Assembly: GCA_000961845.1 (NCBI GenBank)
Contig: LADZ01000068.1
Coordinates: 1 to 36,614, forward strand
DNA length: 36,614 nucleotides
From: Flavobacteriales bacterium BRH_c54
GTDB taxonomy: Bacteria > Bacteroidota > Bacteroidia > Flavobacteriales_E > Vicingaceae
Reading direction: 5' to 3'
Below are positions 1 to 36,614 of the stretch, piece by piece (the stretch's first letter is position 1; every line of letters begins with the position of its first letter). The position numbers were made by a program, and so were the translations under genes. The notes beneath the pieces were generated by a model. That model saw only the letters and a list, made by a program, of their open reading frames with translations, did no database searches and was not told the origin of the DNA.

Positions 1-295
1 GGTAAATTCTACCAGTAGTTACGTTATTAGCTTGCGAGGTGGGTACATTTAAATACCTTTCGTAATGTCCTAAATCTAAGTCAGTTTCAGCACCATCATC
101 TGTAACAAAACACTCTCCGTGTTCATAAGGATTTAATGTTCCTGGGTCTATGTTAATGTAAGGATCTAGCTTTTGAATAGTGGTTGAATAACCTCTAGCT
201 TGTAAAAGTTTAGCCAATGAAGCTGCAATTATTCCCTTTCCCAATGAAGATGCTACTCCTCCTGTTACAAAAATGTATTTAGTTGATGATGCCAT
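1..295 (-). CDS. pyrG: CTP synthase, N-terminal part (gene runs off the window)
   Basis: The reverse strand translates from ATG at 295 into a 98-residue N-terminus opening [20 protein letters not shown], followed by a stretch containing [12 protein letters not shown] and [24 protein letters not shown]. These are hallmark sequences of the amidoligase domain of CTP synthase: the P-loop-like GGV.S.LGKG nucleotide site and the Mg/UTP-binding [15 protein letters not shown] block. The enzyme makes CTP from UTP, ATP and glutamine in the cytoplasm. The C-terminal glutamine amidotransferase domain lies outside the window. A TAnnTTTG -7 element sits 34 bp upstream. Identification is by strong family recognition. 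Confidence 0.97.
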
Positions 296-328
296 TTTAA
301 GGTTTGATACGATAAAAAATTAAAGCGG

Positions 329-336
329 CAAATTTA
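329..336 (-). promoter_or_regulatory. Bacteroidota -7 promoter element for pyrG
   Basis: Read on the minus strand the bases are TAAATTTG, a full match to the TAnnTTTG -7 consensus of Bacteroidota sigma-ABfr promoters. It lies 34 bp upstream of the pyrG ATG. A clear TTTG -33 partner was not confirmed. Confidence 0.5.
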
Positions 337-386
337 ATAATCAATATGCAATTTTCAAGTATCTAAGCAGATTAAAAAGCAAACAA

Positions 387-1265
387 TTATTTTATTTTAT
401 TCACAAAATAAATACCTACTAAAATTATAAAAATACTAACGATTTGAATGAAGTTAATTTCCTCACCATCAATCACTCCCCAAAAAATGGCAAAAATGGG
501 TATGAGGTAAGTAACCGTTGAAGCAAATACTGCCGAAGTATGTTTTATTAGCTGATTGAAAATAATAATGGACAAAGCAGTACCAATTACAGCTAAAATA
601 GCAACATAAGCTAGTGCTTTTAATGCTTCAGGATTGGTAGTAGTGGTTTTGTAGAAATCAGTAAAAAACAAATAAATGAAGCAAGGAATGCCTATGGTTA
701 AAAAAGATAGGGCAGTAATGGCAATGGAATTTATTTCGCCTAAATATTTTTTAATGGTATTAACGCTTAGGGCGTAACACAAAGTAGCAATTACTACTAA
801 TAGTGCATAAAATATGGGGGTATTATTAAAATCTACCCCATTAGAAATAATTAAGCCCAAGGCACCTATTAAACCTATAAAAACACCCAAAAATTTACCT
901 TTAACCGCAGGGACTTTAAAAATAACAACTCCTAAAATTAGGGTGAAGAATGGTGTTAATGAGTTGAGCATTCCTGCTAAGGAACTAGTAATTTGCGTTT
1001 CTGCTAGGGTGAATAAAAAAGCGGGAATACCACTACCAAAAACGCCTACTACGGCTAAATATTTCCACCTGTCTCTTTTTACTTTATGAATGTATTTGAA
1101 TAAAAAAGGCAGTAAAAACAAAAAAGAAATAGCTATTCTTAGTGCAGCAACTTCGTCATGCGAATAAACTTTCATACCTCTTTTCATTAAAATAAAAGAG
1201 CTTCCCCAAATAAATGCAAGGAAAAATAAAAGGAGGTATTGCCAAACTTTCTTTTCTAAATTCAT
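387..1265 (-). CDS. EamA/DMT-family transporter
   Basis: A 292-residue integral membrane protein with about ten hydrophobic segments and two internally similar halves, typical of the drug/metabolite transporter superfamily (EamA, RhaT-like). The N-terminus carries the usual FLAFIWGSSFILMK signature. The second half repeats the pattern with LSVNTIKKYLG and a C-terminal ATVTYLIPIFAIFWGVI-type segment near the conserved family proline. Such permeases sit in the inner membrane and export amino acids, metabolites or drugs; the substrate cannot be read from sequence. It follows pyrG on the same strand with a 91-bp gap, so it probably has its own transcription unit. Confidence 0.9.
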   Translation of the reverse strand: MNLEKKVWQYLLLFFLAFIWGSSFILMKRGMKVYSHDEVAALRIAISFLFLLPFLFKYIHKVKRDRWKYLAVVGVFGSGIPAFLFTLAETQITSSLAGMLNSLTPFFTLILGVVIFKVPAVKGKFLGVFIGLIGALGLIISNGVDFNNTPIFYALLVVIATLCYALSVNTIKKYLGEINSIAITALSFLTIGIPCFIYLFFTDFYKTTTTNPEALKALAYVAILAVIGTALSIIIFNQLIKHTSAVFASTVTYLIPIFAIFWGVIDGEEINFIQIVSIFIILVGIYFVNKIK

Positions 1266-1362
1266 CTGAAATAAAAATGATGGCGAAATTCAGCAAATAA
1301 GTTTAGTTGACAAGTAATTTTATTTTTTTAGTTGAAAAGTTGAGGTTGAGGATGAAAAACCA

Positions 1363-1377
1363 CAAGCTACAAGCTTG
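1363..1377. repeat. Short perfect palindrome (REP-like)
   Basis: CAAGCT-ACA-AGCTTG, a 6-bp-arm dyad in a locally GC-richer stretch (about 1355-1400) just after the stop codon of the lipoprotein gene. It may be a small intergenic hairpin or the remnant of a dispersed repeat. It lacks a T-tract on either side, so it is not called a terminator. Confidence 0.3.
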
Positions 1378-1402
1378 CGTTAGCGGGGATGGCAAGGCTC
1401 CA

Positions 1403-2551
1403 CTATTTAAAGACTCCGTTATTATCGGTTTTTGTGAAAAATATATTGCCGTTGTAATTGCCAGTAATTATATTGTCGTTATTGTTGTCTTTAATAAGGT
1501 TTACACCACTGTCATTTGATGGACTGCCAAACTTCTTTGACCAAAGTAGGTTGCCGTTTTGGTCAATTTTTAATAGAATAATATCTGTCTGACTTGTTAA
1601 AATATCAAAGCTTGTGCCTGTAATTGTGTATGTTCCGTCACTATTTTGTTTAATTGAATTTCCATCTTCAGAAAGATTGTTTAAGCCAAATTCTTTTTCC
1701 CATATTACATTTCCTATGTTATCCGTCTTTACAAGTAGAACTTGACTATAACCATTTACCGTATGTCTTCCGCATGTTAAAAAGTCTCCGTTTACTAATT
1801 CTATTGTTGAAAAACCCCATTTCCAAGTTGGTGGATCTATTTTTTTATTCCAAAGTTGTTGTCCAGTTGTACCAACCTTTAATAGATATAGTTCTTTGTA
1901 TTGACTATTATCTTCATTTGTTCCAGTCACAAGATATTCTCCGTTTTGTGTTTCCATTAAATGGAACGGAACTTCTTGATCTTGGTCTGGATAACTTGCT
2001 GTCCATAAAGTATCTCCAGAAGTATTGACTTTAATAAGATAAATATCTCCGAAAGAACCAGCACCGAAACTCTCTGTTCTACCTGAAATTAATATATTTC
2101 CGTCAGAAGTGGCTACTATATTTGCTCCATAATCCGCATCAACACCTCCATATGTTTTTGTCCAAATTGTGTCGCCCAATGAGTTTGCCCTTATAAGTAA
2201 TATGTCACTTTTTGTAATTGAATTATTTTTTGACGTTTTACCACAAATAAAAATGTCTCCACTAATTTCAACAATTCCAGAGGCAGAACTACTAATACCA
2301 GCATTAAAGTCAGTTCGCCAAAGTAAAGTTCCTGTCTTAGATACTTTAAGAATAGAGATATTATATCCTGTATTTCCACATATTATCAAATTGTTATCAT
2401 TAGAAACTATAGTTGAATTGTCATTCGTTCCAATTTGTCCAGAAAATGTAAAATAATTGGGTTGTGGAAGAGGTGAGGGCATACTGTCATTGTCTTTTTT
2501 ACAAGAAACTAAAAGTATGGCAGCTAGGGTAATAAATGTTATTTGTTTCAT
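1403..2551 (-). CDS. Surface-type lipoprotein with beta-propeller repeats
   Basis: A 382-residue protein with a lipoprotein signal: a hydrophobic stretch ends in LLVSC with the lipidated Cys at residue 17, followed by the charged tract KKDND. That tract resembles the export signal that sends Bacteroidota lipoproteins to the cell surface (inference). The mature part is about seven repeats of roughly 50 residues with the recurring pattern D-(I/L)-hydrophobic-LIK-x-(N/D)-x-x-G-(D/N)-x-(I/L)-W and GG/SG turns. This is typical of bacterial beta-propellers. No catalytic motif or type IX sorting domain is visible. Binding or scaffold roles are possible and no function is assigned. A triple 11-bp repeat lies in its upstream region. 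Confidence 0.75.
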   Translation of the reverse strand: MKQITFITLAAILLVSCKKDNDSMPSPLPQPNYFTFSGQIGTNDNSTIVSNDNNLIICGNTGYNISILKVSKTGTLLWRTDFNAGISSSASGIVEISGDIFICGKTSKNNSITKSDILLIRANSLGDTIWTKTYGGVDADYGANIVATSDGNILISGRTESFGAGSFGDIYLIKVNTSGDTLWTASYPDQDQEVPFHLMETQNGEYLVTGTNEDNSQYKELYLLKVGTTGQQLWNKKIDPPTWKWGFSTIELVNGDFLTCGRHTVNGYSQVLLVKTDNIGNVIWEKEFGLNNLSEDGNSIKQNSDGTYTITGTSFDILTSQTDIILLKIDQNGNLLWSKKFGSPSNDSGVNLIKDNNNDNIITGNYNGNIFFTKTDNNGVFK

Positions 2552-2602
2552 TGTTTATGTCAGTTAAAGAGGCTTGTAACTTATACATGTACAGGGCTTA
2601 AT

Positions 2603-2635
2603 TTTCATCAAACTTTCATCAAACTTTCATCAAAT
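2603..2635. repeat. Three tandem 11-bp repeats
   Basis: The unit TTTCATCAAAC occurs three times in a row (the last copy ends in T instead of C), about 50-85 bp upstream of the beta-propeller lipoprotein start. The 11-bp period is close to one helical turn, so it could be a protein-binding array or a slippage-prone tract. The remaining 200 bp of this intergenic stretch shows only AT-rich sequence and the terminator of the next gene. Confidence 0.6.
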
Positions 2636-2801
2636 ATAAAAAAATAACTTATAAAATATTGAACTTTAGTAAAGATTTTTGATATCTTTCAGGAGGAATT
2701 TATCTTGAATTATAGTTCAACATAACAATTTGAACTATAATTAATTGCTGTAGTTTTTAATTAGCTAGTTGTCTCCTGCATGACAAAAAAAGAATTTGGA
2801 G

Positions 2802-2833
2802 CAAAAAAATCCCCCGTTTAAAAACGAGGGATT
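2802..2833 (-). terminator. Rho-independent terminator of the secreted-protein gene
   Basis: On the minus strand, AATCCC-TCGTTT pairs with AAACG-GGGATT (one internal mismatch) and is followed by a run of seven Ts. It lies 11 bp past the stop of the small secreted-protein gene and ends that two-gene unit. Confidence 0.8.
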
Positions 2834-2843
2834 AAAGGTTTTT

Positions 2844-3323
2844 TTATTTTTTAAAAATATATCTAGTAATAAAAATTCCATTACCATCTTCTTTTCCTGC
2901 ATCGGCTTCTACACCGCTAACCACATTAACTAATTCCCAGCCATTAGCAGCCATTTCATTTAGTTTTGAAGTAATCATTGCATCATTTGAAGCAACATTT
3001 TGGAAATTTAAACCAACTCCACTATAAAAGTTAAGCATTTTTGTTTCAGCTAATTCATCTACTTTAGCGTCACTTCTTTTTACTTTACCCTGTTCGCTGT
3101 CTTTACCATCAGATCTTCCGGTAGTAAAATGATGATGATTTACCTCTGTAAGGTTTTCAATAATTCTAGAACGACCTAATCCCATAGGAACAATAGATTC
3201 GATACTGGTAACAATTTTAAACTGTGTTCCTGTTGCTCCATCCTGAGCTTTTGGAGTAAAACTGAATAAACCTGCGGCAATAAATGCACCGACTAAACTT
3301 GCAATGATTAAATTTTTTTTCAT
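2844..3323 (-). CDS. Small secreted protein, DUF4177-like C-terminus
   Basis: A 159-residue protein with an N-terminal signal peptide (KKNLIIASLVGAFIAAGLFS, cleavage probably near residue 26). The middle is charged and has an HHH cluster near residues 63-65. The last 45 residues (LNEMAANGWELVNV ... FITRYIFKK) look like the small DUF4177-type fold, in which a helix ending in GWELV is followed by a strand with an F-K/R end. It lies 24 bp downstream of the binding-protein gene on the same strand and is followed by a terminator, so the two are probably cotranscribed. The function is unknown; periplasmic location is inferred. Confidence 0.7.
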   Translation of the reverse strand: MKKNLIIASLVGAFIAAGLFSFTPKAQDGATGTQFKIVTSIESIVPMGLGRSRIIENLTEVNHHHFTTGRSDGKDSEQGKVKRSDAKVDELAETKMLNFYSGVGLNFQNVASNDAMITSKLNEMAANGWELVNVVSGVEADAGKEDGNGIFITRYIFKK

Positions 3324-3347
3324 GATTTTATTTTTTAAGTTAATAAA

Positions 3348-4163
3348 TTATAGTTGTTTAAATATTTTTTTGTTAGCAATTTTTATTCCATTCCATAAAT
3401 CAAAAAAATATTTAGGAGTATATTGTAAACGAGAGCCATACCACGAAAACATTTCGCCATCCACTAATATAATTTTACTGTTCGGACAGATATTTTGCAA
3501 CTCAGCAATATGTTTTTCTTTAAAAGGATAAGGTTCTGACGATAGTAAAATAAATTCAGGTTGTAGTTGTTTTATTTCTGCTTCGCTAATTTCAGGGTAG
3601 CGTGTTTTGCTGCTCAATACATTGGTAAAACCACAATACTCCATTAAGTGATGAATAATGGTGTCACTTCCTACACTCATATAAGGATTTTTCCAAATTA
3701 AGTACAGAGCAGTGTGCTGGGTGTTAAATTCATCTTTATATTGAGAAAATGCTTGATTTATCTTTTTAATTAAGGATAATGCCGCAATAGATTTATCGGT
3801 AATTTCTCCAATTGCTTTTATCATATTTAGGCTGTCTTCCAGTGTAGAAATGTCGCTTGTCCAAACCGGAAAAAGTTGTTGAAGAGCTTTGATTTCTGCT
3901 TCGGCATTTTCCTCTTTGTTGGCAATAATTAAATCAGGGTTAAGTGCTTTTATTTTTTCAATATTCAGATTTTTAGTACCACCTATTCTGGTTTTATTTT
4001 TAAACCATTTTTCGGGGTGGACACAAAATTTAGTAATGCCAATAACTTCTATTTCTAATCCTAATTCGTAAAGTAATTCTGTTTGCGAAGGTACTACACT
4101 AATAATTCTTTTAGGAGTATTTGGGATTTCAATAGTATGGTTAATTTGATCGGTAAAATGCAT
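3348..4163 (-). CDS. Helical-backbone metal/cobalamin-type substrate-binding protein (BtuF-like)
   Basis: A 271-residue protein of the ABC transporter periplasmic-binding family with a long backbone helix (Fe-siderophore, haem or B12 type). It opens with PKRIISVVPSQTELLYELGL, the usual first strand and helix, then IGGTKNLNIEKIKALNPDLIIANKEEN, a typical lobe-1 motif, and the second lobe contains VGSDTIIHHLMEYCGFTNVL. No signal peptide or lipobox is seen: the protein starts directly at the domain (MHFTDQINHTIEIPNTPKRI). It may act in the cytoplasm, or the true start may be missed. No permease or ATPase gene is adjacent. A secreted-protein gene follows after 24 bp. Confidence 0.8.
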   Translation of the reverse strand: MHFTDQINHTIEIPNTPKRIISVVPSQTELLYELGLEIEVIGITKFCVHPEKWFKNKTRIGGTKNLNIEKIKALNPDLIIANKEENAEAEIKALQQLFPVWTSDISTLEDSLNMIKAIGEITDKSIAALSLIKKINQAFSQYKDEFNTQHTALYLIWKNPYMSVGSDTIIHHLMEYCGFTNVLSSKTRYPEISEAEIKQLQPEFILLSSEPYPFKEKHIAELQNICPNSKIILVDGEMFSWYGSRLQYTPKYFFDLWNGIKIANKKIFKQL

Positions 4164-4202
4164 GATGGTTTTGAATTTTTTTGTTAAACAAAATAAAATG
4201 GA

Positions 4203-4343
4203 TTAACCACATAGGTACATAGTTTTTAATGTCAAAAAAAGAAAAAATAGTTTCTCATAGCTTGTCCACCACAGGTGGACAGAAACTTTGTGCTACTATA
4301 AATCTCTTTAATTTTCATGTATGCTATGTATCTATGTGGTTTA
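4203..4343. repeat. MITE-like nested inverted repeat
   Basis: The outer arms at 4203-4222 and 4324-4343 are inverted copies that match at 18 of 20 positions (core AACCACATAG and CTATGTGGTT). Inside lie AGTTTC (4249-4254) and GAAACT (4282-4287) flanking a perfect GTCCACC-ACA-GGTGGAC hairpin (4264-4280). The 141-bp unit has no coding capacity and fills the gap between the binding-protein gene start and the tilS stop. It looks like a non-autonomous mobile element or a dispersed intergenic repeat; copy number in the genome is unknown. Confidence 0.6.
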
Positions 4344-4353
4344 AAATGTTGTA

Positions 4354-5676
4354 TTAATAGGTCTTTAAAATCAAAATTGTTTTTGTTTGTTCGTTAACTT
4401 TAAAATTATCGTCTGTTCTAGAGTTTACTACCCAAATAATGTTATCGTTTTTGTCGGTTAGTAGCCAAGTTGCTTCTTTTTCTGAGAGAGAAAATTTCTC
4501 ATCAATAAAATAATCACTCAATTTTTTTTTGCCTTTCATGCCAAACGGAGTGAAGCTATCACCTTCTTTCCATTTTCTAAAACACAAAGGAAAATCAATT
4601 TTATCGGCATTTAAATAAGCAATGTTTTTAGCTGTTTTAAAGCAAATATTTTTATTTTCAATCAATTCAAACTTAATGTTTATAGGGATTTCGGCAAAAT
4701 CATTGATGGTGTGAATAATAATTGGTTCGGGTTGTTTTTCTGTTTTGGGAGAAAGCAATAAAAAATCTCTGTCTTTAATAAGTTGATGGGTAGTGGAGAA
4801 AAATTGCTTGCCGGAATATCCATTTAACGATTGGGCAATTTGTTCGCAATCATCAAAATTAAAATGATAAGGAGATAAAAAATAATACAAGTAAGTAGTT
4901 AATGGATTTAGCTCTCTTAATTGTTTGATATTAATTTTAACCAACTCATTTTCAAAAGTGAAACAATGCTTTTTTTCTTCTTCAATTTTCTGGTTTAAAA
5001 TGTTTTCGGTAGCCGAAAAATGTGTTGCGGCTTTATTGAGTGTTTCAATGATATTGGGATTAATTTCTGCAAGTTTGGGCAATACTTCATGTCTTATTTT
5101 ATTGCGGACATATTTTACTGAAGCATTGCTTTGGTCTTCTCTGAAGCTGATTTGGTGTGTAGAAATGTATTGTTGAATTTCATCAGAAGTAAAACAAAGT
5201 AAGGGACGAACAACATTATTATTTTTAGCTTTTATGCCATGAAGTCCACTTAATCCGGAGCCTTTGGTTAAGTTGATTAACATGGTTTCTGCTACATCAT
5301 TTTGATGATGAGCGGTTGCAATAGAATGGTAGTGATGTGTGTTTTTAATTTCTTCAAACCAGTTGTAACGCAATTCTCGGGCAGCCATTTGCGTTGAAAT
5401 TTTATTTTTTTCGGCATATTCGGCTGTATTGAATCTTATAGAATGAAATGGAATATTGAGTTGTTGACACGTTTGCTGAACAAAAAGTTCGTCCTCATCA
5501 GCAGCTTTTTCTCTCAATTGAAAATTACAATGAGCCACACCAATATTGAACTTAGCAGCTACAAATAAGTGCAACATTGCCATAGAATCTTTTCCGCCAC
5601 TAACTGCCAATAAAACTTTGTCTGTTGGTTGAAACAGTTGATTACTCTTGATATGATTTTGAAATGCGCTTAACAT
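4354..5676 (-). CDS. tilS: tRNA(Ile)-lysidine synthase
   Basis: A 440-residue N-type ATP pyrophosphatase. The PP-loop SGGKDS is at residues 26-31, followed by the TilS block VAHCNFQLR, the ATAHHQNDVAETMLINLTKGSGLSGLHGI catalytic region, and RVRNKIRHEVLP-like helix capping (here YVRNKIRHEVLPKL). The enzyme adds lysine to C34 of the AUA-decoding tRNA-Ile in the cytoplasm. The C-terminal region includes FRKWKEGDSFTPFGMKGKKKLSDYFID, the usual TilS C-terminal tRNA-binding domain, so the length is normal and the gene intact. It lies downstream of the radical SAM gene on the same strand; a 37-bp repeat occupies the gap, ending 9 bp before the start codon. Confidence 0.96.
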   Translation of the reverse strand: MLSAFQNHIKSNQLFQPTDKVLLAVSGGKDSMAMLHLFVAAKFNIGVAHCNFQLREKAADEDELFVQQTCQQLNIPFHSIRFNTAEYAEKNKISTQMAARELRYNWFEEIKNTHHYHSIATAHHQNDVAETMLINLTKGSGLSGLHGIKAKNNNVVRPLLCFTSDEIQQYISTHQISFREDQSNASVKYVRNKIRHEVLPKLAEINPNIIETLNKAATHFSATENILNQKIEEEKKHCFTFENELVKINIKQLRELNPLTTYLYYFLSPYHFNFDDCEQIAQSLNGYSGKQFFSTTHQLIKDRDFLLLSPKTEKQPEPIIIHTINDFAEIPINIKFELIENKNICFKTAKNIAYLNADKIDFPLCFRKWKEGDSFTPFGMKGKKKLSDYFIDEKFSLSEKEATWLLTDKNDNIIWVVNSRTDDNFKVNEQTKTILILKTY

Positions 5677-5685
5677 ACAGTAATG

Positions 5686-5722
5686 TAAAATTAGATTTTT
5701 CCGATTAAGAAAAAAATAATCT
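5686..5722 (-). repeat. 37-bp direct repeat, copy 1 (leader of tilS)
   Basis: It matches 35 of 37 bases with the copy at 7599-7635, in the same orientation. It contains an internal dyad (GATTTTTCC side against AAAAATAATC side) that could fold. It sits in the gap between the radical SAM stop and the tilS start, 9 bp from the tilS ATG. Confidence 0.8.
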
Positions 5723-5728
5723 ATTATT

Positions 5729-7594
5729 TTAATATTTTAAAAAAGAGGCTATTAAATTGTTGGGGTGAGTGGTTGGCATAATTTCAAAATCAAACCATTC
5801 TTGTAAAGGAACATCAAAGCCAAGTCCGTTTAAATAATTTTGCAAAGCAAGATTTAAACCATCACTATATTGTTTATGATTAGCTCCAAGAGGGTCTTCG
5901 TGATACAAATCATTTTGTGCAAAACCTTTAAATTTAGGACCAACTATTTTAATTTGATAGTTTTCAGGGTGCTTACCAATAGGGCTGTGAGCGGTGGTAG
6001 TAAATAAGTGCCAAAATGCTGATTGAATGCAGTTGTTTTCAAATAATTGTCTGACTACCTCAAGTGAGTCTATGGTTTCTTGATCTGTTTCTGTAGGAAA
6101 GCCATACATTAAATAGGCATGAACCATAATGTTACTTTCTGAAAATGAATTGGTAACTCTTGTTACTTGAGCAATATCAACACCTTTTTTCATTTTCTCT
6201 AATAATCTGTCAGAGGCTACTTCTAAACCACCTGTTACAGCTATGCACCCCGATTTTGCTAAAAGAGCACACAATTCAGGAGTAAATGTTTTTTCAAAAC
6301 GAATATTAGTCCACCAAGTAATATATACTTTTCTTTTTAGTAATTCTTCGGCTAAAGCTCTAAGCATTTTGGGTGGAGCAGCCTCATCCACAAAATGAAA
6401 ACCATAAGTACCCGTTTCTGCAATTATCTTTTCAATTTTATCAACCAAATCTTCAGCGGTAGTATTTTGGTAATTCGCAATGTAATCTAAATTAACATCG
6501 CAAAAAGTACATTGTTTCCAATAACAACCATGAGCAACGGTTAATTTGTTCCATTTTCCATCTGTCCATAATCGGTGCATGGGATTCATCACATCTAAAA
6601 ATGACAAATAACTATGAAGTGGTAAATCGGCATAACTTGGTGCGGGTAAATTGCTGTGATGAAAAATAGTATTAGGCGTCTTATTTTGATAGACTACTTT
6701 CCCATTTTCAAGGATGTAGGTCCTTTCTAATTCTTCTTTAGTTATTATTTTATCAAGGAGTTCGCAAAGTTTTAATAGCGGACCTTCGCCATCATTTAAG
6801 GTAATAAAATCAACATAATTAAAAATTCTGGTATCGGTTAAGGATAGTAATTCGGTATTACAATAACCACCTCCAAAAGCAATTTTTGTTTTTTTAGCAT
6901 GTTTCTTTATAAATTGAGCACAACGCAGTGCAGCGAATAGGTTTCCAGGAAAAGGAATAGTAAAACAAACTAAATCCGGTTGGTATTCTTCTAATTTACC
7001 AGCCATAAGTAATAGCAATTGATCTTCTATAATGGTGGTTTCAAAAGAAAGGTATTCATCAATTTCATCAAAACTACTTGCTGCTGTTGCAATTTGTTCG
7101 GCATAGCGAGTAAAAGAAAAAAACTCATCTACATTTGCTTTAATAAAATCGCCTAATTCTTCAATGAAAAGTGTAGCTAAATGCTTGGCTTTATCTATGA
7201 TGCCTAAATTTCCGAAACCATATTCAAATTCTTCTTCGTTTAAATTGGTGCTTCGGTGAGCTTTAGGTAAAAAATTACTTTGTAACATTTGGTAAGCAGC
7301 AGTAACCTCATGTTGTTGTAAAAAATGGATAACTCGATCTACTTTTTGTATGTAATCTTCTCGTTGGTCATACACTAATGGAAATGCTATTTCTTCATTG
7401 CTTTTTTCAACTTCTTTAAAGAGATGAGCAATAAAGTCTTTTGTAAAAATTTTGGTAAACAGTTCTATACTTAAATCACACTGATTGGCATGCACTCCTT
7501 TATTATCTAAAAATCCTTTTAAGTAAGTGGTAGCCGGATAACTGGTATTGAGTTGTGTAAAAGGTGGGGTAATTAGTAAAACTTTTGTTTTCAT
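5729..7594 (-). CDS. B12-binding-type radical SAM protein
   Basis: A 621-residue protein with a cobalamin-binding-like N-terminal region (KVLLITPPFTQLNTSYPATT, then PDLVCFTIPFPGNLFAALRCAQFIK and FGGGYCNTEL) followed by a radical SAM domain. The cluster motif is HGCYWKQCTFCDV, near residues 357-369, so the cysteines are spaced C-x4-C-x2-C rather than the canonical C-x3-C-x2-C. A Gly-rich SAM-contact region follows (FHFVDEAAP, GLEVASDRLLEKMKKG, YLMYGFPTETDQE). Such enzymes do methyl transfer or other radical chemistry on unknown substrates. No recognisable RiPP precursor or partner is adjacent; the divergent neighbour is a metallo-beta-lactamase-fold hydrolase. Direct repeats of 37 bp flank the gene. 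Confidence 0.88.
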   Translation of the reverse strand: MKTKVLLITPPFTQLNTSYPATTYLKGFLDNKGVHANQCDLSIELFTKIFTKDFIAHLFKEVEKSNEEIAFPLVYDQREDYIQKVDRVIHFLQQHEVTAAYQMLQSNFLPKAHRSTNLNEEEFEYGFGNLGIIDKAKHLATLFIEELGDFIKANVDEFFSFTRYAEQIATAASSFDEIDEYLSFETTIIEDQLLLLMAGKLEEYQPDLVCFTIPFPGNLFAALRCAQFIKKHAKKTKIAFGGGYCNTELLSLTDTRIFNYVDFITLNDGEGPLLKLCELLDKIITKEELERTYILENGKVVYQNKTPNTIFHHSNLPAPSYADLPLHSYLSFLDVMNPMHRLWTDGKWNKLTVAHGCYWKQCTFCDVNLDYIANYQNTTAEDLVDKIEKIIAETGTYGFHFVDEAAPPKMLRALAEELLKRKVYITWWTNIRFEKTFTPELCALLAKSGCIAVTGGLEVASDRLLEKMKKGVDIAQVTRVTNSFSESNIMVHAYLMYGFPTETDQETIDSLEVVRQLFENNCIQSAFWHLFTTTAHSPIGKHPENYQIKIVGPKFKGFAQNDLYHEDPLGANHKQYSDGLNLALQNYLNGLGFDVPLQEWFDFEIMPTTHPNNLIASFLKY

Positions 7595-7598
7595 GGGA

Positions 7599-7635
7599 TA
7601 AAATTAGATTTTTCCGACTAAGAAAAAAACAATCT
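7599..7635 (-). repeat. 37-bp direct repeat, copy 2 (leader of the radical SAM gene)
   Basis: Second copy of the element found before tilS, with two base differences. It ends 4 bp from the radical SAM start codon. On the transcribed strand it reads AGATTGTTTT ... GGAAAAATCT, so the ends can pair into a hairpin in the mRNA leader. Confidence 0.8.
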
Positions 7636-7713
7636 TTGATTTTCTATTCAGTCAAAATTTATTTTCAAAATCAATTGACTAATTTTATCCTTTAAAACAC
7701 ATAAAAAAATATC

Positions 7714-8553
7714 ATGAAAATATATCCATTAAATACAGGGAATTTTAAGTTAGATGGCGGTGCTATGTTTGGAGTGGTGCCAAAATCGTTGTGGCAAAGA
7801 ACGAATCCGGCAGACGAAAATAATATGTGTAGCTGGAGCATGCGTTGTATGTTGATAGAAGATGGCGATAGACTAATGATTATTGATAACGGTATGGGCA
7901 ACAAGCAAGATGAAAAGTTTTTCGGACATTATTACTTGCATGGAAACGATTCGTTGGAAGGAAATCTCAAAAAATTAGGCTTTCATCCTGATGATGTTAC
8001 AGATGTTTTTCTTACCCATTTGCATTTCGATCATTGCGGAGGAGGAGTAAAATGGAATGCTGATAGAACCAAATATGAAGCTACTTTTAAAAATGCTACT
8101 TATTGGAGTAATAGTCGCCATTGGGAGTGGGCAACAGTTCCTAACCAAAGAGAAAAAGCTTCTTTTTTGAAAGAAAATATTATTCCTATGATGGAATTTG
8201 GTCAGCTAAAATTTATCGATAAAGAAGGGTTTGATTTTTTTGATATTTTATTAGCAGACGGACATACTGATGCTCAAATGATTCCGCACATCAATTACCA
8301 AGGAAAAAAAGTAGTTTTTATGGCGGATTTATTACCTTCTGTAGGTCATATTCCTTTGCCTTATGTAATGGGTTATGATACTCGTCCACTGTTGACCTTA
8401 GACGAAAAAGCTAAGTTTTTAAAAGAAGCTGCCGACAAAGAATACATCTTATTTTTAGAGCACGATTCAGTAAATGAATGTTGCACCGTTCAGCATACCG
8501 AAAAAGGAGTGCGTTTAAAAGAAACTTTCAGATTTGATGAGCTTTTTAGCTAG
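7714..8553 (+). CDS. Metallo-beta-lactamase-fold hydrolase
   Basis: A 279-residue cytoplasmic protein of the MBL superfamily. The metal motif THLHFDHCGG places ligands at H102, H104, D106 and H107. Later ligands are likely in ADGHTDAQM (His near 184), FMADLLPS (Asp) and LEHDSV (His), giving a complete dinuclear site of the quorum-quenching lactonase/AttM-like or general hydrolase type. The substrate is unknown. It is divergent from the radical SAM gene and overlaps the start of the next gene by 17 bp, so it is probably cotranscribed with the two DUF4476 genes. Confidence 0.9.
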   Translation: MKIYPLNTGNFKLDGGAMFGVVPKSLWQRTNPADENNMCSWSMRCMLIEDGDRLMIIDNGMGNKQDEKFFGHYYLHGNDSLEGNLKKLGFHPDDVTDVFLTHLHFDHCGGGVKWNADRTKYEATFKNATYWSNSRHWEWATVPNQREKASFLKENIIPMMEFGQLKFIDKEGFDFFDILLADGHTDAQMIPHINYQGKKVVFMADLLPSVGHIPLPYVMGYDTRPLLTLDEKAKFLKEAADKEYILFLEHDSVNECCTVQHTEKGVRLKETFRFDELFS

Positions 8554-9343
8554 AAATATAACAACAATTTTTGTTGTGTTTTTAGCGAATATATTGTGTT
8601 CTCAATTGTTTTCGCAAGAAGCAACAGCTTTTATAGAAGCAGAAGAACAAGTGTTGTTTCAATTGTCAGTAAATGAAAAAAAACAAACTGAAGACTATGT
8701 TTCAAAAGTTCAGATAGTTGGATTGGTTAAGCAACAGAACTACAAGCTTACCTTTAATTTTAAAGATGACACCCTTCAACATACGACTAACGTTTATGTT
8801 TTGGAAGGTGGTGTTTCTCAGCATTATCTATTAAAAAATAATAAATTGGAGTTGCTAAAAGTGTTGTTTCCTCCACATCAACAGCAAGTGGATAGTTCGG
8901 TTTTTATCATTCAACTAAAAGAAAAAATAGTAGCTGTAATTCCTGAAACAAAAGATACTTTATCAATTAAAGAAGATACTTTAGCACAAAAAGTTCCTTT
9001 TGATGACTATTATCGAATGCCTGATTATGAAGGAGAAATTGGTTGTCCGTGGCCACTTAAAGATGAAGAGTTAAATGAAGTGAAATTAAAAATTAACAAC
9101 CTAAGCATTGACGACAGAAAAATAGATGTTTATAATGACTTTAGACAATCTAAACTAGATTTTTGTATAACTGTAGAACAGCTTAGGAGCGTAGTGATTT
9201 TGTTTGAATACGATGAATTTAAAATGGAAATTGTAAAAAATTCATACCCATTTATTTATGATAAAGATAATATATTACTTTTGGAAAAAGATTTTAGTTA
9301 TCAAAATTCCTTTGAGGAACTAAAAAAACAACTTGGCATTTAA
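8537..9343 (+). CDS. Secreted DUF4476 protein, first of a tandem pair
   Basis: The start is taken as ATG at 8537; a TTG one codon earlier is also possible. The 268-residue product has a signal peptide (ITTIFVVFLANILCSQLFSQ) and a divergent N-terminal beta-rich region. Its last 95 residues, containing DDRKIDVYNDFRQSKLDFCITVEQLRSVV and LFEYDEFKMEIVKNSYPFIYD, form a DUF4476 helical domain. DUF4476 occurs in Bacteroidota envelope proteins of unknown role. The gene overlaps the upstream hydrolase gene by 17 bp and is followed after 44 bp by a second DUF4476 gene. Confidence 0.75.
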   Translation: MSFLARNITTIFVVFLANILCSQLFSQEATAFIEAEEQVLFQLSVNEKKQTEDYVSKVQIVGLVKQQNYKLTFNFKDDTLQHTTNVYVLEGGVSQHYLLKNNKLELLKVLFPPHQQQVDSSVFIIQLKEKIVAVIPETKDTLSIKEDTLAQKVPFDDYYRMPDYEGEIGCPWPLKDEELNEVKLKINNLSIDDRKIDVYNDFRQSKLDFCITVEQLRSVVILFEYDEFKMEIVKNSYPFIYDKDNILLLEKDFSYQNSFEELKKQLGI

Positions 9344-9387
9344 CTTGTTAAGAGCGAACACAGTATTAATTTAAAAAAAGAAAAAAG

Positions 9388-10404
9388 ATGAAAAAATTTT
9401 TATTATTTACGGCTATCATATTAGGCACATATCTAGCTCAAGCACAAAATTGCAATGCCGTATTTTTTAATCAAGATGGTTCAAGATTTCAAGTAGTGTT
9501 GAATGGAGTATTACAAAACATAAATTTTGAAACCAATGTGAAGGTAACCGATTTAAAATTCGAAGGAAGTTATAAAGTAACCGTTATTTTTGAGGACAAT
9601 CAGTTTGCTTCTGTTACCAAATCTATTTACATGATGGATAACAATACAGAATATTCATTTGAGATTAAGAAAAATAAAAAAGGCGAATATGTAATGCGTC
9701 CGAGCGGAATGGTTGCCATAGCTCAAGCTCCTGTTGCTCCACAACAATCTGTAGTTTCGTATTCAACAACACCACCTACTGCTCCGGCAGCAACAACCAC
9801 TACTACTGTTCAGCCACAGGCAACAACTGATGTTGTGGTAACGGAAACTGTAACTACCACTACAACTGTTGATCCTGCTAATCAAGAAAATATATCGGTA
9901 GGAATGAATGTTGGTGGGGTAGGAATGAATGTAAATGTGAGTGTAAATGATGGTGGAATGAATACAGGAACAAATGTACAAACAACATCGTCTCAAACCG
10001 TTACTACCACTACGGTAACATCAAGCTCAACCAGTTCAGGAAATTATAATGATGGAATGACAACCAATCCTGTTCATGAGCCAATTCCTGTTGAAGCCAC
10101 TCCAACAGGTTGTCACCAAGCTATTCCTTCATCAGATTTTAGTGCAGGAAAAGCTTCAGTAGAAAAACAATCTTTTGCAGATACCAAATTGAAAGTAGCC
10201 AAAACATTTACCAAAAACAACTGTCTTTCTGTAAAACAGATAAAAGAAATAATGGGTTTATTTAGCTTTGAAGAAACAAAATTTGAATACGCTAAATTTG
10301 CTTACGACTTTTGTGCTGATAAAAAGAACTACTATCAATTAAGCGATGATTTTACTTTTGCTACCACTGTAGATGAATTCAATGAATTTTTAGAAAGTAA
10401 GTAA
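9388..10404 (+). CDS. Secreted DUF4476 protein with Thr/Val-rich linker
   Basis: A 338-residue protein with signal peptide (KKFLLFTAIILGTYLAQAQ). An N-terminal domain of about 85 residues is similar in plan to small beta-sandwich folds (FQVVLNGVLQN ... VTVIFEDNQFASVTKSIYM). A low-complexity linker rich in Thr, Val and Ser spans roughly residues 115-235. The C-terminal DUF4476 domain follows (SFADTKLKVAKTFTKNNCLS, then IMGLFSFEETKFEYAKFAYDF). The shared domain with the preceding gene suggests duplication and linked function in the periplasm or at the outer membrane; the actual role is unknown. A strong terminator follows. Confidence 0.82.
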   Translation: MKKFLLFTAIILGTYLAQAQNCNAVFFNQDGSRFQVVLNGVLQNINFETNVKVTDLKFEGSYKVTVIFEDNQFASVTKSIYMMDNNTEYSFEIKKNKKGEYVMRPSGMVAIAQAPVAPQQSVVSYSTTPPTAPAATTTTTVQPQATTDVVVTETVTTTTTVDPANQENISVGMNVGGVGMNVNVSVNDGGMNTGTNVQTTSSQTVTTTTVTSSSTSSGNYNDGMTTNPVHEPIPVEATPTGCHQAIPSSDFSAGKASVEKQSFADTKLKVAKTFTKNNCLSVKQIKEIMGLFSFEETKFEYAKFAYDFCADKKNYYQLSDDFTFATTVDEFNEFLESK

Positions 10405-10436
10405 TTAGCGTTTATAACGAATTAATCAATTTATTA

Positions 10437-10474
10437 AACCTCCAAGACTTCAAAAACCTTGGGGGTTTTTGTTT
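10437..10474 (+). terminator. Rho-independent terminator after the DUF4476 pair
   Basis: AACCTCCAAG pairs with CTTGGGGGTT (10 bp, one G-U) across an 11-base loop, followed by TTTTTGTTT. It ends the hydrolase-DUF4476-DUF4476 unit 30 bp after the last stop codon. Confidence 0.85.
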
Positions 10475-10575
10475 AAAAAGGGTATAGTTATGCAAGTGTT
10501 GCTTGATAAATAAAAAACTTAAATAACAATTTAAAAAAGCTAATCCTAATCATAAATTCAATTAATTTCGCACTT

Positions 10576-10583
10576 TAACTTTG
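10576..10583 (+). promoter_or_regulatory. -7 promoter element of the proline dehydrogenase gene
   Basis: TAACTTTG matches the Bacteroidota TAnnTTTG consensus and lies 20 bp before the ATG, which implies a short 5' UTR. A -33 TTTG is not evident. Confidence 0.5.
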
Positions 10584-10603
10584 AAGATACTTTTTAGCAT
10601 AAA

Positions 10604-11767
10604 ATGGATTTTAATAATACAGAAATAGCATTTGCCGGAAAATCAAATGCAGACTTAAAAAGAAGTTATTGGTTGTTTAAAATCATAGCTTGGAATTGGT
10701 TGATAAAAATTGGTCCTACAATGCTTAAAATTTTTATGCCCTTATATTTTCCGATTCCTATTATTAGAGCCACCATTTTTAAACACTTTTGTGGAGGAGA
10801 AAGTATTGAGGAAACAGTGTCAACCACACAGGAGTTGGCTAAGTTAAATGTAAAAACCATTTTAGATTATTCCGTTGAGGGAGAACAACTCGATAGCGTT
10901 TTTGATGCTAATATTTTAGAAACATTAACAAGCATTGAGAAAGCATCCATGAACAAAAACATTCCTTTTGCGGTTTTTAAACCTACAGGTTTCGGGAGGT
11001 TTGAGTTGTTGGAAAAAGTAAATGCAAAAAAACAACTGACTGTTCAGGAAAAAGATGAATTTGAAAGATTTAAAAACAGAGTAGATACGCTTTGTCAGGC
11101 CGCTTTTAATGCTAATGTGCCTGTTTTTATAGATGCAGAAGAAACCTGGATTCAAAACCCTGTGGATGAGTTAGCTTTGGAAATGATGCGTAAGTACAAT
11201 AAAGAAAAAGCCATTGTTTATAATACTGCTCAGCTTTACAGATGGGATAGAATTGCTTATATTAAAGAATTGATAGCTATTGCTAAAAATGAGGGTTTTA
11301 TTATTGGGTTAAAGTTAGTGAGAGGAGCATACATTGAAAAAGAAAGAGAAAGAGCTACTGCAATGAATTACGAAGATCCTATGCAAAAAACCAAAGAAGA
11401 TACTGATAGAGATTATGACCTTGCTCAAAAAATTTGTATAGAAAATATTGATGTGATTTCTTTTTGTAGCGGTACACACAATGAAAAAAGTGCCTTGTAT
11501 TTATTGGACTTAATGAAGGAACACAACATTGCTAAAGATGATGAACGTATTTATTTCGCTCAATTATTAGGAATGAGTAATCACATCAGCAATAATTTAG
11601 CGAAAGCATCCTATAATGTTGCTAAATATGTACCTTATGGCCCTGTAAAAGATGTAACGCCCTACCTTATCCGAAGAGCAGAAGAAAATACTTCTATTGC
11701 CGGACAAACAGGAAGAGAGCTGCAGCTTATCCAAAAAGAATTGGAGAGGAGAAGAAGGGAGATTTAA
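10604..11767 (+). CDS. Proline dehydrogenase
   Basis: A 387-residue FAD enzyme of the PRODH family that oxidises proline to pyrroline-5-carboxylate and passes electrons to quinone. Family landmarks in order: FIDAEETWIQ (start of the barrel core), GLKLVRGAYIEKERERA (FAD and substrate contacts), FCSGTHNEKS (equivalent of the usual ATHNE), YFAQLLGMSNHIS, and the C-terminal YVPYGPVKDVTPYLIRRAEENTSI carrying the paired Arg residues that bind the proline carboxylate. It is monofunctional; no P5C dehydrogenase domain is fused. The gene stands alone, with a terminator upstream and hairpins downstream. Confidence 0.93.
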   Translation: MDFNNTEIAFAGKSNADLKRSYWLFKIIAWNWLIKIGPTMLKIFMPLYFPIPIIRATIFKHFCGGESIEETVSTTQELAKLNVKTILDYSVEGEQLDSVFDANILETLTSIEKASMNKNIPFAVFKPTGFGRFELLEKVNAKKQLTVQEKDEFERFKNRVDTLCQAAFNANVPVFIDAEETWIQNPVDELALEMMRKYNKEKAIVYNTAQLYRWDRIAYIKELIAIAKNEGFIIGLKLVRGAYIEKERERATAMNYEDPMQKTKEDTDRDYDLAQKICIENIDVISFCSGTHNEKSALYLLDLMKEHNIAKDDERIYFAQLLGMSNHISNNLAKASYNVAKYVPYGPVKDVTPYLIRRAEENTSIAGQTGRELQLIQKELERRRREI

Positions 11768-11790
11768 AATTTCAATATTTTTACTACTAA

Positions 11791-11837
11791 GCTCCAACGG
11801 AGCATAATTTTCTTAAATCAGACTGATAGGTCTGATT
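11791..11837. repeat. Pair of small hairpins downstream of the proline dehydrogenase gene
   Basis: Hairpin 1 is GCTCC-AAC-GGAGC (11791-11803). Hairpin 2 is AATCAGAC-TGATAG-GTCTGATT (11816-11837). The word TACTAAGCT recurs at both outer edges. Neither hairpin has a long T-tract, so this may be a weak terminator or a REP-like doublet. The rest of the 258-bp intergenic region holds the ricT promoter and leader. Confidence 0.45.
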
Positions 11838-11924
11838 ACTAAGCTTGGGGGATTAGAGTATTTAATCAACAAACAATTTCTCATAAATCAATTTAAATAA
11901 TCAATTTTTTATGAGATAGAATAG

Positions 11925-11932
11925 TATCTTTG
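11925..11932 (+). promoter_or_regulatory. -7 promoter element of the ricT-gldH unit
   Basis: TATCTTTG fits TAnnTTTG, 93 bp before the ricT ATG. The leader between them contains two copies of GACAATATG 20 bp apart (11959-11967 and 11979-11987), of unknown meaning. Confidence 0.5.
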
Positions 11933-12025
11933 TTACATCTTTTTTTAAGGATAAAAGAGACAATATGTTCAATTTGCTGACAATATGCAATGAATTTTTA
12001 AATATAACGTAACAAATTAATATAT

Positions 12026-13201
12026 ATGGGGTGTAGTGGATGTAGCACAGGAAGAGGTTGTGGAACTTCTTCATCTGGCTGTAGCAGTAAGTCGGGAGGT
12101 TGTAATAAATTAAATGTAACCAATTGGCTTAACGACATAGAATTACCTTTCGGACAAGAACCATTTGACTGTGTTGAAGTTCGATTTAAAAATAACCGTA
12201 AAGAATTTTTTAGAAATACTGACAAACTGAGTTTAAATGTTGGTGATGTGGTTGCTGTTGAAGCAGCTTCTGGTCATGATATTGGAACGGTTTCATTAGC
12301 CGGAGAATTGGTGAAAAAACAAATGCGTAAGCATAAAGTAGATTTAGATTCTAAAGAAATTCTTAAAATTTACCGTTTGGCAAATGATGGAGATATTAAA
12401 AAATGGATAACTGCTCAAAAAAGAGAAGAAGATACCATGTTTAAAGCCAGGACCATTGCTATTGCCTATGGTTTGCAGATGAAAATTAGCGATGTAGAAT
12501 ATCAAGGAGATAATTCAAAAGCTATTTTTTATTATACAGCAGAAACAAGAGTTGATTTTAGAGAACTAATTAAAAAATTAGCAGAAGAGTTTAAAATCCG
12601 TATTGAAATGAAGCAAATTGGTGTTCGTCAGGAAGCCAGTAGGTTAGGAGGGATTGGCTCTTGCGGAAGAGAATTATGTTGTTCTACTTGGTTAACAGAT
12701 TTTAGGTCTGTTTCTACCTCTGCAGCACGTTATCAGCAACTTTCATTAAATCCTGAAAAACTTGCAGGACAATGTGGTAAGCTTAAATGTTGCTTAAATT
12801 ATGAGTTGGATGCTTATACCGATGCGCTAAAATCATTTCCGGATACTAGCATAAACTTAAAGACTAAAAAAGGTGAAGCTTTTTATAGAAAGATGGACAT
12901 TTTTAGTAATACACTTTGGTATTCTTACAAAGATGATCCTGTTCGTTTTATTGAGATGAAACTTGATAGAGTAAACGAAATTATTGCGATGAACAAAAAA
13001 AATGAGTTTCCTGAGGATTTATCCATGTATATGGAGATTAAAGAAGAAGTTAAAAAGCCCGATTACGAGAACGTTGTTGGACAAGATTCATTAACTCGTT
13101 TTGATAAGCCAAAAGGCAATAATAACAGAAATAAAAACAAAAGGAGAAAAAAAGGCGGGAAGCCCAACAATCAACAACGTCCTAACAGTAAGAAAGAGTA
13201 A
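12026..13201 (+). CDS. ricT: PSP1 domain protein RicT (YaaT-like)
   Basis: A 391-residue cytoplasmic protein. The PSP1 domain is recognised from EILKIYRLANDGDIKKW, IEMKQIGVRQEASRLGGIG and the cysteine motifs SCGRELCCSTWL and GQCGKLKCCLNYE. RicT of Bacillus forms an Fe-S complex with RicA/RicF that influences RNA processing; the role in Bacteroidota is less clear. Unusual here is an N-terminal tail with Cys at residues 3, 6, 12, 19 and 26 in a Gly/Ser-rich stretch. The C-terminus is a Lys/Asn/Arg-rich disordered tail, plausible for RNA contact. gldH follows after 9 bp, an arrangement I recall as common in Bacteroidota. Confidence 0.88.
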   Translation: MGCSGCSTGRGCGTSSSGCSSKSGGCNKLNVTNWLNDIELPFGQEPFDCVEVRFKNNRKEFFRNTDKLSLNVGDVVAVEAASGHDIGTVSLAGELVKKQMRKHKVDLDSKEILKIYRLANDGDIKKWITAQKREEDTMFKARTIAIAYGLQMKISDVEYQGDNSKAIFYYTAETRVDFRELIKKLAEEFKIRIEMKQIGVRQEASRLGGIGSCGRELCCSTWLTDFRSVSTSAARYQQLSLNPEKLAGQCGKLKCCLNYELDAYTDALKSFPDTSINLKTKKGEAFYRKMDIFSNTLWYSYKDDPVRFIEMKLDRVNEIIAMNKKNEFPEDLSMYMEIKEEVKKPDYENVVGQDSLTRFDKPKGNNNRNKNKRRKKGGKPNNQQRPNSKKE

Positions 13202-13210
13202 CAATTATTC

Positions 13211-13693
13211 ATGCCACAATTATTAAAAATAACCAGTATTATTAGTTTAGTTTTTTTAATGGCTTCGTGTACCGATAATACGGTGTATGATGAGTATATT
13301 GCTATAGATAATGCTAATTGGAAAAAAGAGAATGTTGCTACTTTTGAGTTTGAAGCTAAAGACACATTAAATCCTCATAATATTTATATAAATATCAGAA
13401 ATAAAGGTGATTACGCGTATAGCAATTTGTATTTGTTTGTTACGATAAATGGACCAAGTGGAGATTTCTCTAAAGATACTGTAAATTGTGTTATTGCTGA
13501 TAACAGGGGGAAATGGAAAGGTAAGGGTATTGGCGATTTGTGGGATTATCAGCAGCCTTATTTAGGAAATGTAAAGTTTGCTAAAAAAGGAATTTATACG
13601 GTTTATCTTGAACAAGCTATGCGTGTTGAGGATGGATTAAATGGAATATCAGATATTGGTTTGAAAATTGAAAAAATAACAACCGATAAATAG
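13211..13693 (+). CDS. gldH: Gliding motility lipoprotein GldH
   Basis: A 160-residue lipoprotein with the signal ending LVFLMASC (Cys at residue 20). The mature part carries the GldH pattern: YSNLYLFVTINGPSG, then DTVNCVIADNRGKWKGKGIGDLWD, then GIYTVYLEQAMRVEDGLNGI. GldH is an inner-face lipoprotein required for gliding in Flavobacterium johnsoniae. It is also found in non-gliding relatives, so its presence marks the phylum rather than proving motility. It sits 9 bp after ricT and is immediately followed by the LysM protein gene, consistent with one operon. Confidence 0.9.
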   Translation: MPQLLKITSIISLVFLMASCTDNTVYDEYIAIDNANWKKENVATFEFEAKDTLNPHNIYINIRNKGDYAYSNLYLFVTINGPSGDFSKDTVNCVIADNRGKWKGKGIGDLWDYQQPYLGNVKFAKKGIYTVYLEQAMRVEDGLNGISDIGLKIEKITTDK

Positions 13694-13702
13694 GTGTTTT
13701 GT

Positions 13703-15163
13703 ATGTCCATGAGCGTTTTTTTTAAACATATTTTCATTATTATTTCCTTGTTGTCTTTATCGACTGAATTAGTTGCTCAAAAAAAGCAAAAAGAAACTAT
13801 TTATAAATCAGAATATGAGAATGTTACTAGGAATGTTTATAACAAAAAATTACTTTCACTTTCTGAAACACAACCCCCTAAACATATTGATTATAAAGGC
13901 CCCGAAATAACAACCGGATCAACTTTTTTGTTTGGAGCTATTCCTTTAGAAAGAGCTTTCCCAACAGCTTATCCTGAAAATCATTATTTGCCTTATTATT
14001 TCTCATCAAAAGCGTATAAATGTCCAACAGCGTTGAGTTTGCTAAAATATTATCAACCCATAATTAATAAGGAATTAGAAAAACATCAATTGCCAAAAGA
14101 ATTGCACTTGGTGCCTTTGGTTTGTTCGGCTTTTAATCCGATGTCCAAAAATGGTATTGGTGGAGAAGGCTTTTGGCATTTAACTTATCCTCAGGCAGTA
14201 AAATACGGTTTGCGTGTAGATGAATTTGTTGACGAAAGACGAGATATGGAAAAATCCACTTTTGCTGCATTAAGCAATATTAAGCAGTTGTATGAATTGT
14301 ATCAAAATTGGGAGCTTGCTTTGGCAGCTTATTCTTGTGGAGTGGTAAATGTAAATAAGGCAATCTTACGTTCGGGAAAGAAAGATTATAAATCGCTTTA
14401 TGAGTTGTTACCTACTGAAACCAACGAGTTTGTTAATGCTTTTACAGCCATGGTTTATATCGTTAATTATGATGATTATGAAGTTGTGAAGTTGAAGCCA
14501 AAATTTGATAGAGACACTTTGACTTTAGAAAGAAAACTTCAGGCTAAAGCATTGGAAGATGTTATAGGTTTTGATAAAGATCAGTTTACATTTTTAAATC
14601 CGGTTTTAAATTTTGACAAAGCCATTTTACCTGCAAATTATCCCTTATATTTTGATAAAGCAGATAGGAAAAAAATAATTGAAATGAAGGATAGTATTTA
14701 TTTTTATCAGGATTCGATATTGAATAAACCAAAGGAAATAGAACCTAAAGATGATTTAGAAAATATTCCGGATTTTGATGGAGAACCTGTTGTTTATACT
14801 GTAAAATCGGGGGATGTGTTAGGTATCATCGCAGAGAGATATAAAGTTTCTGTTGCTGAGTTGCAAAGTTGGAATAACCTTAGAGGAACAAGAATAGATA
14901 TCGGACAAAAATTAAGTATTTATGGAGAGCGACAAGCAGCTCCGGAACCTGTGGCTGAAGAAAAGCAGGAAACAAAACAAGAAACACCTAAAAATAATAG
15001 TTTTTCAAGTGGGGATTATAGCATATATACTGTAAAATCAGGCGATAATTTATGGCTAATTGCTAAAAACTATCCGGGGATTTCTGCTGATGACATTATG
15101 AAATTCAATAATATTGATGCAAATTTAAACATTGGTCAACAATTAAAGATTCCGAAGAAATAA
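13703..15163 (+). CDS. LysM lytic-transglycosylase-like protein, catalytic Glu replaced
   Basis: The product is 486 residues from ATG 13703 (ATG 13709 or GTG 13694 are alternatives), with a signal peptide (FKHIFIIISLLSLSTELVAQ). An MltD-like SLT domain follows (LPKELHLVPLVCSAFNP, GEGFWHLTYPQAVKYGL, VDERRDMEKSTFAAL, ALAAYSCGVVNV). Two C-terminal LysM domains open VVYTVKSGDVLGIIAERY and SIYTVKSGDNLWLIAKNY. In active family members the segment reads (V/L)ESxFNP with Glu as the general acid; here the codon is TGT (Cys). The AAYNAG loop is also altered to AAYSCG. It may therefore be a peptidoglycan-binding pseudoenzyme. It directly abuts gldH. Confidence 0.85.
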   Translation: MSMSVFFKHIFIIISLLSLSTELVAQKKQKETIYKSEYENVTRNVYNKKLLSLSETQPPKHIDYKGPEITTGSTFLFGAIPLERAFPTAYPENHYLPYYFSSKAYKCPTALSLLKYYQPIINKELEKHQLPKELHLVPLVCSAFNPMSKNGIGGEGFWHLTYPQAVKYGLRVDEFVDERRDMEKSTFAALSNIKQLYELYQNWELALAAYSCGVVNVNKAILRSGKKDYKSLYELLPTETNEFVNAFTAMVYIVNYDDYEVVKLKPKFDRDTLTLERKLQAKALEDVIGFDKDQFTFLNPVLNFDKAILPANYPLYFDKADRKKIIEMKDSIYFYQDSILNKPKEIEPKDDLENIPDFDGEPVVYTVKSGDVLGIIAERYKVSVAELQSWNNLRGTRIDIGQKLSIYGERQAAPEPVAEEKQETKQETPKNNSFSSGDYSIYTVKSGDNLWLIAKNYPGISADDIMKFNNIDANLNIGQQLKIPKK

Positions 15164-15222
15164 CATTTCAAGAAGCAACACCAAAAGCTAAAATTGTTTC
15201 TCCACTAATAACGTTTGTAACG

Positions 15223-16662
15223 TTGGTAGCGGTATTTCTTTTGCTTTTTTTGGTCATGTTTGTTTTTCCGGCTGATGGAATTAAAGTAGGAAAATATGAA
15301 TTGCAATTTCCTACTCCCAACGAGTTTTTTGGTATTGAAAATAAGTCTGATAGTATAGAAAGTTATGAAAAAGATTTAGCCATATTGTTTGATGATTCTA
15401 CCATGGTGAAAGAAAAAATATCGCAAATAGATTCTACCATTATCAAACAAAAATTAGATTCATTAGCAGCATGTAGAAAAAAATTGCAAGTTACTGATAA
15501 GTCTATACCTGCTTTGCATCGTTTTTTTGAAGCCTTAGAAAATGCTCAGAAAAAGAAAGTCCGCATCATGCATTATGGCGATTCTCAAATTGAAGTAGAT
15601 AGAATAACTTCCTACATCAGAAATGAATTACAAACTAAATTTGGTGGTATTGGAGTAGGACTTTTTCCTGTGGTTGATATTGCTCCAAAAATGAGTGTGA
15701 ACATTAGTTATTCAGAAAACTGGCAACGTTATGCCGGTTATGGAGCAAAAGATTCTACTATTACACATCAACGATACGGGCCACTAATTAGTTTTAGTAG
15801 GTTTGCTCCAATTCCTCAGACCACTTTTTTAGATGAGCTTCCTGATAATGAAGCTTGGATTAAGATTAATAAACCCAAAGCATCTTACGGAAAAACAAAA
15901 CAATATACCCAGCTAAAAATAATGCTCAGCAATATGGTAACTTATGTAGATTACGAAATTATTGTTGATGGAACAGTGTCAAAAGAAGGAAAATTAGCTC
16001 CTAATTCACCTTTTGAGGTTATTACTGCTAATTTTAATACTACTCCAGAAGAAATTTTAATCAATTTTAAAGGTAAAGATAGTCCTGATGTGTATGCACT
16101 TTCATTAGAAGGAAATACCGGAGTGGTAATGGATAATATTCCGCTAAGAGGTTCGTCAGGAACAATTTTTACTAAGCTCGATAAAACCTTAATGGCAAAT
16201 GCTTTTGCACACCTTTCACCAGATTTAATTATTTTGCAATTTGGAGGAAATGTAATGCCCTATATCAAATCAGAAAAAGAGTGTGAAGATTACGGGAATT
16301 GGTTTAAATCTCAAATAAATTTTATTAAAAGAAACAATCCAAAAGCAGCCATAATGGTTATTGGTCCGAGTGATATGTCTGTTAAGGAAAAAACAACTTA
16401 TGTTACTTATCCTATGTTAGAGGGAGTGAGAGATGCATTAAAAGATGCTGCACTTTCAACAGATTGTATTTTTTGGGATATGTATGAAGTAATGGGAGGT
16501 AAAAACTCTATGCCCGATTGGGTAAATGCAGAACCACCGTTGGCAGCTTCCGATTATACACACTTTACGCCTAAAGGAGCAAAAAAGATTGCTGAGGAGT
16601 TTTATAACAAACTTACCGAAATGTATGTAGATTATAAGCTAGACGAGCCTCTTAATCCGTAA
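15223..16662 (+). CDS. SGNH hydrolase-like membrane-anchored protein
   Basis: An SGNH/GDSL-type protein of at least 479 residues. Block I is MHYGDSQIEVDRI (nucleophile Ser in GDS), a block-III-like region is LQFGGNVMPY, and the C-terminal SDYTHFTPKGAKKIAEEFY supplies Asp and His. The N-terminus is a single membrane helix (VAVFLLLFLVMFVFP), so the enzyme part is outside the inner membrane and could de-esterify cell-wall or surface glycans (inference). The only ordinary start is TTG at 15223. The frame stays open back to 15118 with a plausible charged N-terminus (EEITFQEATPKAKIV) before the helix, so a non-standard ATT (15142) or ATA (15160) start is likely. Confidence 0.8.
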   Translation: MVAVFLLLFLVMFVFPADGIKVGKYELQFPTPNEFFGIENKSDSIESYEKDLAILFDDSTMVKEKISQIDSTIIKQKLDSLAACRKKLQVTDKSIPALHRFFEALENAQKKKVRIMHYGDSQIEVDRITSYIRNELQTKFGGIGVGLFPVVDIAPKMSVNISYSENWQRYAGYGAKDSTITHQRYGPLISFSRFAPIPQTTFLDELPDNEAWIKINKPKASYGKTKQYTQLKIMLSNMVTYVDYEIIVDGTVSKEGKLAPNSPFEVITANFNTTPEEILINFKGKDSPDVYALSLEGNTGVVMDNIPLRGSSGTIFTKLDKTLMANAFAHLSPDLIILQFGGNVMPYIKSEKECEDYGNWFKSQINFIKRNNPKAAIMVIGPSDMSVKEKTTYVTYPMLEGVRDALKDAALSTDCIFWDMYEVMGGKNSMPDWVNAEPPLAASDYTHFTPKGAKKIAEEFYNKLTEMYVDYKLDEPLNP

Positions 16663-16672
16663 CTTTGTTTTT

Positions 16673-18061
16673 ATGAACAACAATCGACTTACAGATACAA
16701 TTTGTGCTATTTCTACGCCTCCAGGTGTTGGTGCCATAGCTATTATACGACTTTCCGGACCGGATGCTATTAATATAGCGAATACTGTTTTTCATGGGAA
16801 AGATTTACTAAAAGTACCATCTCATACCATCCATTTTGGAACAATAAGAGAAAACGATAAAATTATTGATGAGGTATTGGTAAGTATTTTTAAAGATAAA
16901 AAATCCTTTACAGGCGAAAATGCTGTGGAAATATCAACTCATGGCTCACCTTATATTCAGCAACAAGTATTACAATTATTATTGAAAAAAGGAGCTAAAC
17001 ATGCTCAACATGGTGAGTTTACCATGCGCGCTTTTCTTAATGGTAAAATGGATTTATCTCAAGCTGAGGCGGTTGCTGATGTTATTGCTGCAAACTCTGA
17101 AACTGCACATCAATTGGCAATGGAGCAAATGCGTGGAGGTTTTAGTAATGAAATTAAAAAACTGAGAGAAGAGTTGATACATTTTGCTTCATTAATTGAG
17201 TTGGAACTCGATTTTAGTGAGGAAGATGTGGAGTTTGCCAACAGACAGCAACTGAAAGATTTAGTAACTAAATTGCACGAAGCACTTCATCAACTAATAC
17301 AATCGTTTAATGTTGGTAATGTTATAAAAACAGGTGTTCCGGTAGCCATTGTTGGAGAACCGAATGTAGGAAAATCTACTTTGCTGAATGCATTGCTGAA
17401 TGAGGAAAGAGCCATAGTTTCTGATATTGCAGGAACTACTAGAGATGTAATTGAAGATGAATTGAATATTAAAGGCATTAATTTTAGGTTTGTAGATACA
17501 GCAGGAATTAGAGAAACTACCGATCAAATTGAGTCGCTGGGAATAAAAAAATCGTATGAAAAAATTGATCAAGCTTTAGTGGTGTTGTTGATGGTTGATG
17601 CGGTAACTATTTCGAAAGAAAAGCTACAAAGTGATGTAACAAAAATTAGAGAACGCATTAGCAATAAGCAGAAAAAAATGTTTGTTATTGCCAATAAAAT
17701 AGATAAGGGTAACGAGCAAGAAGTGTTGCAGAAATTTGAAGGGATAGATGATGTGGTTTTTATTGCAGCTAAAGACAATAAAAATGTAGAAGAAATTACC
17801 AATAAATTATATACAAGTGTTGCAGAAGGCTTAGTAAATACTAATGATACGGTAGTTACCAATGCACGTCATCATGAAGCGTTATCTCAAGCAAATGAAT
17901 ATTTGTTAAGAGTTTTAGAAGGCTTAGACCAACAAATTACAGGAGATTTCTTGGCTATGGATATTCGTCAGGCACTTTATCATTTAGGACAAATTACAGG
18001 AGAAATATCTACCGATGACTTGTTAGATAATATCTTTAGTAAATTTTGTATCGGAAAGTAA
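16673..18061 (+). CDS. mnmE: tRNA modification GTPase MnmE
   Basis: A 462-residue protein with the full family architecture. The N-terminal folate-binding domain starts DTICAISTPPGVGAIAIIRLSG. A helical domain follows, with an inserted G domain: GEPNVGKST (G1), DIAGTTRD (G2), DTAGI (G3) and NKID (G4). The C-terminal FCIGK carries the catalytic Cys. With MnmG it installs the cmnm5 group on U34 of certain tRNAs in the cytoplasm. It begins 10 bp after the SGNH gene and so may be cotranscribed with the ricT-gldH group. Confidence 0.97.
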   Translation: MNNNRLTDTICAISTPPGVGAIAIIRLSGPDAINIANTVFHGKDLLKVPSHTIHFGTIRENDKIIDEVLVSIFKDKKSFTGENAVEISTHGSPYIQQQVLQLLLKKGAKHAQHGEFTMRAFLNGKMDLSQAEAVADVIAANSETAHQLAMEQMRGGFSNEIKKLREELIHFASLIELELDFSEEDVEFANRQQLKDLVTKLHEALHQLIQSFNVGNVIKTGVPVAIVGEPNVGKSTLLNALLNEERAIVSDIAGTTRDVIEDELNIKGINFRFVDTAGIRETTDQIESLGIKKSYEKIDQALVVLLMVDAVTISKEKLQSDVTKIRERISNKQKKMFVIANKIDKGNEQEVLQKFEGIDDVVFIAAKDNKNVEEITNKLYTSVAEGLVNTNDTVVTNARHHEALSQANEYLLRVLEGLDQQITGDFLAMDIRQALYHLGQITGEISTDDLLDNIFSKFCIGK

Positions 18062-18079
18062 TCTCCCCATTTAAGAAAA

Positions 18080-18271
18080 CTAATCCCTATCTGGATACGG
18101 ATCTTCTTTAGCATCCCCTTTACCACTAATTACTTTCCAATCGCCATGTTTACATTTCGGGCAAGGAGGTAAAGAAGTAACCGAAGGTACTTTAATTTGG
18201 CTTCCACAATTATTACATTCATAAGTTCCGGCAGAAACATCGCTCCCGGCAGGTACATGGTCTTTTTTCAT
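18080..18271 (-). CDS. Small zinc-ribbon (rubredoxin-like) protein
   Basis: A 63-residue protein with two CxxC knuckles, CNNCGSQI and CPKCKHGDW, separated by 16 residues between knuckles. It is embedded in the pattern SAGTYECNNCG ... LPPCPKC typical of small zinc ribbons that bind one structural Zn. The acidic C-terminus (KEDPYPDRD) is likely disordered. The function is unknown. It is convergent with mnmE (18-bp gap) and lies downstream of moeA on the same strand with a 43-bp gap, so read-through from moeA is possible. Confidence 0.8.
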   Translation of the reverse strand: MKKDHVPAGSDVSAGTYECNNCGSQIKVPSVTSLPPCPKCKHGDWKVISGKGDAKEDPYPDRD

Positions 18272-18314
18272 GGTGCGTAAGTTTTAGTTTGTCTCAAATT
18301 TAACGAATAAATTT

Positions 18315-19490
18315 TTAAGGCAACAGATGCACATTTACCAATTCGCCTTTTTTTATAATTGTTGCATCAGCAGGAGTGAGTAATAATGCATTCGCATAAG
18401 CAAAAGATTGCAAGGCATCAGAATTTTGTCCTTCCAAAGGAGTAATGGTTTTAAAATCGGTAGTTGCTTTTAAAAAAGTAGCTCTACCCGGTTTTTGTTT
18501 AATGTCTTTACTTAGGGGAAGTTGTAGTTGATTTAAAAAAGCTTGTTTCAACCCAAAAGATAGATTGATGTAAGGATAAATATATTCATAAAAGCAAGTA
18601 AGTGCTGCAGCAGGATTCCCCGGTAAACCAAATACTGCTTTGTTTTCTTTTTTGCCAAAAAATAGTGGTTTCCCTGGTTTTTGAGCCACTTTATAGAAGA
18701 TTTGGATTACTCCATTTTCTAAAATTCCTTGCTGAACAAAATCGTAATCGCCAACAGAAATGCCGCCTGATAAAATTACCATGTCAGCATTATTAAGCGC
18801 ATTGGTTATGGCGTTGGTAGTTGCTTCTTGATTGTCTTTTAGGTAACTAATAGTGGGCGAGATATTCATTTTTTCAAAAGCAGCTTTTAGCATTAAGCTG
18901 TTAGATTCGTAAATCTGACCTTCATCAAGTTTTTCTCCGGGAGTAACCAATTCGTTTCCTGTAATTAAAATGCTTACTTTAGGCAAAGTAAAAACATTTA
19001 CTTCAGTAATACCCAAGGTAGCTAAAAAACCGATAGCTGCCGGATTTAAAACAGTTCCTTTGCTTAATGCCATATCTCCTTGTTTAATTTGATATCCTTT
19101 GGTGCGAATATTTCCGCCTGTTTTTAAATTCTCATCATCAATAAAAAGTTGATTGTTTTCCACTTTAGTAAATTCTTGCATAATAACGGTGTCACAATTT
19201 TCAGGCACTTTTGAACCTGTAAAAATTCTTGCAGCTTCGTTGGTGTTGAGATCTATTTTTCTAGTATCTCCGGCAGGAATTTTATCTACAATTGTATAAC
19301 TATTGTTATTGGTGTTAAAGCAAAAAGCATAGCCATCCACGGCTGATTGATTAAATGGAGGGATGGGTATTGGAGCAGTAATATCTTCAGCTAAAACATA
19401 ATTAAGAGCATCTTTTAAGGCAATTGTTGTGGGTTTACTAGCAGATGAATGTTTAATAATAAGTTGTTGTGCTTCAGAAACAGATATCAT
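18315..19490 (-). CDS. moeA: Molybdopterin molybdenumtransferase MoeA
   Basis: A 391-residue MoeA protein with landmarks PIPPFNQSAVDGYAF near the N-terminus, PAGDTRKIDLNTNEAARIFTG, the domain-3 nucleotide/MPT site ILITGNELVTPGEKLDEGQIYESNS, LSGGISVGDYDFV, and GLPGNPAAALTCFYEY. It inserts molybdenum into adenylylated molybdopterin, giving the cofactor needed by NarG further along the window. The promoter has a -7-like TATCTTTA (19514-19521 on the minus strand) and an Fnr-type dyad 22 bp upstream that is shared with the divergent FNR-like gene. No other moa/mob genes are in the window. Confidence 0.95.
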   Translation of the reverse strand: MISVSEAQQLIIKHSSASKPTTIALKDALNYVLAEDITAPIPIPPFNQSAVDGYAFCFNTNNNSYTIVDKIPAGDTRKIDLNTNEAARIFTGSKVPENCDTVIMQEFTKVENNQLFIDDENLKTGGNIRTKGYQIKQGDMALSKGTVLNPAAIGFLATLGITEVNVFTLPKVSILITGNELVTPGEKLDEGQIYESNSLMLKAAFEKMNISPTISYLKDNQEATTNAITNALNNADMVILSGGISVGDYDFVQQGILENGVIQIFYKVAQKPGKPLFFGKKENKAVFGLPGNPAAALTCFYEYIYPYINLSFGLKQAFLNQLQLPLSKDIKQKPGRATFLKATTDFKTITPLEGQNSDALQSFAYANALLLTPADATIIKKGELVNVHLLP

Positions 19491-19513
19491 AATGCCGAAA
19501 ATATTGGTTTTTG

Positions 19514-19521
19514 TAAAGATA
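19514..19521 (-). promoter_or_regulatory. -7 element of moeA
   Basis: TATCTTTA on the minus strand, one mismatch (last base) to TAnnTTTG. It is exactly 22 bp from the shared dyad at 19544-19557 and 23 bp before the moeA ATG. Confidence 0.55.
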
Positions 19522-19543
19522 AATGTAAAAAATACTTAGAGAA

Positions 19544-19557
19544 CTGATTTATGTCAG
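19544..19557. promoter_or_regulatory. Fnr-type dyad shared by moeA and the FNR-like gene
   Basis: CTGAT-TTAT-GTCAG, a TGA-N6-TCA dyad with symmetric C/G flanks. It is 22 bp from the -7 of moeA on one side and 22 bp from the -7 of the FNR-like gene on the other. Both placements are the class-II activator position, close to -40. Confidence 0.7.
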
Positions 19558-19579
19558 GAATTTTCCCAAAAAAAGTGAA

Positions 19580-19587
19580 CAAATTTG
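19580..19587 (+). promoter_or_regulatory. -7 element of the FNR-like gene
   Basis: CAAATTTG, one mismatch (first base) to TAnnTTTG, 22 bp after the dyad. It predicts transcription start near 19595, inside a longer possible reading frame, which is why ATG 19605 is preferred as the translation start. Confidence 0.55.
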
Positions 19588-19604
19588 TAGGTAAAATTAA
19601 AGTT

Positions 19605-20324
19605 ATGTCTCTTAACAAGATAAATATTCCTTCGTGTACAGCTTGCGACCACAAGAAAAGTGGTGTTTCTGTCTTTTGTAATTTAAATTTACATGAGATT
19701 GAAAATTTATCGGAACATAAAAGAAATCTTTTTTTTAAAAAAGGTCAATTGGTTTTTAGTGAGGGAAATCAGCCTCATGGTATTTTTTGCATTTATAAAG
19801 GTAAGGTGAAGATACATAAAATGGGAGACGAAGGGAAAGACCAGATTGTTAGGTTGGCAAAGGCTTCGAATATTATTGGTTACCGTTCTATTTTTAATAA
19901 TAATACTTATTACGCTTCGGCTACAGCTATAGAAGATACAGAGGTTTGCTTTATTTCTAAAGCTTATATTATAGAGTTGATTAAAACGAATAGTAACCTA
20001 ACGTTTAGTTTTATGAATATACTTTCTGAGGATTTAAAAAGAGCAGAGGAAAGCATTATTCACATGGCTCAGAAACATGTTAGGGAAAGAATTGCAGAAG
20101 CTTTGTTACTACTGAATGAAGCCTATGGATTAAAAGATGATGGAAAAACGATAGATTCCACATTAACCAGAAGAGAAATTGCCAATATTGCAGGAACCAC
20201 AACAGAAACATCTATAAGAATGTTGTCGGAGCTGGATAAAGATAAAATAATTCAGTTGGCTGGTAAAGATATCAGGATTCTTGATATGAAAAAACTCTAC
20301 AGAACCGCTAATATATTTGATTGA
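19605..20324 (+). CDS. FNR-like transcription regulator with candidate Fe-S cysteines
   Basis: The product is 239 residues. The reading frame opens at 19551, but ATG 19605 is chosen because a -7 element lies between. A cyclic-nucleotide-fold sensor domain is followed by a dimer helix and an HTH (LTRREIANIAGTTTETSIRMLSEL). Cysteines 11, 14 and 25 form an N-terminal C-x2-C-x10-C group, and C115 in TEVCFISK aligns with the fourth cluster ligand of E. coli FNR (C122, in the segment VCEIPFE). This suggests an oxygen-labile 4Fe-4S cluster, although C62 is also present. The recognition helix has E and R at the FNR/CRP contact positions, with Ile replacing FNR Ser212. The gene is likely autoregulated through its own dyad. 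Confidence 0.88.
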   Translation: MSLNKINIPSCTACDHKKSGVSVFCNLNLHEIENLSEHKRNLFFKKGQLVFSEGNQPHGIFCIYKGKVKIHKMGDEGKDQIVRLAKASNIIGYRSIFNNNTYYASATAIEDTEVCFISKAYIIELIKTNSNLTFSFMNILSEDLKRAEESIIHMAQKHVRERIAEALLLLNEAYGLKDDGKTIDSTLTRREIANIAGTTTETSIRMLSELDKDKIIQLAGKDIRILDMKKLYRTANIFD

Positions 20325-20357
20325 CAGAAAAATTAATGAAATTAATCATGTTTGAAT

Positions 20358-20371
20358 ATGACGAATGTCAT
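20358..20371. promoter_or_regulatory. Fnr-type dyad upstream of the HTH-less sensor gene
   Basis: ATGAC-GAAT-GTCAT, a perfect 5-bp-arm dyad, 22 bp before the -7 element at 20394-20401. Confidence 0.75.
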
Positions 20372-20393
20372 TTTTAAAACATTGAATAACAGT

Positions 20394-20401
20394 TACTTTT
20401 G
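20394..20401 (+). promoter_or_regulatory. -7 element of the HTH-less sensor gene
   Basis: TACTTTTG, a full TAnnTTTG match. It gives a transcription start near 20405 and a leader of about 20 nt to the TTG start. Confidence 0.65.
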
Positions 20402-20427
20402 CTTGGTTTTTAAAGATTAATTATATT

Positions 20428-20850
20428 TTGAGTAGTAATAAACGACATACAATAAAATTATCTAAAGAGCTTATAGATAAAGTAAAGCACATTGCTGACT
20501 TTTTTAAAGCTTATGATAAAGGAGAAGTACTTTTTTCCGAAGGAGAAATGCCAACTTATATTTATTTGTTAGAAAAAGGTGAAATTTCATTGGTAAAATT
20601 GGGAACAGATTGTGAAGTTGAAATTATGGAACATAAAAAAGGAGATATTGTTGGCTTAGATTTAATTTTTGATAATAAAAAATGCACTTATTCAGCAATA
20701 GTTAAAACAAGTTCCGAATTACATATTGTTGAAATAGAAAAATTTAAACAGTTTTTAATTAATGAAAATAGTTTATCACTAGAGTTGATTCAATATTTGA
20801 GTTCAGTTATAAAACAGATAGAAAATAATCCCATTTATTCTGTTAGGTAA
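20428..20850 (+). CDS. Stand-alone cyclic-nucleotide-binding-fold protein without DNA-binding domain
   Basis: The 140-residue product resembles the sensor half of a Crp/Fnr protein: YDKGEVLFSEGEMPTYIYLLEKGEISLVK (beta-roll start), HKKGDIVGLDL, then SELHIVEIEKF and a C-terminal helix (SLSLELIQYLSSVIKQIENN) corresponding to the dimerisation helix. Translation stops there; no HTH follows, and the next sequence in any frame is a terminator, so it is not an obvious frameshift. The start must be TTG 20428, because an in-frame stop lies at 20383 and there is no ATG before residue 41. It has its own full promoter plus dyad. It could heterodimerise with Crp/Fnr partners (inference). Confidence 0.8.
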   Translation: MSSNKRHTIKLSKELIDKVKHIADFFKAYDKGEVLFSEGEMPTYIYLLEKGEISLVKLGTDCEVEIMEHKKGDIVGLDLIFDNKKCTYSAIVKTSSELHIVEIEKFKQFLINENSLSLELIQYLSSVIKQIENNPIYSVR

Positions 20851-20865
20851 AGGTTAGGTTGATTT

Positions 20866-20904
20866 AAAAAATCCCTTGAGTACTCTACTCAAGGGATTTT
20901 TTTG
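20866..20904. terminator. Bidirectional terminator between the sensor gene and tnaA
   Basis: A perfect 12-bp stem, ATCCCTTGAGTA with TACTCAAGGGAT, around a 3-base loop. A-rich sequence precedes it and a T-tract follows it, so it works on both strands for the two convergent genes. Confidence 0.92.
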
Positions 20905-20912
20905 TTTTTAAA

Positions 20913-22292
20913 TTATTCATTAGGCTTAAAATGAGCTGTAAAGTGACGTAAAAATTGAGTTTCTTTTTTAATCTGATACCCTTTAACTTGTTTTTTGTTT
21001 TGGAGTATTTCATCAAAAGTTTCAATTACATATTCAATATGGCTTTGTGTGTAAACTCTTCTAGGAATTGCCAAACGCACCAACTCCATTGGTGCAGGAA
21101 TTAATTTTCCGTTTTCATCATATTTTCCAAACATTACAGAACCTATTTCTACAGTTCTAATCCCTGCTTTTAAATAAAGCTCACAAGCTAGAGCTTGTCC
21201 GGGATATTCATTAACAGGAATATGATCATATAGTTTTTTTGCATCAATATATACTGCATGTCCGCCAATAGGCATCATTACCGGAACACCCATTTTGTGT
21301 AAATGTTCGCCCAAATAGGCGGTACTTTTAATTCTGTATTCCAAGTAAGCAGGTTCAAAAACTTCTTTTAAACCTATTGCTAACGCTTCCATATCTCTAC
21401 CCGATAAACCACCGTAAGTTGAAAACCCTTCTGTAATGATTAATAAGTTGGTACATGCTTCTGCAATTGCACTATCTTTTAAGGCTAAAAATCCTCCCAT
21501 ATTAATAAGTGCATCTTTTTTGGCACTCATGGCTGCACCATCCGTTAAGGCAAACATTTCTTGTGCAATTTGTTCGTAGGTATGATTTTCAAAACCTTCT
21601 TCTCTGTGTTTAATGAAATAAGTATTTTCAGCTACTCTACAACAATCTAACAATAACATTACATGGTGCTTTTTACAGATGGCACTAACTTCTTTAGCAT
21701 TTTGCATGCTTACCGGTTGTCCACCACCACTATTATTGGTTACAGTTAGGATAACAGCTCCAATATTTTCAGCGCCTTTTTCTACAATTAGTTTTTCTAA
21801 TTTTTCGGTATTCATGTTTCCTTTAAAAGGATGGATTAATGCCGGGTCATGAGCTTCATCAATAACAATATCTATTGCTTCAGCACCTGAAAATTCTATG
21901 TTGGCTCGGGTAGTATCAAAGTGTGTATTGCTGATAAATGTTTTGCCTTTTCCTCCTAAATAGCCGTAAATAATTCTTTCGGCAGCTCTACCTTGGTGCG
22001 TTGGAAGTATAAACTCCATACCCGTAAGGTGTTTTACAGCACGCTCCATTCTTTCCCAAGATTTAGAGCCGGCATAAGATTCATCACCACGCATAATTCC
22101 TGCCCATTGTTCGGCACTCATTGCTGAGGTGCCGCTATCGGTAAGAAAATCTATAATTACTTGTTCCGATTGGAGTAAGAATGTGTTGTAATGTGCTTTT
22201 TCTAAAAATGCCTTTCTTTCTTCTTCGGTTGACATATAAATTGGTTCTACCGACTTAATTTTAAAAGGTTCTATAATGGTTTTGTGTTTCAT
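20913..22292 (-). CDS. tnaA: Tryptophanase
   Basis: A 459-residue PLP enzyme of the tryptophanase/tyrosine phenol-lyase family. It contains LTDSGTSAMS, PTHQGRAAE, the PLP lysine in MSAKKDALINMGG, and QALACELYLKAGIRTVEIGS. At the family-discriminating sites it has Asp after Phe in HFDTTR (TPL has Thr124 there). It also has Val and Ile in IRTVEIGS, where TPL has Met379 and Arg381. These are tryptophanase features although the N-terminus looks TPL-like. It converts tryptophan to indole, pyruvate and ammonia. The promoter carries an Fnr-type dyad and a leader of about 180 nt. It is convergent with the sensor gene across a shared terminator. Confidence 0.9.
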   Translation of the reverse strand: MKHKTIIEPFKIKSVEPIYMSTEEERKAFLEKAHYNTFLLQSEQVIIDFLTDSGTSAMSAEQWAGIMRGDESYAGSKSWERMERAVKHLTGMEFILPTHQGRAAERIIYGYLGGKGKTFISNTHFDTTRANIEFSGAEAIDIVIDEAHDPALIHPFKGNMNTEKLEKLIVEKGAENIGAVILTVTNNSGGGQPVSMQNAKEVSAICKKHHVMLLLDCCRVAENTYFIKHREEGFENHTYEQIAQEMFALTDGAAMSAKKDALINMGGFLALKDSAIAEACTNLLIITEGFSTYGGLSGRDMEALAIGLKEVFEPAYLEYRIKSTAYLGEHLHKMGVPVMMPIGGHAVYIDAKKLYDHIPVNEYPGQALACELYLKAGIRTVEIGSVMFGKYDENGKLIPAPMELVRLAIPRRVYTQSHIEYVIETFDEILQNKKQVKGYQIKKETQFLRHFTAHFKPNE

Positions 22293-22478
22293 CTGTTTTT
22301 GATTTTAACGTACAGCCGAAAATCTTCAGCCGTAAAGATTGAAATAAATATTTTTGATAATAATGTAGTGGTTTTCCTTTAGCAATATAAAGGATCTCGC
22401 TGCTTAATGTTTTTGTAACAAGCAGGAGCTTTTATGCGAGAAAGCATATAGTATGTATGTTTTTGTAACATCTGTCAG

Positions 22479-22486
22479 CAAAGTTA
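22479..22486 (-). promoter_or_regulatory. -7 element of tnaA
   Basis: TAACTTTG on the minus strand, a full TAnnTTTG match, exactly 22 bp from the dyad at 22509-22522. It predicts a long leader before the tnaA ATG at 22292. Confidence 0.65.
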
Positions 22487-22508
22487 GATTATTATAATTG
22501 ATTTAATT

Positions 22509-22522
22509 ATGATAAATGTCAT
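22509..22522. promoter_or_regulatory. Fnr-type dyad upstream of tnaA
   Basis: ATGAT-AAAT-GTCAT, fitting TGA-N6-TCA. The class-II spacing is to the tnaA -7 and not to the Fic promoter on the other side. Confidence 0.7.
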
Positions 22523-22538
22523 TAAGGTGTAAAATAAA

Positions 22539-22557
22539 ATTGACAAAAATTGTCAAT
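22539..22557. promoter_or_regulatory. Operator-like dyad at the XRE-Fic promoter
   Basis: ATTGACA-AAAAT-TGTCAAT, a perfect inverted repeat with 7-bp arms. It ends 17 bp before the -7 and so overlaps the -33 region. It is well placed for repression by the gene's own XRE domain (inference). Confidence 0.6.
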
Positions 22558-22574
22558 AATAATAAAAATATGAC

Positions 22575-22582
22575 TATATTTG
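22575..22582 (+). promoter_or_regulatory. -7 element of the XRE-Fic gene
   Basis: TATATTTG fits TAnnTTTG and lies 18 bp before the ATG. Confidence 0.6.
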
Positions 22583-22600
22583 TAAAATAAATTAATTAAG

Positions 22601-23647
22601 ATGAACACAATTGCTAAATTATTGAAAGATGCTAGGTTGAGTAAAAACCTTTCTTTGAAAGAAGTTTCAGAGGCAATAGGTATTGATTATACCTTATTTA
22701 GTAGGTATGAAAGCGGAAGTAGAACGCCATCTAAAAATCAATTAGAAACCATAGCCAATTATTATGGTATAGATGCGAAAAAACTTGTTTTGCAATGGCT
22801 AAGCGAAAAAATTTATCAAGAAATTAAAGATGAAGAATATGGTTTAGAAGCTTTGCAATTAGCAGAGAGTAGGGTGGCTTACAAATCCAAATCGTTTAAT
22901 AATACTACTTTAATTAAACAGGCAGATGCACTTAAAGCTCAGTTAGACCAAAAAAGACCGTTATCTAAAGCTCATTTAGCTAAGTTAATGGATTACTACA
23001 AAGTGGAATATACTTATGATAGTAATAGAATTGAGGGCAATACTATGACGCTCAAAGAAACAGCTTTGGTTATAGAAAAAGGCTTGACAATTAGTGGCAA
23101 ATCTGTTAGAGAGCATTTTGAAACAGTAAATCATGCTGAAGCTATTGATATGCTTTTTGAGTTGGTTAACAATGCTGCTCCATTAAATGAATATTTAGTC
23201 AAACAAATTCATGGGTTAATTTTACGAGGTATAGATAAAGAAAATGCTGGAAAATACCGAGATGTTAATGTGAGAATTTCAGGGAGTAAGCATTTTCCTC
23301 CAGAGCCTTATTTACTATCAAAATTAATGGAAGATTATTTTTTGTTTTACAATGAAAATAAAGCAAGAATGCACCCCATTGTTTTGGCAGCAGAAATGCA
23401 CGAAAGGTTGGTTACTATTCATCCTTTTATTGATGGAAATGGAAGAACCGCACGTTTGGTGATGAATTTAGTATTGATGCAAGCTGGTTATCCAATAACC
23501 AATATAAGTAGCGAAAAAGATAGTCGTTTGCATTATTATGAAACATTAGAAATGGCTCAAACAAAGCATAACAAAGCTCCGTTTATTGAATTTGTTTTTA
23601 ATAATGTAGTTTATGCACTTACTGATTTTTTAAAGATGGCGGGTTAA
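22601..23647 (+). CDS. XRE-Fic fusion protein (AMP-transferase type)
   Basis: The 348-residue product joins an N-terminal XRE helix-turn-helix (residues 1-63: LSLKEVSEAIGIDYTLFSRYESGSRTPS) to a Fic domain. The active-site motif HPFIDGNGR is at residues 274-282, with a complete His and phosphate-binding loop. The autoinhibitory motif SNRIEGN (S141, E145, G146) lies N-terminal to the Fic core, which makes it a class II Fic protein. Fic enzymes transfer AMP or other nucleotide groups to target proteins; the target is unknown. The promoter holds a perfect dyad suited to autorepression. No antitoxin gene is adjacent, so inhibition is probably internal. Confidence 0.92.
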   Translation: MNTIAKLLKDARLSKNLSLKEVSEAIGIDYTLFSRYESGSRTPSKNQLETIANYYGIDAKKLVLQWLSEKIYQEIKDEEYGLEALQLAESRVAYKSKSFNNTTLIKQADALKAQLDQKRPLSKAHLAKLMDYYKVEYTYDSNRIEGNTMTLKETALVIEKGLTISGKSVREHFETVNHAEAIDMLFELVNNAAPLNEYLVKQIHGLILRGIDKENAGKYRDVNVRISGSKHFPPEPYLLSKLMEDYFLFYNENKARMHPIVLAAEMHERLVTIHPFIDGNGRTARLVMNLVLMQAGYPITNISSEKDSRLHYYETLEMAQTKHNKAPFIEFVFNNVVYALTDFLKMAG

Positions 23648-23686
23648 AATATCTTAGATTGATTCTGAGGTATTTTTATTTTTTTA
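23648..23686 (+). terminator. Terminator of the XRE-Fic gene
   Basis: AATATCTTAGA pairs with TCTGAGGTATT (11 pairs, two G-U) over a 5-base loop, followed by a T-rich tract. It begins right after the stop codon and overlaps the 3' end of the convergent DUF2490 gene. Confidence 0.65.
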
Positions 23687-24341
23687 GGTTTAAAGTGGTT
23701 TTATATCCTAACCATAATATATTCTTATAATTTAAATCATTGTCTGACTGTAAGTTGTAAGTTAAGGAAAAACTGTTTGTCGAGTTAATTTTATAGTTAA
23801 GCCCTATAAGTATTCGGTTTTGAGAAAAATAAAATGAATCAATATTATTTTTAGAATTGACAAAAAATTCGTTTCCAATGTTTAAAAATAGTTTTTTGTT
23901 TTTTAGATTAAAGTTAAAGAGGAACCTATGCCTTAATCGTACAGTATAACTATCAATAGAAGGATTGAAAAATTGTTGTTCAATCCTTATTCGGTTAGCT
24001 AAAAAATGGGTGGTATGTAAAATTTCTTGATATATCCTTATTTCTTTATTGGTAAGTTCTTTATTAGAAAAATTGTTGGCGTAAGCACCTCCTAATGATA
24101 ATTTTATTCGGTTAATTTTATAAGTATAAGAAGTCCTTATTAAAAAGAATTTGTAGTTATTTATTTTTTCGGTAAAACGATAAGCTATATCTGAATTGAT
24201 GTCTGATTTATCTGATAATTTTATAGTATTGTAATATTGAGTCCATACCTCAGTAATTGCTTGTTCTTTGTTTTGAGCATAGAATTTAATCGTAGTTAAA
24301 AAACAAAGAAGTATTAAAATGAATTTTAAAAAAGTTGTCAA
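23676..24341 (-). CDS. DUF2490 outer-membrane beta-barrel protein
   Basis: A 221-residue protein with signal peptide (LKFILILLCFLTTIKFYAQ). Its alternating amphipathic strands are typical of DUF2490: opening ITEVWTQYYNTIKLSDKSDINSDIAYRF-type strands, RLRHRFLFNF, NIGNEFFVNS and a C-terminal strand ending in LWLGYKTTLNLKK. It probably forms a small outer-membrane barrel of unknown function. It starts 22 bp after the tauE stop on the same strand, so the pair is likely cotranscribed from the Fnr-type promoter upstream of tauE. Confidence 0.8.
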   Translation of the reverse strand: MTTFLKFILILLCFLTTIKFYAQNKEQAITEVWTQYYNTIKLSDKSDINSDIAYRFTEKINNYKFFLIRTSYTYKINRIKLSLGGAYANNFSNKELTNKEIRIYQEILHTTHFLANRIRIEQQFFNPSIDSYTVRLRHRFLFNFNLKNKKLFLNIGNEFFVNSKNNIDSFYFSQNRILIGLNYKINSTNSFSLTYNLQSDNDLNYKNILWLGYKTTLNLKK

Positions 24342-24363
24342 TTTTTGAATAAATAGAAAAAAG

Positions 24364-25110
24364 TTAAGTCAAAAATAATTTTATACAGGCAATAAAAAGC
24401 ACAAATGCCAGCATGTATCTTAATCCTTGATTATTGAATTTTTTACTTCCTAAATAACCACCTAAAAATCCGCCAATGACAGCAATGCCAACCAATAAAA
24501 ATGCTTGAGTATTTATTTTAACTCCGCTGCTTAGTTGTCCGCCCATTGCTGCAGCAGAGTTAACCCAAATAAATAAAGCAGAAACAGCAGCGGCTTCTTT
24601 CATTTTTCCCCACTTCATTAGTAAAATTACAGGACTAAGAATTATACCTCCACCAATACCAATTAATCCTGAAAAAAAGCCAATAATTCCTCCAATACTT
24701 AATCCTTGCCATACTTTTACATCTTTAATGGTATCGCTTTCTTTTCCAAAAACATTGAGCATTTTTAGAATGGCAAAAATTAGTAAAATTGCTAACACTT
24801 TTTTATAGATAGATGCATCAACTTCTATTAAACCACCTGCAAAAGCTAGTGGAATAGAAGCAATAGCAAACGATAAGAACAGTTTTTTATTAAAGTATCC
24901 CGATTTAGCATAATGAATAAAAGAGATGGCAGCAACAAATAAATTTAGCAGTAAGGCGGTAGGTTTCATGGTATCAGGAGCAAAACTAAAAAGAGCCATT
25001 AAAGCTAAATAGCCGCTTGCTCCACCATGTCCTACAGCTGCATACATAAATGCAACCACAGGTAAAATTAGAAGAAAAATCCAGATGTAATCTATCTCGA
25101 ATAAATTCAT
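24364..25110 (-). CDS. TauE/SafE-family anion exporter
   Basis: A 248-residue membrane protein with about eight hydrophobic segments. TauE/SafE signatures occur in both halves: VGHGGASGYLALMALF near residue 27 and LIGIGGGIILSPVILL near residue 150. The family moves sulfite, sulfoacetate or other organosulfur anions across the inner membrane; the substrate here is unknown. Its promoter has a 7-bp-arm dyad at the same 22-bp spacing as the other nitrate-island promoters, which suggests expression together with nitrate respiration. DUF2490 follows directly. Confidence 0.9.
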   Translation of the reverse strand: MNLFEIDYIWIFLLILPVVAFMYAAVGHGGASGYLALMALFSFAPDTMKPTALLLNLFVAAISFIHYAKSGYFNKKLFLSFAIASIPLAFAGGLIEVDASIYKKVLAILLIFAILKMLNVFGKESDTIKDVKVWQGLSIGGIIGFFSGLIGIGGGIILSPVILLMKWGKMKEAAAVSALFIWVNSAAAMGGQLSSGVKINTQAFLLVGIAVIGGFLGGYLGSKKFNNQGLRYMLAFVLFIACIKLFLT

Positions 25111-25126
25111 TGGCTGAAAGTTTAAG

Positions 25127-25134
25127 CTAAAGTA
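25127..25134 (-). promoter_or_regulatory. -7 element of tauE
   Basis: TACTTTAG on the minus strand, one mismatch to TAnnTTTG, 22 bp from the dyad and 16 bp before the tauE ATG. Confidence 0.55.
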
Positions 25135-25153
25135 CTATTTTGGTAGGAGACGG

Positions 25154-25173
25154 CATATGATTTTTTTCATATG
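25154..25173. promoter_or_regulatory. Fnr-type dyad upstream of tauE
   Basis: CATATGA-N6-TCATATG, perfect 7-bp arms around six Ts. The TGA-N6-TCA core corresponds to a 14-bp site at 25157-25170. Confidence 0.7.
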
Positions 25174-25318
25174 TTTATATTCATTATTCGTTCATTTCCA
25201 CTGTTGACTAATGTACTCATGAACTCGCTATAGCTCGTTTGTTTTTTATCGGTCATATGTAGCTCTTTAATAATCATTTTCGTGTGTTGAAATTTTTAAC
25301 ATGGCTCGTTTCATGGAA

Positions 25319-25353
25319 ATAAAAAAACCCTAATCATTTAAATGATTAGGGTT
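25319..25353 (-). terminator. Terminator of the nar operon
   Basis: AACCCTAATCATTT and its exact complement form a 14-bp perfect palindrome followed on the minus strand by a T-tract. It lies 21 bp after the narI stop and separates the nar operon from tauE. The remaining 145 bp towards tauE shows no clear feature apart from the tauE promoter. Confidence 0.9.
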
Positions 25354-25374
25354 AGTGAACAATAGGCAGTTTTA

Positions 25375-26124
25375 TTAATTGTTCTTAAAATCTCTACTTT
25401 TTCCAGGAAAATAATTTCTAGAAGTTCTTATTTCTTTGTGATTCCAATTCCAAATAACCAATTGGTATTTTCTCCATATATAATCGAAAGGAGCTACTAA
25501 AAAGTGAACAAATCGAGTAAATGGAATTATTCCGATAATTAAGAAAGCTGATGCAATGTGTGTTTTTACCATTAACAAAGCCATAGTGTTGCTAGTAGAA
25601 AGTTGTGCAATTAAATCTACATTTGGATTAAATGCAAAAACCGAGCATAAATAAGGTGTCATTACTGATGCAAACCAGTTAGAGCCCCATCTGCCATAAT
25701 ACGCCATTAATATTCCACTTGCAATTTGTACAAATAAGACTAAATAAACTACATAATCCATGTAATTAGAGACCATTTGAATTCTTTTGGTAGTTGCTCT
25801 TCTTTTTATGAGCAATAAAAGACCAATTAGTGAAGAAATAGCAAAGCCGAAGGCAGTAAATTCTAAAACTAATAATCGAACAGGAGAGCCATTCCATGCA
25901 ACTACAGCATTTGGAATTAAGAATCCAATTAAATGACCAAAGAATAACATCACTATTCCCCAGTGAAAAAATTGACTACCAAAAAACAGTTTTCTACCTT
26001 CTAAAAACTGAGATGATAATGATGATACCTGAAATCCTTTTTTCGTGTAGCGATAAATTGAGCCTATTAAAAAAATGGCTAATGCTACATAAGGTAGTGC
26101 TCCGAATAATAAATAATCTAACAT
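25375..26124 (-). CDS. narI: Respiratory nitrate reductase gamma subunit (cytochrome b)
   Basis: A 249-residue membrane protein with about five hydrophobic helices. Haem ligands are conserved in position: H54 and H64 in FFHWGIVMLFFGHLIGF, and a second pair 18 residues apart in KTHIASAFLIIGIIPFTRFVHFL, the same spacing as E. coli H187/H205. NarI oxidises quinol and passes electrons to NarH. It is the last gene of the nar operon, 29 bp after narJ, with a strong terminator after it. Confidence 0.95.
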   Translation of the reverse strand: MLDYLLFGALPYVALAIFLIGSIYRYTKKGFQVSSLSSQFLEGRKLFFGSQFFHWGIVMLFFGHLIGFLIPNAVVAWNGSPVRLLVLEFTAFGFAISSLIGLLLLIKRRATTKRIQMVSNYMDYVVYLVLFVQIASGILMAYYGRWGSNWFASVMTPYLCSVFAFNPNVDLIAQLSTSNTMALLMVKTHIASAFLIIGIIPFTRFVHFLVAPFDYIWRKYQLVIWNWNHKEIRTSRNYFPGKSRDFKNN

Positions 26125-26153
26125 AGTTTTATGGTTTTAATTTTAATTTAATT

Positions 26154-26876
26154 TTAATTTAATATTTCTCTTGATCGCCTTTTAATCTCTTCCGGTGTAG
26201 GAATAGATGTGGTACATCCATCAGTACAGTCGCTATGTAAAAAAGCTTTTGCATAAGCCGGAATAATTTCGGCTTCTATTTCAAACTTAATGTCTGCAAA
26301 ATCTATTTTAAATACTTGTAATGCTGCACTTATTACATTTTTGTAGATATTACCATCTTTAATGCCTTCCATAATTACAACCTTCTGCTTTTTGTTCATT
26401 ACCTTTTCTCTAATTTTTACTTTAGAAGCATCGAATTCAGACAGCATTTTTTCTAATGCAGGAATTATTACCATTACTACCAATTCATTGATAAAATTTT
26501 CATCTTTGTGTAGTGGAAGCAACCTTAAAACATAGGGCAAGTTGTCCGCTAGCTCATGTCCGTAATCGTTGTTGTATTTTTCTTGTTCTACTTTCATATT
26601 TACTAAAAACTCACCTCTTTTGTAGTCTTCGGCAAAAATCACATAACCTAAATCTAAAAAGCAAATGGCTTGGATATGAAAGGTTTTTTGAAAAATTTCT
26701 TCTATTTGATAAAAAGTTGAATTGGCAATAAATTCTGAAAAACGAACAAACTCTTTTCCAGCTTCAGGATAATTTTTATTTAAAAAATTCTGAATTTCAA
26801 TTACTTTTTCAAAAATATCCGCTTTAGGATAGATGAAAAGTTCTGAAAGTAAGTTGTAATGTTCTAAGTTTTTCAT
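26154..26876 (-). CDS. narJ: Nitrate reductase assembly chaperone
   Basis: A 240-residue soluble protein of the NarJ/DmsD-type chaperone family. Recognisable parts are LSELFIYPKAD at the N-terminus, CFLDLGYVIFAEDYKRGEFLVNMK (the usual LDLGYxLFGEDYxRGxFL motif), ELADNLPYVLRLLP and VIIPALEKML. It helps insert the molybdenum cofactor into NarG and mature the complex before membrane attachment and is not part of the final enzyme. It lies between narH and narI as in other nar operons. Its 3' end carries a short 11-bp tandem repeat (TTTTAATTTAA, 26141-26162). Confidence 0.93.
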   Translation of the reverse strand: MKNLEHYNLLSELFIYPKADIFEKVIEIQNFLNKNYPEAGKEFVRFSEFIANSTFYQIEEIFQKTFHIQAICFLDLGYVIFAEDYKRGEFLVNMKVEQEKYNNDYGHELADNLPYVLRLLPLHKDENFINELVVMVIIPALEKMLSEFDASKVKIREKVMNKKQKVVIMEGIKDGNIYKNVISAALQVFKIDFADIKFEIEAEIIPAYAKAFLHSDCTDGCTTSIPTPEEIKRRSREILN

Positions 26877-26902
26877 AGTTTCAAATCTCTAGTTAATAAG
26901 GG

Positions 26903-28396
26903 TTATAATCCTCTTGCTGGTTTTTCTTTAAATCCAAATCCTGTACTTCCTTTATAGTCACCAGTGTTTTCTAACATTTCAATGGCTTCCTCACGGTGAG
27001 CAGCAGGAATAACAAAACGTTCTTCAAATGTTGCTAAAGAGGTTAGTCTGAAGATGGCATTTGCAGTATCTACATCTATACTTGCTTCATTCATTACTGT
27101 ATTTAATTGTTTGTCGGTTACATCTTTAACAGTAGTATCTCTTCTAGAAACTCTAACCGCATGTAGTTTTTTGAAAACATCAATTACTTTGTCGTCATTT
27201 CCAGCTGTAAATAAAGAAGATAAATAACGAATAGGCACTCTTAATTTTTCAACTCCTGCTAATAAGTGTTCAGAAACTGTATCATAAGTTCCATCGGTAC
27301 TTACAGAAGCCATTGCCGGTAACAATGGTGGAACGTAAAATAAATTAGGCAATGTTCTGAATTCAGGATGGAGTGGAAGTGCTATTTTCCATTCTTTTAC
27401 AAATTTATAAACAGGTGAGTTTTGAGCTGCTTTAATGGTTGAATCTGCAATACCATTTTCTCTAGCTGCTTTAATTACTGTAGGATCATTTGGGTTTAGA
27501 TAAATATCCATGTGTCTGTCCACTATTTCTGATTCATCACATGAAGCAACAGCTTGTATTCTATCCGCATCATATAACATAACTCCTAAATAACGAATTC
27601 TTCCTACACATGAGTGCATACAAGCCGGTGGTTGTCCTGATTCTAAACGTGGATAACATAGTACGCATTTTTCAGATTTTCCAGTATTCCAGTTGTAATA
27701 TGATTTTTTGTAAGGACAAGCAGTTACACACATTCTCCAAGCTCTACATCTCTCTTGGTTAATAAGTACTACACCGTCTTCACCTCTTTTGTATAAAGCT
27801 CCTGATGGACAAGATGCTACACAAGCAGGGTTTAAACAGTGGTTACAGATTCTTGGTAAGTAGTGAAAAGTCATTTTTTCCAATTGGAACATGGCTTCTT
27901 GTTCTGCCTGACTTAAATGTTTGAAGTTAACATCCTGACGAGCATAATCGGGGGTTCCAGATAAATCATCATCCCAGTTTGGTCCTGATTGAATTTCTAT
28001 AGGTTCTCCGGTAATTAATGAAACCGCTCTACCAATTGGTTGATCATCGCCTTCAGGAGCATCAAATAAATCTTGATAACGGTACGCCCATGGTTCATAG
28101 TAGTCATCTAATACCGGCATGTTGGGATTGTGAAAAATGTTTTTTAGTCCTTTCAGTTTTCCGGCACCTTTTAACGATACACTATCACCATCTTTTTTCC
28201 AACCTCCCTGATAAATATCTTGGTCTTCCCATTTGGTTGGATAACCTGTTCCAGGTTTAGTTTCTACGTTGTTCCACCACATGTATTCAGCTCCTTTTCT
28301 GTCTGTCCAGATGTTTTTACATGCTACAGAACAAGTATGGCAACCGATACATTTGTCGAGGTGGAAAACCATTGCTATTTGAGATCTTATATTCAT
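26903..28396 (-). CDS. narH: Respiratory nitrate reductase beta subunit (Fe-S protein)
   Basis: A 497-residue protein with the NarH cluster set. HLDKCIGCHTCSVACKNIW is near residues 13-31. Next come CNHCLNPACVASCPSGALYKRGEDG and CRAWRMCVTACPYKK, where Trp replaces one Cys, marking the 3Fe-4S site as in E. coli. CVLCYPRLESGQPPACMHSC completes the set. It carries electrons from NarI to NarG on the cytoplasmic face. It lies 78 bp after narG; the gap holds a long stem-loop. All cluster ligands appear to be present. Confidence 0.97.
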   Translation of the reverse strand: MNIRSQIAMVFHLDKCIGCHTCSVACKNIWTDRKGAEYMWWNNVETKPGTGYPTKWEDQDIYQGGWKKDGDSVSLKGAGKLKGLKNIFHNPNMPVLDDYYEPWAYRYQDLFDAPEGDDQPIGRAVSLITGEPIEIQSGPNWDDDLSGTPDYARQDVNFKHLSQAEQEAMFQLEKMTFHYLPRICNHCLNPACVASCPSGALYKRGEDGVVLINQERCRAWRMCVTACPYKKSYYNWNTGKSEKCVLCYPRLESGQPPACMHSCVGRIRYLGVMLYDADRIQAVASCDESEIVDRHMDIYLNPNDPTVIKAARENGIADSTIKAAQNSPVYKFVKEWKIALPLHPEFRTLPNLFYVPPLLPAMASVSTDGTYDTVSEHLLAGVEKLRVPIRYLSSLFTAGNDDKVIDVFKKLHAVRVSRRDTTVKDVTDKQLNTVMNEASIDVDTANAIFRLTSLATFEERFVIPAAHREEAIEMLENTGDYKGSTGFGFKEKPARGL

Positions 28397-28423
28397 AACT
28401 TTGAAGTTTTAAATTTTAAGTGT

Positions 28424-28468
28424 TAAATGTTGAATTATTTTTATTTAAAATTTATCATTCAACATTTA
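28424..28468 (-). repeat. Stem-loop in the narG-narH gap
   Basis: Perfect 12-bp arms, TAAATGTTGAAT (28424-28435) and ATTCAACATTTA (28457-28468), around a 21-base AT-rich loop, with no T-tract. It is a likely mRNA-processing or stability element inside the operon. Confidence 0.55.
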
Positions 28469-28474
28469 TAGTTT

Positions 28475-31400
28475 CTAATATTCTACTTTTGTCATTTTAC
28501 GAACTAATACATGCGTATCACGGTTAACTCCTACAGGCCCCCAATAGTTGAAGTGGTAAGAGAATTGACCATAACCACCGCACATTAAGTTTGGTTTTAA
28601 GTGAACTCTGGTAAATGAGTTGTTCATTCCACCACGTCTTGGTTCTCCTTTTTTACCTCTTCTTTCTTGAGATTTGGCAATGTTGTAGGTTCTTTCCACA
28701 GCATGGTAAACGATACAAACTCCTTTAGGAATACGAGCACTTACACAAGCACGGGTTACATAGGTTCCGTGGTCATTATAAACTTCTACATGATCGTTAT
28801 CTTTAATTCCCAATTCTTCAGCATCTTGCTCACTTAGCCAACATGGTTCTCCACCTCTTGATAAGGTTAACATTCTTAAGGTATCACCGTAAGTTGAGTG
28901 AATGTGCCATTTTCCGTGAGGAGTTAAACAATTTAATACTCTTGCTTTTCCATCATTTACAGTAACCCTTAAATCACCATAAGCTTCAGGTGTTGGAGAT
29001 GGTTTGTAAGTAGATAAATGTTCTCCAAAAGCAATATAAGCATCATGGTCAAGGTAGAAATGTTGTCTTCCGGTTAATGTTCTCCATGGAACTAACATAT
29101 CTACGTTGTAGGTATAGGCAGCGTAGGTTCTTCCTTCATGCATTAACCCCGACCAAAGTGGTGATGAATTGTATCGTTTTGGTTGAGCTTGTAGATCTCT
29201 GTATTCCATTTCAATTTGCTCGTAGCCATCCCCCAATCTTTCAATCTCTTTAATACCTATTTTTTTACCCATTATTTCGTAAGCTCGTTTAGTTAACTTA
29301 CCATTTGTAAGGGTTGATAATTTTAATACAGCATTGATAGCTTCCACATCTTCTTTTAATGATGGGTATTCTGTTCCGTCATCCCACTTACTGATGTGTT
29401 GTCTGTTTTCTAACATTTCGCCATAAACATCTTCACAATTATAGTGGTTACCGTGTGCTCCTAAACCATTTTTGGCAATACCATTTCCTAGCGAAATAAA
29501 TTTATCATAAATTTTAGAGTAATCTCTTTCAACAAATCCAATTTTGTGCATTGTTTTTCCTGGAATTGCTTCACATTCGCCTTTGCTCCAATCTTGTAAA
29601 CGAGGTTGAGTAATTTCATCTTTAGAATCGTGTTGTAAAGGTGAATTTACTACATCTTTCATTATTCCGGGTAAATATTTTGGAGCCATAGAGCTTACTC
29701 TTTCGGCTAATGCTTCAAAAATTTGCCAATCTGTTCTTGATTCCCAAACAGGATCAATTGCTGCAGAAAGTGGATGGATAAACGAGTGCATATCTGTTGA
29801 GTTGATATCTGCTTTTTCGTACCAAGAAGCGGTAGGAAGTACAATGTCAGAATAAAGTGCTGAGGTATCCATACGGAAATTAATATCAATTACTAAATCC
29901 ATTTTTCCTCTTGCTCCTTCTTTTTTGAACACAATGTCTTCAACAATATCACCAGCTACTTCATCTGCAATTTTATTGGTATGTGTGCCTAAATAATGGT
30001 CTAAGAAATATTCATGCCCTTTTGCAGAAGTTCCGATGGCATTTCCTTTCCAAATAAACCAGTTTCTTGGGAAGTTAATTTCTTCGTCCGGTTCAACTAC
30101 AGCATGTTTTAATTCACCAGAAACTAATTGTTTAACAATGTAGTCACGCATTTCGTCATCAGAATTACAACCTGCTTTTTGAGCATCTTTCACTATTTCG
30201 AAATTATTTTTGTTGTATTGTGGATAGTAGGGCATCCATCCGTTACGAACTGCTTTTACAGCCCAATCAGCAGTATGCGTATGTGCTAATTTGTTTTCAG
30301 GAACGGAGTTATAGAATTTTTGATTTCCATCATACCTCCATTGTGAAGAGTTGATGTAATGCCAAATAGGTCCTTGTTGTAATCTTGGGATAGTTCCCCA
30401 GTCTTTAGAACTCATAATGGTTGACCATGAATCCATTGGAGCCAACTTTTCTTGTCCAACATAGTGATTCATTCCACCACCATTTTTACCATTACAGCCG
30501 GTTAGCATTTGTGCCATAATAGAAGCTCGGTACATTAGATTTCCATGAAACCAGTGATTAATAGCTGCCCCAACAATTACCATACATTTACCTTCGGTAA
30601 CTTCTGCAGTATCCGACCATTCGCGTGCTAATTGTAGTACAGTATCTCTACCAATTCCAGTAAATATTTCTTGCCAAGCAGGAGTGTATGCTTGGTCTTT
30701 ATCATCATAAGATGTTGGATAGTCGCCTGCCAAACCTCTACTAACTCCATATTGCGACATGGTTAAATCGTAGATGGTTGCAACAGGAACTTTTTCGCCA
30801 GAGGCTAAAGTTAAGTAACGAACAGGTACGCCTCTCATCGCTTTTTTATCTAATCCGTATTCTACAAATTCAACTTGAGCAACGTCATCGTGTTTATCTA
30901 TAAATGTTAATTCCGGGTCGTATTCAGCACCGGTAACATCATCAGTATAGGTTAAATTCCAGTTGCCATCTTTTCCGTCCCATCTTTGTCCCATAGAACC
31001 TATTGGCACAACTAGATTGTTGGTTTTGGTATCGAAATTTAAGAATTTCCAATCACCGTTATCGATGTCTTTGTATGAAGCCATTTCATTAGCTCTAACC
31101 ATTCTTCCAGGAACTAATTTGTCTCCTTCTTTATTCAAACGAACTAAGAAAGGACAATCGGTATATCTTTTTACGTAATTAATAAAATAAGGTGTTTTCT
31201 TGTTGACGTGGTATTCTTGTAAAATTACATGTGTAACAGCCATCCAAAAAGCACCATCAGAACCTGCGTGAACAGGAATCCATTGATCGGCATGTTTGGT
31301 AACCATACTAAAATCAGGAGACATTACTACAGTTTTTGTCCCATTATGACGAGCTTCTGAGAAGAAGTGAATATCAGGAGTTCTGGTCATCCCTAAATTT

Positions 31401-32116
31401 GCCCCCATAGAAACAATAAATTTAGAGATGAACCAGTCAGCACTTTCGCACACGTCTGTTTGTTCTCCCCAAATTTCAGGATAAGCATTTGGTAAATCAC
31501 AATACCAATCGTAGAAACTTAAGTTTACACCGCCCATTAATTGTAGATACCTGGCACCGGAGGCGTAACTCAGCATACTTTTTGCTGGTATTGGAGCAAA
31601 ACCAATAATTCTATCAGAACCATATTTTTGTACAGTATATATGTTAGCAGCAGCAATTAAATCTAATGCTTCATCCCATCTAACTCTTCTGAAACCACCT
31701 TTACCTCTTGCTCTTTGGTATCTTGCTCTTTTTACGGGGTCTTTTTGTAAGTTTTCCCAAGCTTTAACCAAATCACCTCCGGTCGCTTCTTTTTCAGCAT
31801 TAAATAAATCTAATAAAGCACCTCTCATAATAGGGTATTTAACACGGATAGGGCTATATAAATACCATGAATAGGAAATGCCTCTTTGACAACCTCTTGG
31901 TTCGTAAGGAGGAACTTCTTTGTTAAATTGTGGGTAATCTATTTGTTGCATTTCCCACACAACAATACCATCTTTTACATGGATTGCCCATGAGCAACCA
32001 CCTGTACAGTTAACACCGTGAGTACTTCGTACAACTTTGTCATATTGCCATCTGTTACGATAAAATTCTTCCCATTTACGGGTTTTGGGTGATATGATAT
32101 CTTCAATCCAGCTCAT
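28475..32116 (-). CDS. narG: Respiratory nitrate reductase alpha subunit (molybdenum catalytic subunit)
   Basis: A 1213-residue membrane-associated bis-MGD enzyme that reduces nitrate to nitrite. Ligands for the FS0 cluster are H33, C37 and C41 in [11 protein letters not shown], plus C76 in EPRGCQRG. The Mo-ligand Asp lies in YDWYCDLP, as in E. coli Asp222. Other matching blocks include [44 protein letters not shown] and the C-terminal [19 protein letters not shown]. Length is normal. No twin-arginine motif is present (N-terminus [19 protein letters not shown]), so the site faces the cytoplasm. A nitrate transporter gene is not in the window. Confidence 0.98.
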
Positions 32117-32167
32117 AATTTTTTGTTTTAAGTGCCTATTAATCTCCTAGAAGAAGAGAGGCGTGTG

Positions 32168-33046
32168 TTAATAAATATTTTTTGATGTTGCTGCTTTAAT
32201 TTGTCTCTTGTAAATGTTTTCTTTCACACATTTTCTTTTTCGTTCTATATATACTAATAATATAATAGAGGCTATTACTAAGAAGGCTACTCCTCCTCCA
32301 TAAATAAGTAGGTGATCGTTATATACTCTTTGTGGTTGATATACATTGTTTACTGCTGCATCATTAAAAAATGCAGAAAGTTGATATATTTCTTTTTCTG
32401 TTAGTGGATGATTTTGATATGAGGAAGCCATAGCAGGAAAAGGAGGTGCACTTAGTATCCCGTTTAGCCCTGCTCCACCCAATCTTTCATATACTTTTGT
32501 TAGATCTTTAGCGAGTAAACCACCTCCAATTAAATCTCTATGTTGAACATTATGACATGTGATACATGATACTCCGCCATTTTCGAGTCTTTTGCTTCCT
32601 TCAAACAAATGTAAACCTGTTGTTATATCACTAGCAGAAGCGTTTGCAGGGTCTAAGATTGGATCAGCAGTAATTTCTTCTACTGGTTCTGCTTCTTCAA
32701 CAGAATTTGTAGTAGTAGGGCTGCTTTCTGCAATGTAGTTTATTATAGCTTTTATTTCAGCATCATTAACATTTTGATTTGGCATAGGATAGCCATATTC
32801 TGTAATTATTGCCTTTGCATCAGCATCTTTTTCTCCAAAAGCTTGTGCATTTTTTACAAAACTAAGAATCCATTCTTCAGATCGCTTAGTGTGTATTCCT
32901 TCTAAGTCGGGACCAACTAATTTTCCTTTACCTATAGAGTGACAAGCACTACAATTTTGTTTAAACACTTCTTTACCGTTTTGTGCATTTAAATTAATGC
33001 TTATAGTAACAATAGAAAGTGATATTACAATTGATTTTAGTTTCAT
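32168..33046 (-). CDS. narC: Diheme cytochrome c anchored by a C-terminal helix (NarC-like)
   Basis: A 292-residue exported protein with signal peptide. The first haem motif is CSACH at residues 32-36 with a likely axial Met at residue 88 (YPMPN). The second is CITCH at 161-165 with a likely axial Met near 206 (AMASS). An acidic Thr/Glu/Pro-rich linker of about 35 residues joins the domains. A membrane helix at about 246-267 is followed by a basic tail, so the haems face the periplasm. The position directly before narG matches narC of Thermus nar operons, where a diheme cytochrome c serves the enzyme. The gene name rests on that analogy. Three Fnr-type dyads lie upstream. Confidence 0.85.
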   Translation of the reverse strand: MKLKSIVISLSIVTISINLNAQNGKEVFKQNCSACHSIGKGKLVGPDLEGIHTKRSEEWILSFVKNAQAFGEKDADAKAIITEYGYPMPNQNVNDAEIKAIINYIAESSPTTTNSVEEAEPVEEITADPILDPANASASDITTGLHLFEGSKRLENGGVSCITCHNVQHRDLIGGGLLAKDLTKVYERLGGAGLNGILSAPPFPAMASSYQNHPLTEKEIYQLSAFFNDAAVNNVYQPQRVYNDHLLIYGGGVAFLVIASIILLVYIERKRKCVKENIYKRQIKAATSKNIY

Positions 33047-33061
33047 TGTTTTTATCTTTTA

Positions 33062-33075
33062 TTGATTCGAATCAT
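33062..33075. promoter_or_regulatory. Fnr-type dyad C near the narC start
   Basis: TTGAT-TCGA-ATCAT, one mismatch from the classical FNR consensus TTGAT-N4-ATCAA. The 12-bp core TGATTCGAATCA is fully palindromic. It sits 16 bp before the narC ATG, so it is downstream of any usual -7 and may repress or act differently. Confidence 0.5.
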
Positions 33076-33135
33076 ATATTTTATTACTAAATCTTAGTTA
33101 TGGTATAAAATTCAGCTGATTTTCAGATAAAAGAA

Positions 33136-33177
33136 ATGACATGAATCATAGTAGTTTATGATTTTAGTCATAAACTA
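33136..33177. promoter_or_regulatory. Two Fnr-type dyads (A and B) upstream of narC
   Basis: Site A is ATGAC-ATGA-ATCAT (33136-33149). Site B is ATGAT-TTTA-GTCAT (33158-33171) inside a larger perfect dyad with 10-bp arms, TAGTTTATGA and TCATAAACTA (33152-33177). Their centres are 22 bp apart, about two helical turns. The sequences at 22 bp downstream are only weak -7 matches (GAATTTTA, TTCTTTTA), so the nar promoter is not fixed. Confidence 0.6.
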
Positions 33178-33213
33178 CTTTAGATAAGAAATAAGAATGA
33201 AAGAGAGAAATTG

Positions 33214-33864
33214 TTAAATGGCTAAGCTTTCAAGAGCATTGAAATCTAGGATTTTTATATTTTTTCCAGAGCTTCGTATAATTTTTTCATCATTGAGTTC
33301 TTTAAGAGCTCTAATGATACTTTCATAGGTGGTATTTGTCAAGCTGGCGTAATCTTTACGAGGAATGGTAAAACTTAAAAGTTGTGGGTCTTTTTTGTCA
33401 GCACCAAAAATGGTATAATTGTAAAGAATTGCTCTGGCAACTCTATTTTTTACTTGAAGGTGATTAATTTTCGTTTCTGAATTTCTGAGTTCTTCGGCAA
33501 AAAACATCATTAGTTGATAGGTAAATTCAATATTGGTTTTTGCTAGTAAGTTAAATATATTTAAAGGTATAAAAGAAAGGGTAGTTTCTTCGTATGTCTT
33601 GGCAGAAACAGGATAAACCCAATCTCCACCAAAGCCTCTATGTCCTAAAATTTCTCCTTCCCCTGCAAGTCTAAAAATTTTTTCCTTACCAGTTGATTCG
33701 TTTGAAAATACTTTTACTTTTCCTTTATTAATGATGAATAATCCTTTAACATCATCGCCTTCTTTAAAAACAAGATTGTCTTTTTGTAAGGTGTAAACGG
33801 ATTTGTGAAATTCAATAAAATCTATCCATTCTTTTGAGCAGTACTGTTTTAAAAAGGAATCCAT
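33214..33864 (-). CDS. Crp/Fnr-family regulator next to the nar operon
   Basis: A 216-residue protein with a cyclic-nucleotide-fold sensor domain (KDNLVFKEGDDVKGLFIINKGKVKVF, GEILGHRGFGG), a long dimer helix and an HTH (IPRKDYASLTNTTYESIIRALKEL). It has only one Cys (residue 9), so an Fe-S cluster of the FNR type is unlikely; it could sense NO, haem, or another signal like the DNR group (inference). Glu and Arg of the recognition helix are at the same positions as in the other regulator of this window (E-x-x-I-R). Its promoter has an Fnr-type dyad. It precedes the nar operon in the same direction with a 167-bp gap. Confidence 0.85.
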   Translation of the reverse strand: MDSFLKQYCSKEWIDFIEFHKSVYTLQKDNLVFKEGDDVKGLFIINKGKVKVFSNESTGKEKIFRLAGEGEILGHRGFGGDWVYPVSAKTYEETTLSFIPLNIFNLLAKTNIEFTYQLMMFFAEELRNSETKINHLQVKNRVARAILYNYTIFGADKKDPQLLSFTIPRKDYASLTNTTYESIIRALKELNDEKIIRSSGKNIKILDFNALESLAI

Positions 33865-33887
33865 ATCAATTAGTATTTAATATGTGT

Positions 33888-33895
33888 CAAAGTTA
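33888..33895 (-). promoter_or_regulatory. -7 element of the second Crp/Fnr gene
   Basis: TAACTTTG on the minus strand, a full TAnnTTTG match, 22 bp from the dyad at 33918-33931 and 23 bp before the ATG. Confidence 0.65.
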
Positions 33896-33917
33896 GTTTA
33901 TAAATAGGGTTAAAAAT

Positions 33918-33931
33918 ATGATTTTTTTCAG
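33918..33931. promoter_or_regulatory. Fnr-type dyad of the second Crp/Fnr gene
   Basis: ATGAT-TTTT-TTCAG fits TGA-N6-TCA with one imperfect outer base. It lies at the same 22-bp distance from the -7 as the other sites of the island. Confidence 0.6.
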
Positions 33932-34028
33932 GTGAATAAGAAATAATCTTGTCTGGTAATAAATCTTAAATGAAACCTTTTATATCTAAAAACGGTAAAA
34001 GCCAACATTGTTAAAAAAAATATAGTTT

Positions 34029-36614
34029 ATGAAAAGAAGTTACTTTCTCGTATTTATAATAATCTCAATTTGTTTTTTTAATCTCTCTTTTGCACAAACT
34101 AGCAATGAGTTTTGGTTTGCACCACCTGAAGTTACTTCAGGACATGGGGCAGCAGGAACTCATGGGTTAAGGTTAGTAATGGCAACTGGAGCAACAGCTG
34201 CAACGGTTACTATTGAACAACCAGCTAATTTAGCTTTTAATGGAGGAACTCCAATAGTTATAAATATACCTGCAAATTCAGGTCATATTGAGGATATGAC
34301 ACCGCATACAGCTGATCTAGAAACAGCACCTCAGGATGTGGTTTTAAATACAGGGCTTCATATTTCTTCAACAGCAAACATAACTTGTTATTATGAAGTT
34401 ACTACACCTTTAAATCCAGATATTTTTGCTTTGAAAGGAGCAAATGGTCTTGGAACAGAATTTTATACTCCTTTTCAGAATACTTGGGCAAATGGTACAT
34501 ATACACCTCCTGCCTATACCTCTTTTGATATTGTAGCAACAGTTGATAATACAACTGTATTGATTTACCCTAGAGTACCTTTAGATGGAGGACATCCGGC
34601 TTTAACGTCATATTCTATAATTTTAAACAGAGGGCAAACTTATTCAGGGGCCGTTACTGGAGGTGTTGGAGCGGATAATCCTGCAGGTACTGCTATAGTT
34701 TCAGATCAACCAATTGCTGTTTCTATAAAAGATGATTCTGTAAATCCTGCACCTGCGGGATGTAGAGATATTAACGGAGATCAAATTGTACCAGTTGATA
34801 TTGTAGGGAATGAATATATTGTAACTAAAGGAGGATTAACAACTCCTGAATATGCCTACATTGTTTCAACAGCTAATAATAATGTTATAAATGTAGCAGG
34901 AGTAAATGTAGCTACTTTATTTGCTGGCGAAACTTATAGAGTTACTATCACTAACCCATCAACATATATTACATGTTCTCAACCTGCTTATGTTTATCAT
35001 GTATCCGGATTTGGATGTGAAACTGGAGGAGCTTTATTGCCACCGTTAAATTGTGCGGGTTCTTCGCAAGTTAATGTTGTACGATCAACAACAGAGTATT
35101 TTGGATTAAATATAGTTGTACAAGCTGGTAATGAAGGTAATTTTCAATTAAATGGAAATTCAACTTTAATACCGGCAACTGCTTTTACTCCTGTTCCTAA
35201 TACAGGAGGTATTTGGCTAGCAGCACAAATAAGTTATAATACAACTGATGTTCCTGTAGGAACGAATAATTTAATTACGAATTCTACGGATGTTTTTTCT
35301 GTAGGATTAATTAATGGAGGAGCATCTTCAGGTACTAGGTTTGGTTATTTTTCTGAGTTTTCAGGGAAAATATTTGTTAATGCAGGAGCTGATATTATTG
35401 TTTGTGCGAATGATAGTGCTCAACTAAATGGTTCTGTTACAGGAGGAGCTACAACAGGTATTTGGTCATCTAATGGTTCTGGTATTTTTGTGCCAAATAA
35501 TACGACTTTAAATGCCCAGTATGTTCCAAGTAATGGAGATATATTAGCTGGAAATGTTACATTGACGTTAGCTTCAACCAGTATTTGTTTTCCTGAAACA
35601 GATCAGGTAAATATTACATTTACACCTGCTCCAACAGTTAATGCAGGTGTTGATCAAACCGTTTGTGGTAATAATCCAGCGGTTTCCTTAAATGGAGCTG
35701 TAACTATTGCAACAGGAGGAGTTTGGTCAGGAGGAGCGGGAACTTTTGCTCCTAATGCAGCGGCATTAAATGCAACATATACACCAACAGCGGGAGAAAT
35801 CTCTAATGGATCGCTTACTTTGTATTTAACTACAACTGGTAATGGAACTTGCTATCCTGAAGTAGATTCTATGGTAGTTACTTTTGGTCCTGCACCAACA
35901 GCAAATGCAGGAGCAAATCAAAGTGTTTGTGAAAATAATCCGAATGTTACATTAGCAGGGTTAGTTACAATAGCAACAGGAGGAGTTTGGTCAGGAGGAA
36001 CTGGCTCATTTAATCCAAATAATACATCTTTAAACACTACTTACACACCAACAGCAGGAGAAATTACTAGTGGTAATGTAACATTAACACTTACAACCAC
36101 AGGAAATGGTAATTGTAATGCTGTAAGTGATAATGTATTGATAACGTTTACACCTGCACCGATAGCAAATGCAGGAGCAAACCAAACCGTTTGTGCCAAT
36201 AATTCGAATGTTAGTTTAAATGGTTCTGTTACAGGAGCAACAGGCGGAAGTTGGTCAGGAGGATTGGGAACTTTTACACCCAATAACACCACTTTAAATG
36301 CAACTTATTCTCCTACTGCCGCAGAAATAGCTGCTGGAACTGTAAACCTTACGTTAACCACAACAGGTAATGGAAACTGTAATGCAGTAACTGATAACAT
36401 GACCATTACCATAACCCTAGCTCCAACCGTAAATGCAGGAGTAGATCAAACGGTTTGTGGAAATAATGCATTAGTAAACTTAAATGGATCGGTTACGATA
36501 GCTTCAGGCGGAATTTGGTCAGGAGGAACAGGAACATTTACTCCTAACAATACCACACTTAATGCAACTTATATGCCTTCAGCTGCTGAGATAACCGCAG
36601 GAACAGTAACACTA
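34029..36614 (+). CDS. Giant secreted adhesin: IgGFc-binding domain plus 88-residue repeats (truncated by window end)
   Basis: An open frame from ATG 34029 to the window end gives at least 862 residues. The signal peptide is FLVFIIISICFFNLSFAQ-like. Residues about 25-450 form an IgGFc-binding-type domain, with motifs GALLPPLNCAGS, FQLNGNSTLIPA, WLAAQ and RFGYFSEFSGK. Repeats start at residue 451 (base 35379): units begin at 35379, 35640, 35904, 36168 and 36432, that is 87 then 88 residues each. Each opens NAGxxQxVCxNN with a central TGGxWSGGxGTFxPN and has a second Cys near GNGxC, possibly a disulfide. A type IX sorting domain would be expected downstream but is not visible here. A surface adhesion role is inferred. 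Confidence 0.88.
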   Translation, partial: MKRSYFLVFIIISICFFNLSFAQTSNEFWFAPPEVTSGHGAAGTHGLRLVMATGATAATVTIEQPANLAFNGGTPIVINIPANSGHIEDMTPHTADLETAPQDVVLNTGLHISSTANITCYYEVTTPLNPDIFALKGANGLGTEFYTPFQNTWANGTYTPPAYTSFDIVATVDNTTVLIYPRVPLDGGHPALTSYSIILNRGQTYSGAVTGGVGADNPAGTAIVSDQPIAVSIKDDSVNPAPAGCRDINGDQIVPVDIVGNEYIVTKGGLTTPEYAYIVSTANNNVINVAGVNVATLFAGETYRVTITNPSTYITCSQPAYVYHVSGFGCETGGALLPPLNCAGSSQVNVVRSTTEYFGLNIVVQAGNEGNFQLNGNSTLIPATAFTPVPNTGGIWLAAQISYNTTDVPVGTNNLITNSTDVFSVGLINGGASSGTRFGYFSEFSGKIFVNAGADIIVCANDSAQLNGSVTGGATTGIWSSNGSGIFVPNNTTLNAQYVPSNGDILAGNVTLTLASTSICFPETDQVNITFTPAPTVNAGVDQTVCGNNPAVSLNGAVTIATGGVWSGGAGTFAPNAAALNATYTPTAGEISNGSLTLYLTTTGNGTCYPEVDSMVVTFGPAPTANAGANQSVCENNPNVTLAGLVTIATGGVWSGGTGSFNPNNTSLNTTYTPTAGEITSGNVTLTLTTTGNGNCNAVSDNVLITFTPAPIANAGANQTVCANNSNVSLNGSVTGATGGSWSGGLGTFTPNNTTLNATYSPTAAEIAAGTVNLTLTTTGNGNCNAVTDNMTITITLAPTVNAGVDQTVCGNNALVNLNGSVTIASGGIWSGGTGTFTPNNTTLNATYMPSAAEITAGTVTL
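35379..36614 (+). repeat. Tandem 261/264-bp coding repeats in the adhesin
   Basis: Five in-frame units start at 35379, 35640, 35904, 36168 and 36432 (last one cut off by the window end). Units 2-5 have a constant 264-bp period. Short nucleotide blocks such as AATGCAGGAG and TGGTCAGGAGG recur almost unchanged, so the array can expand or shrink by recombination. Confidence 0.9.

Follow-up and report, generated by a model that had tools for sequence, protein, structure and literature searches.

A conserved Crp/Fnr paralogue without an HTH domain as a candidate FNR-induced anti-activator in Vicingaceae

Introduction

Crp/Fnr proteins form one of the largest families of bacterial regulators, and their control is thought to be exerted mainly through ligand, cluster and protein level. 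Damping by a partner that lacks the DNA-binding (HTH) domain is known for quorum-sensing regulators. As far as was found, the open-access literature describes neither an HTH-less Crp/Fnr family nor a damping partner of this kind for Crp/Fnr, in agreement with the preliminary description of the present locus, which knew of no established family with this role.

The closest mechanistic precedents are the pairs TrlR/TraR and CerN/CerM. In Agrobacterium, TrlR lacks the HTH domain and lowers the activity of TraR through inactive heterodimers, as stated in PMC11655674 (citing Oger 1998; Zhu and Winans 1998; Chai 2001). Like the short protein considered here, TrlR is an HTH-less paralogue of a dimeric activator. 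The same paper describes it as an autoinducer-binding member of the LuxR family that is 88% identical to TraR, whereas the short protein has the Crp/Fnr fold, shares 26% identity with its neighbour, stands under an FNR-type promoter and would form a heterodimer that is so far a prediction. The CerM antagonist CerN of Cereibacter sphaeroides is an HTH-less paralogue with 31% identity that acts on a full-length regulator (PMC11655674); it also belongs to the LuxR family, whereas the short protein is a Crp/Fnr protein whose partner contact is putative.

Within the Crp/Fnr fold, E. coli-type FNR and the Fnr1 and Fnr3 proteins of Herbaspirillum share the fold of the short protein, which retains the first part of their dimer helix, and heterodimers of paralogues exist (PMC5934665). 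However, these proteins bind DNA and need an Fe-S cluster to dimerise, whereas the short protein has neither an HTH domain nor the cluster cysteines. CRP/CAP and cNMP-binding domains have the beta-roll (PF00027) in common with the short protein, but not the cAMP contacts E72 and R82. A more distant parallel is SHP (NR0B2), presented in PMC3346990 as a eukaryotic nuclear receptor family member without a DNA-binding domain; its fold is unrelated and it belongs to another domain of life, so that it serves as an analogy only.

The gene under study lies in a 36,614-nucleotide stretch of DNA from Flavobacteriales bacterium BRH_c54, which is referred to below as the window (Table 1).

The short gene, its product and its neighbours

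The reading frame of the short gene is preceded by an in-frame stop at 20383, and no ATG, GTG or TTG start occurs between this stop and the TTG from which the gene is read. The sole Pfam domain of the product is cNMP_binding (PF00027; E 2.1e-15, above the curated cut-off), and Pfam gave no match to an HTH, unlike in the full-length regulators FNR-1 and nar-linked, which both have the beta-roll and HTH_Crp_2. No HTH remnant is hidden 3' of the gene, since the terminator and the end of the convergent tnaA at 20913 leave no room for one. The AlphaFold2 model (mean pLDDT 74.8) shows a beta-roll and, behind it, a helix at residues 113-131, the helix being modelled with low confidence (pLDDT 54-60 at its end), and Foldseek placed the model closest to NtcA, CAP, DNR and FNR. 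The preliminary description had claimed a sensor domain and dimerisation helix with a TTG start, no HTH and a terminator directly behind. All of this stands except for the helix, which reaches no further than about residue 155 (E. coli FNR numbering), its second half being lost.

Table 1. Positions of the short gene, its promoter and related features in the window
Feature	Position	Strand	Remarks
Short gene (140-aa HTH-less Crp/Fnr paralogue)	20428..20850	+	TTG start; Pfam, AlphaFold2, Foldseek, orthologues in three genera
Parts of the short protein	beta-roll ~aa 26-110; truncated dimer helix ~aa 113-131
FNR-type dyad ATGACGAATGTCAT	20358..20371	+	exact ATGAYNNNNRTCAT upstream of all 11 orthologues
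Bacteroidota -7 element TACTTTTG (matches TAnnTTTG)	20394..20401	+	exact here; 36 bp from dyad start
Intrinsic terminator, between convergent short gene and tnaA	20866..20902	.	17-pair stem; shuffles average 0.1
Dyad CTGATTTATGTCAG, between divergent moeA and FNR-1	19544..19557	.	each strand with a -7-like element at +36
FNR-1, full-length FNR-type regulator	19551..20324	+	HTH_Crp_2; FNR cysteines
tnaA promoter dyad	22509..22522	-	TAACTTTG exactly at +36
Dyad upstream of nar-linked cytochrome c/nar operon	33136..33149	-	-7-like GAATTTTA at +36
nar-linked Crp/Fnr regulator, alternative partner	33214..33864	-	beta-roll + HTH_Crp_2; no Fe-S cysteines

The ATG at 19551, which is the first in the FNR-1 frame, falls within the promoter region, and the true start is probably the internal ATG at 19605 (239 aa), because the orthologues of FNR-1 start there. 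Its cysteines align with C20, C23 and C122 of E. coli FNR, with the counterpart of C29 shifted by one column, and they suggest that FNR-1 is probably a [4Fe-4S] oxygen sensor. The match of FNR-1 to the NCBIfam FNR model (2.2e-27) lies below the cut-off of that model, and its predicted structure is of too low confidence to be used (pLDDT 58).

A further protein of 125 aa without a Pfam match (L006:1916-2293, L008:1124-1501) overlaps the end of the short gene in four of the six genomes of the genus, where it is likely to be an operon partner of the short gene. It has homologues in 16 of the 46 family genomes and is absent from the genome of the window.

Promoter and regulon

The dyad ATGAYNNNNRTCAT is present without mismatch in the upstream regions of 11/11 short orthologues. 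In ten of them the distance from the dyad start to a -7 element with 0-1 mismatch to TAnnTTTG is exactly 36 bp, and in the eleventh it is 37 bp; a single fixed position would show such a -7 match by chance with a probability of about 0.014. At three short-gene loci (L010, L012 and L013) no FNR gene adjoins, and the dyad/-7 promoter has thus been retained for the short gene itself. If the -7 element is placed as is customary, transcription would begin near 20406, and the centre of the dyad would lie near -41.5, a class-II position.

As a genome-wide regulon signal the dyad alone was uninformative (27 matches versus 29 in the control). In contrast, the bipartite pattern TGAY-N4-RTCA-N24-ANNTTTR, with the reversed pattern as control, gave 152 matches versus 14 over nine genomes, and 17 versus 2 in the genome of the window; only the dyad and -7 element at fixed spacing are informative genome-wide. 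Five of the 17 matches lie inside the 36.6-kb window, where 0.21 would be expected. They precede the short gene, tnaA, the nar operon, and the divergent genes moeA and FNR-1, which have one common dyad. Since a -7-like element is found at +36 on each strand, a single CTGATTTATGTCAG site may drive both moeA and FNR-1. Two exact dyads, 22 bp apart, occur at 33136-33171 before the nar-linked cytochrome c gene, and the -7-like element at +36 of the nearer one fits the relaxed bipartite pattern.

Outside the window, genes downstream of the pattern include feoAB, a ccoN/ccoO-like set of a cbb3-type oxidase, a cytochrome c peroxidase, and moaA behind a gene for a hemerythrin-type protein, all names having been read from translations only. 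Such genes are classical targets of FNR-type regulators. Judged from its promoters, the gene set is an FNR regulon of the class-II type, and the claim of the preliminary description that the short gene stands under the same regulon promoter is upheld. The regulator that activates the short gene would be FNR-1 rather than another member of the family.

Conservation and association with FNR-1

Whole-genome searches identified HTH-less orthologues of 136-151 aa in 11 genomes of three genera: all genomes of the window's genus, with 50-88% identity in the five others, 4/4 genomes of a second genus (34-46% identity) and one genome of a third. The HTH is absent in 11/11, with the ORF stopping directly after the helix in each, and a local truncation or sequencing artefact is ruled out by these 11 orthologues. 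In a tree of the beta-roll and helix, the short proteins form one clade (support 1.0) on a long branch, apart from 42 full-length relatives. Among close pairs, dN/dS was 0.13-0.26 for the short gene versus 0.01-0.08 for FNR-1; the short gene is under purifying selection. Orthologues with a full HTH and relaxed selection, which the preliminary description had set down in advance as arguments against its reading, were looked for and not seen. Outside the family, no short orthologue was found in 395 genomes sampled from the class, in which the only match at E 1e-15 was one 354-aa frame, and the plasmids searched gave no match. A 152-aa match in G062 was rejected as a short gene, as it is a frameshifted full-length FNR.

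Of the 46 family genomes, exactly ten carry FNR-1 (at least 66% identity), and each of these also has the short gene (Fisher 2.7e-9, kinship uncorrected); counts of the co-occurrence of the short gene with regulators are inflated by shared ancestry. The two genes stand side by side in eight genomes (six belonging to g1, together with G031 and G064). The search proposed in the preliminary description, for orthologues of comparable length that adjoin FNR-like genes, thus had a positive outcome. In G064 the adjacent pair is found where congeners have an FNR of 50-53% identity and no short gene, as if FNR-1 and the short gene had moved or been lost together.

Dimerisation helix and proposed role

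Residues 140-159 of E. coli FNR are the counterpart of the dimerisation helix of CRP; the D154A protein is a dimer without the cluster, and I151A is a monomer in which dimers are abolished (PMC4214427). The Fnr1-Fnr3 heterodimers of Herbaspirillum form via the same helix, and loss of the D154-equivalent acidic residue from a single subunit is enough to improve heterodimerisation (PMC5934665). In the short proteins, the helix segment matching E. coli FNR 139-156 has a mean identity of 59% versus 40% for the rest, and is the higher in 15/15 comparisons. In FNR-1 the two parts hardly differ (73 versus 71%). Position 150 (E150 in E. coli FNR) is Val, Leu or Ile in 11/11 short proteins and hydrophobic in 0/42 full-length paralogues, and position 154 (D154) is Ile, Met or Leu in 11/11 and hydrophobic in 1/42. 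Counterparts of the Fe-S ligand cysteines (C20, C23, C29 and C122 of E. coli FNR) are absent in 11/11.

This helix chemistry and the co-occurrence with the neighbouring FNR would favour inactive heterodimers. The reading put forward, with a probability of roughly one half, is that the short protein may act as an FNR-induced, heterodimer-forming anti-activator that provides negative feedback. At low oxygen, active FNR-1 would switch on the short gene from its class-II promoter. The short protein, having no Fe-S cluster ligands, would pair without a cluster via the N-terminal part of the helix, which is more hydrophobic at 150/154, and would take FNR-1 monomers into dimers with a single DNA-binding domain. 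Since such a one-HTH dimer could not hold the palindrome, FNR output would be capped. Heterodimerisation with FNR-1, loss of DNA binding and the sign of the effect are all predicted. Somewhat tentatively, the short protein could be termed a natural anti-FNR: an HTH-less paralogue that would dimerise without an Fe-S cluster and poison FNR dimers, in a loop encoded within the FNR regulon itself.

The main weaknesses of the anti-activator reading are the loss of half of the helix, the genome G021 and the Asp at position 151 in the L011 orthologue. With the C-terminal half of the helix missing, the dimer interface of the short protein is smaller than normal. The hydrophobic stripe ends at position 154: all 42 full-length paralogues have Ile or Leu at position 158, where few short proteins have a hydrophobic residue. 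G021 is the sole genome with the short gene (divergent, promoter intact) and without FNR-1, having only a 43% paralogue, so that FNR-1 is not the only partner there. The low identity of FNR-1 and the short protein (26%) and the low pLDDT of the helix also count against this reading, and hydrophobic residues at 150/154 would suit a homodimer, or packing of the helix against the beta-roll of its own chain, as well.

Alternative explanations

The short protein could instead be a homodimeric or monomeric sensor or adaptor whose beta-roll binds a ligand or a protein, for example as a co-activator or small-molecule buffer. The beta-roll has invariant residues of its own (such as G76, D78, Y88 and A90), and the hydrophobic positions 150/154 would also fit a homodimer. 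This explanation is nevertheless considered rather unlikely, given that the best conserved part is the helix and not the beta-roll, and that the short gene is distributed with FNR-1. When the phosphate-binding cassette of CRP (E72, R82, S83) was used as a test for cAMP/cGMP, E72 was found replaced by Leu, Ile or Val and R82 was never Arg in 11/11 short proteins, and the ligand buffer suggested in the preliminary description becomes less likely for cyclic nucleotides.

Damping of another Crp/Fnr paralogue, namely the nar-linked regulator or FNR-2 and not FNR-1, is judged unlikely. It would agree with the distribution of the nar-linked regulator (at least 57% identity), whose nine genomes all carry the short gene (9/11 short-gene genomes), and with G021, where the short gene is accompanied by the FNR-2 paralogue alone. 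On the other hand, G031 pairs FNR-1 and the short gene adjacently without a nar-linked regulator at that threshold, FNR-2 (at least 40%) occurs in many genomes lacking the short gene, and the physical linkage of the short gene is to FNR-1.

Heterodimers with FNR-1 might also be active but altered, for example through stabilisation of FNR-1, a changed half-site preference or activity retained at higher oxygen, making the short protein a positive or threshold-setting partner. Site classes do exist, because FNR-1 promoters mostly carry C/G as outer dyad bases versus A/T at other targets, and in Herbaspirillum Fnr heterodimers may co-activate (PMC5934665). A dimer with one HTH would touch only one half-site, however, and the HTH-less precedents TrlR and CerN counteract their partners (PMC11655674), which makes this role very improbable. 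Finally, a functionless, decaying FNR duplicate, as the non-AUG start and the faster evolution than that of FNR-1 might suggest, is scarcely credible, being contradicted by purifying selection, by frames that stay open across 11 genomes from three genera and by base-exact promoter spacing.

Significance

The observation made in the preliminary description was right, and its interpretation through inactive heterodimers and negative feedback is partly supported and plausible. The pattern TGAY-N4-RTCA-N24-ANNTTTR (loci L160-L166 of genome G000) is useful for annotating FNR regulons in Bacteroidota. If the anti-activator reading is true, dimer poisoning at the protein level would be added to the modes by which Crp/Fnr regulators are controlled, and it would explain how probable nitrate respirers cap FNR output.
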